Part shown: positions 1 through 44,200 of the stretch, in pieces
Numbering within the stretch: the first letter of the stretch is position 1
Layout: each line of letters starts with the position of its first letter
Origin: an uncultured Saprospiraceae bacterium
GTDB taxonomy: Bacteria; Bacteroidota; Bacteroidia; Chitinophagales; Saprospiraceae
Length of the DNA: 44,200 bases
Direction: 5' to 3'
Assembly (NCBI GenBank): GCA_937921555.1
Contig: CAKZUV010000133.1
Location: 1-44,200, forward strand
The notes under the pieces: model-generated
Databases searched by the model: none
What the model was told of the DNA's origin: nothing
The model's input: the letters and a program-made list of their open reading frames with translations, nothing else
Program-made: the position numbers and the translations under genes

Positions 1-74
1 TACGATTCTATACTTCCTCTTTTTGCCTCACTCTGCATCAACAAAATGGTCATTATACACAGCATAACTCCCAT
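1..74 (-). CDS. Possible 5' end of an exported protein (partial)
   Basis: Reading leftwards from an ATG at 74-72, the frame stays open to the window edge for 24 codons. It begins with a hydrophobic run (MGVMLCIMTILLMQ) that resembles a signal peptide, followed by a polar stretch. A Bacteroidota-type -7 element lies about 20 bp upstream on the same strand. The fragment is too short to assign a family. It may be a chance open frame; only sequence left of the window can decide. Confidence 0.25.
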   Translation of the reverse strand, partial: MGVMLCIMTILLMQSEAKRGSIES

Positions 75-93
75 TTTGCTTCTTTGATTGATG

Positions 94-101
94 CAAAAAT
101 A
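94..101 (-). promoter_or_regulatory. Putative -7 promoter element, leftward
   Basis: On the minus strand these bases read TATTTTTG followed by CATC, which fits the Bacteroidota -7 consensus TAnnTTTG. No good TTTG -33 box is visible at the usual spacing. It would drive the partial gene at the left edge. Confidence 0.35.
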
Positions 102-166
102 GTTCGCCTAGAATCTGCACTTATTTATTTGCCATTCCTAAGGTTTTATTAGTTTTTAAAAAGCTT

Positions 167-201
167 CAATGGTCAATGATGGTATTCGTCATTGACCATT
201 G
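167..201. repeat. Perfect 13-bp inverted repeat
   Basis: CAATGGTCAATGA (167-179) is exactly complementary to TCATTGACCATTG (189-201), with a 9-nt loop. It lies between the putative leftward promoter and the SPOR gene, about 45 bp before that gene's ATG. A T-rich stretch follows from about 213. It could be a terminator, an operator or a small intergenic repeat. Confidence 0.6.
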
Positions 202-247
202 CTGTGAAATAGTCTGTTTTTTGTTATTTTGTGAAAAAATTATTCTT

Positions 248-658
248 ATGAAAAAATATAGTAGTCTGATCTTGCTGATAATGTTTGTTTTAGTGGGAAG
301 CAGTCAGCTCCAGGCACAGCAAAATGTTTATGTCAAAGAAGCGACTATCGTCACGAGAATGATGTATCACCTTGGACAACAGAATCAGCTCAATCAATTT
401 GTGCCAGGTTGGAGAATTCAGATTCTGGCTACTACGGATCGGCAGATGCTGGAAAAAGTGAAAGCAGAGTTTCAACGGGATTATCCGGGAGTGCTGGTAG
501 ATTGGCAACACGACAAACCTTACTATAAATTAAGAGCAGGAGCCTTTGCTTCCAAACTGGCGGCGACGGAAATGCTGTACCGCTTAAAGAAAAAATTTCC
601 CAGTGCCTATCCTGCTAAGGATAATCAAATTGAAGCCCGTCAGTTACTGGGATATTAA
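248..658 (+). CDS. SPOR-domain protein, exported
   Basis: A 136-residue protein from the ATG at 248. It opens with a signal peptide (MKKYSSLILLIMFVLVGSSQ, then LQAQQ). An in-frame ATG at 176 would add 24 residues in front of this signal and is less likely. Residues from about 50 on, starting near VPGWRIQILA and continuing through KPYYKLRAGAF and a MLYRLKKKFPSAY helix, match the SPOR fold, which binds denuded glycan strands in peptidoglycan. The gene ends 12 bp before rodA and is probably co-transcribed with it, which suggests a cell-wall role. SPOR proteins near elongation or division genes fit this; the exact function is unknown. Confidence 0.8.
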   Translation: MKKYSSLILLIMFVLVGSSQLQAQQNVYVKEATIVTRMMYHLGQQNQLNQFVPGWRIQILATTDRQMLEKVKAEFQRDYPGVLVDWQHDKPYYKLRAGAFASKLAATEMLYRLKKKFPSAYPAKDNQIEARQLLGY

Positions 659-670
659 TTATTACCCACT

Positions 671-2086
671 ATGAGCAATCGAAATGTAGCTTCGGGATTA
701 AAGAATCTTGATTGGATTACCCTTTCCCTTTACCTGAGTTTGGTAGCTATTGGGTGGTTGATGATCTACGCCGTTAGTTACGAAGAAGGTCAGGGATTTA
801 CCGAGATAGTTTTTAGCCTGGATAACATCGTCGGAAAGCAAACCATGTTTATTGGAGTTTCGCTGACCATGCTGTTATTATTGCTGTTTATTGACTGGAA
901 TTTTTGGCGAACCTTTGCTTATCTGATCTACGCAGTAACCATTATAATGCTCTTTCTGGTGTTGATTATTGGGAAAGAAATTAATAATGCCACCTCCTGG
1001 TTCGCCATTGCAGGATTTACACTCCAGCCATCAGAATTTGCCAAGCTGGGCACTTGCCTTGCTATGTCCGCCTACCTCAGTACCTACAGCACTCAGATCA
1101 GTAATTTAAAATCTCAGGTAACTGCCATCGGTTTATTTTTGTTACCAATTATTCTCATTCTGATGCAACCGGATGCGGGATCTGCACTGGTATTTACTTC
1201 TTTTTTGATTGTACTGTTTCGGGAAGGATTCAACGCGAATGTATATATTCTGGGAATATCGGTAACAGTTGTTTCTGTGTTGGGATTGGTTTTTAATCCA
1301 GTCTATATTTTATTTGGTCTGGCGTTATTAGCCATATTGGCCATGGTTAATTTTCAAAAAAGGAAAAAACTGTACTGGCTACTGGGTTTTCTGACCTACG
1401 TAGTTTTAGGCATCAGTGCGATGACCCAGGGTTTGGAAATTCCGGTTTTAGCAATAACCGGAGTAGTGTTGGTAGGGATGACCTATTTGCAGTATCAGGG
1501 CCGTCGCCGGGATATTATAAAGCCTATGTATTTTCTTTTGGTAGTTGCCGGATTTTTTGCGGTCGCCTCCAATTATACTTTTAATAAATTACCACGACAC
1601 CAGCAGGATCGGCTCAACGTTTGGTTACAACCATCCAAAGCTGATCCGAGAGGAGCGTTATACAATGTTATTCAATCTAAAAATACCATCGGTTCCGGAG
1701 GATTACAAGGAAAAGGATTTCTGGAAGGAACCATGACCAAGCTCAACTACGTCCCTGAACAGTCTACTGATTTTATTTTTTGTACCGTCGGAGAAGAACA
1801 AGGATTTGTGGGGACGGTAGGAATCGTTGGATTATTTTTACTTTTTTTATTAAGAATTACCGTCATCGCAGAACGGCAGCGCGCCGATTTTTCGCGCTAC
1901 TACGCCTATAGTTTTGCCGGTATATTATTTGTTCACTTTTTTGTCAATATCGGTATGACCATGGGATTAGTCCCGGTTATCGGTATCCCGTTACCATTTA
2001 TCAGTTACGGGGGTTCCTCCATTCTGGCCTTTACGATGATGACAGGAATTCTACTAAGTCTGGACAGCAATCGCCTCACTGCATGA
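671..2086 (+). CDS. rodA: Rod-shape peptidoglycan polymerase RodA
   Basis: A 471-residue SEDS-family integral membrane protein with about ten hydrophobic segments. RodA polymerises lipid II into glycan strands during side-wall growth, with PBP2 as the transpeptidase partner. Family hallmarks are the loop with NYVPEQSTDFIF followed by GEEQGFVG, and the C-terminal LVPVIGIPLPFISYGGSS. The protein is longer than the E. coli homologue (about 370); the extra length is an additional hydrophobic region near residues 190-270. The FtsW alternative is less likely because the mreBCD-mrdA partners are in the window, although the gene is not adjacent to mrdA. The stop overlaps the tgt start (ATGA). Confidence 0.88.
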   Translation: MSNRNVASGLKNLDWITLSLYLSLVAIGWLMIYAVSYEEGQGFTEIVFSLDNIVGKQTMFIGVSLTMLLLLLFIDWNFWRTFAYLIYAVTIIMLFLVLIIGKEINNATSWFAIAGFTLQPSEFAKLGTCLAMSAYLSTYSTQISNLKSQVTAIGLFLLPIILILMQPDAGSALVFTSFLIVLFREGFNANVYILGISVTVVSVLGLVFNPVYILFGLALLAILAMVNFQKRKKLYWLLGFLTYVVLGISAMTQGLEIPVLAITGVVLVGMTYLQYQGRRRDIIKPMYFLLVVAGFFAVASNYTFNKLPRHQQDRLNVWLQPSKADPRGALYNVIQSKNTIGSGGLQGKGFLEGTMTKLNYVPEQSTDFIFCTVGEEQGFVGTVGIVGLFLLFLLRITVIAERQRADFSRYYAYSFAGILFVHFFVNIGMTMGLVPVIGIPLPFISYGGSSILAFTMMTGILLSLDSNRLTA

Positions 2087-3213
2087 AATTTACACTGGAA
2101 CACCAAGACCCTAACTCTAGCGCCCGGACAGGTACGATCACGACTGATCATGGTCCCATTCAAACGCCCATCTTTATGCCCGTAGGTACTGCGGGTACCG
2201 TCAAAGCGGTGCATCAGGCCGAATTGAAAAAAGAGATTGAAGCGGAAATAATACTTGGCAATACCTACCATTTGTACCTGCGACCCGGAATTGATATTTT
2301 GAAAAGTGCGGGCGGTTTACATAAATTTATCAACTGGCCCCATCCCATTCTGACGGATAGCGGAGGGTACCAGGTTTATTCGCTCAGCCACCGCCGGAAA
2401 ATCAAAGAAGAAGGCGTTACTTTTCAATCACATATTGACGGTTCCCGGCATTTCTTTAGTCCCGAAGTTGCCATTGATATACAAAGGGCTATCGGTGCGG
2501 ATATCATCATGGCTTTTGATGAGTGTACGCCCTATCCCTGTGATTATCGCTACGCGAAAAAGTCGATGGAAATGACCCATCGCTGGTTGAAAAGGTGCTG
2601 CGATCATTTTGACAAAGGAGAAGGACATTATGGCTACCAGCAAACCTTTGTTCCCATCGTACAGGGAAGTACCTACGATGATCTGCGTAAACAATCTGCC
2701 GAAACCATCGCGAGTTACGAGCGGGATGCCAATGCGATTGGAGGACTTTCCGTTGGCGAACCGGCCGAAGAAATGTACCGCGCCACCGAATTGGTCTGCG
2801 GAATACTACCAAAGGATAAACCACGTTATCTAATGGGAGTGGGAACTCCCGCCAACTTACTGGAATGTATTGCACTGGGAATAGATATGTTTGATTGTGT
2901 TATGCCGACCAGAAATGCCCGTCATGGATATCTATTTACTAAAAACGGAATTATCAATATCAAGAATGGAAAATGGAAAGATGATCATAGTCCGATCGAC
3001 CCCGATGGCCATTGCACCACGACGCGTACGCACTCAAAAGCTTATCTGAGACATCTGATTCAAAGTAAAGAAATTCTGGGTGGACAAATAGCGAGTTTGC
3101 ACAATTTGAGTTTTTATCTGTGGTTGATGCAGGAAGCCCGGAAACACATCGCAGCCGGAGACTTTTCGACCTGGAAGACGAGCATGGTGGAACAGGTACA
3201 GCGTCGATTGTAA
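2083..3213 (+). CDS. tgt: Queuine tRNA-ribosyltransferase (tRNA-guanine transglycosylase)
   Basis: A 376-residue TIM-barrel enzyme that exchanges guanine 34 of GUN-anticodon tRNAs for the queuosine precursor preQ1. Visible catalytic parts are the general acid/base Asp92 in LTDSGGYQ and the nucleophile Asp271 in MFDCVMPTRNARHG; the substrate loop GGLSVGEP is at about 220-227. The usual zinc site CxCxxC...H is eroded: the aligned positions are Gly309, Cys311 and Thr314, while His340 (SLHNL) remains. Eroded zinc sites occur, as far as I recall, in some other Bacteroidota Tgt proteins. The start overlaps the rodA stop, which indicates translational coupling. The next gene is an lptG-type permease, a neighbour pair common in this phylum. 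Confidence 0.93.
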   Translation: MKFTLEHQDPNSSARTGTITTDHGPIQTPIFMPVGTAGTVKAVHQAELKKEIEAEIILGNTYHLYLRPGIDILKSAGGLHKFINWPHPILTDSGGYQVYSLSHRRKIKEEGVTFQSHIDGSRHFFSPEVAIDIQRAIGADIIMAFDECTPYPCDYRYAKKSMEMTHRWLKRCCDHFDKGEGHYGYQQTFVPIVQGSTYDDLRKQSAETIASYERDANAIGGLSVGEPAEEMYRATELVCGILPKDKPRYLMGVGTPANLLECIALGIDMFDCVMPTRNARHGYLFTKNGIINIKNGKWKDDHSPIDPDGHCTTTRTHSKAYLRHLIQSKEILGGQIASLHNLSFYLWLMQEARKHIAAGDFSTWKTSMVEQVQRRL

Positions 3214-3278
3214 TCGCAAAAAAAATGGAGATTTTGGTAAACGATGTCTTTCCCATTTCCAGCATCCTGTACTGAGAT

Positions 3279-3286
3279 TACATTTG
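3279..3286 (+). promoter_or_regulatory. Putative -7 promoter element before the LptG-type gene
   Basis: TACATTTG matches TAnnTTTG and lies 67 bp before the permease ATG. No TTTG box is found at the usual 17-23 bp spacing upstream, so the call rests on the -7 element alone. Confidence 0.3.
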
Positions 3287-3303
3287 TGTAAATTTAAGTT
3301 AAA

Positions 3304-3346
3304 GGGAAGCCAACCACGTAATAGCCAACCAGTCAACTGGCCAATA
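3304..3346. repeat. Short intergenic repeat, GGGAAGCCAACCA type
   Basis: GGGAAGCCAACCA (3304-3316) recurs at 42722-42734 with one mismatch (GGGAAGCTAACCA). It is followed here by AGCCAACCAGTCAACTGGCC, which contains the small inverted repeat CCAGT-CA-ACTGG. These permuted AGCCAAC words fill most of the space before the permease gene. Confidence 0.5.
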
Positions 3347-3353
3347 AAAAATT

Positions 3354-4442
3354 ATGCTTAAAATTCTGGATAGATACATTATTAAAAAATTTCTGTCTAC
3401 CTTCTTCTTTTCGGTACTCGTGTTTACCCTCATTTCCATTATCATAGATCTGAGCGCAAATACCGAAAAATTCATTGAAGGCAAAGTTCCGGTAGGAGAA
3501 ATTTTTGGTGATTATTACCTCAACTGGGTACTGTGGATTAATGGATTGTTATTTCCACTTTACGCGCTGATTGCCGTAGTTTTTTTTACGGCCCGGATGG
3601 CCTACAATTCTGAAATTATTTCTATTCTCAACGCGGGAATCTCTTTTCGCCGGCTGATGCGGCCTTACCTGATCGGAGGCCTTCTTTTATTTGGAATTCA
3701 TCTGATCGGAAATCACTACATTATTCCGCTGGGAAACCAAAAACATTACAACTTTCAGCACCAGTATATCTGGAAAAATAACGATAAAGGAAAAACCAAG
3801 GACGTTCACCTTTTTATCGGGCCCAACACCAAAATTTACATTGATCATTTTAACAAAAGATCCAAAAAGGCAGTAGATTTCCGTATTGAAAAAATTGTTG
3901 ACAATAAAATAGTGTACCTGCTCAAGGCAAAGTCGGCCGAATGGCTGGGACCGCCCGATAAGTGGCGGGTCATAAATTACACTGAACGTACTTTTGATGG
4001 AATAAAGGAGGGATTTGTCAATGGTGAGAAGTTGTCGATGGACACTACCTTTAATTTGACACCAGATGACTTTGTGCGCTACGTAAACCATAAGGAAATG
4101 CTGACGACCCCCGAGCTGAATAGTTTTATTCAAAAAGAAAAAGAGCGTGGAGTCGGTAATACCAAGGTCTACGAAGTTGAGTTGCACCGTCGTACGGCCG
4201 AACCTTTCACAATTATTATTTTAACGCTGATTGGATTTGCTGTTGCTTCGCGTAAGGTGCGTGGCGGAATGGGTTTTCAGCTAGCTGCCGGGGTAGCGAT
4301 TGGTGCCATCTTTATTTTTATCTCCAAGTTTTCCAATACATTTTCTACTAATGACAATCTCCCCGCCATTATCGGCGTGTGGATTCCTAATCTCATTTTT
4401 TCTATTATTGCGGCCCTGATGATCGTCAAGTCCAGGGGATAG
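3354..4442 (+). CDS. lptG: LptF/LptG-family (YjgP/YjgQ) permease
   Basis: A 362-residue inner-membrane protein of the lipopolysaccharide exporter. In the Lpt system two such subunits with the ATPase LptB extract LPS from the inner membrane and pass it to LptC/A. It begins MLKILDRYIIKKFLSTFFFS, typical of the family. Three N-terminal transmembrane segments lie at about 12-32, 55-85 and 98-120, followed by a large periplasmic beta-jellyroll-like domain (about 125-270) and three C-terminal segments. The motif EVELHRRTAEPFTIIILTLIGF before the fifth segment is characteristic. LptF and LptG are hard to tell apart from one copy; location after tgt favours the form usually annotated LptG in Bacteroidota. 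Confidence 0.82.
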   Translation: MLKILDRYIIKKFLSTFFFSVLVFTLISIIIDLSANTEKFIEGKVPVGEIFGDYYLNWVLWINGLLFPLYALIAVVFFTARMAYNSEIISILNAGISFRRLMRPYLIGGLLLFGIHLIGNHYIIPLGNQKHYNFQHQYIWKNNDKGKTKDVHLFIGPNTKIYIDHFNKRSKKAVDFRIEKIVDNKIVYLLKAKSAEWLGPPDKWRVINYTERTFDGIKEGFVNGEKLSMDTTFNLTPDDFVRYVNHKEMLTTPELNSFIQKEKERGVGNTKVYEVELHRRTAEPFTIIILTLIGFAVASRKVRGGMGFQLAAGVAIGAIFIFISKFSNTFSTNDNLPAIIGVWIPNLIFSIIAALMIVKSRG

Positions 4443-4655
4443 ATAATTACAGCTTTTAAGAAGCGTTTGGCAGAATTTCGAGCGTTGAAGTGTCATCGGG
4501 CGGACCTACTTTCATTTTTTATTGAAAATAGGGAAAGTTTAGTAATCAAATAAATTTATATCACAAATAATTGATTTATAGGTATTTATAAAATTAAAAA
4601 TAAATAAATTTATCGAATTTCACCCCCTGTAGAACAGCTTGACAGCCTAGCCTTG

Positions 4656-4686
4656 TTTGATTTTGTTTAACTTATGTGTATCTTTG
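4656..4686 (+). promoter_or_regulatory. Bacteroidota sigma-ABfr-type promoter of the ECF sigma gene
   Basis: A TTTG box (4656-4659) and a TATCTTTG box (4679-4686) are separated by 19 bp, an excellent match to the TTTG / TAnnTTTG promoter of this phylum. Transcription would start near 4693, about 40 nt before the ATG at 4734. The preceding 4443-4655 is very AT-rich and holds no gene I can recognise. Confidence 0.75.
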
Positions 4687-4733
4687 AAATATCAAGTTAA
4701 GAAAGACATTTTAATCTATTAAAACCAACCAAT

Positions 4734-5276
4734 ATGACTGTTCAGGAATTCAATATAAAATTTAATAAGCTAGATAGCTTACTGCATAATTTTGCATACA
4801 ATCTGACTAAAAACGGAGAAGATGCTAAAGACCTTTACCAGGAAACTGCTTTCCGGGCGTTGACAAACCGGGACAAATTTCGGATAGGGACAAATTTTAA
4901 AGCGTGGAGTTTTACGATTATGAAAAATATTTTCATTAATAATTACCGTAAGAAAGCACGTTCTAAAACGATTATCGATTCTACGGACAATATGTTTTAC
5001 ATTAATTCTGGCAGCAATGCGGTGGATAACGGAGCAGAATCTAACATCATGATGGAAGAACTTTCCAAGATGATCGGTGGATTGGATGAAATAATCCGTA
5101 TTCCTTTTTTGATGCACTACAAAGGATATAAATATCAGGAAATTGCCAATGAGTTAGGCTTACCATTGGGAACTGTAAAGAGTCGGATCTTTTTTGCCCG
5201 TAAGGAACTCAAACAACTCGTTCTCGGTAGATACTCAAATACGGAAATGGTAAAGCAGCACGCTAAGCTTGGTTAA
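4734..5276 (+). CDS. ECF-type RNA polymerase sigma factor
   Basis: A 180-residue sigma-70 family protein with regions 2 and 4 only. Region 2 includes FAYNLTKNGEDAKDLYQET and NFKAWSFTIMKNIFINNYRK (-10 recognition and melting); region 4 is the helix-turn-helix with PFLMHYKGYKYQEIANELGL and LGTVKSRIFFARKEL. The C-terminal tail after residue 165 has no clear function. This is the widely conserved single-gene ECF type of Bacteroidota. No anti-sigma gene is adjacent, so it is probably controlled at transcription from its own strong promoter. A hairpin terminator follows at once, making it a one-gene unit. Its regulon cannot be read from the sequence. Confidence 0.88.
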   Translation: MTVQEFNIKFNKLDSLLHNFAYNLTKNGEDAKDLYQETAFRALTNRDKFRIGTNFKAWSFTIMKNIFINNYRKKARSKTIIDSTDNMFYINSGSNAVDNGAESNIMMEELSKMIGGLDEIIRIPFLMHYKGYKYQEIANELGLPLGTVKSRIFFARKELKQLVLGRYSNTEMVKQHAKLG

Positions 5277-5307
5277 GCAATCTAAAAAAAGAGTTAAAAT
5301 AAACAGG

Positions 5308-5340
5308 AACGGTAGGACTTCGGTCGTACTGTTTTTTTTT
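5308..5340 (+). terminator. Rho-independent terminator with UUCG tetraloop
   Basis: An 11-position stem with one G-G mismatch and one G-U pair is capped by a C(UUCG)G tetraloop and followed by nine T residues (5332-5340). It ends the sigma factor transcript 30 bp after the stop codon and lies just before mutY. Confidence 0.85.
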
Positions 5341-5355
5341 GGCTATTTTTGGGAA

Positions 5356-6423
5356 ATGACCAATATCTTCACTAAAAAATTATTGAACTGGTTTGGAAAG
5401 AATCATCGTCCTATGCCGTGGAAAGGAGAAAAAAATCCTTATCTGATTTGGTTGTCGGAAATTATTTTACAGCAGACAAGAGTTGCGCAGGGACTTCCCT
5501 ATTTTGAAAGATTCAAGGCCGCGTATCCAACCATTACAGATTTGGCCAATGCGCCGGAAGATGAGATTTTAAAGCTTTGGGAAGGTCTCGGTTATTATTC
5601 CCGTGCCCGGAATTTACATTTTACCGCCAAGGATATCCGTGATAATTATGAGGGTGTCTTTCCGACCGAATATGCGGATATTTTAAAATTGAAAGGAGTG
5701 GGAACCTATACGGCTGCCGCGATTTCGTCCTTTGCGTATGGCTTACCGTATGCAGTTCTTGATGGGAATGTATTCAGGGTATTGTCCCGCTACTTTGGAA
5801 TCAAAGAACCGATTGATACCACTGCCGGAAAAAAATTATTCACCAAATTATCCCAGGAACTACTGGCAAAAAAAAGGCCCGCTGACTACAATCAGGCGAT
5901 TATGGATTTCGGAGCCACCCAGTGCGTACCCGCTAATCCCGCCTGTAAAAGTTGTCCGATGATCCAATCGTGCGTTGCACACCAGGAAAATCTGATCTCC
6001 CAATTACCCGTGAAATCAAAAAAATTGAAAAAACGCAGCCGCTTTTTTCACTATCTGATCATTAATCACGGCAATCAAATCTGGATTAGGAAGAGAACCC
6101 AGAAAGATATCTGGCAGGGACTGTACGATTTTCCACTATTAGAAACAGATCAATTACTGGATCGGAATAAACTGGAAAAAACAACGGAATACCAGCAAAT
6201 CATTCCATCGGAAGGAGTAATCTCCCAGGTCTCTGTTCCTTTTACCCAACAATTGACCCATCAAAAAATAAATGCGCTGTTTGTAGAAGTAACGGTCCCT
6301 AATTTTCCCGGAGAAATACCGCAGGAATGGATAGCGGTAGCCCGGAAAGATCTGAAAAACTACGCATTTCCCCGGATTATTGATTTGTATTTACAAGATA
6401 AATCACTATATTTAAACTTCTAG
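5356..6423 (+). CDS. mutY: A/G-specific adenine glycosylase MutY
   Basis: A 355-residue base-excision repair enzyme that removes adenine mispaired with 8-oxoguanine. The catalytic Glu35 lies in SEIILQQTRV. The helix-hairpin-helix is LKGVGTYTAAAI (111-122), with catalytic Asp136 in VLDGNVFRVLSR. The iron-sulfur cluster Cys190, Cys197, Cys200 and Cys206 have the standard C-x6-C-x2-C-x5-C spacing. The C-terminal third is the NUDIX-like domain that checks for 8-oxoG. The ATG at 5356 was chosen; the in-frame upstream start at 5269 would overlap the sigma gene and read through the terminator hairpin. It is followed by ssb, gldE and gldD, a conserved Bacteroidota order. Confidence 0.95.
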   Translation: MTNIFTKKLLNWFGKNHRPMPWKGEKNPYLIWLSEIILQQTRVAQGLPYFERFKAAYPTITDLANAPEDEILKLWEGLGYYSRARNLHFTAKDIRDNYEGVFPTEYADILKLKGVGTYTAAAISSFAYGLPYAVLDGNVFRVLSRYFGIKEPIDTTAGKKLFTKLSQELLAKKRPADYNQAIMDFGATQCVPANPACKSCPMIQSCVAHQENLISQLPVKSKKLKKRSRFFHYLIINHGNQIWIRKRTQKDIWQGLYDFPLLETDQLLDRNKLEKTTEYQQIIPSEGVISQVSVPFTQQLTHQKINALFVEVTVPNFPGEIPQEWIAVARKDLKNYAFPRIIDLYLQDKSLYLNF

Positions 6424-6474
6424 AAAAGACCAAAATTTACCATAAAAACTTAATAAATAATTAAAAGCTAAACT

Positions 6475-6930
6475 ATGATTAATAAAGTCATTATTGTTGG
6501 GAATTTAGGGAAAGACCCGGAGGTTCGACACTTTGAAGGGGGATCTTCCGTGGCGTCATTTCCCGTCGCTACGAGCGAAAGCTACATGGATAAAAAAACA
6601 AACGAAAAGGTTACGAATACCGAGTGGCACAATATTTCCCTGTGGGGAGGATTGGCGGGTGTGGCCGAAAAATACCTGAAAAAAGGAAGTCAGGTTTACA
6701 TCGAAGGCAGTCTGCGGACCCGAAAATGGCAGGACAAAGAAGGGAACGACCGCTATACCACTGAGATCGTAGGCCGCACCATGAAAATGCTGGGTGGCAG
6801 AGATGGCGGTGGCGGCAGCAACATACCCGCACCTACGGCCGCGGATGCGCCCGCTGAAGTAAAACAGGTTGCTGTGGCAAATACAGCGAAGGAAGAACAA
6901 TCTGCCGACGGAGACGATCTGCCGTTTTAA
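6475..6930 (+). CDS. ssb: Single-stranded DNA-binding protein
   Basis: A 151-residue SSB. The OB-fold covers residues 1-105: [18 protein letters not shown] at the start, [21 protein letters not shown] and [19 protein letters not shown] in the middle. A flexible Gly/Ala/Pro-rich linker follows, and the protein ends in the acidic tip DDLPF that recruits partner proteins in replication and repair. Full length for the family. It lies 51 bp after mutY and is closed by a strong hairpin, so mutY-ssb may form one transcript. Confidence 0.96.
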
Positions 6931-6973
6931 TAAATTTTCTGATACCAGGTATCGTGTCTTGATTTACTAAAAT

Positions 6974-7008
6974 ATAAAGTCGTTTGTGCATTGCATAAAC
7001 GACTTTAT
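6974..7008 (+). terminator. Long hairpin after ssb, probable terminator
   Basis: ATAAAGTCGTTT (6974-6985) is perfectly complementary to AAACGACTTTAT (6997-7008); the loop GTGCATTGCAT can pair further. The stem is followed by TATTCG rather than a pure T run, so termination is likely but not certain; the flanking A/T symmetry could let it act on both strands. Confidence 0.65.
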
Positions 7009-7036
7009 TATTCGACCATTACTAACTAACTAAACT

Positions 7037-8449
7037 TTGGACATAGCGTCGGGTAGTTTTTCGTTTAACCTTTTGTTCTGGATGGCTCCGGAAATAGTAG
7101 CGATTTCCTGGGGAGGACTTATCCTGGGTATTTTGATAGTCGTTCTGCTGTTGATTTGCTCGGCCCTGATTTCCAGTTCGGAAGTAGCATTTTTTTCTCT
7201 GACCGCCAGTGACTTCCAAAAACTAGAACAGGAAAACCTGCGTTCTTCCCAGAATATTCTCGCGCTTAAAGATTTTCCCCGCCGCCTTTTGGCTACCATT
7301 CTTATCAGTAATAATTTTATCAATATTGGAATCGTTATCCTTTCGGATTATATTTTTCGAATGGCTTTGCCCGTCGCGAATTTTGTTAATGTTATGAAAA
7401 GTGTTCCGGATAATTGGTTGTTGTTTGGCATCACGCGGGCGCAATTGGGGGAATATCTTCATTTTGGGACCACCGTTATTGGCGTTACCTTTTTGTTGGT
7501 TTTGTTTGGGGAAGTGGCTCCCAAAGTTTACGCAAAACTCAACAATATGAAGATTGCGCGCTTTATGTCCAGGCCACTAATGCTGCTTTCTTCTGTTTTC
7601 AAGCCGTTGAGTAATTTGTTGGTTTCGGGAACTAAAATTATCGAAAGAAAACTGGAAAGTCATACCGGAGCCAGCAGCACGAGTAAAGAAGATATCGATC
7701 AGGCCATCGAACTGACCGTTAAAGACGAGCAACAGGAAATCGATATTCTCAAAGGAATTGTAAAATTCGGAGAAGTTTCCGTAAAGCAAATTATGTGTTC
7801 CCGCGTAGATGTAGTCGCCGTGGATTTTAAAACGACCTTCGTCGAACTGATCAAACAAATCAAAGAATCCGGCTATTCCAGAATACCGGTTTTTGACGAA
7901 GACTTTGACAACATTACTGGCATTTTATATGTAAAAGATTTACTGAAATTTTTAAACGAAGCGGATGATTTTGAATGGCAGGGGTATATTCGTCCGGAAG
8001 TGCATTATGTCCCGGAAGCAAAAAAAATCAGTGATCTGCTAAAAGAATTTCAGAGCAAACGTCAGCACATGGCGATTGTGGTAGACGAATACGGGGGCAG
8101 TTCCGGTATCGTGACACTGGAAGACATCATGGAGGAAGTAATTGGAGAAATAAAGGATGAGTTTGACGATACCGTCGAAGTAGAATTTAAAAAAATAGAC
8201 GACTTCAACTACGCTTTTGAAGGTAAAACATTGTTGAATGATGTTTGCCGGGTCGTGGGAATTGATACTGGAATTTTTGACGACGACAAAGGAGATGCAG
8301 ATTCTCTGGCAGGATTGTTATTAGAAATTATTGGTTTTATTCCTAAAAAAGGACGGGTGGTATATAGCGGAGAATACCGGCTGGAAGTGATGGCGGTCAG
8401 TAAGCGCAGGATCGAACAAATCAAGATTACGTTACCAAAGAATAAGTAA
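7037..8449 (+). CDS. gldE: Gliding-motility-associated protein GldE (CNNM/CBS/CorC family)
   Basis: A membrane protein required in some gliding Bacteroidota, thought to support GldD. An N-terminal DUF21-like membrane domain with several hydrophobic segments (about 20-180) is followed by a CBS pair (about 250-375; SRIPVFDEDFDNITGILYVKDLL and HMAIVVDEYGGSSGIVTLED) and a CorC_HlyC domain (about 390-465). The family resembles magnesium/cobalt transporter accessory proteins. The start is uncertain: a TTG at 7037 keeps a short polar lead before the first membrane segment (470 residues), while the first ATG at 7082 gives 455 residues. It is 11 bp from gldD and surely co-transcribed with it. Confidence 0.87.
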   Translation: MDIASGSFSFNLLFWMAPEIVAISWGGLILGILIVVLLLICSALISSSEVAFFSLTASDFQKLEQENLRSSQNILALKDFPRRLLATILISNNFINIGIVILSDYIFRMALPVANFVNVMKSVPDNWLLFGITRAQLGEYLHFGTTVIGVTFLLVLFGEVAPKVYAKLNNMKIARFMSRPLMLLSSVFKPLSNLLVSGTKIIERKLESHTGASSTSKEDIDQAIELTVKDEQQEIDILKGIVKFGEVSVKQIMCSRVDVVAVDFKTTFVELIKQIKESGYSRIPVFDEDFDNITGILYVKDLLKFLNEADDFEWQGYIRPEVHYVPEAKKISDLLKEFQSKRQHMAIVVDEYGGSSGIVTLEDIMEEVIGEIKDEFDDTVEVEFKKIDDFNYAFEGKTLLNDVCRVVGIDTGIFDDDKGDADSLAGLLLEIIGFIPKKGRVVYSGEYRLEVMAVSKRRIEQIKITLPKNK

Positions 8450-8460
8450 ACTTTACAATA

Positions 8461-9069
8461 ATGAATCAATCTAATTACCGGGTATGGTTATTTTTAACAG
8501 CCTGTTTTCTGGGCTGCTGGAGTTGTCAGGATGCCACCGTTTATACGCCGAAACCCCGTGCGTTTCCCAGAGTGATATATCCGGAGAGAGCCTATCAGCA
8601 ATTCGACGAATCCTATTGTGATTTTTCTTTTACCTATCCGACTTACGCCAAAGTTCAGCAGGATACTTTATTTTTTAATGAAAAACCAGCGCATCCCTGT
8701 TGGTTTGATTTGAATTATCCTGATTTTAACGCACGATTATATTGTACGTACTATCCGATTGACCGGAATAATACCTTTGAAAAACTCCGGGATGATACCT
8801 ACAAGATGGCCAATAAGCACATCGTCAAAGCCAATGCTATTGATGAAATTCCCATCGAAAACAGCCAGAAGATCGGAGGTTTTATTTTTCGTTATAAAGG
8901 ACCTACCGCTACACCGCTTTCATTTTTTCTGACAGATACCACCGAAAATTATCTGAATGGTGCCTTATATTTTCAGTCCCGTCCCCGACCAGATTCTTTG
9001 GCGCCGGTTCTTACTTTTATCCAGGAGGATATTGAAAAAATGATTAATTCTTTTGAGTGGAAAAAATAA
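8461..9069 (+). CDS. gldD: Gliding motility lipoprotein GldD
   Basis: A 202-residue lipoprotein. The hydrophobic leader ends at Cys22 (CWSCQD), an imperfect lipobox; the following TPKPRAFPRVIYPERAYQ is the family's most conserved stretch. GldD is needed for gliding and T9SS-linked adhesin display in Flavobacterium johnsoniae. The residues DFSFTYPTYAKV and later PCWFDLNYPDFNARLYCTY also fit the family. It follows gldE by 11 bp. Its stop lies inside the A-rich tract that serves as the U-tract of the opposing recA terminator. Confidence 0.9.
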   Translation: MNQSNYRVWLFLTACFLGCWSCQDATVYTPKPRAFPRVIYPERAYQQFDESYCDFSFTYPTYAKVQQDTLFFNEKPAHPCWFDLNYPDFNARLYCTYYPIDRNNTFEKLRDDTYKMANKHIVKANAIDEIPIENSQKIGGFIFRYKGPTATPLSFFLTDTTENYLNGALYFQSRPRPDSLAPVLTFIQEDIEKMINSFEWKK

Positions 9070-9100
9070 AAAAGCGGATCAAGCCCCTATGGCCTGATCC
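9057..9100 (-). terminator. recA terminator
   Basis: Read on the minus strand, GGATCA (9100-9095) and GGC pair with GCC and TGATCC (ending at 9076), and the stem is followed by GCTTTTTTATTTTTTCC. It therefore ends the recA transcript inside the convergent gldD 3' end, and may also stop gldD transcripts through the same stem. Confidence 0.8.
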
Positions 9101-9144
9101 ACTCTAAAATAAATATACTATGAAAGTTCTGGCAGGATAATTTA

Positions 9145-10269
9145 TTAATTATCTTCCGCTGTCGGTTCCGCCGCTTTTTCAGCTTTGGTTTTCTTCTTGG
9201 TAGCTGATTTTGCTTCGGCTGCTGGTGCCTCCTCGTTTCCGGTATCTTCCGGCTCAAGGTAATCATCACCGCCTGCAACTTTTGCTTTAATTTTCTCTTC
9301 GATCTCCAGCGCAATTTCCGGATTATCTTTGAGGAAAAGTTTAGCGGACTCACGACCCTGTGCGATCTTGCTGCCCTCGTAAGCGTACCACGAACCACTC
9401 TTTTCGATAATATCCTGATCTACTCCCATGTCAACGATTTCACCCGTCTTGGAAATACCTTCCCCGTAAGTGATGTCAAACAATGCAATTCTAAATGGTG
9501 GAGCTAATTTGTTTTTCACAACTTTAACTTTCACGTGGTTACCAACTACGTTTCCTTCCTTATCCTTGATGGCAGAACCAGATTTACGGATATCCAATCG
9601 AACGGAAGCGTAAAATTTCAAGGCATTACCACCGGTAGTAGTTTCGGGATTACCGAACATTACCCCGATCTTTTCTCTTAACTGGTTGATAAAAATACAG
9701 CAACAACCCGTGTTACCAATGATACCGGTCAGCTTACGCATCGCCTGTGACATCAGTCTTGCCTGTAGACCCATTTTGGAATCTCCCATCTCTCCTTCGA
9801 TTTCACTTCGTGGTACCAAGGCAGCTACGGAGTCAATAACCAGCATATCAATCGCGCCACTACGAATCAGGTTTTCTGCAATTTCCAGTGCCTGCTCCCC
9901 GTTATCCGGCTGAGAGATCAGTAAGTTTTCGGTGTCCACGCCCAATGCCTGTGCGTAGAAACGATCAAATGCATGTTCTGCGTCGATGAAGGCAGCAATA
10001 CCGCCCTGCTTCTGACATTCTGCGATGGCGTGAATCGCAAGGGTTGTTTTACCGGAAGATTCAGGACCGTAAATTTCAATTACTCTTCCTTTTGGTAATC
10101 CGTTAACTCCCAGTGCAAGATCGAGACTCAACGAGCCGGTTGGAATCGTATCTACTTCTACAACCTGCTTTTCCCCAAGTTTCATGACAATACCTTTTCC
10201 GTAGGTTTTTTCCAGACGACTCAGTGTCATCTCTAGCGCTTTTTTCTTAGCATCGTTTTCTTTAGACAT
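9145..10269 (-). CDS. recA: Recombinase RecA
   Basis: A 374-residue recombinase that forms filaments on single-stranded DNA, drives strand exchange and stimulates LexA-type self-cleavage. Walker A GPESSGKT is at 68-75; the DNA-binding loop 2 region is [25 protein letters not shown] split over two segments, and the [11 protein letters not shown] motif is present. The C-terminal tail (about 335-374) is highly charged with alternating Lys/Ala/Glu, longer than in E. coli. It is a single-gene unit with its own promoter and terminator, convergent with gldD. Confidence 0.98.
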
Positions 10270-10374
10270 TATAAAACATTTTTTAGTGTGAAGATGATGT
10301 ACAACAGGGTTAAGGTGGATTAAATGCTGTACAGATTTTTAATTTAAAGCGAACAAACATTGTTGTTTCTGATG

Positions 10375-10405
10375 CAAATATAAACGAATTGTTTTGATGT
10401 GCAAA
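10375..10405 (-). promoter_or_regulatory. recA promoter
   Basis: On the minus strand TTTG (10405-10402), 19 bp, then TATATTTG (10382-10375) is a near-perfect Bacteroidota promoter. The leader to the ATG would be about 100 nt. It contains the palindrome CTGTACAG (10327-10334) and an imperfect inverted repeat AACAAACATTGTT around 10352-10364 close to the predicted start point. Confidence 0.75.
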
Positions 10406-10712
10406 GTTTTTCTCAACAAAATCATTATATTTTTTTCATTTGTCCTATATTTAGTTAAATGTACAATATTTTAAACTCAAAAAAATGATTTATGTTGTTT
10501 TTATAATCAAAAAAGTAATAAAAAGAGTGATTTATTTTATTTTTGTCAAAGTGTCACCTTTTTTTCATGTAAAGTGCCTTTTTGTCAGCAATTATTTGCG
10601 AATTTCGGAAGATTTGGCTTAAAAAATGGCTTGGTACAGCCCTTGATATAAGAGTAAGTGTACGATGCGAGTGATCGCAGCATAATTTTTAAAAAACAAA
10701 AAAATTTATATC
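10406..10712 (+). promoter_or_regulatory. AT-rich intergenic region upstream of the Hsp20 gene
   Basis: No gene is visible in this 307-bp stretch. Two signals may control the Hsp20 gene. TGGTACA-GCCC-TTGA (10632-10646) resembles a sigma-54 promoter, with the -24 GG intact but GA in place of the -12 GC. A hairpin TGCGA-GTGA-TCGCA (10666-10679) follows in the presumed leader, 34 bp before the ATG. No clear TAnnTTTG element was found close to the gene. Both assignments are weak. Confidence 0.35.
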
Positions 10713-11147
10713 ATGAATTATTTAGCAAAAGTAAATCCACGTAGAAGAAACGCATTTTTTCCTGTTCACTTTGATGCTTTTTTCAATGAATTAGCAAAGA
10801 ATAACACCTTTGTAAATCAAAAACCAGCCGTTAATGTATCCGAAACGGACGACCAGTTTAAATTGGAGATTGCCGTACCTGGTTTGAAAAAGGAGGACAT
10901 CAAACTGAATGTTGAAGACGAGACATTGGTAATCAGCGCCAGCAAAGAAGAAGAGACGACGGAAGCGAAAGATAAATATACCCGCCGGGAATTTAATTTC
11001 AGCAAATTTGAGCGCCGGTTCCAATTAAATGAGACGGTAGATGTGGAAAACATCCAGGCAAATTTTGCGGATGGAATTTTAAACATCGTATTACCGAAGA
11101 TAGTAGAAGAGAAGAAAGATACAAATCGTGAAATCGTGATTAGTTAA
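10713..11147 (+). CDS. Small heat-shock protein Hsp20
   Basis: A 144-residue alpha-crystallin-type chaperone that holds unfolding proteins in an ATP-independent manner. The crystallin domain spans about 38-130, with KPAVNVSETDDQFKLEIAVP and LKKEDIKLNVEDETLVISA at its start and FADGILNIVLPK at its end. The C-terminal IVI (141-143) is the I-x-I anchor that links dimers in the oligomer. Length is normal. It has a clean terminator and so appears to be a single-gene stress unit. Confidence 0.95.
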   Translation: MNYLAKVNPRRRNAFFPVHFDAFFNELAKNNTFVNQKPAVNVSETDDQFKLEIAVPGLKKEDIKLNVEDETLVISASKEEETTEAKDKYTRREFNFSKFERRFQLNETVDVENIQANFADGILNIVLPKIVEEKKDTNREIVIS

Positions 11148-11164
11148 TAACCCCAGAGAACACC

Positions 11165-11195
11165 GATTTCCTTACTAGATGATTTGTAAGGAATC
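11165..11195 (+). repeat. Hairpin after Hsp20 gene
   Basis: GATTTCCTTAC (11165-11175) pairs with GTAAGGAATC (11186-11195), with one bulged T. No T run follows directly, so it is probably a 3'-end stabiliser ahead of the true terminator 20 bp downstream. Confidence 0.5.
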
Positions 11196-11215
11196 TCTTC
11201 ACTTCTTTCAAGTAG

Positions 11216-11250
11216 AAAGGTCGGAAGCAGTTGCTCCCGGCCTTTTTTTT
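11216..11250 (+). terminator. Rho-independent terminator of the Hsp20 gene
   Basis: AAAGG-CGG-AGCA pairs with TGCT-CCGG-CCTTT across a two-base loop, and eight T residues close it (11243-11250). It is 69 bp after the Hsp20 stop codon. The remaining 11251-11422 holds only a 43-codon open frame (11277-11408) that resembles no family I know. Confidence 0.8.
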
Positions 11251-11422
11251 GTGTGTCAGGACAAATCAGTTCTCAAATGAATAGACCACGACATTTCAGC
11301 AAGTATTTTACGGGGCTGAAAAATTATGCTGCTTTACTCGATTTACCGAGCTACTCCCTGAACCTTTTACCCCGAAAATCTATTACAAAGGATGGAAAAG
11401 CTTTTTAGAAAAAAGATTAAGT

Positions 11423-12592
11423 ATGAAAATAGGCATTGTATGTTATCCAACCTACGGGGGAAGCGGAGTAGTAGCCACGGAGCTTGGTAAAGGTTTGGCT
11501 GCTAAAGGGCACCAGATTCACTTTATTACGTATCGGCAACCAGCCAGATTGAATGCCTTTCAGGAAAATATCTTTTACCACGAAGTGAACGCGGCGGATT
11601 ATCCTTTATTTGAATATCCGCCCTATGATACGGCACTGGCCAGTAAAATTGTGGACGTCGTGCAATACCAGAATCTGGATTTGCTACACGTACACTATGC
11701 CATCCCGCACGCCGCAGTTGCCTATATGGCCAAAAAAATTCTATTATCACAGGGTCGTTACGTTCCCACCATTACCACCTTGCACGGTACCGATATAACA
11801 CTGGTAGGACAAAATCCGGCATTTGCGCCCGTGGTTGCTTTCTCTATTGATAAATCTGATGGAGTGACTGCGGTTTCCAAAAGTCTGCGTCAGCAAACTT
11901 ATGATAGTTTTGAAGTTAACAAAGAGATAGAAGTCATCTATAATTTTATCGACTTTGACCGCTTCAGAAAAAAAGACAAAGACCATTTCAGAAAAGCCAT
12001 TGCACCGGACGGAGAAAAGATTCTGATCCATATTTCCAATTTCCGGAAGGTAAAAAGAGTGGAAGATGTACTACAAGTATATAAACGAGTCTCTGCTAAG
12101 GTACCTACAAAGTTGTTGCTAGTTGGGGATGGTCCCGAACGCCGTGCCATGGAAGTGTTGTGCCGGGAAGAGAAACTCTGTGACGGTATTCGATTTTTGG
12201 GAAAACAGGACGCGGTGGAAGAACTATTAGCGATATCCGACTTGTTTATTATGCCCTCTTCCAGTGAAAGTTTTGGATTGGCAGCGCTGGAAGCCATGTC
12301 CTGTGAAGTTCCGGTAATCTCTTCCAACGCAGGAGGAATTCCCGAAGTAAACATCCACAACCAAACAGGTTTTTTAAGTGAAGTGGGAGATGTGGATGAT
12401 ATGGCAAAAAATGCGCTGAGATTATTAGAAGATGATACCCTCTTACAAAAGTTCCGGGTCAATGCGCTGAAACAGGCCCGCCAATTTGAACTGGCCGCGA
12501 TTCTGCCACAATATGAGGCGTACTACGAAAGAATTGTCCGGGAGAGTATTTATAGTAAGGCGGAAATTGATAAGATTATTTCTAAAATGTAA
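11423..12592 (+). CDS. bshA: N-acetyl-alpha-D-glucosaminyl L-malate synthase BshA
   Basis: A 389-residue GT4 glycosyltransferase that joins UDP-GlcNAc to L-malate, the first step of bacillithiol synthesis in the cytoplasm. The N-terminal signature GGSGVVATELGKGLAAKGHQ (12-31) followed by IHFITYRQP is diagnostic of BshA over other GT4 enzymes. Further hallmarks are LHVHYAIPHA, TTLHGTDITLVG, VSKSLRQQTYDSF and the EX7E motif in SESFGLAALEAMS near the C-terminus. BshB and BshC are not in this window. It is a single gene, convergent with the porZ unit, 90 bp from the porZ end; no clear terminator is seen in that space. Confidence 0.93.
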   Translation: MKIGIVCYPTYGGSGVVATELGKGLAAKGHQIHFITYRQPARLNAFQENIFYHEVNAADYPLFEYPPYDTALASKIVDVVQYQNLDLLHVHYAIPHAAVAYMAKKILLSQGRYVPTITTLHGTDITLVGQNPAFAPVVAFSIDKSDGVTAVSKSLRQQTYDSFEVNKEIEVIYNFIDFDRFRKKDKDHFRKAIAPDGEKILIHISNFRKVKRVEDVLQVYKRVSAKVPTKLLLVGDGPERRAMEVLCREEKLCDGIRFLGKQDAVEELLAISDLFIMPSSSESFGLAALEAMSCEVPVISSNAGGIPEVNIHNQTGFLSEVGDVDDMAKNALRLLEDDTLLQKFRVNALKQARQFELAAILPQYEAYYERIVRESIYSKAEIDKIISKM

Positions 12593-12682
12593 AGAATTTA
12601 TTTGATCGTTACTAAACATCACTTGTTTAACCTCATTTATTGAAATGGTCCTGCACGTCTGTTTGGTCCGTCCACCTACCAA

Positions 12683-15016
12683 TCAATTCATCAATAAAAT
12701 CTTGGTCACCACCGCCGTCGGTACATCCCGGTTACTGGTCCGGGTCGCATAAACCAGGTAGACACCCGAGTTAGCCTTTCGTCCGTTGTAATCCCGTCCA
12801 TCCCAAATTGCCTGTCCGCCGAGTGCGGTGGTTTCGTAAACCAGCCGTCCACTAATATCCGTGATTTTAATATCTGAGTCTCTCGCAAATCCTTTGATGG
12901 CAATAGGTCCATCGTAGTCCGGACGAACCGGATTAGGGAAGGCGGTAATATTACTACTGTGATTTTGACTGACGCCCGCCGCATCCGTCTGGAGGGAGAT
13001 GATTCCTTTTCCCGTTGCGATGTAGGCCAGTCCGGTATTCTGGTTGATGGCAATATCGTTGATGATATTATCAAAGATGGGTGAATTGTCTTTATCAAAG
13101 GTGGCTAAACGTTCTGATCCGTCCGGAGACTGAACAAAGATTCCGCTACGCGTACCAAACCACTTGCGATTGGCCGCATCGACTGCAATGGTATTAACGA
13201 CCGTTTCATCCAATAACAAAGCTGGAATATTATTAACGGTTACTCGGGGGTGACTTCCCTGACAGGCCGTGTTGAGTGGATCTCCCTGACATTCGAAAAT
13301 AACTGCTCCGTTTCTGGTACCGACCCAGATACCTCCATCCAGATCCTGCTCGAGGCAGATCACACTGTTGTCGGGAAGCACACTATTATTTACATTAATG
13401 GTCCGGATCCGATCATCTCCGGGATCATCTACGGTGCCCGCATAATCGTATACCAAGACTCCAAGATTATCGGTGGCAATCCAGAGATATCCTTCGTTGT
13501 CTACGAGGATTTGCCGGATACTTCGGGATGGCAGACTGAGAAAGTCATCCGTAAACTCTCCGTCGGGTTTCAGGGCAATCAATCCTTTGGCCGCTTCGGT
13601 ATGATTACCGATCCATAGGATATTCTGCTCGTCGTAGGCAAGTCCGGTGACCCGGGTTCGGGAAGCATCCGCAGAAGGTTTTAATTTTGCTTCGTCGTTG
13701 CTGAATACGGTAATTTCGTCTGTTTCGCGATCTAGTTTAATCAGACCATTATTCCAGCGGGTTCCAAAATAAACTTCTTTTTTATCGGGGCTGACAGCAA
13801 CCCGGTAGATAGCCTTGACGTCGTTAAGGCCCGGATAAGCGGCTACGTTGTAGTTTTTCCAGGTACCTTCGATGAAGCTGTAAAAGCCACGGTCGTTAAA
13901 AGCCAGTTGCGGAAGTACTACCTCGGGTGCTACCCAGAGTTCTTCGTCACTGAGGACCAATTGCCCCGCCAGAATGTTAAAAGGAGAATTGATAACAAAA
14001 GCATTGCATATATCTTCTCCATTTTCAGTCATACGATACCTGTCCCATTCATCAGCAAAGAAAACCCGCCCCTGGGCATCTTCCACGCCGTAGGTTGGCC
14101 GGTTGATACAACCACTCTCGGAAGTAATAGATTTCACGAGGGTCCGGTCATCAAAAAACAATGCTCTTCCATTACAGCTATTACCAGTTGCTGCATTGCG
14201 GCAGGATACGCCTACGAGTAGATGCGGCCCTTCTGTGGTCATGTAGGTAGTGGAAAAATTTTCACTAAACCAGAGTGATCTGAGATTATTTTCGTCGTAC
14301 CTGAAAATGGTATCATTGATGTTAAAATAAAGTTTGTCTTCGTATCTGGCGATATTTCTGGTCGAATAATCTTCCGGAAAACCATCAATGCCTGCCAGGT
14401 GTGTCCAGGAATTAAAATCCTGAATATTTTTTGAGCCATCGAGCGGAACCCGGTAAATCCCTTCTTCGGTAGCCGCGTAGAGTTGATTATTGTAAACAGC
14501 CGTTTGAGTGAAAGGAATACCCGCTCTGGTTTCATCGCCGAACTCCTGATCTCTGATATTTAAAATTTTAAGACCGAATCCCATTGAGATGTAGGCAGTC
14601 GTGTCCGTTTCGATGAGAATATCATTAATGGTTTTATCTCCCAAAAAAATACTGGTAGCAATAAAAGGCAGGTTATCAATATTGCCGTCTTCGAAAATAA
14701 AATCAATGTTTCCATTAAAATAAGTAGCGACGAGCAATTCATTAAACGGATCATATTTTATAATACCCATTCCGGACTCACTCAGTCCGTCTACCGTAGA
14801 AAGGCGCTCAATTTCCCGGGCTTCTTTTTCTATTTTCAGCATACCCTGGTTATTTCCGTAGAAAACGTGGGTAGGGCTTTGCGCTACAAATGTACCCAGC
14901 TGATAGGCGTAGTGCGATTGCCACTGACCGATTTTCAGAGGGTCTTGAGCATTGGTGTCAATACTGAATAAAAAAGCAATAATATAGATCGAAGTGTAAA
15001 ATACCCATCTGATCAT
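12683..15016 (-). CDS. porZ: PorZ-like T9SS protein: two-component-regulator-type beta-propeller with sorting domain
   Basis: From the ATG at 15016 the product has 777 residues, close to the P. gingivalis PorZ (about 776). It has a signal peptide (MIRWVFYTSIYIIAFLFSID then TNAQ), a first part beginning IGQWQSHYAYQ, and many propeller-blade repeats of the reg_prop type (for example LAYDEQNILWIGNH, VDNEGYLWIATDNLGVLVYD, DLDGGIWVGTRNGAVIFE). A C-terminal type-A sorting domain starts about residue 690: FPNPVRPD, KITDISGRLVYE, SGVYLVYAT. PorZ sits at the cell surface and takes part in attaching A-LPS to T9SS cargo. An upstream in-frame ATG at 15148 adds 44 non-signal residues and was not chosen. 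It follows nadD in the dnaN unit. Confidence 0.83.
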   Translation of the reverse strand: MIRWVFYTSIYIIAFLFSIDTNAQDPLKIGQWQSHYAYQLGTFVAQSPTHVFYGNNQGMLKIEKEAREIERLSTVDGLSESGMGIIKYDPFNELLVATYFNGNIDFIFEDGNIDNLPFIATSIFLGDKTINDILIETDTTAYISMGFGLKILNIRDQEFGDETRAGIPFTQTAVYNNQLYAATEEGIYRVPLDGSKNIQDFNSWTHLAGIDGFPEDYSTRNIARYEDKLYFNINDTIFRYDENNLRSLWFSENFSTTYMTTEGPHLLVGVSCRNAATGNSCNGRALFFDDRTLVKSITSESGCINRPTYGVEDAQGRVFFADEWDRYRMTENGEDICNAFVINSPFNILAGQLVLSDEELWVAPEVVLPQLAFNDRGFYSFIEGTWKNYNVAAYPGLNDVKAIYRVAVSPDKKEVYFGTRWNNGLIKLDRETDEITVFSNDEAKLKPSADASRTRVTGLAYDEQNILWIGNHTEAAKGLIALKPDGEFTDDFLSLPSRSIRQILVDNEGYLWIATDNLGVLVYDYAGTVDDPGDDRIRTINVNNSVLPDNSVICLEQDLDGGIWVGTRNGAVIFECQGDPLNTACQGSHPRVTVNNIPALLLDETVVNTIAVDAANRKWFGTRSGIFVQSPDGSERLATFDKDNSPIFDNIINDIAINQNTGLAYIATGKGIISLQTDAAGVSQNHSSNITAFPNPVRPDYDGPIAIKGFARDSDIKITDISGRLVYETTALGGQAIWDGRDYNGRKANSGVYLVYATRTSNRDVPTAVVTKILLMN

Positions 15017-15184
15017 TCTGAGAAATTTTTGGTAAATAGAAATGTTTGATTCCGGTCGGTGCCTGGTATTAACCCGGATCACCGGATACTGATACAACAG
15101 ACTATAAAAATAACCTTTTTCGTCTTCGGTTATTGTCTGTTTGTCCATTTTTTAAGAGTTCTGTCGCAGAATAAATGAAAAAGA

Positions 15185-15760
15185 TCAGAATCGGTAAATT
15201 GCCGTGTTACTGATGTATTCAAAAACCGGATCAGGTACCAGATATTGAATGGATTTACCGTCTTTGATGCATTGCCGGATATAGCTGGCTGAAATTTGCA
15301 TCAGGGGCGCTTCCACGATAGTGATGTTGGGATGATCGACAAGGTCTCCCAGTTCGTATTGAGGACGTTTATAAACATAAATTTCGTGATTTGACAGGAT
15401 CTGCTCGTAGTTTTTCCATTTGTGAAAACTACCCAGATTGTCTCCTCCCATGATTAAGGCGAATTCTTTTTCCGGAAATTTTTCTTTCAGGTAGGTAAGT
15501 GTGTCCACCGTGTAAGAGGGTTTAGGCAAACCAAATTCAATGTCCGAAGCTTTGATCCGCAGATTATCGCCGATTGCCAGGCGTACCAGATGTAGCCGGT
15601 CGTGATCTTTGGCCAGTGATTTTTTATTTTTAAAAGGGTTCTGCGGAGAGACGACCATCCAGATTTCCTGGAGTTCGGTCTGAGTGGCCATAAAATTAGC
15701 GATGATTAGATGGCCGATGTGTACAGGGTTGAAAGAACCAAAAAACAATCCTGTCTTCAT
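15185..15760 (-). CDS. nadD: Nicotinate-nucleotide adenylyltransferase NadD
   Basis: A 191-residue enzyme that makes deamido-NAD from nicotinate mononucleotide and ATP. The nucleotidyltransferase motif GSFNPVHIGH is at 8-17, and the second motif ISASYIR is at 156-162. The middle part LIMGGDNLGSFHKWKNYEQI is typical of NadD. Full length. It lies 16 bp after the small lipoprotein gene and upstream of porZ in the same direction, so a shared transcript is likely. In many Bacteroidota nadD follows gmk; here the guanylate-kinase-like gene is 12 kb away. Confidence 0.93.
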   Translation of the reverse strand: MKTGLFFGSFNPVHIGHLIIANFMATQTELQEIWMVVSPQNPFKNKKSLAKDHDRLHLVRLAIGDNLRIKASDIEFGLPKPSYTVDTLTYLKEKFPEKEFALIMGGDNLGSFHKWKNYEQILSNHEIYVYKRPQYELGDLVDHPNITIVEAPLMQISASYIRQCIKDGKSIQYLVPDPVFEYISNTAIYRF

Positions 15761-15776
15761 AGTAGTAAGGGTGTGT

Positions 15777-16211
15777 TTATTCTTGTAAAATCTGAAATAA
15801 AGAATCGAGTGTACCTGAGGTTTCCAGTTCTGTTTCCGGAATATTTACCAGCCATTGATCTTTTTCTTTTACTAGAAAAAAAGTGTCCGCGAAAATTTCT
15901 CCCATTTCTTCAATCTGACAAAAACAGGTCGCATTATTTTTTTCAACCTTACAATCGACCTTTTGAAAAACAGAAATAGTCTCGTCTGTAATATTTCCTT
16001 CTTCCAGCACTTCGCTGATCCAGTCGATCCATTCCCGGGCATTTTCGGTACTGAGCCGTCTGGCCTGATCAAAATTATTTTTGTTAATCCATTCCTGCCA
16101 CTGCTCTACCACGCTGGCAGGTTCTTTGGGCAGCGGCGGATCGTTTTGACAACTGAACAGCAGCATTATCAGCCCGGAGAAAAATAAAAATACAGCGGCG
16201 GTTTTCTTCAT
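15777..16211 (-). CDS. Small NTF2/DUF4878-like lipoprotein
   Basis: A 144-residue predicted lipoprotein from the ATG at 16211: MKKTAAVFLFFSGLIMLLFS followed by the lipid-carrying Cys21 (lipobox LFSC). An in-frame start at 16280 adds 23 residues before the signal and is unlikely. The mature part opens with VVEQWQEWINKNNFDQARRL, a helix typical of DUF4878/NTF2-like folds, and ends with FFLVKEKDQWLVNIPE. Two cysteines in ATCFCQIEE are notable. Role unknown. It lies between dnaN and nadD with short spacing, so it is probably co-transcribed with them. Confidence 0.7.
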   Translation of the reverse strand: MKKTAAVFLFFSGLIMLLFSCQNDPPLPKEPASVVEQWQEWINKNNFDQARRLSTENAREWIDWISEVLEEGNITDETISVFQKVDCKVEKNNATCFCQIEEMGEIFADTFFLVKEKDQWLVNIPETELETSGTLDSLFQILQE

Positions 16212-16285
16212 GTTAAAGCTTGTCTGAATTTTCATGATATGCCAACGGCAATGAATGCATGGCAGCTCAGGCAAATCCAAGTTCC

Positions 16286-17404
16286 TTAATTACTCAACAT
16301 GACCGGCATAACCAGCATCATGATGTGTTCGCCTTCCTCCTCTTCGCTCGGCAAAAGGATACCTGCGCGAGTTGGAGTAGATAACTCCAGCTTTATTTCT
16401 TCGCTTTCCAGGACATTCAGCATTTCAATTAAAAACTTAGCGTTAAATCCAATCGTCAACGGTTCGCCCTCGTACGTACAGTTCAGTTGCTCGGTGGCTT
16501 CGTTGGAAAAATCCAGATCCTGCGCTGACACCGTCAGACTGCCATCATTGATATTCAGAATTACCTGATTGGTCGTTTTGTTGGCGTAGATCGCAATTCG
16601 CTTGAGAGAGGTCAGAAAGTCCATTCGGTTGGCGACCAGCAAGTGTGGATTTTCTTTTGGAATTACCGCATTATAGTCCGGGTAGCGGGCATCAATCAGC
16701 CGGCAAACCATATTAATTTCTCCAAAAGAGAAAAAAGCATTCGCTTTGTTGAAAGACATTTTAACGGTACTCTCTTTGGCAGAAAGCGCATTTTTTAACA
16801 GTGTCAGTGCTTTTTTAGGAATAATAAAACTGGTAGACACCTCTCCTTTCGCTTCTTCAAAATCAAACTTTACCAGTTTGTGGGCATCCGTTGCCACAAA
16901 AATCATTTTGCTAAAATCTACTTGCACGTAAACGCCCGTCATCGCGGGACGTAACTCGTCGGAGCTGGTAGCAAAAAGTGTTTTATTAATTGCCTTGGCC
17001 AGTTTTTCGGAAGACACGTTCACGGTATCTACTTCTTCCGGTTCCGGAATATTGGGATAGTCACCACCATCTTCTCCGGCCAGTTTATATTTTCCATAAT
17101 GCGAGGTTATCTGAATGCCAAAGTTTTCTTCGTTCACCTCAAAAGTGATGGGCTGTTGCGGCAATTCTTTCAATGTATCGAGTAATATTCTGGCAGGAAT
17201 CGCCACGACCCCGTCTTTGTCAGCGTTTACATCGATCGTGGTACGGATAGAAGTTTCCAGGTCCGTGGCTGAGATCGTTAGTTTTTTATTTTCAATAGTA
17301 AAAAGAAAATCTTCCAGAATAGGTAATACTGGGTTAGAACCGATTGCTCCGTTGGCAACCTGTAAATGCTTTAGTAGGTCGGAAGAGGATACACTAAATT
17401 TCAT
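16286..17404 (-). CDS. dnaN: DNA polymerase III beta subunit (sliding clamp)
   Basis: A 372-residue sliding clamp that encircles DNA and tethers polymerase III and repair proteins. Three repeats of the clamp fold are visible: domain 1 from MKFSVSSSDLLKHLQVANGA, domain 2 around VSSEKLAKAINKTLFATSSDELRP (split at residue 20 of that run), domain 3 from RMDFLTSLKRIAIYANKTT. The C-terminus HIMMLVMPVMLSN corresponds to the usual MPVRL end. dnaA is not adjacent, common in this phylum. It is the first gene of the minus-strand unit and divergent from the M16 gene. Confidence 0.96.
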   Translation of the reverse strand: MKFSVSSSDLLKHLQVANGAIGSNPVLPILEDFLFTIENKKLTISATDLETSIRTTIDVNADKDGVVAIPARILLDTLKELPQQPITFEVNEENFGIQITSHYGKYKLAGEDGGDYPNIPEPEEVDTVNVSSEKLAKAINKTLFATSSDELRPAMTGVYVQVDFSKMIFVATDAHKLVKFDFEEAKGEVSTSFIIPKKALTLLKNALSAKESTVKMSFNKANAFFSFGEINMVCRLIDARYPDYNAVIPKENPHLLVANRMDFLTSLKRIAIYANKTTNQVILNINDGSLTVSAQDLDFSNEATEQLNCTYEGEPLTIGFNAKFLIEMLNVLESEEIKLELSTPTRAGILLPSEEEEGEHIMMLVMPVMLSN

Positions 17405-17432
17405 TTGCGCTGTATGATTTTATTGTGAAGGA

Positions 17433-17440
17433 CAAAAATA
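17433..17440 (-). promoter_or_regulatory. Putative -7 promoter element of dnaN
   Basis: On the minus strand TATTTTTG fits TAnnTTTG, 28 bp before the dnaN ATG. The nearest TTTG upstream is 26 bp away, longer than usual, so the -33 assignment is unclear. Confidence 0.45.
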
Positions 17441-17559
17441 CGGCTAATTCCTTACTTTTTTACATTCAAAATACCAACACATTGTGGATAAAATACCCTG
17501 GCAACGGGTAAGGTGGTCAGGTTATTTATCGTTTGCTACTATATTAACGTTCCTTATTG

Positions 17560-17567
17560 TAATTTTG
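17560..17567 (+). promoter_or_regulatory. Putative -7 promoter element of the M16 gene
   Basis: TAATTTTG fits TAnnTTTG and lies 30 bp before the ATG at 17598. A TTTG at 17532-17535 is 24 bp upstream of it, slightly long. If real, it supports the ATG start rather than the upstream GTG at 17484. Confidence 0.35.
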
Positions 17568-17597
17568 CGCTTTGATTTTACGCTATTCAACCAATAT

Positions 17598-18878
17598 ATG
17601 CTCGACCGAAAAACACCACCACCTATTAAGGCGGCTGATAATCTGGTATTACCAAAACCAGTAGTTTCTTACCTGAGAAATGATATTCCGGTATATACCA
17701 TCAACATGGGAACACAGGATATTGTCAAAATAGAAGTCGTCTTTTTTTCCGGCCGGCCTTTTGAAGATAAAAAACTGGTCGCCCGCACTACGTCCCGGCT
17801 ACTCAAAGAAGGTACAACGGACAAGTCGGCTTCCGAAATAGCGGAGCAAATAGATTTTTACGGGGGAACAATCAGTGTTCCGGTCAACCTGGACACGACC
17901 AATATTACTTTTTACAGCCTTCGTAAACATCTGGACGCACTGCTGCCACTGTTGGGAGAAATAATCTGTGCCCCCAGTTTTCCACAGGAAGAAATGGACG
18001 CCCTGATTGCGAACAGTCGTCAGCGTCTGAAAATCGATCTCTCCAAAAATGACATAGTTGCTTACCGGAAGATAACGGAGAATATTTTTGGGAAAGCGCA
18101 TCCTTACGGATATAACAGTGAGGCACCACTTTATAGTCAGCTGGAGCGAAAAGACCTGATTCACCACCATCAAAAAAATATGGTTGCCGGCAATACAATG
18201 ATATTTTTAAGTGGTAAAATTGATGATCAGGTACTGAAAAAAGTGGATCGCTATCTGGGAGATATTCCCCCAGGAAAAAAGAGAGAAGAAAGTATTTTTC
18301 CGGCACTACCTGCGACCGTCAGAAAAGAGCATTTACACCATTCGGATACTATTCAGACGGCGGTGCGAATCGGCCGCAGATTGTTCAACCGGGCACACCC
18401 GGACTTCCACGGCATGTATGTACTCAACACGATTTTTGGAGGTTATTTTGGTTCCAGATTAATGGAAAATATTCGCGAAAAAAAAGGATACACTTACAAT
18501 ATTTTTTCTTCGATGGATACGATGATGTTCGACGGATATTTTTACGTAGGAACAGAGGTCAGCAACGATCTGACCCAAAAAACGGTGGCAGAGATTTACC
18601 ACGAAATGGAGGTTTTACAAAACGATCTGGTTAGCGAAAAAGAACTGCTGATGGTGCGCAATTACTTGCTGGGAAGTTTGCTGACCATGCTGGACGGACC
18701 ACTCAATATTATCAACGTGGTAAAAGAAACGGTCTCCGAGGGAATACCAGAAAACCATTTTGAAAATTTGGTAAAAACCATTCAGCGAATTTCACCACAG
18801 GAACTGAGGGATTTGGCGCAAAAATATTTTCGGAAAGAAGATTTTTGGGAATTGGCAGTAGGAAAACAGCAGTTTTAA
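17598..18878 (+). CDS. M16-family (insulinase-like) protein lacking the zinc site
   Basis: A 426-residue protein with two M16 halves. Where active members have HxxEH, this one has Arg63-Thr-Thr-Ser-Arg67 before LLKEGT, so it cannot bind zinc in the usual way. The second half is well kept: GGYFGSRLMENIREKKGYTY. In Bacteroidota such inactive subunits usually pair with an active M16 protein encoded next door; no partner is present here. The ATG at 17598 starts with MLDRKTPPPI, the conserved opening of these proteins as I recall them. A GTG at 17484 would add 38 residues including a hydrophobic segment and cannot be excluded; then the protein would be membrane-anchored. Confidence 0.85.
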   Translation: MLDRKTPPPIKAADNLVLPKPVVSYLRNDIPVYTINMGTQDIVKIEVVFFSGRPFEDKKLVARTTSRLLKEGTTDKSASEIAEQIDFYGGTISVPVNLDTTNITFYSLRKHLDALLPLLGEIICAPSFPQEEMDALIANSRQRLKIDLSKNDIVAYRKITENIFGKAHPYGYNSEAPLYSQLERKDLIHHHQKNMVAGNTMIFLSGKIDDQVLKKVDRYLGDIPPGKKREESIFPALPATVRKEHLHHSDTIQTAVRIGRRLFNRAHPDFHGMYVLNTIFGGYFGSRLMENIREKKGYTYNIFSSMDTMMFDGYFYVGTEVSNDLTQKTVAEIYHEMEVLQNDLVSEKELLMVRNYLLGSLLTMLDGPLNIINVVKETVSEGIPENHFENLVKTIQRISPQELRDLAQKYFRKEDFWELAVGKQQF

Positions 18879-18954
18879 ACAACTTCTCATTATAAGCTGC
18901 CAATAATTTATTAATTTAGACAAAATTTGTTTTCTTTTGCAAAAGTAAATGGAA

Positions 18955-18996
18955 ACACTTTCATATTATATATCTTTTTAATATATATAGAAGTGT
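18955..18996. promoter_or_regulatory. Imperfect inverted repeat upstream of mreB
   Basis: ACACTTTCATATTATATAT (18955-18973) pairs imperfectly with ATATATATAGAAGTGT (18981-18996). It lies in the 225-bp space between the M16 gene and mreB. A T-rich loop is present but no T run follows, so an operator or leader structure for the mre operon is as likely as a terminator. Confidence 0.45.
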
Positions 18997-19103
18997 CTGG
19001 CCGGGTTTTGATTAAGCATCAAAATATATTTCCGGTTGCCGCTTCCGCGCCCCACTATAAACAGACTATCAACACAAACGCTCATAAATAGGGAAGACTT
19101 TTA

Positions 19104-20135
19104 ATGAAACTATTCAGCTTTTTTACACAGGAAATAGCGATTGATCTGGGAACGGCCAATACGCTTATCATTCAGGATGGGAAAATAGTAATCGACGAAC
19201 CCTCCATCGTCGCCATTAATCGTCGTACCGGTGAGACCATTGCCGTGGGGATGAAAGCGATGCAGATGCACGAAAAAACCCACGAAAATATAAAAACGGT
19301 TCGCCCGCTCAAAGATGGTGTAATTGCAGATTTTCAGGCAGCGGAGAGTATGATTGAGGGAATGATCAATATGATGGGAAACAAAAGAAAGTTTTTCACC
19401 CACATGAAAATGGTTATCTGTATTCCATCCGGAATTACGGAAGTTGAAAAAAGAGCTGTTTTTGATTCTGCCGATCACGTTGACTCCAAAGAAACATACC
19501 TGATCCACGAGCCAATGGCCGCTGCCCTGGGAATAGGACTGGACGTGGAAGAGCCCATCGGAAATATGATTATTGATATAGGAGGAGGAACAACGGAGAT
19601 TGCCGTCATTGCACTTTCCGGGATTGTTTGTGATCAGTCTATCCGGACGGCTGGAGACGAATTTACCGCGGATATTATGAATTATATGAAGCGGCAACAC
19701 AATATCCTGATCGGAGAACGTACCGCTGAGCAGATAAAAATTCACGTTGGATCGGCTTTGCCGGAACTGGATAATCCACCCGAAGATTATGCGGTTAACG
19801 GACGGGATCTGATGACGGGTATTCCCAAACAAATTACCATAACGTATCAGGAAGTTGCCCACGCACTGGACAAATCCATCTCCAAGGTGGAAGATGCGAT
19901 CCTCAAGGCACTGGAAACGACTCCTCCCGAGTTGGCTTCTGATATTTACAAGACAGGACTTTACCTGACAGGAGGTGGTGCTTTATTGCGCGGACTGGAC
20001 AAAAGAATTTCTACCAAGACAAAACTCCCGGTAGTAATTGCCGAAGATCCGCTGCGGGCCGTAGTGAGAGGGACGGGCATCGCTTTAAAAAATACGGATA
20101 AATTTTCGTTCTTGATTGATCGGAAAAGTGTTTAG
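19104..20135 (+). CDS. mreB: Rod-shape-determining actin homologue MreB
   Basis: A 343-residue bacterial actin that forms membrane-bound filaments and positions the elongation machinery. The ATP-binding motifs DLGTANT (14-20) and DIGGGTTEIAVIALSG are both visible, and the C-terminal LTGGGALLRGLDKRI is the adenosine motif. The N-terminal KLFSFFTQE is the membrane-targeting type. First gene of the mreB-mreC-mreD-mrdA operon. Length is normal. Confidence 0.97.
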   Translation: MKLFSFFTQEIAIDLGTANTLIIQDGKIVIDEPSIVAINRRTGETIAVGMKAMQMHEKTHENIKTVRPLKDGVIADFQAAESMIEGMINMMGNKRKFFTHMKMVICIPSGITEVEKRAVFDSADHVDSKETYLIHEPMAAALGIGLDVEEPIGNMIIDIGGGTTEIAVIALSGIVCDQSIRTAGDEFTADIMNYMKRQHNILIGERTAEQIKIHVGSALPELDNPPEDYAVNGRDLMTGIPKQITITYQEVAHALDKSISKVEDAILKALETTPPELASDIYKTGLYLTGGGALLRGLDKRISTKTKLPVVIAEDPLRAVVRGTGIALKNTDKFSFLIDRKSV

Positions 20136-20190
20136 TAAAAACTTTTGCAGTCAATTCTAAATCAACTATCAAACCTAAAAACGTCTTGAT

Positions 20191-21030
20191 GTGCGGAGTC
20201 TGGTTCTTTTTCTGATTCAATATGGTGGAGTTGGTCTCTTTTTCCTGCTGGAGGCAATCTGCCTTTATCTGGTGGTCAACTATAATCAGCAACAAAAAGA
20301 AATCTGGCTCAATTCTTCCAATATCATCTCGGGATCTCTCCTCAACTTCAGAAGTGATATTTCTCAATATTATAACCTGTCAGAATCCGCGGACAGTCTT
20401 GCTGCCGATAATGCCCGCTTAAAGGCCCGCCTGAATAACGCTCAGTTTGTTCAGACCATCCTGCTGGACTCGGTTAAGGACGTCGAAAAACAACAACAGT
20501 ACACTTACATTGCGGCCAGGGTGGTGAATAGTACCATTCATTTGCACAATAATACATTTACGATCGACCGGGGTAGCAAGCACGGTATCCGGCCGCACAT
20601 GGGCGTGATTGATTCAAATCCGGGAGGTGGTATCGTCGGCATTGTCACCAATGTATCCGAAAATTATAGTGTGGTCATGGCGCTGTTGCATCAAGGCATC
20701 AGAGTTCCGGCGGCTATTCGTCGTAATCATTACCATGGATTTCTTTCGTGGCAACCAAGCAATCCCAAGGTGATTAATTTTATAGATGTTCCCAAACACG
20801 CAGAAATCCGGACAAGAGATACCATTGAGACCAGTACCTATTCTGCCCTTTTCCCAGCTGGAATTCCCGTAGGAATTGTAGATACTTTCTGGCAGGATCC
20901 GGGGAGTAATTTTCATACGATTGCTGCCAATCTGATTAATGACCTGAGCAACGTACAATACGTTTATGTGGTTAATAATTTAATGAAAGGCGAAATAGAA
21001 AAACTAGAAGAGGAGGCCAGCAGTGAATAG
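20191..21030 (+). CDS. mreC: Rod-shape-determining protein MreC
   Basis: A 279-residue bitopic protein: one N-terminal membrane segment (about 8-30), a coiled-coil stretch (about 60-100, LSESADSLAADNARLKARLN), then the periplasmic double beta-barrel that contacts PBP2. It contains the typical TIDRGSKHGIRPHMGVI and GGGIVGIVTNVSENYSVVM motifs. The start is GTG at 20191; no in-frame ATG is available near. It overlaps mreD by 8 bp, a sign of coupled translation. Confidence 0.93.
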   Translation: MRSLVLFLIQYGGVGLFFLLEAICLYLVVNYNQQQKEIWLNSSNIISGSLLNFRSDISQYYNLSESADSLAADNARLKARLNNAQFVQTILLDSVKDVEKQQQYTYIAARVVNSTIHLHNNTFTIDRGSKHGIRPHMGVIDSNPGGGIVGIVTNVSENYSVVMALLHQGIRVPAAIRRNHYHGFLSWQPSNPKVINFIDVPKHAEIRTRDTIETSTYSALFPAGIPVGIVDTFWQDPGSNFHTIAANLINDLSNVQYVYVVNNLMKGEIEKLEEEASSE

Positions 21031-21544
21031 CACAATTATCAAAAATTCGTTTCGTTTTATCGCTTTAGTACTGGCTCAGATACTGATCTTTAAAGGTATT
21101 GATCTGGATACCAACGGATTTACTTATTTTAATATTTTTATTTATCCGGTTTTCATTCTGTTGTTACCTATCCGTACTCCCACGGTGCTGGTTGTTTTAC
21201 TTGGTTTTTTAATTGGAATAACCATTGACATGCCTTACAACTCACCGGGCGTACACGCGGGTGCAAGTGTTTTTTCGGCGTTTATCCGGTCCGCGATTTT
21301 GAATATTCTGGAACCACGGGGAGGTTATGAAGTAAATGCCAGTCCGACAAAATCAAATTATGGCATCAACTTCTTTTTTAAATATGCTGCCAGCTTTATG
21401 TTTTTTCATATCTTAGTATATTTCTCACTGGAAATATTTACACCAGTTTATTTTAATGAGATTTTTATCAGAACCGTATTCAGTTTCATACTGTCTATGC
21501 TGTTCATCATCGTTTATCAGTATTTATTTAATCCAAAAGAATAA
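21023..21544 (+). CDS. mreD: Rod-shape-determining protein MreD
   Basis: A 173-residue polytopic membrane protein with about five hydrophobic segments and little else, typical of MreD. The GTG start at 21023 lies inside the end of mreC. The central GFLIGITIDMPYNSPGVHAG is the usual conserved stretch. It forms the elongasome core with MreC, RodA and PBP2. The stop codon directly abuts the mrdA ATG. Confidence 0.88.
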   Translation: MNSTIIKNSFRFIALVLAQILIFKGIDLDTNGFTYFNIFIYPVFILLLPIRTPTVLVVLLGFLIGITIDMPYNSPGVHAGASVFSAFIRSAILNILEPRGGYEVNASPTKSNYGINFFFKYAASFMFFHILVYFSLEIFTPVYFNEIFIRTVFSFILSMLFIIVYQYLFNPKE

Positions 21545-23404
21545 ATGGCCACCAAAGATATGTACAAAAGCCGGAGCAGGATTATCCAGGGTGTTTTCAT
21601 CATGGCTGCTGTTCTCCTGGTGCTGAGTGCACTAAATATTCAGGTGATTGATCCGGAATATCGGGAAAGGGCACAGGCTACAACGGTAAACAAATACACG
21701 CTTTATCCTTCCCGGGGTCTTATCTATGACCGCAACGGAAAACTACTGGTTATCAACAATGCGATCTATGATCTCAAGGTTGTTTACAAACAACTTGATC
21801 CGGGAATGGACACGATGCATCTTTGTCAGATTCTGAATATAGACCGTAAAACTTTTGAAAAAAATATCAAACCTAATTTTCGGAGCGTCCGGTATTCACA
21901 GTCGGTACCTTTTGTTTTTATGTCAAAAATCTCCGCACGGACCTGCGCAGCTTTGCAGGAGGTACTCTATAAATTCCCCGGATTCTCTTTACAATTAAGA
22001 AACGTTCGCGGCTATCCTCATCAGAATGCTGCCCACGTTCTCGGTTACCTCAGTGAAGTAAACAGCGAACAAATTAAAGCCTCTGATGGAAAATATCAGG
22101 GAGGGGATTATATCGGTTCTACTGGATTAGAAGCTTATTACGAAGAAGAATTGAGGGGCAGAAAAGGAACAAAATTTATCTTAAAAGATAATTTAGGCCG
22201 GAGCGTGGGACCATTTAAAGGAGGTGCGCAGGATTCGGCGGCCGTTTCAGGACTGGATCTAATCAGTTCACTTGACATTGATTTGCAAGCCTACGGAGAA
22301 TCCCTGTTAAAAAATAAAAAAGGCAGCATCGTGGCCATCGAACCTAAAACGGGGGAAGTCCTGGCAATGGTGAGTGCGCCCGCCTATGATCCGAATTTGC
22401 TGACAATTAACCGGGACCGGGGAAAAGCATACAGCTATCTGTTGCAGGATTCTCTCAAACCTTTTCTGGATCGCTCTATTATGGCAGAATATCCGCCGGG
22501 GTCTATTTTTAAAACACTGGTGGCTCTTGCTGGAATGGAAGAGGGGACGATGACCGCAAATACCGGACACGCCTGTAGCGGTGGCTATCTTTACAATGGT
22601 ACGGTACGTGGGTGCCATAACCATGCAGCTCCGTATAATGTAGAAATTGCGTTAGAGCATTCTTGTAATACCTACTTTTTTCAGGAATTCAGAAAACTGG
22701 TAGATCAAAACGGTTTCTATAATCCCGAACCCGGACTGGATGCTTTCGTGGATTATTGTTACCAATTCGGGTTGGGACAACCCCTGGGAATCGATCTCCC
22801 AAACGAGTCTGACGGCAACGTGCCCACCACCGATTACTACGACCGGCTTTATCCAAAAGACAAAGGAAGCTGGAAATCTCCGACGATCATGTCCGTTGGT
22901 ATCGGGCAGGGAGAAATTCAAATGACCACCTTACAGATGGCCAATCTGTCAGCAATCATCGCCAATCGCGGTTACTATTACGTGCCTCACCTGGTTCGTG
23001 GTTTTCGTCCGGCATCGGTACAAATCGCACCTCGCTTTCGCGAAAAAAAACAAGTACCTGTTAGTCCTTCTTACTATCCTGCCATTGTGGATGGAATGCG
23101 CCGGGTGGTCCGTACGGGGACGGCGGCATTGGTAAATATTCCGGATATTGAAATTTGCGGAAAGACGGGAACCTCCCAGAATCCACACGGAAAAGACCAT
23201 TCTGTATTTTTTGCTTTTGCACCCAAAGATAATCCGAAAATCGCGATTGCGGTATACGTTGAACACGGAATATGGGGGGCCAGCTACGCCGCACCTATTG
23301 CCAGTCTGATGATTGAAAAATATTTGAAGGGAGACATTGCGGAAGACCGGATAGCAATGGAAAACGAAATGAGGGATGCTGATTTGATTGCGGATAATCC
23401 GTAG
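21545..23404 (+). CDS. mrdA: Penicillin-binding protein 2 (peptidoglycan transpeptidase)
   Basis: A 619-residue class B PBP that cross-links new side-wall peptidoglycan with RodA. One N-terminal membrane anchor (about 13-34); PBP dimer domain with LYPSRGLIYDRNGKLLVIN; transpeptidase motifs Ser320-x-x-Lys323 (PPGSIFKTL), Ser373-x-Asn375 (EHSCNTYF) and Lys540-Thr-Gly (CGKTGTSQNPHG). All catalytic residues are intact. Fourth gene of the mre operon. rodA, which often follows directly, is 19 kb away; instead a foreign-looking gene starts 25 bp downstream. Confidence 0.95.
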   Translation: MATKDMYKSRSRIIQGVFIMAAVLLVLSALNIQVIDPEYRERAQATTVNKYTLYPSRGLIYDRNGKLLVINNAIYDLKVVYKQLDPGMDTMHLCQILNIDRKTFEKNIKPNFRSVRYSQSVPFVFMSKISARTCAALQEVLYKFPGFSLQLRNVRGYPHQNAAHVLGYLSEVNSEQIKASDGKYQGGDYIGSTGLEAYYEEELRGRKGTKFILKDNLGRSVGPFKGGAQDSAAVSGLDLISSLDIDLQAYGESLLKNKKGSIVAIEPKTGEVLAMVSAPAYDPNLLTINRDRGKAYSYLLQDSLKPFLDRSIMAEYPPGSIFKTLVALAGMEEGTMTANTGHACSGGYLYNGTVRGCHNHAAPYNVEIALEHSCNTYFFQEFRKLVDQNGFYNPEPGLDAFVDYCYQFGLGQPLGIDLPNESDGNVPTTDYYDRLYPKDKGSWKSPTIMSVGIGQGEIQMTTLQMANLSAIIANRGYYYVPHLVRGFRPASVQIAPRFREKKQVPVSPSYYPAIVDGMRRVVRTGTAALVNIPDIEICGKTGTSQNPHGKDHSVFFAFAPKDNPKIAIAVYVEHGIWGASYAAPIASLMIEKYLKGDIAEDRIAMENEMRDADLIADNP

Positions 23405-23429
23405 GTGCGGGCAAATAAAGAAAAAATAA

Positions 23430-25175
23430 ATGAGTGTACAAATTGGAAAAAGATTAAGATATAAAGATTTGTTTAACGATGAACCGTTAGACTTCCAAGA
23501 ATATCTAAAAGGGATTAGCAAAGAAGATATTTATAAAGCAATATCCTTCTTAGTAAATGTGGCAAATCCAAATCATAAGTACCATCAACCCAAAGACATG
23601 GTTAGTGTTTGGTTTTGTGATGAAAACAAAGAATTACGAGCAGAATTATTAAGTAAATTAAATAGCAAAGATTCGATTGCAAACATAATTAGTAGCCTTA
23701 AACTAATGGAATTTGTAATGCAATCAAGTTTCGATGAAAACAGAACAAAGTCAGATGCTGAATCTGAAATTAATTTATTTAAGGCATATTTATTACTAAA
23801 CTCTGAGCAAGATATAATTGAAGAAAAAGGTCACAATAATCTTCGACCTGATGAAGAAAAGGATGAAAGGATGCTTGGATTATTTTTAGCGATGAATTTT
23901 CATGATTCCGATTTGACTAATTACAATTTGTCAGAGTTGATGATAATTCAGTTAATTAAATCAATAGAATTTTTTAAATACTTGAAGAGCAGAAAAGAGC
24001 TTAATCCTCATCTGGAACTTTTCCTATCCAAATATAATAGCGATTCATGGGAAGATTGGATAAAAAAATATTTAGCAATTATTTTCCCCATTATCCAGAA
24101 AGAAGAAAAATCATTTTTTGATTACACAATAGCCAAAGATGAAAACTATGAAATGAATTGTAAGTTTTTTGATTCTTTTACTATAAATGATGAGAACGAT
24201 TTTAGACTTTCAGATTTCATTACTTTACGCAGTAATCCAATCTTGAAAATTGATGAAGGACATTATAGAATCTTAAACAAGTTATTCTTGGTTGAAAAAC
24301 TTTTTAAGAGTATTCAATTTCAATTTAGTCTACAAATAAATGAAGAAGTCAGTAAAGAAGAGCAAATAAAAAATTTTAGGTCAGACCATTGTGATAATTT
24401 TTCAGAAAGAACGCTATTGTATAACATTTTGCGAAATTCATTTCCAAAGAAGAATTGGATACACCTTTCTGGGGATGATTTTTTAGCAAAGGGATATTCA
24501 GCAGAACCTGATTACTATGTCAGATTTAAGAACAAAGTGTTTCTTTTTGAAAGTAAAGATGTTGTCCTTAAAGGTGAGGAAAAACAATCAAGAGATTATC
24601 CAATCCTAAAAAAGGCATTAAGTGAAAAGTTTTACAAGATAGAGAAAGGTGATAAAATTGAGCAAAAAGGAGTTCTACAATTAATCGAAAATATCAAAAG
24701 AATTCTTACGGTTTACTATGATAAATGTGATAAAGGATATATCCCTAAGAACATAAAAATTTATCCAATTCTTGTTATTCATGATAGGCAGTTTGATTCA
24801 CTTTCCGTCAATGAGTTAATTTCCAATTGGTTTAAATTCGAATTATCCAAGATAAAAGCGGAATTCGACATTTCGAACGTCCAACAAATTATAGTCTTGA
24901 ATATTGACACAATGATTTTGTACCAAGAGACTTTCAAGCAAAGAGGAAATAATAGATTGGAGAAACTAATTTCTGATTACCACGAGAACATCAAATTTGA
25001 ACCTGCAAAGTATAGAAGTCTTGGAGAGATCAAAGAAATGAAACTAAATTCGTTACGTCCTTTTACCAATTTTGTGGATGTAGAGTTTGACAAAAGAAAG
25101 GTCAACAAAATACCATCCTATGTAATGAAATATGCAAAAGAATTATTTAAATATGCAAAAGAAGGTACCCCATAA
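23430..25175 (+). CDS. Unrecognised protein with a PD-(D/E)XK nuclease-like signature
   Basis: A 581-residue soluble protein of no family I can name. Residues 1-320 are mostly helical, charged and without motifs I recognise. Residues 320-430 carry the order expected of a PD-(D/E)XK fold: Glu326 in a helix (SERTLLYNILRNSF), Pro360-Asp361 at a beta-strand (AEPDYYVRF), and Glu374-x-Lys376 on the next strand (VFLFESKDV). A helix with GVLQLIENIKRIL follows. The rest (440-581) alternates strands and helices (KIYPILVIHD, VQQIIVLNID). No signal peptide or membrane segment. The gene is much richer in A+T than all neighbours and lies between mrdA and folA, which suggests acquisition by transfer. A role in defence is possible but is inference only; no methylase or helicase is adjacent. 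Confidence 0.72.
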   Translation: MSVQIGKRLRYKDLFNDEPLDFQEYLKGISKEDIYKAISFLVNVANPNHKYHQPKDMVSVWFCDENKELRAELLSKLNSKDSIANIISSLKLMEFVMQSSFDENRTKSDAESEINLFKAYLLLNSEQDIIEEKGHNNLRPDEEKDERMLGLFLAMNFHDSDLTNYNLSELMIIQLIKSIEFFKYLKSRKELNPHLELFLSKYNSDSWEDWIKKYLAIIFPIIQKEEKSFFDYTIAKDENYEMNCKFFDSFTINDENDFRLSDFITLRSNPILKIDEGHYRILNKLFLVEKLFKSIQFQFSLQINEEVSKEEQIKNFRSDHCDNFSERTLLYNILRNSFPKKNWIHLSGDDFLAKGYSAEPDYYVRFKNKVFLFESKDVVLKGEEKQSRDYPILKKALSEKFYKIEKGDKIEQKGVLQLIENIKRILTVYYDKCDKGYIPKNIKIYPILVIHDRQFDSLSVNELISNWFKFELSKIKAEFDISNVQQIIVLNIDTMILYQETFKQRGNNRLEKLISDYHENIKFEPAKYRSLGEIKEMKLNSLRPFTNFVDVEFDKRKVNKIPSYVMKYAKELFKYAKEGTP

Positions 25176-25187
25176 TATTGCATAAAA

Positions 25188-25218
25188 CGGCAATTGCCGG
25201 CAAAAAATGGCAACTGCC
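25188..25218. repeat. Palindrome CGGCAATTGCCG and imperfect second copy
   Basis: CGGCAATTGCCG (25188-25199) is a perfect 12-bp palindrome. GGCAACTGCC at 25209-25218 differs from its core by one base. Both lie between the AT-rich gene and folA, at the right edge of the suspected insertion. No T run follows, so it is a poor terminator. Confidence 0.45.
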
Positions 25219-25263
25219 TTTCTGCCTATCCGATTCCAAAAAAAACAAAAAGATAATATTTAT

Positions 25264-25761
25264 ATGACCATCTCCACCATCGTGGCAGTCGCCAAAAATA
25301 ACGTCATCGGAAAAGACAACGATATCCCCTGGTACCTACCGGCAGATTTAAAATATTTTAAAAAAATAACCACGGGCCACCACATCGTCATGGGACGTAA
25401 ATGCTACGAATCCATCGGTCGTCCCTTACCGAAGCGAACGAATGTAGTCGTCACCCGCAATCCGTTTTTTATCGCTACGGGATGTTTGGTTACGCACAAC
25501 GTGGCCGAAGCCGTGCAGCTGGCAGAAGACAACGGCGAGGAAGAAGTCTTTATCATCGGTGGTGGACAAATCTATGAAATCGCACTGCCGCACGTAGACC
25601 GGATTTATCTGACGGAAGTCGATCTGGAAGTGGAAGGCGATATTTTTTTTCCGGAAATAAATCCCGAAGCGTGGACCCTGATCGAAGAAACCAAACACAA
25701 AGCGGACGAAAAAAACGAACACGATTACACCTTTAAAATCCTGAAAAGAAAAAAAGATTAG
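25264..25761 (+). CDS. folA: Dihydrofolate reductase
   Basis: A 165-residue enzyme that reduces dihydrofolate with NADPH for one-carbon metabolism. Catalytic Asp28 lies in WYLPADLKYFKKIT; GRKCYESIGRPLP and the NADPH-binding VFIIGGGQIYEIALP are clear. The ATG at 25264 was chosen; the in-frame start at 25207 lies in the palindromic repeat and adds 19 residues that are absent from the family. thyA, the usual partner, is not adjacent. Its codons are richer in C than those of the AT-rich gene before it. Confidence 0.95.
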   Translation: MTISTIVAVAKNNVIGKDNDIPWYLPADLKYFKKITTGHHIVMGRKCYESIGRPLPKRTNVVVTRNPFFIATGCLVTHNVAEAVQLAEDNGEEEVFIIGGGQIYEIALPHVDRIYLTEVDLEVEGDIFFPEINPEAWTLIEETKHKADEKNEHDYTFKILKRKKD

Positions 25762-25860
25762 AAATTTTTATGGAATTTGACCGGTTCGGGCATCTAAGTA
25801 AGGACAGATGGAAGTTTTACACACTTCTACATTTAATTTTTGACCTTATTTATAGAAATC

Positions 25861-27240
25861 ATGTTACAGAATTCCCCTTCTCCCCGTCCCGGAAGATTCG
25901 ATCCGAGCGATGTTGCTCCCTTTTTACAATATAGTTCCCTGCTCAGAGAAGATCCCTATGCTACCCTAAAAGAAGATTTTATTCAATACCTCTGGCGGGT
26001 AAAAAAAATATATCTCCACGACTTAAAAACGACCCAGGGAGAGACCATTGAGATCATTGACGCAGGCCGGCACAACACCAATGCTGGTCCGGATTTTTTA
26101 GATGCAAAAATAAAGATTGGCGGAATTTTGTTGATGGGAAATGTCGAAATGCACCTGCGTTCCTCCGAATGGATCAAGCACAAACATCAGTTTGATCCGG
26201 CCTATCAGAATGTCATTTTGCACGTCGTACTGGTAGAAGATGAAATTATTTATCACCGAAATAAAAGCCGTATACCTTGTCTGGAACTTCGCTCGCGCAT
26301 TCCTCCCAATTTATCAAAAACCTATCTGAAAATTATCAACAATGAATCCTGGATTCCCTGCCAGCATTTGTTTCATAAAGTTTCAGAAATACAATTGGCG
26401 CTCTGGCTGGACCGGCTTTTGGTAGAACGACTCCAACGCAAAACTGCCTACATTGCCGAACGGCTGGCGGCTACTCAAAATGATTGGGAGACGTGTTTTT
26501 TTCAGTTACTCTGCCGAAATTTCGGTACAAAAGTAAACGCCGAACCGTTTGAATGGTTGGCACGGATTATCCCGTTGAATCTTCTCGCAAAACACCAGGA
26601 CCGGCTGTTACATATCGAAGCGCTTCTATTTGGACAAGCGGGAATGCTGGAAAGAGATTTTGTGGATGCCTATCCCAATAAATTAAAAAAGGAATATCAG
26701 TTTTTTCAGAAAAAATACGGCCTGGAACCCATTCACGTCGCTTCCTGGAAGATGCTGCGCCTGCGTCCCGCAAATTTCCCAACCATTCGGATTGCTCAGT
26801 TAGCAGTTTTGATTTTCAAGTCCCGGCATTTATTTTCAAAATCATTAGCAGCGACCAATGTCAGGGAAATAGAAAATATGTTTGATCTCAATGTTTCCGC
26901 CTATTGGCAAACCCATTATCTCTTTGACAAAGCCACAGTAAAACGAAAAAAATCGATGGGCAAATCAACCATCCATCTGTTGATCATCAATACCATCGCC
27001 CCATTTTTATTCATCTATGGAAAGAAAAAAGGCGAACAACGCTATAAAGACCACGCCCTGAAATTACTGGAACAAGTCCCCGCAGAAAAAAACAAAATCA
27101 TCACCCGCTGGAAAGAACTAGGCATAAAACCAACCTCCGCCTACCAAACCCAAGCCCTATTAGAACTAAAAAACAACTTCTGCGACCAAAAAGCCTGCCT
27201 CTCCTGCACCGTAGGCCACCAAGTCCTAAAAGTCCCGTAA
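25861..27240 (+). CDS. DUF2851 family protein
   Basis: A 459-residue protein from the ATG at 25861 (a TTG at 25840 is the alternative). DUF2851 is widespread in Bacteroidota and its function is not established. Features: FIQYLWRVKKIYLHDLKTTQ near the N-terminus; AGRHNTNAGPDFLDAKIKIG and GNVEMHLRSSEWIKH, which contain Asp/Glu pairs of a possible nuclease-like core (inference); and a C-terminal Cys cluster FCDQKACLSCTVG. The last 80 codons differ in base use from the rest (rich in C and A, poor in G and T). The stop codon is inside a tandem GTCCCGTAA repeat, so the true C-terminus may have been altered by repeat insertion. Confidence 0.82.
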   Translation: MLQNSPSPRPGRFDPSDVAPFLQYSSLLREDPYATLKEDFIQYLWRVKKIYLHDLKTTQGETIEIIDAGRHNTNAGPDFLDAKIKIGGILLMGNVEMHLRSSEWIKHKHQFDPAYQNVILHVVLVEDEIIYHRNKSRIPCLELRSRIPPNLSKTYLKIINNESWIPCQHLFHKVSEIQLALWLDRLLVERLQRKTAYIAERLAATQNDWETCFFQLLCRNFGTKVNAEPFEWLARIIPLNLLAKHQDRLLHIEALLFGQAGMLERDFVDAYPNKLKKEYQFFQKKYGLEPIHVASWKMLRLRPANFPTIRIAQLAVLIFKSRHLFSKSLAATNVREIENMFDLNVSAYWQTHYLFDKATVKRKKSMGKSTIHLLIINTIAPFLFIYGKKKGEQRYKDHALKLLEQVPAEKNKIITRWKELGIKPTSAYQTQALLELKNNFCDQKACLSCTVGHQVLKVP

Positions 27241-27258
27241 GTCCCGTAAGTCCCGTAG
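27232..27258 (+). repeat. Three tandem copies of GTCCCGTAA
   Basis: Nine-base units at 27232-27240, 27241-27249 and 27250-27258 (the last ends in G and continues into the REP hairpin). The first unit supplies the DUF2851 stop codon. A degenerate unit GTCCCGCAA occurs at 27823-27831 on the other side of the transposase gene. Confidence 0.8.
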
Positions 27259-27288
27259 GGACAACATACGGGTAGCACCGAAGGTGCG
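27250..27288 (+). repeat. REP element, left of RAYT
   Basis: First hairpin GTCCC-GTA-GGGAC (27250-27262), then AACATACGGGTA, then second hairpin GCACC-GAA-GGTGC (27275-27287). It matches the element right of the transposase gene in the first hairpin and in the ACATA-GGGTAG spacer. Confidence 0.75.
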
Positions 27289-27355
27289 AAAAAATCATTC
27301 AAAATCATTGAATCAAAAAATAAAATCAAAAAATCATTTCACAAAAAAACAAACC

Positions 27356-27817
27356 ATGCCAAACACATACACCCAAGTCCATCTTCAAATCGTATTCGCC
27401 GTCAAGTACCGGCAAGCCCTCATTGACCGAAAATGGAAAAATACCCTCTATAAATACATAACCGGTATCATACAAGATTACGATCACAAAGTATTACAAA
27501 TCAATGGAATGCCCGACCATATCCATATCCTCATCGGAATGCGCCCCACCCAATCCCTCTCTGTCCTCATAAAAAATGTAAAAGCCCATTCCTCAAAATG
27601 GATAAACGAAAACAAGCTATCCGACAGCCCTTTCGCCTGGCAAGGAGGATTTGGCGCCTTCTCCTACGCAAAAGACCAAGTACCCAATGTCATCAAGTAC
27701 ATCCAAAACCAGGAACAACACCATCAAAAGCAAACCTTCCTAGAAGAATACATAGAAGCCCTAGAAGAAAACGAAATAGACTACAACAAACGCTACCTCT
27801 TCCAAGCTCCCCAATAA
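27356..27817 (+). CDS. REP-associated tyrosine transposase (IS200/Y1 family)
   Basis: A 153-residue HUH single-strand transposase. The His55-Ile-His57 metal site is in MPDHIHILIGM; the nucleophile Tyr115 and Gln119 are in VIKYIQNQEQHH, with the expected Y-x3-Q spacing. The opening MPNTYTQVHLQIVFAVKYRQ and the SSKWINE and GGFGAFSYAK motifs match the Bacteroidota RAYT/IS200 type. The ATG at 27356 was chosen; an in-frame start at 27284 lies in the REP hairpin. All catalytic residues are intact, so it may be active. No TnpB or guide RNA partner is adjacent. It probably moves or maintains the REP elements around it. Confidence 0.92.
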   Translation: MPNTYTQVHLQIVFAVKYRQALIDRKWKNTLYKYITGIIQDYDHKVLQINGMPDHIHILIGMRPTQSLSVLIKNVKAHSSKWINENKLSDSPFAWQGGFGAFSYAKDQVPNVIKYIQNQEQHHQKQTFLEEYIEALEENEIDYNKRYLFQAPQ

Positions 27818-27847
27818 ACCAAGTCCCGCAAGAACGCCACACAACAA

Positions 27848-27892
27848 GTCCCGTAGGGACGACATATGGGTAGGGGCGGAAATTTCCGCCCC
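27848..27892 (+). repeat. REP element, right of RAYT
   Basis: First hairpin GTCCC-GTA-GGGAC (27848-27860), spacer GACATATGGGTA, then the perfect 20-bp palindrome GGGGCGGAAATTTCCGCCCC (27873-27892). Same orientation as the left copy; the second hairpin differs in sequence but not in position. Confidence 0.8.
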
Positions 27893-27949
27893 GTTCATCG
27901 CGTAAAAAATGATAAAAACCCCCACAATCAAAAATGACACCCCCCGGCA

Positions 27950-27978
27950 TTGAAGTACCAGTAAAATCCCTATTTTTG
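27950..27978 (+). promoter_or_regulatory. Promoter of the guanylate-kinase-like gene
   Basis: TTG (27950-27952), 18 bp, TATTTTTG (27971-27978). Transcription would start near 27985, only about 6 nt before the ATG at 27991, giving a very short leader. Confidence 0.6.
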
Positions 27979-27990
27979 TAAAAAAAAGGA

Positions 27991-28635
27991 ATGCCACAGC
28001 AATTGGACACCCGAAAAAATATCCTCTTCGTAATTTGTGGACCCAGCGGTTCGGGAAAAGGAACCTTTATGGACTACGCCGTAGAACATTTTGGAGATCA
28101 AATCAAACACATCCCCACCTACACCACCCGCGCGCCGAGACCCAAAGAAGTACCCGGTAAAGACTACAACTACATCGATCAGACCACCTTTGACGAACTC
28201 ATCAGCAGCGGAGGAATCTTCGAATATACCCGTACCTACGGAGACTATATGTACGGATCACCGCGCAGCCTCATCCAGGACGAACACCACAAACATCTGG
28301 TAGTAGAGCTGGACTACAAAGGCATGTTCCGGGTAAAAGCCGTCAGTGACCACAGAGTCATTTCTGTATTTATCATGCCACCTGATGTGCAGACCCTGCT
28401 GGACCGGATCAACAAACGCTACAAAGAAGACAATCTCGATGCCCGAATAGCCATGCTCAAAGAGCAAGTTCAGTTTGCGTGGGCGTATGATTATGTTATT
28501 ATCAACGACGACTGGGATCAATACAAAAAAGATATTGATACCATCATACGAGCCGAAATACTTCGTACCAATGGCATCAGAAAATTATTAGCCGACAAGC
28601 ATACTGCGGATCCTACGCTGAAAAACCGATCCTGA
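27991..28635 (+). CDS. Guanylate kinase family protein
   Basis: A 214-residue P-loop kinase. Walker A GPSGSGKG is at 17-24; TTRAPRPKEVPGKDYNYID (45-63) and EYTRTYGDYMYGSP (78-91) are the GMP-binding parts of guanylate kinase. The family phosphorylates GMP to GDP. The residue after the P-loop Lys is Gly where most Gmk have Ser or Thr, and the sequence between motifs is more divergent than the usual Bacteroidota Gmk, so a paralogue with another role is possible. It carries a C-terminal extension rich in charged residues. Followed after 2 bp by the AlkD-like gene. Confidence 0.75.
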   Translation: MPQQLDTRKNILFVICGPSGSGKGTFMDYAVEHFGDQIKHIPTYTTRAPRPKEVPGKDYNYIDQTTFDELISSGGIFEYTRTYGDYMYGSPRSLIQDEHHKHLVVELDYKGMFRVKAVSDHRVISVFIMPPDVQTLLDRINKRYKEDNLDARIAMLKEQVQFAWAYDYVIINDDWDQYKKDIDTIIRAEILRTNGIRKLLADKHTADPTLKNRS

Positions 28636-28637
28636 TT

Positions 28638-29324
28638 TTGACCAAAGAAATAACGCCCGCTTATTATTTAAAAAAAGTCACCACGAGTTTGTCCGAGGCG
28701 GGGATACACGAGGTGGCTGAAAAGCAAAGCGCCTACATGCGCAACAAATTTCCGTTTTACGGAGTGACAGCCCCACAAACAAAACCGATATTTAGTGAAT
28801 TATTCAAAAACTACGGTAAATTTACCGATCAGGGGTTGATCGATTTTGTCCGGCTTTGTTTTGAAAATGAATACCGGGAGGTTCATTATTTTGGAATATT
28901 AATGGTAGAAAAACAGATCAAAAAACAACCGGTTGATTTTTCTGATTTCTTGGAAGAGATGATTGTCACCAATTCGTGGTGGGATTCGGTAGACTGGATT
29001 TCAAAAATGGTGAGTATTCATTTTACCAGATTTCCGGAGCAAATAAAAACCGTGACGAGACGCTGGATGGATAGTAAAAATATCTGGCTGCAAAGAGTGG
29101 CCATTATTTTTCAACGGTATAAAAAATTTCCAACTGATGAAGCATTACTCTATCAGTATATTTTAGAATTAAAAAATTCTCCGGAGTTTTTTATTCAAAA
29201 AGCAGCCGGCTGGGCATTGCGTGATCACAGCAAAGAGCATCCTAAAAGTGTACTCAATTTTCTTAATAAAAATAATGATTTATCGGCCTTGACTATTCGC
29301 GAAGCCAAAAAATATCTTCCGTAA
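28638..29324 (+). CDS. AlkD-like DNA alkylation repair protein (HEAT repeats)
   Basis: A 228-residue all-helical protein of the DNA alkylation repair family (AlkC/AlkD), glycosylases that remove 3-methyladenine and 7-methylguanine. NSWWDSVDWIS (from about residue 112) carries the catalytic Asp and Trp, and VRLCFENEYREVHYFGI and IQKAAGWALRDHSKEHP are HEAT-type repeats conserved in the family. The start is TTG at 28638, 2 bp after the preceding stop; the first in-frame ATG comes at codon 34 and would remove a conserved helix. Tight spacing implies co-transcription with the kinase gene. Confidence 0.85.
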   Translation: MTKEITPAYYLKKVTTSLSEAGIHEVAEKQSAYMRNKFPFYGVTAPQTKPIFSELFKNYGKFTDQGLIDFVRLCFENEYREVHYFGILMVEKQIKKQPVDFSDFLEEMIVTNSWWDSVDWISKMVSIHFTRFPEQIKTVTRRWMDSKNIWLQRVAIIFQRYKKFPTDEALLYQYILELKNSPEFFIQKAAGWALRDHSKEHPKSVLNFLNKNNDLSALTIREAKKYLP

Positions 29325-29393
29325 ACTTTATTTATCTAACATTCCTCTTAGGGTCGAGTGGAGCAACAGCCAACAGCATTCAAAACACATTCT

Positions 29394-30020
29394 ATGGAAA
29401 TTATCAGGGAATATTTCCCCAAACTTACTGAAAAACAGATACAGCAATTCACCCAATTAGAGGATTTGTACACCGACTGGAATAGCAAAATCAACGTTAT
29501 TTCCCGTAAGGATATTGAAAATCTCTACGAAAGACATATCTTACATTCGCTCGCTATCGCTAAATTTATTAAATTTAGAACCGGATCTAAAATAGTAGAT
29601 CTCGGAACAGGCGGTGGTTTTCCCGGAATTCCTCTCGCTATTTTATTTCCAAATGTTCAGTTTACCCTGATTGACGGAACCAGAAAAAAGATCACGGTCG
29701 TGAATGAGGTCATTCAGGCAATCGGACTTGAAAATGCGCAGGGAATACAGGCCCGGGCCGAAGAACTGAAAATGCGATTTGATTTTGTGGTCACTCGGGC
29801 TGTCGCTACGCTCGACAAACTCAAACCCTGGAGCCAGAGACTGATTCACCAAAAAGATGTACATCCTGTCCCCAATGGATTAATCGCACTCAAAGGAGGA
29901 CGAATCAACGCAGAAATTGCCGCACTTGGTAAAGGGACCTACGTCGAAACCTACCCACTGAGTGATTATTTTAAAGAAGAATTTTTTGAGGAAAAATACC
30001 TCGTTTATGTCCAAGCTTAA
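29394..30020 (+). CDS. rsmG: 16S rRNA (guanine527-N7)-methyltransferase RsmG
   Basis: A 208-residue SAM-dependent methyltransferase that modifies G527 of 16S rRNA. Motif I IVDLGTGGGFPGIPLAI is at about 67-83; WNSKINVISRKDIENLYERH (29-48) is the family hallmark. The ATG at 29394 was chosen since the protein then begins MEIIREYFPKLTEKQ, as in related RsmG; a GTG at 29358 adds 12 residues. Eleven bases separate it from the amidohydrolase gene. Confidence 0.93.
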   Translation: MEIIREYFPKLTEKQIQQFTQLEDLYTDWNSKINVISRKDIENLYERHILHSLAIAKFIKFRTGSKIVDLGTGGGFPGIPLAILFPNVQFTLIDGTRKKITVVNEVIQAIGLENAQGIQARAEELKMRFDFVVTRAVATLDKLKPWSQRLIHQKDVHPVPNGLIALKGGRINAEIAALGKGTYVETYPLSDYFKEEFFEEKYLVYVQA

Positions 30021-30031
30021 TTTTTTTTTTT

Positions 30032-33013
30032 ATGAAAAAACAATACTTCCTCTCTATGCTGCTATTGCTGATGGCAGCTCAGTTGATTAGCCAGCAGACC
30101 TTCCCCCGCAATGGTGTATATGATGAGCGGGACGGAGCTTATGCTTTTACCAACGCAACCATTCATACCAGTTTTGATCGTAAAATCGAAAACGCAACTT
30201 TAATCATCCAAAAAGGCAAAGTAGAAGCCGTAGGCGCCGGCATAACGGTTCCTCAAGGGGTAGTCACTATCGATCTGAAGGGAAAACATATCTATCCTTC
30301 CTTTATTGATATTTATAGTGATTATGGTGTGCCGAAAGCAGAAAGACAAAGCCGTGGACCAGGTCGTTCAAGAAATCAACAAATGATTTCCAACAAGTCG
30401 GGAGCGTACATGTGGAATCAGGCGTTGCAACCTGAATTTCAGGCCCACGAACATTTTACGGTAGATAAAAAATCCGCCGGAGCTTACCGGAAAATTGGTT
30501 TTGGTGCCGTTTCGGCTCACCGCATGGACGGAATGTCCCGTGGAACAGCGACGGTGATCACCCTCGGAGAAGATCGCCCCCATAAATTGATCCTGCAGGA
30601 ACGTGCTGCGCATCATCTCTCTTTTAAGAAAGGGACTTCTACCCAAAGTTACCCTGGCTCACTGATGGGGGGAATTGCCTTGTTCCGGCAGACTTATCTG
30701 GACGGAGAATGGTATAAGAATCAGAAAGAAGAAACCAATCTTTCGCTCGCCGCCTGGAACGACGTTCAGTCGCTGCCCCAGATTTTTGAAACCAGAGAAA
30801 TTCTTGAAAGCTTACGGGCGATTAATCTTGGAAAAGCCCACAACTATAATTATATTATTTATGGAAATGGTGACGAATACCAACGGCTGGAAAAAATTAA
30901 AAAATCGGGAAACACTTTTATTCTTAATTTAAACTTTCCGGATGCCTTCGACGTGGAGGCGCCCTACGATGCTATCCGGGTAGAATTAGGGGATATGAAA
31001 CACTGGGAACTGGCACCGACCAATCCGGGCGTTCTGGCCAAAAACGGCGTAAATATTATCCTGACCAGTCACGGCTTAAAAGACAAAAAATCTTTTCTGA
31101 AAAATATTCGCAAAGCTATAGATTCAGGATTGACCGAAGAGCAGGCACTCAAAGCGCTTACGCAATCTCCCGCGAAGGCCCTGAATATTTATGATCAGGT
31201 AGGAAGTTTGGAAAAGGGAAAACTGGCCAACTTTTTTATTGCCTCTGATGAGATTTTTGCGGAAGAGACAAAAATTCATCACCACTGGATTCAGGGAAAA
31301 CCTTTTATTTTTTCCAATCCCAACGCTCCCGAAGTAGCCGGAAAATATGATCTGAAAGTAGGTGATAAAACCTACCAGCTCGAAGCGGAAGATGATGCGA
31401 CCATGAAAATTGTTATCAATGATACCACGGATGTAAAAGTAAAATCCAGTATTCAAAACAACATCATCAATTTGTCTTTTCAACCGGATGCGGAAGCCAA
31501 CGAAAGAATAAGTCTGACGGGGGTGCTCTCAAAAGATCTTTGGTCGGGTAATGGTACTAACCGGGATGGTAGCTGGGCCAAATGGACTGCCGTTAAAAAT
31601 GGCGATCTGGAAAAAGAGGAAAAGAAAAAAGGAAAAAAGAAAAAAGAGAAAACTGACGCAGATTCAGAAATGGGCGCTGTCATTTATCCTTTTATGGCTT
31701 ATGGTAATGAAAAACTCCCGACGGCAGAAACTGTATTGATCCGCAATGCGACCGTTTGGACCAACGAAGCGGATGGTATTCTGGAAAATGCGGATGTGTT
31801 GTTTTCTAATGGAAAAATAAAAGCGGTCGGGGAATCTTTACCGGCTGCCGGAGCCACAATCATTGATGGGACTGGAAAACACGTTACCTGTGGCGTCATC
31901 GACGAACATTCTCATATCGCAATCTCCCGGGGTGTCAACGAATGTACACAGGCGAGTACCGCCGAGGTAAGTATCGGGGATGTTGTGAACTCAGAAGACA
32001 TCAATATCTATCGACAACTGGCCGGAGGTGTTACAACTTCACAACTACTGCACGGATCTTGTAATCCCATTGGTGGAAAATCTGCTATCATAAAATTGCG
32101 CTGGGGATATGCGCCCGAAGAAATGAAAATGGAAAATAGTCCCGGCTTTATAAAATTTGCGCTGGGAGAAAATGTCAAGAAGTCGCGGAGCAGTTCTAAC
32201 AATCGTTTTCCGGATACGAGAATGGGCGTAGAACAAGTGTATGTTGACGCCTTTACAAGAGCAAAAGAATACCGGGAAAAACGCAATCAACCCGGATTCA
32301 GAAAGGATCTGGATCTGGAAACACTCCTGGAAATAATGGACGGGAAACGGCATATCTCCTGCCACTCTTACGTACAATCTGAAATCAATATGCTGATGCA
32401 CGTGGCGGACGATATGGGATTTAAAGTCAACACTTTTACCCATATTCTGGAAGGTTACAAAGTGGCCGATAAAATGAAAGCGCACGGTGCTGGTGGTTCT
32501 TCTTTCTCCGATTGGTGGGCTTATAAATATGAGGTGATTGATGCTATTCCGTACAACGGAGCATTGATGCACGAGCAGGGAGTGACCGTTGCTTTTAATT
32601 CGGATGACTCCGAAATGGCCCGCCGGTTAAATCAGGAAGCTGCCAAAGCAGTTAAGTACGGTCAGGTGTCAGAAGAAGATGCCTGGAAATTTGTAACACT
32701 CAATCCGGCTAAACTATTACATATTGATGACCGAGTAGGAAGTATTAAAGCTGGAAAAGATGCAGATATTGTTGTTTGGTCGGAACATCCAATGTCCATT
32801 TATGCGAAAGCAGAACAAACATTTATTGACGGTATCCGGTTTTTTGATCGCAACGAAGACAAAGCAAAACAATTAGCAGTACAACAAGAGCGTGCCCGGT
32901 TGATTAATAAAATGCTGGAAGTGAAAAAAGGCGGGGGAAAGACGCGTCCGGTTGGTGGAAAGATGCACCGTCATTATCACTGTGATGATGATCAGGATGA
33001 AATGCACGATTAG
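30032..33013 (+). CDS. Exported double amidohydrolase, first half degenerate
   Basis: A 993-residue secreted protein with signal peptide MKKQYFLSMLLLLMAAQLIS. It holds two amidohydrolase (imidazolonepropionase-type) modules. The first (about 30-430) lacks the metal HxH: the strand reads YPSFIDIYSDYG. A linker with beta-strands and a Lys-rich run (KKKGKKKKEK) follows. The second (about 570-965) keeps the metal ligands: His626 and His628 (IDEHSHIA), His778 (CHSYVQSE), His804 (FTHILEG) and Asp858 (FNSDDSE). The C-terminal tail is rich in His and Asp (MHRHYHCDDDQDEMHD), possibly metal-binding. The substrate is unknown. Pairs of such genes are common in Bacteroidota. It is followed by a second, single-module homologue. 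Confidence 0.83.
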   Translation: MKKQYFLSMLLLLMAAQLISQQTFPRNGVYDERDGAYAFTNATIHTSFDRKIENATLIIQKGKVEAVGAGITVPQGVVTIDLKGKHIYPSFIDIYSDYGVPKAERQSRGPGRSRNQQMISNKSGAYMWNQALQPEFQAHEHFTVDKKSAGAYRKIGFGAVSAHRMDGMSRGTATVITLGEDRPHKLILQERAAHHLSFKKGTSTQSYPGSLMGGIALFRQTYLDGEWYKNQKEETNLSLAAWNDVQSLPQIFETREILESLRAINLGKAHNYNYIIYGNGDEYQRLEKIKKSGNTFILNLNFPDAFDVEAPYDAIRVELGDMKHWELAPTNPGVLAKNGVNIILTSHGLKDKKSFLKNIRKAIDSGLTEEQALKALTQSPAKALNIYDQVGSLEKGKLANFFIASDEIFAEETKIHHHWIQGKPFIFSNPNAPEVAGKYDLKVGDKTYQLEAEDDATMKIVINDTTDVKVKSSIQNNIINLSFQPDAEANERISLTGVLSKDLWSGNGTNRDGSWAKWTAVKNGDLEKEEKKKGKKKKEKTDADSEMGAVIYPFMAYGNEKLPTAETVLIRNATVWTNEADGILENADVLFSNGKIKAVGESLPAAGATIIDGTGKHVTCGVIDEHSHIAISRGVNECTQASTAEVSIGDVVNSEDINIYRQLAGGVTTSQLLHGSCNPIGGKSAIIKLRWGYAPEEMKMENSPGFIKFALGENVKKSRSSSNNRFPDTRMGVEQVYVDAFTRAKEYREKRNQPGFRKDLDLETLLEIMDGKRHISCHSYVQSEINMLMHVADDMGFKVNTFTHILEGYKVADKMKAHGAGGSSFSDWWAYKYEVIDAIPYNGALMHEQGVTVAFNSDDSEMARRLNQEAAKAVKYGQVSEEDAWKFVTLNPAKLLHIDDRVGSIKAGKDADIVVWSEHPMSIYAKAEQTFIDGIRFFDRNEDKAKQLAVQQERARLINKMLEVKKGGGKTRPVGGKMHRHYHCDDDQDEMHD

Positions 33014-33057
33014 GAATGGCAATTCCTTAAAAATTTAAATAATAAAAATAAATTAAC

Positions 33058-34347
33058 ATGCGAAATATAATTATAACTTTTACGATTTCGGTTTTCTTTG
33101 CGATCAACCTGTTCGGACAACAAACACCCGCTCCCGACCAGTCGCAGCCGGTCATGATTACCGGAGCCACCGCGCATTTGGGAAATGGAACGGTTATCGA
33201 AAACAGTGTTGTCGGTTTTGAGAATGGAAAAATAACCGTAGTTGGAAAAGCAGACGAAGCGATGGATGACGCTAAAAACTGGCAAAAAATTGACGCTGCC
33301 GGAAAGCATATTTATCCAGGACTGATCGCTCCTAATTCTCAAATTGGGCTGATCGAAATTGGTGCCGTACGTGCTACCAGAGATGCGGATGAGGTGGGAA
33401 GTATCAATCCTAATTTACGCTCCATCATAGCCTACAACACAGACTCGAAGGTGACCCCTACCGTGCGTTCCAATGGAATTTTACTGGCCCAGGTAGTGCC
33501 GGTTGGAGGAATCATTTCCGGAACTTCCAGTATCGTGGAACTCGACGGATGGAACTGGGAAGATGCTGCCTATAAAATGGACGATGGTGTTCATCTTAAC
33601 TGGCCTTCAATGATGACCTGGACCGGATGGCAGGAAGGAAACCCACGACGAGTTAAAAACAAAGAATACGAAGAGCAGCTAAGCGAGATAAAACAATTTT
33701 TGGCGGAGGCCAAAGCATATTGCCAGCAATCTTCCACCGAGGATACGAATTTGAAATTGGCGGCGATGTGTGGTTTGTTTGATCAATCGGGCAAATTATT
33801 TATCCACGTAGATGACGCAGAGGGTATTACAACAGCCATTCCATTTAAAAAAGAATATGGTGTAGAAATCGTCATTGTCGGAGGACGGGATAGTTACCGG
33901 ACCGCCGATTTGCTGGCTACCCATAAAATCCCCGTTATTTTATATCACACTCAATCACTGCCTTATCACCACGACGATGATATCGATCAACCATTCAAGA
34001 CACCAAAAGCTTTATACGATGCTGGCGTATTGTTCGCCATCGGAGGAGAAGGATACTGGCAGCAGCGAAATCTGCCTTTTCAGGCGGGACAGGCAGTTGG
34101 TTTTGGGTTGCCAAAAGAAGCAGCGATCCGGGCCATGACTCAAAGTACGGCGACCATTTTGGGAATAGATAAAACCGTCGGAACTCTCGAAAAAGGAAAA
34201 GATGCTACCCTGATTATTTCTACCGGAGATATTATGGATATGAGAACTTCTAATATTGAAAAAGCGTTTATCAGAGGCAAGGATATTAGCCTGGATAATA
34301 AACAAAAGGCGCTTTACCGGAAATTCAAGCAGAAATATAATCGTTAA
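33058..34347 (+). CDS. Exported amidohydrolase-like protein, metal site degenerate
   Basis: A 429-residue protein with a signal peptide (MRNIIITFTISVFFAINLFG then QQTPAPDQ). The overall fold follows the amidohydrolase family: IENSVVGFENGKITVVG at the front, ALYDAGVLFAIGGEGYWQQRNLPFQAG before the end, and the terminal TQSTATILGIDKTVGTLEKGKDATLII. The HxH of the first metal strand is replaced: KHIYPGLIAPNSQIGLIEIG. It does contain LYHTQSLPYHHDDDIDQP, a His/Asp-rich loop. It is 44 bp after the double amidohydrolase and similar to its first half, so the two probably act as one complex (inference). Confidence 0.78.
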   Translation: MRNIIITFTISVFFAINLFGQQTPAPDQSQPVMITGATAHLGNGTVIENSVVGFENGKITVVGKADEAMDDAKNWQKIDAAGKHIYPGLIAPNSQIGLIEIGAVRATRDADEVGSINPNLRSIIAYNTDSKVTPTVRSNGILLAQVVPVGGIISGTSSIVELDGWNWEDAAYKMDDGVHLNWPSMMTWTGWQEGNPRRVKNKEYEEQLSEIKQFLAEAKAYCQQSSTEDTNLKLAAMCGLFDQSGKLFIHVDDAEGITTAIPFKKEYGVEIVIVGGRDSYRTADLLATHKIPVILYHTQSLPYHHDDDIDQPFKTPKALYDAGVLFAIGGEGYWQQRNLPFQAGQAVGFGLPKEAAIRAMTQSTATILGIDKTVGTLEKGKDATLIISTGDIMDMRTSNIEKAFIRGKDISLDNKQKALYRKFKQKYNR

Positions 34348-34449
34348 TATTTTCGTCAATAAATCTCTATATAACAAGACGAAATAAGGTGATATTCTTT
34401 TTTGTTTATGCTGTTTGGGAGAAATGTCCAGTAGTGTGCGGTCGAGAGC

Positions 34450-34469
34450 AGCAAATAGCCAAAAGCAAA
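34450..34469 (+). repeat. Intergenic repeat AGCAAATAGCCAAAAGCAAA
   Basis: Nineteen of twenty bases match the copy at 36411-36430. It lies in the 243-bp space between the second amidohydrolase and the DUF4294 gene. The flanks continue with similar AGCCA/GGCCAGAAGCCA words. Confidence 0.7.
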
Positions 34470-34590
34470 CGGCCAGAAGCCATTTTTTAAAATCATCTTC
34501 CATAAAAACATTGGTTAACAAATATATAACAGTTCCTTGGCGTTATTTTAGTACTAAATGGTAGTCTAAGAAATAAATAAACACCAATTA

Positions 34591-35211
34591 ATGAAAAATC
34601 AGTTAGTATATATCCTATTATTTCTGATCGGATTGTCACCTGTTGTCAACGGGCAGACGAGCGAACGGAGAGAAAAGATCGAGTTAGACGGGCAGATTGT
34701 AACTGCATTGATTACAGATAATGATACGATTATTATTGCGGACCTCGAAGATGTTTCCATTTCTTCTTTACGAAAATTTGACAATCGGGATGACTACCGT
34801 AAATATTTGCGGTATCGTCGTTACGCGGCCGTGGTGTATCCTTATGCCAACGATGCGATAAAAATTTTCCGGGAGGTAGAATATACTACTCAGAATATGA
34901 AAAAGCGGAAGCGGAAAAAGCATATCAAGCGTTTGAACAAACAGCTTAAAAAGGAATTCAAAGACCCGCTTAAAAAACTCACCAAAACACAGGGTTATAT
35001 TCTGATAAAAATGATTGAAAAGGAACTGGATACCCCGTTTTACAGTCTGATTAAAAATCTACGGGGTGGCGTCAGCGCCAGTTTTTGGCAGGGACTGGGA
35101 AAAATCAATGGCTATGATTTGAAAAAAGGATATGTCGTAGGTGACGATCCCCTGCTGGATGCGGTTCTAAAAGATTTTAATATTTCCCACGAAGTAATTG
35201 AGGAGAATTAA
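34591..35211 (+). CDS. DUF4294 family exported protein
   Basis: A 206-residue protein with a signal peptide (MKNQLVYILLFLIGLSPVVN then GQTSE). It contains the core ISSLRKFDNRDDYRKYLRYR and RRYAAVVYPYANDAIKIFRE, a strongly basic helix (MKKRKRKKHIKRLNKQLKKE), and LTKTQGYILIKMIEKELDTP. DUF4294 is confined mostly to Bacteroidota and its role is unknown. The signal peptide places it in the periplasm or beyond. It is probably a single gene; a -7 element for mvaD follows. Confidence 0.8.
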   Translation: MKNQLVYILLFLIGLSPVVNGQTSERREKIELDGQIVTALITDNDTIIIADLEDVSISSLRKFDNRDDYRKYLRYRRYAAVVYPYANDAIKIFREVEYTTQNMKKRKRKKHIKRLNKQLKKEFKDPLKKLTKTQGYILIKMIEKELDTPFYSLIKNLRGGVSASFWQGLGKINGYDLKKGYVVGDDPLLDAVLKDFNISHEVIEEN

Positions 35212-35225
35212 TCACCATTTCTACG

Positions 35226-35233
35226 TACATTTG
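35226..35233 (+). promoter_or_regulatory. Putative -7 promoter element of mvaD
   Basis: TACATTTG fits TAnnTTTG and lies 19 bp before the mvaD ATG, so the leader would be about 13 nt. The nearest TTG upstream is 25 bp away, longer than usual. Confidence 0.45.
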
Positions 35234-35252
35234 AGCCTGAAAAAATTAATTC

Positions 35253-36341
35253 ATGCTTGACTATACTAATTCGGACCTGCGACTGACCGCCAATCAGTCT
35301 TTGAGCGGTAAAACGCAATGGATCAGCCCTTCCAATCTGGCGCTGATCAAATACTGGGGAAAATATGGAAGACAACTACCCCGTAATCCTTCAATCAGTT
35401 TTACGCTGGATACGGCGGCGACCACGACCACGCTGAGTTATCGCACCAAAGAAACGCCGGGTGACACGATCAAACTTGATTTTAAATTCGATGGACAACC
35501 CAACGAAGCTTTTCGCGCCAAGCTGGTAAAATTTCTAACCAGCATAGTCGATATTTTTCCTTTTCTGACCCAATTAGCATTCTCCGTTGAGTCCAGTAAC
35601 TCCTTTCCTCACTCCGCCGGAATTGCCTCGTCCGCTTCCAGTATGAGCGCTTTAGCACTTTGTCTTTGTACGGTCGAAAAAGAAATTTTCGGCACCCTGA
35701 ATGATAAAACTGAATTTTACAAAAAGGCCTCTTACGTCGCCCGCCTGGGATCAGGCAGTGCCTGCCGGTCGGTCTACGATACGATGGCCGTCTGGGGCGA
35801 AACGCCCGAAGTAGTTGGTTCTTCTGACCTGTACGCAGTACCATTTAGGGAGCAGTTGCACGAAATTTATCACGATTTCCACGATGATATTTTAATTGTC
35901 AGCAAAGGAGAAAAAAGCGTTTCCAGTTCTGCGGGACACGGATTGATGGAAGGAAATATTTTTGCGGACAATCGCTACGCCCAGGCCAATACCCGTTTTG
36001 CGGAATTACAGGTCGCCTTGAAAAATGGTGATCTGGAAGCCTTTGGGCAAATCACGGAAAACGAGGCACTCACCCTGCACGCCCTGATGATGACGTCAGA
36101 ACCTTCCTATATTTTGATGCGTCCCAATACGCTCGCACAAATAGAATTATTGCGGGAATTCAGGAACGATACCAAATTACCGGTCTACTTCAGTCTGGAC
36201 GCAGGACCCAATCTGCATTTACTATATCCGGATAATATTGCGGCACCCGTTCAGGATTTTATCGAGGCAACTTTATTACCACTATGTGAAAAAGGAGAGA
36301 TTATTAAGGACCGTGCGGGAAAAGGGCCGCAGGAAGTGTAG
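35253..36341 (+). CDS. mvaD: Diphosphomevalonate decarboxylase
   Basis: A 362-residue GHMP-superfamily enzyme that converts mevalonate diphosphate to isopentenyl diphosphate. The family signatures are SPSNLALIKYWGKYGRQLP (26-44), the phosphate loop SFPHSAGIASSASSMSALA (117-135), RLGSGSACRSVYDTMAVWG (164-182) and the C-terminal YFSLDAGPNLHLLYP with the catalytic Asp. It shows that this organism makes isoprenoids by the mevalonate route. No other pathway gene is in the window. It is convergent with the ABC transporter unit. Confidence 0.94.
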   Translation: MLDYTNSDLRLTANQSLSGKTQWISPSNLALIKYWGKYGRQLPRNPSISFTLDTAATTTTLSYRTKETPGDTIKLDFKFDGQPNEAFRAKLVKFLTSIVDIFPFLTQLAFSVESSNSFPHSAGIASSASSMSALALCLCTVEKEIFGTLNDKTEFYKKASYVARLGSGSACRSVYDTMAVWGETPEVVGSSDLYAVPFREQLHEIYHDFHDDILIVSKGEKSVSSSAGHGLMEGNIFADNRYAQANTRFAELQVALKNGDLEAFGQITENEALTLHALMMTSEPSYILMRPNTLAQIELLREFRNDTKLPVYFSLDAGPNLHLLYPDNIAAPVQDFIEATLLPLCEKGEIIKDRAGKGPQEV

Positions 36342-36410
36342 TAGGATTTATAGTTTTATGGATCACTTTCTGGCTATTCAATTCTTTTAGGAATGGCAAA
36401 AAGAGGAAGA

Positions 36411-36430
36411 AGCTAATAGCCAAAAGCAAA
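36411..36430 (+). repeat. Intergenic repeat AGCTAATAGCCAAAAGCAAA
   Basis: Second copy of the 20-bp word at 34450-34469 (one mismatch). The following bases ATGCAAATAGCAT repeat its parts. It lies between the convergent mvaD and ABC permease genes (36342-36489); no clear terminator is seen there. Confidence 0.7.
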
Positions 36431-36489
36431 ATGCAAATAGCATTCTCTATCATCTACTTTAAATTTTAACCTTCGATTCTCTCCTACAA

Positions 36490-37923
36490 TCACCCCTTCG
36501 TCCTTGGATCCGCCAGATTGTATAACACATCCGCCACGAGATTTCCAATGACTGTTAATACCGTTATGATCATCAATACCATAAAAACCACCGGCCAGTC
36601 GCGACTTAGAATGGAGTCTAACATCAGCCGGCCCATTCCCGGAATATTAAAAATAAATTCGACGATTACAGAACCTCCCAATGCAGCGGAAAAAACCAAA
36701 GCAATTAAAGTAATCAGTGGAAACAACGCATTACGAAAAGCATGATGCCAGGTGACGCGCCGCTTGGGAACCCCTTTGGCCAAAGCTGTACGAATAAAAT
36801 CTTTTTGAATCACGTCCAGCATACTTCCTCTCACCTGTCGGGAAATAAAAGCCACCGTTCCGTAAGTGACACAAAAAACGGGTAAAATCAAATGACTTAA
36901 TCTTTCCCAAAAACGATCCCAGAAAGGCGCTTCGGCGCTTAATTCGCCCAGACCAACCGAAGCAAACCAGTTCATTCCATACTGCGGCGTTGTCAGAAAA
37001 ACCACTAGTAACATTGCCATCCAGAAGGACGGAATAGAATAGAGTATAAACGTCAAAAATCCGATGATCCGGTCGGGCCGCTGTTCTGCGTGGCTGGCCG
37101 AATACACACCGACGGGAATAGAAACCACAAACGCTAAAAAAATGGCCATGATATTGATGGATAGGGTCCACCAGGCTGCTTCTTTTATTTTATCAAAAAC
37201 GGGCCGACGATCACGGATAGAACGGCCAAAGTCTCCCGTCAGAAATCCGGTAATCCAATGATGATACTGATTGTTAGTTCCGTGCCAGCGAAAAGTTGGT
37301 TGTGTCAGTTTTTTTGGAGTTGCTTTGTTTTTAATGGTCTGGTAGGCATCCGATGCGTCTTCGAGCGCCGGTGTCAAAACGGATAAAACATGCTCCCCAA
37401 AAGGTTCCTGCCCGACGGTAGCTAACTCCATTTCTAACTGATCAAATAAACTATTGATGGGAGTATCCTGGTAAGCGTAAAAAAGCTGTCCCGCTGTGCG
37501 TTGAAAATTTATACGGCTATCTGGTGCGATGGAATCCGGCCACTGAAAAAATTGGGTGTCCAGATTTTTCAGGGTATGATAATAATCCTGCACCTCCGGC
37601 CAGTTGCCATACTGACCAACCAGCTTGTCGAGTAACTCTCTTTCCCTCGGCAGAATTACCCGGTGGAAAGTGTCCGGATAAGCAACGGATTCCAGTGAAA
37701 AATAAAAAAGCGGCAAATCCAGTCCTAATTCGCGGGAGTATTTAATGTATTGTTTTTCATAATAACCCACCGAATAAGAAGAAGCAGGCAGTTCGTCAAT
37801 CGGCGGGACATAATGCGCCACGGGGTCACCGGGAGCTGCTTTGCTCAGAAAAAAAGCAACGAGCGAAACAACTACCAGCGTGGGTAGAAAATAACCTAGT
37901 TTTCTGATTGTTTTTTTTAACAA
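36490..37923 (-). CDS. Peptide-type ABC transporter permease (DppB family) with large insert
   Basis: A 477-residue inner-membrane permease; DppB/OppB proteins are normally about 310-340. The first membrane segment (about 10-28) is followed by the family's FLSKAAPGDPVAHY, then about 150 extra mostly hydrophilic residues (about 50-205) before the conserved ITGFLTGDFGRSIRDRRPV. The C-terminal part has the normal core: five more membrane segments, the EAA loop ALAKGVPKRRVTWHHAFRNA and FNIPGMGRLMLDSILSRDWP. The insert would lie in the periplasm. Three bases separate it from the upstream binding-protein gene. The second permease and the ATPases must be encoded elsewhere. Confidence 0.86.
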   Translation of the reverse strand: MLKKTIRKLGYFLPTLVVVSLVAFFLSKAAPGDPVAHYVPPIDELPASSYSVGYYEKQYIKYSRELGLDLPLFYFSLESVAYPDTFHRVILPRERELLDKLVGQYGNWPEVQDYYHTLKNLDTQFFQWPDSIAPDSRINFQRTAGQLFYAYQDTPINSLFDQLEMELATVGQEPFGEHVLSVLTPALEDASDAYQTIKNKATPKKLTQPTFRWHGTNNQYHHWITGFLTGDFGRSIRDRRPVFDKIKEAAWWTLSINIMAIFLAFVVSIPVGVYSASHAEQRPDRIIGFLTFILYSIPSFWMAMLLVVFLTTPQYGMNWFASVGLGELSAEAPFWDRFWERLSHLILPVFCVTYGTVAFISRQVRGSMLDVIQKDFIRTALAKGVPKRRVTWHHAFRNALFPLITLIALVFSAALGGSVIVEFIFNIPGMGRLMLDSILSRDWPVVFMVLMIITVLTVIGNLVADVLYNLADPRTKG

Positions 37924-37926
37924 AAA

Positions 37927-39699
37927 TTATTCTTTTAAAATAAATCTTCTTTCGGTGTAAACGGGCGAAGCAATTGACGTTTTGGCGTTGTCAAATCTCT
38001 TGTGAATCGCTACGCAGTCCTGGGTTCGGTACAAGAATATAATCGGTGATTCTTCGTACATGATTTCTTGTATTTCCTGATACAATTGGAACCGGCGATC
38101 GTCGTCCGTAGTAGATCGAATTTCTTCAATGATTTTATCTGTTGCTGCGGTTCCAAATCCAAAATAATTTCGGGGACCGGTCGTATGCCAGTAGTCAAAT
38201 AAATCGTAATAACTAAGGTCGGCACCAAGAGCAGCAGGCGCTAGTTCAAACGTTTTACCACGAATTTTTTTAATGATTTCTCCCCGTTCTCCCGGTTGTA
38301 CATCGATCTCTACACCTGCTTTTTGGGCAGCGTTTTTAAAGATGACGGCGATATCACTACTTACTTCACTACCGGCGGAAATGATATACTCCAGTTTCAT
38401 TTCTACTAATTCCCCACTAATTTTTTTATCTACAATCCCATTGTTGTTAGTGTCTTTCCAGCCTGCTTCTGTCAGTAGTTGACTGGCTTTTTCCACGTTA
38501 AAATCATAAGGCTTTAAATTTTTAGCAGCGTAGGGCAAATCTGATGGAATCACACTACTTAATTTCCCCGCCATTCCTGATTTGACGGATTTAATAACTT
38601 CGTCCATATCCATCAGGTAAGCAAGCGCCTGCCGAACTCTTTTATCATTTAATTTTGGATTATTATTATTGATGCCAACGTAGCTGACCAGTAAATTTGA
38701 AGGGTTGAGTAGGTGGTAATTTTCAGTAATGTTTGGATCATCTTTCAATTCCAGAAAAGTAACGTTGGGTAATTGATAGATAGCATCCAGGGTGCCATTT
38801 TGCAGCATGGCTACTGCGGGAGTTGCGTCGGGAATTGGTCGATAAATAATCTGACGCGGGTATGCTTCAAACATCCCATTTTCTTTTGCGTATTTATCTC
38901 CCCACCAGTTTTTTTTCTTTTCCAAAACGATTCTATCATCGGTAATCCACTCTTTTAAAACGTAGGGACCACTACCGGAAATCTTTTCCCGACTATATTC
39001 TGGCGTATTAAGTTCGTCGGCGTAAGTTTGAAGGGCCGTGACAGAACTGGCGAGTTCTTCTGCTTTTTCCGGGTCTAATAAATCGTTGATGGCTACGTCG
39101 CGAAGTACACCTTTTGGATCATAAATATATTCTGGTAAAATCTGAAATTCTCCCGCATAGGACTCTCCTCTAAAATTAAAGGGAGAGACAGTTACGGAAA
39201 ATTTTTTTGGATTTTTTGGATCGACCGTTATATTACTAATGGCACTCAAAAGACTACGATACGCTCTGGTATCACCACTCATTTTAGGGTTCATAATGGC
39301 CTTAGCGGTAAAAACATAATCGGAAGCTAAAACTGGTTGACCATTATCCCATTTGGCATCAGGCTTAATTTCGTACGAATAAGTAGTACCTACGACCTTC
39401 CCGTTTTCTTTGACATAATTTACCGCAGGCATCTCTTTAGCCAATACTGGTTTGAGCGTTAAATCATAAGTATCATAAGTAATCATAGGTTGATAAATAT
39501 TATAGGTCACTTGAAGGTCAATTCCTTGTGCAGTCATCATCGGATTAAGCGAAGTAGGGTCAGCACGAATTCGAGAATTGACCACGGCTTCGGTGGCTAC
39601 TACCGTAGTCGTTTCCGACTTTGCCGGATCTGTCCGACAGGAAAACAAACTTAGCGTACAAAAAATAATGAGCAGGAAATAACAAGAAATTTTAGTCAT
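37927..39699 (-). CDS. ABC transporter substrate-binding lipoprotein (SBP family 5)
   Basis: A 590-residue lipoprotein. The signal MTKISCYFLLIIFCTLSLFS ends in a lipobox with Cys21. The mature protein follows SBP_bac_5 (DppA/OppA type): RADPTSLNPMMTAQGIDLQV, YSYEIKPDAKWDNGQPVLAS with DYVFTAKAIMNP, and VRQALAYLMDMDEVIKSV. These proteins bind oligopeptides or similar solutes. The ligand is unknown. It follows a paralogue by 2 bp and precedes the permease by 3 bp, so all three are one operon. Confidence 0.88.
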   Translation of the reverse strand: MTKISCYFLLIIFCTLSLFSCRTDPAKSETTTVVATEAVVNSRIRADPTSLNPMMTAQGIDLQVTYNIYQPMITYDTYDLTLKPVLAKEMPAVNYVKENGKVVGTTYSYEIKPDAKWDNGQPVLASDYVFTAKAIMNPKMSGDTRAYRSLLSAISNITVDPKNPKKFSVTVSPFNFRGESYAGEFQILPEYIYDPKGVLRDVAINDLLDPEKAEELASSVTALQTYADELNTPEYSREKISGSGPYVLKEWITDDRIVLEKKKNWWGDKYAKENGMFEAYPRQIIYRPIPDATPAVAMLQNGTLDAIYQLPNVTFLELKDDPNITENYHLLNPSNLLVSYVGINNNNPKLNDKRVRQALAYLMDMDEVIKSVKSGMAGKLSSVIPSDLPYAAKNLKPYDFNVEKASQLLTEAGWKDTNNNGIVDKKISGELVEMKLEYIISAGSEVSSDIAVIFKNAAQKAGVEIDVQPGERGEIIKKIRGKTFELAPAALGADLSYYDLFDYWHTTGPRNYFGFGTAATDKIIEEIRSTTDDDRRFQLYQEIQEIMYEESPIIFLYRTQDCVAIHKRFDNAKTSIASPVYTERRFILKE

Positions 39700-39701
39700 G
39701 G

Positions 39702-41393
39702 TTATCTTTTTAATTTACTGATGGTATAGCCCGGAAAGCGAACTGTAGGTTGTATGGAAAAGCGTTTGTTAATCGCCATTCTTTCGTAAGGAGTATATAA
39801 AAATATATAAGGTTGCTGCTGATAGATAATCTCCTGAATACGAAGATACAATTCTTTTCGGGTTTTTGAATCATAGGAAATTCTGATCTGATCAATGATC
39901 CGATCAGCGTTTTTATCTCCAAATCCGGTACGGTTACTGCCCCCGGCTACGTTACCCGAGCTGTGCCACGTCTGACGTAAATCGTCCAGCCCCGGCGGAG
40001 TGGTCCAGGTCAGATAGGCCAGGTCATAATCTCTTTGCCGGTAATGGGTTAACAGTGCTCTGATTTCCATTCCCGTTGGTATTATTTCAACATTAATTTT
40101 GCGGGCCGCTTTTTCCAGTAACAAACCAATCTCTGCCGCTTTTTTATTTTTAATATTATAGTAATAACGAAGTTGCAGTGGTTTTTTATTGGTTCCGAAT
40201 CCGGCTTCGTTCAGCAACGAATCCGCACGTTTTATATCAAAATCAATGGGTTGCAGATTTTGGTGATAATAAGATTTTGACGGATGGATCGGACCAATCG
40301 TACGCTGAGCCTGACCGTCCAGAATTTCAGCAATAATCAGTTCCATATCCAGTAAATGCGCCAATGCTCGTCGTACCCTGACATTGCTCAGATAGTCTCT
40401 GTTTCCATTGATACCAATATAATCGTAACTCAGTTTTGGTGTTTTATAAAAATTATAATCTTCGCTGAGTGTCTCCTGCAATTCTTCAAAACGCTCCGGA
40501 GGAATTCCCGTCAGTACGTCCAGTTGCTGACTTTGTAAAAGACTAGTTGCACTATTGACATCGGGAATGATTTTAAAAATAAGTTGATCCGGAATAGTGC
40601 TCAAAGCGGGTACTGCTTCCGTCCAGTGATCTTTCTTTTTAGTGAGCGTGATCCGCTGATTGGCCATCCACTCCGTAATTTGGTAAGCGCTACCGCCAAT
40701 AATTTCCTGAGCATCTTTATTATTAAAATTTTCCGCAAAATTCTGCAACTGCTGATTGTGCTGATAAATAGAATCCGCCCGCGCCGGATCGGCTAAGTCG
40801 CTGATGGAAATATTTTTTGTTAACTGGTTTTTATCATAAAAATACGCTGGATATAAGCCGACGGTACCTAATGCCTCCAACGCCATTACATAAGGACGAT
40901 CCGTGATGACTGTAAATTTTTTAGGATCAAGAGGATCAGTAACAATATCTTTCAAAAAATTAAAATAAATCCGGAAAGGAGCAGCGTTGACGCCGGGGTT
41001 TAATAAAGTTTTAAAAGTAAAAATATAGTCGGCGGCGGTAACGGGTGAGCCATCATCCCAGGTGGCATCCGGGCGAATCGAAAACTGATAACGCATTCCT
41101 CCCTGCCACCGGCCATCGGTAATGGAATCGACGACGGGCAATGATTCGGCCAGCACGGGAATTAGTTCCAGCGTCTGAGGATCATAATCCAGCAACGTCT
41201 GAAAAAGCAGATTATTCAGTTGACGGTCTGCCAGCGTACGGGCCAGCAAAGGATCCACTTGTTCCGGTTCGGCCGCCAGCCGGATAAGCACCGTATCTGT
41301 AGCTACGCCTGAACTATCCCGTTTACATTGTACAGTCATACAAAACAACAGAATTACCAGCAAAATAAATGATTGAAATGAAAATCTAAACAT
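39702..41393 (-). CDS. ABC transporter substrate-binding lipoprotein, paralogue
   Basis: A 563-residue protein from the ATG at 41393, which gives a good leader (MFRFSFQSFILLVILLFCMT) with candidate lipid Cys18 or Cys23; an in-frame ATG at 41432 adds 13 residues before it. SBP_bac_5 features are QFSIRPDATWDDGSPVTAAD, VRVRRALAHLLDMELIIAEI and QRTIGPIHPSKSYYHQ. It resembles the next gene over its whole length and is probably an old tandem duplicate with a shifted ligand range (inference). First gene of the transporter unit, divergent from the epimerase gene. Confidence 0.87.
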   Translation of the reverse strand: MFRFSFQSFILLVILLFCMTVQCKRDSSGVATDTVLIRLAAEPEQVDPLLARTLADRQLNNLLFQTLLDYDPQTLELIPVLAESLPVVDSITDGRWQGGMRYQFSIRPDATWDDGSPVTAADYIFTFKTLLNPGVNAAPFRIYFNFLKDIVTDPLDPKKFTVITDRPYVMALEALGTVGLYPAYFYDKNQLTKNISISDLADPARADSIYQHNQQLQNFAENFNNKDAQEIIGGSAYQITEWMANQRITLTKKKDHWTEAVPALSTIPDQLIFKIIPDVNSATSLLQSQQLDVLTGIPPERFEELQETLSEDYNFYKTPKLSYDYIGINGNRDYLSNVRVRRALAHLLDMELIIAEILDGQAQRTIGPIHPSKSYYHQNLQPIDFDIKRADSLLNEAGFGTNKKPLQLRYYYNIKNKKAAEIGLLLEKAARKINVEIIPTGMEIRALLTHYRQRDYDLAYLTWTTPPGLDDLRQTWHSSGNVAGGSNRTGFGDKNADRIIDQIRISYDSKTRKELYLRIQEIIYQQQPYIFLYTPYERMAINKRFSIQPTVRFPGYTISKLKR

Positions 41394-41472
41394 GGTCCTA
41401 CAAGATAGAAATTTTATGGAGGTTTTAAACATTCAATTACCCAAACTGTTTCCATACAACAAATAAAAAACT

Positions 41473-42384
41473 ATGTATACCATACTAATTGCCGGAGGAA
41501 CAGGATTAATCGGAAGTCATCTGAGTAAAATGCTCACAGATCAGGGCCATACCGTTCATCTGCTAAGTCGTACCGCCGATCCCGATGCGCAGTACAAAAC
41601 GTTTGTCTGGGACGTCATGAAAGGAGAAATAGACGAAGCCGCTTTGTCTTCGGCGGATTTTGTGATCAATTTTGCCGGAGCTGGAATCGCTGATAAACGC
41701 TGGACGAATGAACGCAAAAAACTTATTATCGAAAGCCGGGTAAAAGGCAATGAATTATTAGCCCGGGAATTGCCAAAACATCCTGGTGTCAAAGCTTATA
41801 TTTCTGCTTCTGCCATTGGATATTACGGGGACCGGGGAACGGAGCGACTGCCCGAATCTGCTCCCGCCGGAAAAGATGGTTTTCTGTCTGAAAGTGTAGT
41901 TGCCTGGGAAAATTCGATTGAGGAAGTTGCGGCTACCGGTTTGAGAACCGTTACGATCCGTATCGGCATTGTACTCTCTACCAAAGGAGGAGCATTGGAA
42001 AAATTATTACTGCCTTTTAATTTCTGGTTAGGCGTTTATTTTGGAAATGGAGAACAGATTTATTCCTGGATTCATATCGAAGATTTGTGCCGGATGTTTA
42101 TCATGGCCATTGAAGACGAAAAGATGCAAGGCGTCTATAACGGAGTGGCGCCACATCCGGTGACCAATAAAAAATTTACAGAAATAACCGCCAAAGCACT
42201 GGATAAATCGGCTTTACTCGTTCCGTCTCCCTCCTTTGCGATGCGTATTGCGATGGGGGAAATGGCAGACGTCGTACTGAGCGGGTCAAATGTACTAAGT
42301 GAAAAAATAGAAGCCGAAGGATTCACTTTTCAACATCCGGAATTGAAGATAGCCCTGGAAGATATTTTGAAACGGAAGATTTAG
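41473..42384 (+). CDS. TIGR01777 family NAD(P)-binding epimerase
   Basis: A 303-residue protein of the extended short-chain dehydrogenase type, similar to E. coli YfcH. The Rossmann motif GGTGLIGSHLSKML is at 8-21. Further family marks are VINFAGAGIADKRWTNERKK, SASAIGYYGDRG, SWIHIEDLCRMFIMAIED and GVYNGVAPHPVTNKKFTE. The C-terminal domain is the DUF1731 type (LSGSNVLSEKIEAEGFTFQH). The substrate is not known. The stop codon touches a REP hairpin. Confidence 0.9.
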   Translation: MYTILIAGGTGLIGSHLSKMLTDQGHTVHLLSRTADPDAQYKTFVWDVMKGEIDEAALSSADFVINFAGAGIADKRWTNERKKLIIESRVKGNELLARELPKHPGVKAYISASAIGYYGDRGTERLPESAPAGKDGFLSESVVAWENSIEEVAATGLRTVTIRIGIVLSTKGGALEKLLLPFNFWLGVYFGNGEQIYSWIHIEDLCRMFIMAIEDEKMQGVYNGVAPHPVTNKKFTEITAKALDKSALLVPSPSFAMRIAMGEMADVVLSGSNVLSEKIEAEGFTFQHPELKIALEDILKRKI

Positions 42385-42408
42385 TGCCGAAGGCACCAAA
42401 TTGGTAGG
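42384..42408 (+). repeat. Solo REP-like element after the epimerase gene
   Basis: GTGCC-GAA-GGCAC (42384-42396) followed by CAAATTGGTAG has the same build as the REPs around the transposase at 27.2-27.9 kb (hairpin, short A/T spacer, GGTAG). It overlaps the last base of the epimerase stop codon. Confidence 0.6.
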
Positions 42409-42441
42409 TACTTTTCGTGTCTTTGATTCGCCACAAAGTTA

Positions 42442-42475
42442 CAAAGGACACAAAGTTTTTCCTTCGTGTCCTTTG
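42442..42475. repeat. Inverted repeat CAAAGGACACAAAG
   Basis: CAAAGGACACAAAG (42442-42455) pairs with CTTCGTGTCCTTTG (42462-42475) except for one A-C mismatch, with a 6-nt loop. A partial further copy (CACAAAGTTACAAAGG) precedes it. I recall words of this kind (CTTTGTGTCCTTTG) as common intergenic repeats in Bacteroidota genomes. Confidence 0.65.
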
Positions 42476-42686
42476 CGTTTTCGTACATATAAAGCCTACA
42501 CTGTATACTAGTGCCTCGGGAACTAAATAACCAACACCTTATGCGGTCTCTTTTTTCATCATACTTCTTTGCTTATCGGTCGGGTAGCTACGGCTATCCG
42601 TCGTAAACCTGTTTCAGAATTTACAAAAAAGATTTAAGTGTCTGACAAATCTTTTTGCCACAGGTGATTTGAGAAATTAAGCATAA

Positions 42687-42736
42687 GCTGGTGGGCTTCC
42701 CTTTAACGTTTTTACGAATGAGGGAAGCTAACCAGC
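42687..42736. repeat. Long hairpin containing the GGGAAGC repeat
   Basis: GCTGGT and GCTTCCCT (42687-42702) pair with AGGGAAGC and ACCAGC (42721-42736) around an 18-nt loop. The right arm contains GGGAAGCTAACCA, the word also found at 3304-3316. Confidence 0.65.
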
Positions 42737-42816
42737 AAACGGGCGAACTAGCTAAATTCATCATTCACCCATCTCAGAATTAAAAAATTACCGATCCATT
42801 ATAAAAACCATTAAAT

Positions 42817-43164
42817 ATGAAAAAGATAGAAATTTTAGTTTACGGAAAAAATCCTGAAATTCTGGAGACCGTAGTCCGGTTAATTAACAAGAACGACGCA
42901 TGGCATGGAGAAGGTACTATGGAGGAGGAAGAAGTGATAGAAAAATGTCAACATAACGCTTATGACTTATTATTGCTGGGTGGAGGTATTCCTCCGATTT
43001 CTGAAAACAAAGTAAGAGTTACCCTCGGAAAGTTGAAACCAGACCTAAAAATAGTTCAGCATTTTGGTGGAGGAAGCGGCCTGCTGGCAAGTGAAATTAA
43101 GGGTGCCCTGGCGGGTGATGAATCCGCTAATTTTAATATCACGGACAATCCTTTTAGTACGTAA
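42817..43164 (+). CDS. Small receiver-like hypothetical protein
   Basis: A 115-residue protein I cannot name. It begins MKKIEILVYGKNPEILETVV and continues with EVIEKCQHNAYDLLLLGGGI, which has the alpha/beta rhythm of a truncated response-regulator receiver domain; the usual phospho-Asp position is occupied by Leu/Gly (LLLLGGG), so phosphorylation is unlikely. The Gly-rich VQHFGGGSGLLASEIKGAL follows. Soluble, no signal. The second half overlaps a small frame coding for a membrane segment. Confidence 0.6.
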   Translation: MKKIEILVYGKNPEILETVVRLINKNDAWHGEGTMEEEEVIEKCQHNAYDLLLLGGGIPPISENKVRVTLGKLKPDLKIVQHFGGGSGLLASEIKGALAGDESANFNITDNPFST

Positions 43165-43270
43165 TTTTTTTGTAAAAGGAATTATCAGTGCTGTATTAAT
43201 TTCCGGGTTTATGACTTTTCTCGTGATGCCATTTATGCTGAATTTATTTAAAAACTGGCTCCACCGTTGA
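43118..43270 (+). CDS. Possible 50-residue membrane protein, overlapping the previous gene
   Basis: An ATG at 43118, inside the preceding gene in another frame, opens 50 codons with the hydrophobic stretch FFVKGIISAVLISGFMTFLV and MPFMLNLFKNWLHR. The last part resembles the C-terminal membrane segment seen after antibiotic-biosynthesis-monooxygenase domains (the MTxxVMP...WL pattern). It is either a real small membrane protein coupled to its neighbour or the remnant of a longer gene. Confidence 0.35.
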   Translation: MNPLILISRTILLVRNFFVKGIISAVLISGFMTFLVMPFMLNLFKNWLHR

Positions 43271-43327
43271 TGGAATATATTTTGGTGATTCTCAAAAAAT
43301 ACTTGAAAAACAGAAATTGAAAACTCT

Positions 43328-43900
43328 ATGAAAACCAGCAGATTAGAAGCATTTAGTGACGGTGTTTTAGCCATCATTATTACCATTATGGTTCTGGAGC
43401 TAAAGGCACCAGCAGAAACCGACTTATCTTCTTTACTTTCCAGGACACCAATTTTCATAAGTTACCTTGCCAGCTTTGTCTATCTTGGTATCTATTGGAA
43501 CAATCACCACCATCTTTTTCAAATTACCGAAAAGGTAAATGGTAAAGTACTTTGGGCAAATTTACATTTACTTTTTTGGCTTTCACTTATACCTTTTACT
43601 ACTTCCTGGATTGGTGAAAACCACGAAGCAAGTCTCCCCGTAGCGACTTACGGAGTAGTACTTTTATTTTGCGCCGTAGCCTACTTTATTTTACAAACGA
43701 CTATCATCAAAACACACGATGACGAATTCGTTTTAAAAAAAGCCATTGGGACAGATTGGAAAGGAAAAATATCTCCCCTGCTTTATATTCTGGGAATCGG
43801 TTTATCCTATGTAAATATTTGGCTGGCCATGATTTGTTATATAGTAGTTGGGATCATGTGGATGGTACCAGATAGTCGGATTGAGAAAAATTATATTTGA
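43328..43900 (+). CDS. TMEM175-family (DUF1211) membrane protein
   Basis: A 190-residue protein with about six hydrophobic segments. The N-terminus MKTSRLEAFSDGVLAIIITI contains the FSDGVLAI motif that lines the pore of bacterial and lysosomal TMEM175 potassium channels. SYLASFVYLGIYWNNHHHLF is the second conserved block. Only one six-helix repeat is present, as in other bacterial members, which form tetramers. Normal length. Transport selectivity has not been shown for this protein. Confidence 0.9.
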   Translation: MKTSRLEAFSDGVLAIIITIMVLELKAPAETDLSSLLSRTPIFISYLASFVYLGIYWNNHHHLFQITEKVNGKVLWANLHLLFWLSLIPFTTSWIGENHEASLPVATYGVVLLFCAVAYFILQTTIIKTHDDEFVLKKAIGTDWKGKISPLLYILGIGLSYVNIWLAMICYIVVGIMWMVPDSRIEKNYI

Positions 43901-44032
43901 TTTTTAAAAACAAAAAAAATGACAAAAAATACTTTAGTAATTACCATCAATTTCAACGGAGAAATAATTGAATTGGTAGCTCAAAAATCTGCTTCTGGAT
44001 TTTGACATAAAAACGACCGGCTCTAAGGCAGT

Positions 44033-44200
44033 TTAGATTGCTGGTTTGAAAAGTAAGGTTGTTTCAGCGTTTTTCATTAGTAGTTTGCCATCCTTTGTAA
44101 TTGTATGTTTTTGCGTATTGTCGTTGAGTAATTTGACGATCAATGTCTCCGTAGTATTGTCCTTACAGGCCTTTTTAGTCAATCCAATATTTTCGAATTT
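44033..44200 (-). CDS. C-terminal part of a META/HslJ-like protein (partial)
   Basis: On the minus strand an open frame runs from the window edge to a stop at 44035-44033, 55 codons. It includes IGLTKKACKDNTTETLIVKL, TITKDGKLLM and TTLLFKPAI. The pattern of a Cys after T-K-x-A, then Glu, Leu-rich helix, strand, DG-LLM and a final L-x-F strand resembles META domains of HslJ-type lipoproteins. The 5' end lies outside the window. The family call is tentative. Confidence 0.5.
   Translation of the reverse strand, partial: KFENIGLTKKACKDNTTETLIVKLLNDNTQKHTITKDGKLLMKNAETTLLFKPAI

What the first reader, a model, noticed from the sequence alone, without database searches (positions are those of the whole stretch)
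23430..25175. AT-rich lone PD-(D/E)XK-like gene at the end of the mre-mrd operon
The sequence shows a 581-codon gene with base use clearly different from mrdA before and folA after it (dominant AAA, GAT, ATT, TTT codons). It carries Glu326, Pro360-Asp361 and Glu374-x-Lys376 in the order of a PD-(D/E)XK active site. I do not recognise the 320-residue helical N-terminus or the C-terminal alpha/beta part. A single large nuclease-like gene of foreign composition in a housekeeping operon fits a stand-alone anti-phage or restriction factor, but that is inference; no partner gene is present.
Basis: partly seen in the sequence, partly recalled or inferred. Interest (0 to 1): 0.72.

Follow-up and report, generated by a model that had tools for sequence, protein, structure and literature searches.

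The report
Nuclease gene carried by integron-like cassette
A bacterium's cell-shape gene operon ends with a foreign gene for a probable DNA-cutting enzyme that looks like an anti-virus defence and that seems to have arrived as a small mobile gene cassette, the same one found, in an array of such cassettes, in a distant relative.

Summary
ORF 23430-25175 (581 codons, GC 29% against 43-46% in five neighbouring genes) is real and foreign. A modest structure model of residues 300-540 best matches restriction-type nuclease domains (N.BspD6I, FokI, Upx, Can2, Shedu). No Pfam, NCBIfam or PADLOC family matches it.

New here: the gene sits in a cassette. The 1.8-kb segment is 94.5% identical to one in Neolewinella lacunae, although MrdA of the two is only 47% identical. 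There it is a unit of a cassette array with attC-like hairpins; a degraded copy of that hairpin lies at 25169-25232 of the window. The cassette starts right after the mrdA stop codon, where three related genomes carry another gene. Homologues are patchy, AT-rich genes on plasmids, a conjugative element and a prophage in Bacteroidota, several beside defence genes.

Most likely it is a Shedu-like single-gene anti-phage nuclease, not Shedu by profile, dispersed as an integron-type cassette and inserted outside an array. Defence function is inferred; no canonical integron integrase was found.

The parts
23405..25232 (+). transferred unit (cassette): gene plus short 5' leader and degraded attC-like site
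   Evidence: blastn with N. lacunae L003 aligns window 23409-25225 at 94.5% and then stops. Global alignment carries the similarity from about 23405 to 25232.
23430..25175 (+). 581-aa nuclease-like protein (X)
   Evidence: ORF; homologues; dN/dS 0.22
23430..24326 (+). N-terminal mostly helical region, residues 1-299, no family match, model of low confidence
   Evidence: no family; helices predicted, mean pLDDT 52 for the whole protein
24327..25049 (+). PD-(D/E)XK-like nuclease region, residues 300-540
   Evidence: model pTM 0.64, mean pLDDT 59.5; VIA-align Z 9.4 N.BspD6I, 8.2 FokI, 7.5 Upx, 6.9 Can2, 6.2 Shedu
24405..24407 (+). Glu326 codon (helix before the core)
   Evidence: 21 of 21 aligned sequences
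24507..24512 (+). Pro360-Asp361 codons
   Evidence: 21 of 21 aligned sequences each
24549..24557 (+). Glu374-x-Lys376 codons
   Evidence: E and K 21 of 21 aligned sequences each
24678..24680 (+). Gln417 codon (helix after the core)
   Evidence: 21 of 21 aligned sequences
23402..23404 (+). mrdA stop codon TAG, left junction; cassette-type start GTGCGGGCAA follows (TTATGGGCAA in N. lacunae)
25169..25232 (+). degraded attC-like site: CCCATAAT box, inverted repeat GGCAATTGCC/GGCAACTGCC, ends CCG before ATTCC
   Evidence: 57 of 69 alignment columns identical to the N. lacunae attC-like site; fold z -1.98 here against -5.05 in N. lacunae
25233..25263 (+). right flank, probable original leader of folA; folA ATG at 25264
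   Evidence: homologous FolA proteins align from query residues 17-20 in 6 of 7 tblastn hits, from residue 6 in the other

Best explanation
The gene encodes a single-polypeptide PD-(D/E)XK DNA nuclease, with an N-terminal region of about 300 residues that I infer to sense or bind the target and a C-terminal catalytic domain. Its likeliest job is innate anti-phage defence of the Shedu type: the N-terminal region recognises a feature of invading DNA (an end, a structure or a modification) and licenses the C-terminal domain to nick or cut it; no methyltransferase or partner is needed, so one gene can travel alone. It reached this genome by horizontal transfer as an integron-type gene cassette (one ORF plus attC-like hairpin) that was inserted right behind the mrdA stop codon, outside any array, in the manner published for attC x attG events; it is then probably transcribed by read-through from the mre-mrd operon. 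Shown: foreign gene, conserved active site, nuclease-type fold at model level, cassette form in N. lacunae, degraded cassette ends here. Inferred: cleavage of DNA, anti-phage role, the recombination route and the read-through.
For: Active site E326/P360-D361/E374-x-K376/Q417 invariant in 21 of 21 aligned sequences down to 20% identity. The fold model's first 17 VIA-align rows are all restriction-type nucleases (the superfamily of each title is from my own knowledge). Transfer: X is 92% identical to N. lacunae while MrdA is 47% identical. Shared DNA ends abruptly on both sides. N. lacunae array: three consecutive units whose 5' start and 3' box are complementary over 9 nt, a chain reached by 1 of 300 shuffles (test designed after seeing the array); the X hairpin folds at z -5.05. 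A covariance model from 4 other N. lacunae sites finds 8 further places there at E<=1, 6 of them below 1e-3, and a place at E<0.05 in 5 of 6 genomes of the window's family and in 0 of 6 outside it. Mobile and defence context: 8 Hymenobacter plasmids, 7 of 8 with a restriction, pAgo, BrxE or toxin label within 8 kb; a conjugative element, a prophage-like contig; PtuA near the L031 copy, Drt8 plus RTasPDDEXK near the L032 copy. dN/dS 0.22.
Against: No biochemical or phage data. The fold model is weak (mean pLDDT 59.5) and Foldseek found nothing at E<=0.001; Z of 8-9 is only at the edge of what models without clear matches give (note). Profile comparison with Shedu is empty. Neighbours scanned with PADLOC were picked by eye (20 proteins). 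The plasmid neighbourhoods share backbones and are not independent. No integron integrase above the curated cut-off in N. lacunae, the window genome or G036. The window's own hairpin is unremarkable (z -1.98 against -1.80 for one of four control spacers). The mere number of complementary 9-nt pairs in the N. lacunae locus is at chance (4 against 4.40), and with 8-nt boxes the chain is not significant (71 of 300). Homologues elsewhere were not shown to be cassettes. In the Xanthomonas survey only 1.8% of cassette orthologues were called defences (PMC12444791, passage).
Confidence: 0.62

Rival explanations
1. A modification-dependent (type IV) or unusual single-chain restriction enzyme: the N-terminal region reads a base modification or a short sequence, the C-terminal FokI/N.BspD6I-like domain cuts or nicks. 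Still defence, but by sequence or modification rather than by DNA ends or structure.
For: Best structural matches of residues 300-540 are the C-terminal parts of N.BspD6I and FokI, which also have recognition first and cleavage last (own knowledge). No methyltransferase among the neighbours scanned in the window or the two scanned in the N. lacunae array, as expected for a type IV enzyme.
Against: No DNA- or modified-base-binding domain was recognised in residues 1-299. FokI itself needs methyltransferases (own knowledge); I saw none recurring next to the family. Z differences between N.BspD6I and the other nuclease families are small.
Confidence: 0.2
2. A cassette-borne abortive-infection or addiction-type toxin nuclease that attacks host DNA or RNA when a phage perturbs the cell.
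For: Plasmid, conjugative-element and prophage carriage; AbiEii or HigB genes near some copies; Can2 and Card1, which are CRISPR-linked effectors (own knowledge), are among the structural matches.
Against: No antitoxin-like partner seen to recur; a cyclic-nucleotide sensor domain was not recognised.
Confidence: 0.12
3. A housekeeping or selfish DNA-processing enzyme (repair or recombination accessory of mobile elements), not a defence.
For: Linkage in several loci to tra, relaxase, ParB, SSB or resolvase genes (in named by my reading of the sequences).
Against: Patchy presence (15 of 395 phylum genomes and 17 of 395 class genomes, window genome included), no fixed linkage to one mobility gene, and existence as an isolated cassette.
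Confidence: 0.1
4. The segment came in by ordinary homologous or illegitimate recombination and the attC-like ends are coincidence.
For: The window's own hairpin is weak, no canonical integrase was found, and the slot holds a different gene in related genomes, so a gene replacement is possible.
Against: The shared segment ends at the same two points that bound a unit in N. lacunae, including the full attC-like stretch.
Confidence: 0.2

Closest known systems
Shedu (SduA, SduA_C / PF14082)
   Same: One gene, variable N-terminal part plus C-terminal PD-(D/E)XK domain; the same order of invariant residues E, D, E-x-K, Q (E216, D259, E273-K275, Q304); structural match Z 6.2; Shedu is named among cassette-borne defences in Xanthomonas integrons (PMC12444791, passages).
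   Different: No Pfam SduA_C match; hhalign probability under 2% whether whole or trimmed, comparable to the reversed control; a PD motif where the 9 Shedu proteins have D without P; the first catalytic E lies at 326 here against 216 in the Shedu reference row.
N.BspD6I / FokI type IIS cleavage domains
   Same: Best structural matches of residues 300-540 (Z 9.4 and 8.2); cleavage domain at the C-terminal end.
   Different: About 10% identity; no methyltransferase among scanned neighbours, no recognised DNA-recognition domain.
Upx, Can2, Cdn1, Card1, Avs4, HamA, McrBC nuclease domains
   Same: Nuclease domains of other defence systems, Z 4.7-7.5.
   Different: Those proteins carry other sensors (own knowledge), not recognised here.
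Integron gene cassettes, CALINs and attG insertions
   Same: Single ORF with a 3' attC-like hairpin and boxes complementary to the cassette start; CALIN elements are reported by IntegronFinder (term seen in PMC9024848 passages; its meaning, attC clusters without integrase, is recalled); insertion of cassettes at genomic attG sites is published (Loot 2024: title and one descriptive sentence seen).
   Different: No integrase over the curated cut-off; the best recombinases align to the integron-integrase model in two stretches that skip about positions 180-238; four sites carry a shared loop CGACC-N4/5-GGGAG not known to me from other integrons.

Membership tests
PD-(D/E)XK nuclease superfamily | Conserved E ... 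(P)D ... E-x-K in order | tested here: met
   E326, P360, D361, E374, K376 in 21 of 21 aligned sequences
PD-(D/E)XK nuclease superfamily | Restriction-endonuclease-like core fold | tested here: met
   Model of moderate quality; first 17 rows of VIA-align are such nucleases, best Z 9.4; Foldseek alone is not significant
PD-(D/E)XK nuclease superfamily | Metal-dependent nucleic acid cleavage | not testable with these tools
   needs purified protein
Shedu | Match to SduA_C (PF14082) or PADLOC models | tested here: not met
   No such Pfam or PADLOC hit; hhalign with 9 Shedu proteins empty
Shedu | Single gene, C-terminal nuclease with E, D, E-x-K, Q | tested here: met
Shedu | DNA-end sensing by a homotetramer | not testable with these tools
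   described for EcSduA in PMC12904381 (passages)
Type II restriction-modification | Cognate methyltransferase next to the nuclease | tested here: not met
   none among the window neighbours scanned (17484-27817) or two array neighbours in N. lacunae; other genes were not scanned
Integron gene cassette (N. lacunae copy) | 3' attC: imperfect palindrome with terminal boxes | tested here: met
   L003 7739-7809: z -5.05, GTTATGGGC/GCCCATAAC boxes
Integron gene cassette (N. lacunae copy) | Tandem array of such units | tested here: met
   three chained units, 1 of 300 shuffles at 9 nt but 71 of 300 at 8 nt; two of the array's sites are among the four seeds of model R1
Integron | Integron integrase (TIGR02249) in the genome | tested here: not met
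   0 of 3 genomes over the cut-off; best proteins 214 and 218 bits against 265; draft assemblies
Cassette inserted at attG (window copy) | Cassette start joined to genomic G, attC end joined to the rest of the target | tested here: inconclusive
   junctions TAG|GTGCGGGC and CCG|ATTCC fit; start differs at 3 of 10 positions and no uninterrupted site was found; the G-W-T target rule is recalled, not from a call

The most novel reading that the evidence does not exclude
Saprospirales bacteria carry an integron-like cassette system with its own attC-like site family and a non-classical tyrosine recombinase; it stores and spreads single-gene defences such as this uncharacterised nuclease, and drops them behind housekeeping operons such as mre-mrd, which then express them.
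Probability: 0.4. Interest if true: 0.8.

Novelty: new variant of a known kind. Interest (0 to 1): 0.6.

Why it matters
Recent papers, whose titles I saw in a reference list, describe integrons as stores of anti-phage genes; one text says that 20% of V. cholerae cassettes without predicted function are defences that software misses (PMC12444791 section 15 citing its reference 91; passage). Bacteroidota are named among phyla with integrons (PMC8618304 and PMC9668308, one passage each), but IntegronFinder 2.0 reported only In0 elements and then one complete integron, in Salinibacter, for Bacteroidetes (PMC9024848 section 3.1, passage). A Bacteroidota cassette carrying a nuclease that the family libraries do not know, caught after insertion behind an operon for cell shape, ties both ideas together and gives a testable single gene and a testable site family. 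A search for papers holding two of integron, Lewinella, Saprospiria and Neolewinella returned 8, none holding 'integron', within an open-licence library only.

Tried and rejected
Family libraries: no hit for the window protein in Pfam, PADLOC, NCBIfam or PDB sequences; one PHROG at E 0.052 judged chance. Scans of the aligned members gave only scattered weak Pfam hits and no PADLOC hit, and profile searches of PDB sequences gave one potassium-channel chain at E 0.79 and then none; one member of A2 matched PF15518 L_protein_N at 2.7e-4, not followed up and not shared by the others.

Shedu membership by profile: empty, also after trimming, with no realignment and in global mode; the reversed control scored slightly above the true one in local mode and below it in global mode, all under 2% probability.

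Full-length structure model: mean pLDDT 52, not searched. Further viral scans with subgroups returned nothing or the same two contigs. No phage record matched.

REP/transposon idea for the palindrome at 25189: only 1 copy in the genome with up to 3 mismatches, itself, so rejected.

First hairpin finder was unspecific: 15.2 hits per shuffled N. lacunae locus; replaced by chained boxes and the covariance model. RNAalifold found only 4 pairs in the seed and none in A9, I think because the arms misalign; I then named a 19-pair structure myself from complementary columns of the same alignment, so its counts (85.1% cells paired against 71.5% shuffled and 31-43% slid) lean towards it. Two measures did not exceed the shuffles clearly: pairs with a change on both sides (57 of 500) and further pair types (99 of 500). 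Seed site L133:4888 does not fold well (z +1.23), nor does L003:9798 (z -0.08). Model R1 does not match the window (0 matches) nor the hairpin of X itself in L149: that hairpin lacks the shared loop. At E<=1, R1 also rings in 2 of the 6 control genomes outside the family (E 0.17 and 0.97).

The gene that related genomes have at this site was called CapA-like from its sequence by eye; no family search was run on it. It was not found elsewhere in the window genome, but the tool warns that an empty answer without a positive control shows little.

Defence enrichment on plasmids: against 7 of 8 X loci, 143.5 kb elsewhere on 3 of the 8 plasmids held one AbiEii pair, one Fic/VbhA pair, one HNH gene and one UvrD-helicase gene with an unnamed neighbour that I did not check; suggestive, not independent.

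Rows dropped: the split copy L009, the partial L041 and the distant L042 were left out of A2; L010 and L011, truncated, were in A1 only; the further hits were not aligned. In the class and phylum searches only up to 3 candidates per genome were scored, so counts are lower bounds.

Full report
THE GENE. ORF 23430-25175 (+) is a 581-codon gene between mrdA and folA. Its GC is 0.293 with GC3 0.272; mreB, mrdA, folA, the DUF2851 gene and ORF 30032 have GC 0.43-0.46 and GC3 0.43-0.53. The deepest dip of the GC profile is here. Pfam, PADLOC, NCBIfam and PDB sequences hold nothing like it.

HOMOLOGUES. Of 60 genomes (the window's and 59 relatives) 2 have it: the window genome and G036, 51% identical. 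A profile finds it in 15 of 395 phylum genomes and 17 of 395 class genomes, both counts including the window genome and the two sets overlapping. Neolewinella lacunae has a 92% identical copy. Eight plasmid records, all Hymenobacter, carry 27-31% identical copies. IMG/VR gives two contigs: one with the gene among tra genes of a conjugative element with an integrase, one with the gene between tail genes and an integrase; apart from the integrase of the second, these neighbours are named from my reading of their sequences. GenBank phages give none. In 14 of 14 loci examined the gene is poorer in GC than its flanks. I saw no neighbour that recurs across the family, except that in L036 and L038 a similar gene of about 340 codons overlaps the 3' end.

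ACTIVE SITE AND FOLD. Over 21 aligned sequences, down to 20% identity, E326, P360, D361, Y363, E374, K376, Q417 and P446 never vary, nor do L90, D262 and P270. The full-length model is poor (pLDDT 52). The model of residues 300-540, from 4 sequences, has pTM 0.64 and mean pLDDT 59.5, with helix 326-337, strands at 362-366 and 369-375 next to or carrying PD and E-x-K, then helices and a strand at 443-450. Foldseek has no hit at E<=0.001, though Shedu, Can2, BstEII and Upx are among its first ten. VIA-align of 997 of Foldseek's top 1000 chains puts restriction-type nucleases in all of the first 17 rows: N.BspD6I Z 9.4, FokI 8.2, R.BspD6I2 8.2, Upx 7.5, Can2 6.9, Cdn1 6.5, Shedu 6.2; the first unrelated row is rank 18 at Z 6.0 (superfamily of each title from my own knowledge). 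Alone such Z values are borderline; with the invariant motif in the right order they make the superfamily assignment solid in my judgement.

TRANSFER. The nucleotide match with N. lacunae runs from 23409 to 25225 at 94.5% and then stops. MrdA of the two genomes is only 47% identical. So the segment moved between distant lineages recently. The two copies differ with dN 0.034 and dS 0.155, ratio 0.22: the protein is maintained.

THE SITE. Nine mrdA regions of related genomes were read; X is in none. Two have mrdA, a CapA-like gene (named by eye) and folA in a row (G002, G022); G006 has mrdA and the start of that gene at a contig end; G007 and G013 have mrdA directly before folA; G015 has a gap of about 500 bases; in G005, G021 and G017 no folA was found in the stretch read. 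In the window X stands where three of the nine have the CapA-like gene; that gene was not found elsewhere in the genome (weak test).

THE CASSETTE. In N. lacunae the segment is bounded by GTTATGGGC at its start and GCCCATAAC at its end, followed by a palindrome and a new GTT. The unit before it, whose gene weakly resembles PP2C phosphatases (20.8 bits against a cut-off of 230), starts GTTACTATCC and ends GGATAGTAAC; the unit after it starts GTTGGGGCC and ends GGCCCCAAC. This is the logic of integron cassettes, in which the 3' box is complementary to the unit's own start (own knowledge). The number of such 9-nt pairs alone is at chance (4 against 4.40), but a chain of three was reached in only 1 of 300 dinucleotide shuffles; with 8-nt pairs it was reached in 71 of 300. 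I designed this test after seeing the array. The hairpin after X folds far better than shuffles (z -5.05); L132:8939 (-3.57), L003:1336 (-2.60) and L003:5068 (-2.52) also do, L003:5911 (-1.59), L003:9798 (-0.08) and L133:4888 (+1.23) do not.

Four N. lacunae sites share a loop CGACC-N4/5-GGGAG between TAACG and a GTT- or TTAT-type end. A model from them (R1) finds 12 places in N. lacunae at E<=1, the 4 seeds included, and 1 in the window genome (E 0.0057); among 12 other genomes, 5 of 6 from the window's family have a place at E<0.05 and 0 of 6 from outside do (two of these ring at 0.17 and 0.97). Of 10 places mapped, 6 lie clear of the ORFs listed and 4 overlap the 5' part of a longest-ORF call or a small ORF. 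On 28 aligned matches a 19-pair structure is formed in 85.1% of cells (shuffled 71.5%, slid 31-43%), with 71 cells changed on both sides (shuffled mean 26.7); I derived the structure from the same alignment, which favours it. A canonical integron integrase was not found above the cut-off in three genomes; the best candidates, 567 and 591 aa and 39% identical to each other, reach 214 and 218 bits of 265 in two separate stretches. So N. lacunae holds attC-like arrays, with the recombinase open.

THE WINDOW COPY. After the mrdA stop TAG comes GTGCGGGCAA (TTATGGGCAA in N. lacunae) and the leader AAAGAAAAAATAAATG shared by both; the 3' hairpin region is 57 of 69 columns identical, ends in CCG and is followed by ATTCC and the folA leader, with folA starting at 25264. 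The ends differ more than the gene does. If the cassette is taken out on paper, mrdA's TAG would meet ATTCC, that is G-A-T at the joint; published attG insertions, as I recall and did not read, prefer G-W-T. What I saw in print is the title and a sentence saying that attG sites are neither attC nor attI and are widely spread in E. coli.

FUNCTION. Arguments for defence: nuclease active site; mobile gene with patchy spread; cargo on plasmids, a conjugative element and a prophage; neighbours. Of 8 Hymenobacter loci, 7 have a restriction, pAgo, BrxE, AbiEii or HigB label within 8 kb (L004 has none), against one AbiEii pair, one Fic/VbhA pair, one HNH gene and one unchecked UvrD-helicase gene in 143.5 kb elsewhere on three of those plasmids. 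In genomes, 20 proteins near ten copies, chosen by eye, were scanned with PADLOC: PtuA near L031, Drt8 with RTasPDDEXK near L032, PDC-M36A near L028, partial pAgo-associated matches near L034 and L039, and only weak hits or none for L003, L029, L036, L038 and L040. One paper's text says that 20% of V. cholerae integron cassettes without predicted function are anti-phage; its own Xanthomonas survey called 1.8% of cassette orthologues defences (PMC12444791, passages). Shedu is the closest working model: EcSduA binds DNA ends with an N-terminal clamp and cuts with a PD-(D/E)XK domain (PMC12904381, passages). X shares the layout and the residue order but not the profile, so I say it works like Shedu, not that it is Shedu.

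VERDICT. Observation confirmed; interpretation partly supported; new protein family of a known enzyme superfamily, on an integron-type cassette that has left its array.

Noticed in passing
L147, L149, L150, L151, L132, L157-L161 (N. lacunae and other genomes of the order): A shared attC-like site family (TAACG ... CGACC-N4/5-GGGAG ... TTGTTAG), in N. lacunae and 5 of 6 tested genomes of the window's family; possibly an undescribed integron-like system of Saprospirales.
   Followed up: partly
L129 8217-9920 (window genome, contig C385) and L130 4573-6348 (N. lacunae): Tyrosine recombinases of 567 and 591 aa with a long N-terminal extension and sub-cut-off integron-integrase scores; truncated copies lacking about the first 380 residues recur in N. 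lacunae contigs L131, L132, L133.
   Followed up: partly
L036 9777-10820 and L038 9927-10946: Two members of the nuclease family are overlapped at the 3' end by a similar gene of about 340 codons, a possible partner in that subfamily; no PADLOC match.
   Followed up: no
L096 2564-3718, L097 10693-11916, L098 6059-6730: CapA-like gene (named by eye) between mrdA and folA in related genomes, at the place where the window carries the cassette; in L098 it is cut by the contig end.
   Followed up: partly
L009 8034-9694, L010 7684-9440, L011 7667-9410: Three of the eight Hymenobacter plasmid copies are split into two overlapping ORFs or shortened at the 5' side; real decay or sequencing error was not checked.
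   Followed up: no
L027 10067-10801: Near the conjugative-element copy lies a 244-aa protein with HG...C spacing reminiscent, by eye, of CHAT/caspase-like proteases; no NCBIfam match.
   Followed up: no
L159 3975-7539: Four tandem genes with similar starts (..MIKFFRKIRQ.LL.ENKFSKYL.YAIGE..) in a contig with attC-like places, as expected of repeated cassettes.
   Followed up: no
window 27284-27817: IS200-like Y1 transposase gene (PF01797, 101 bits) two genes downstream of folA.
   Followed up: no
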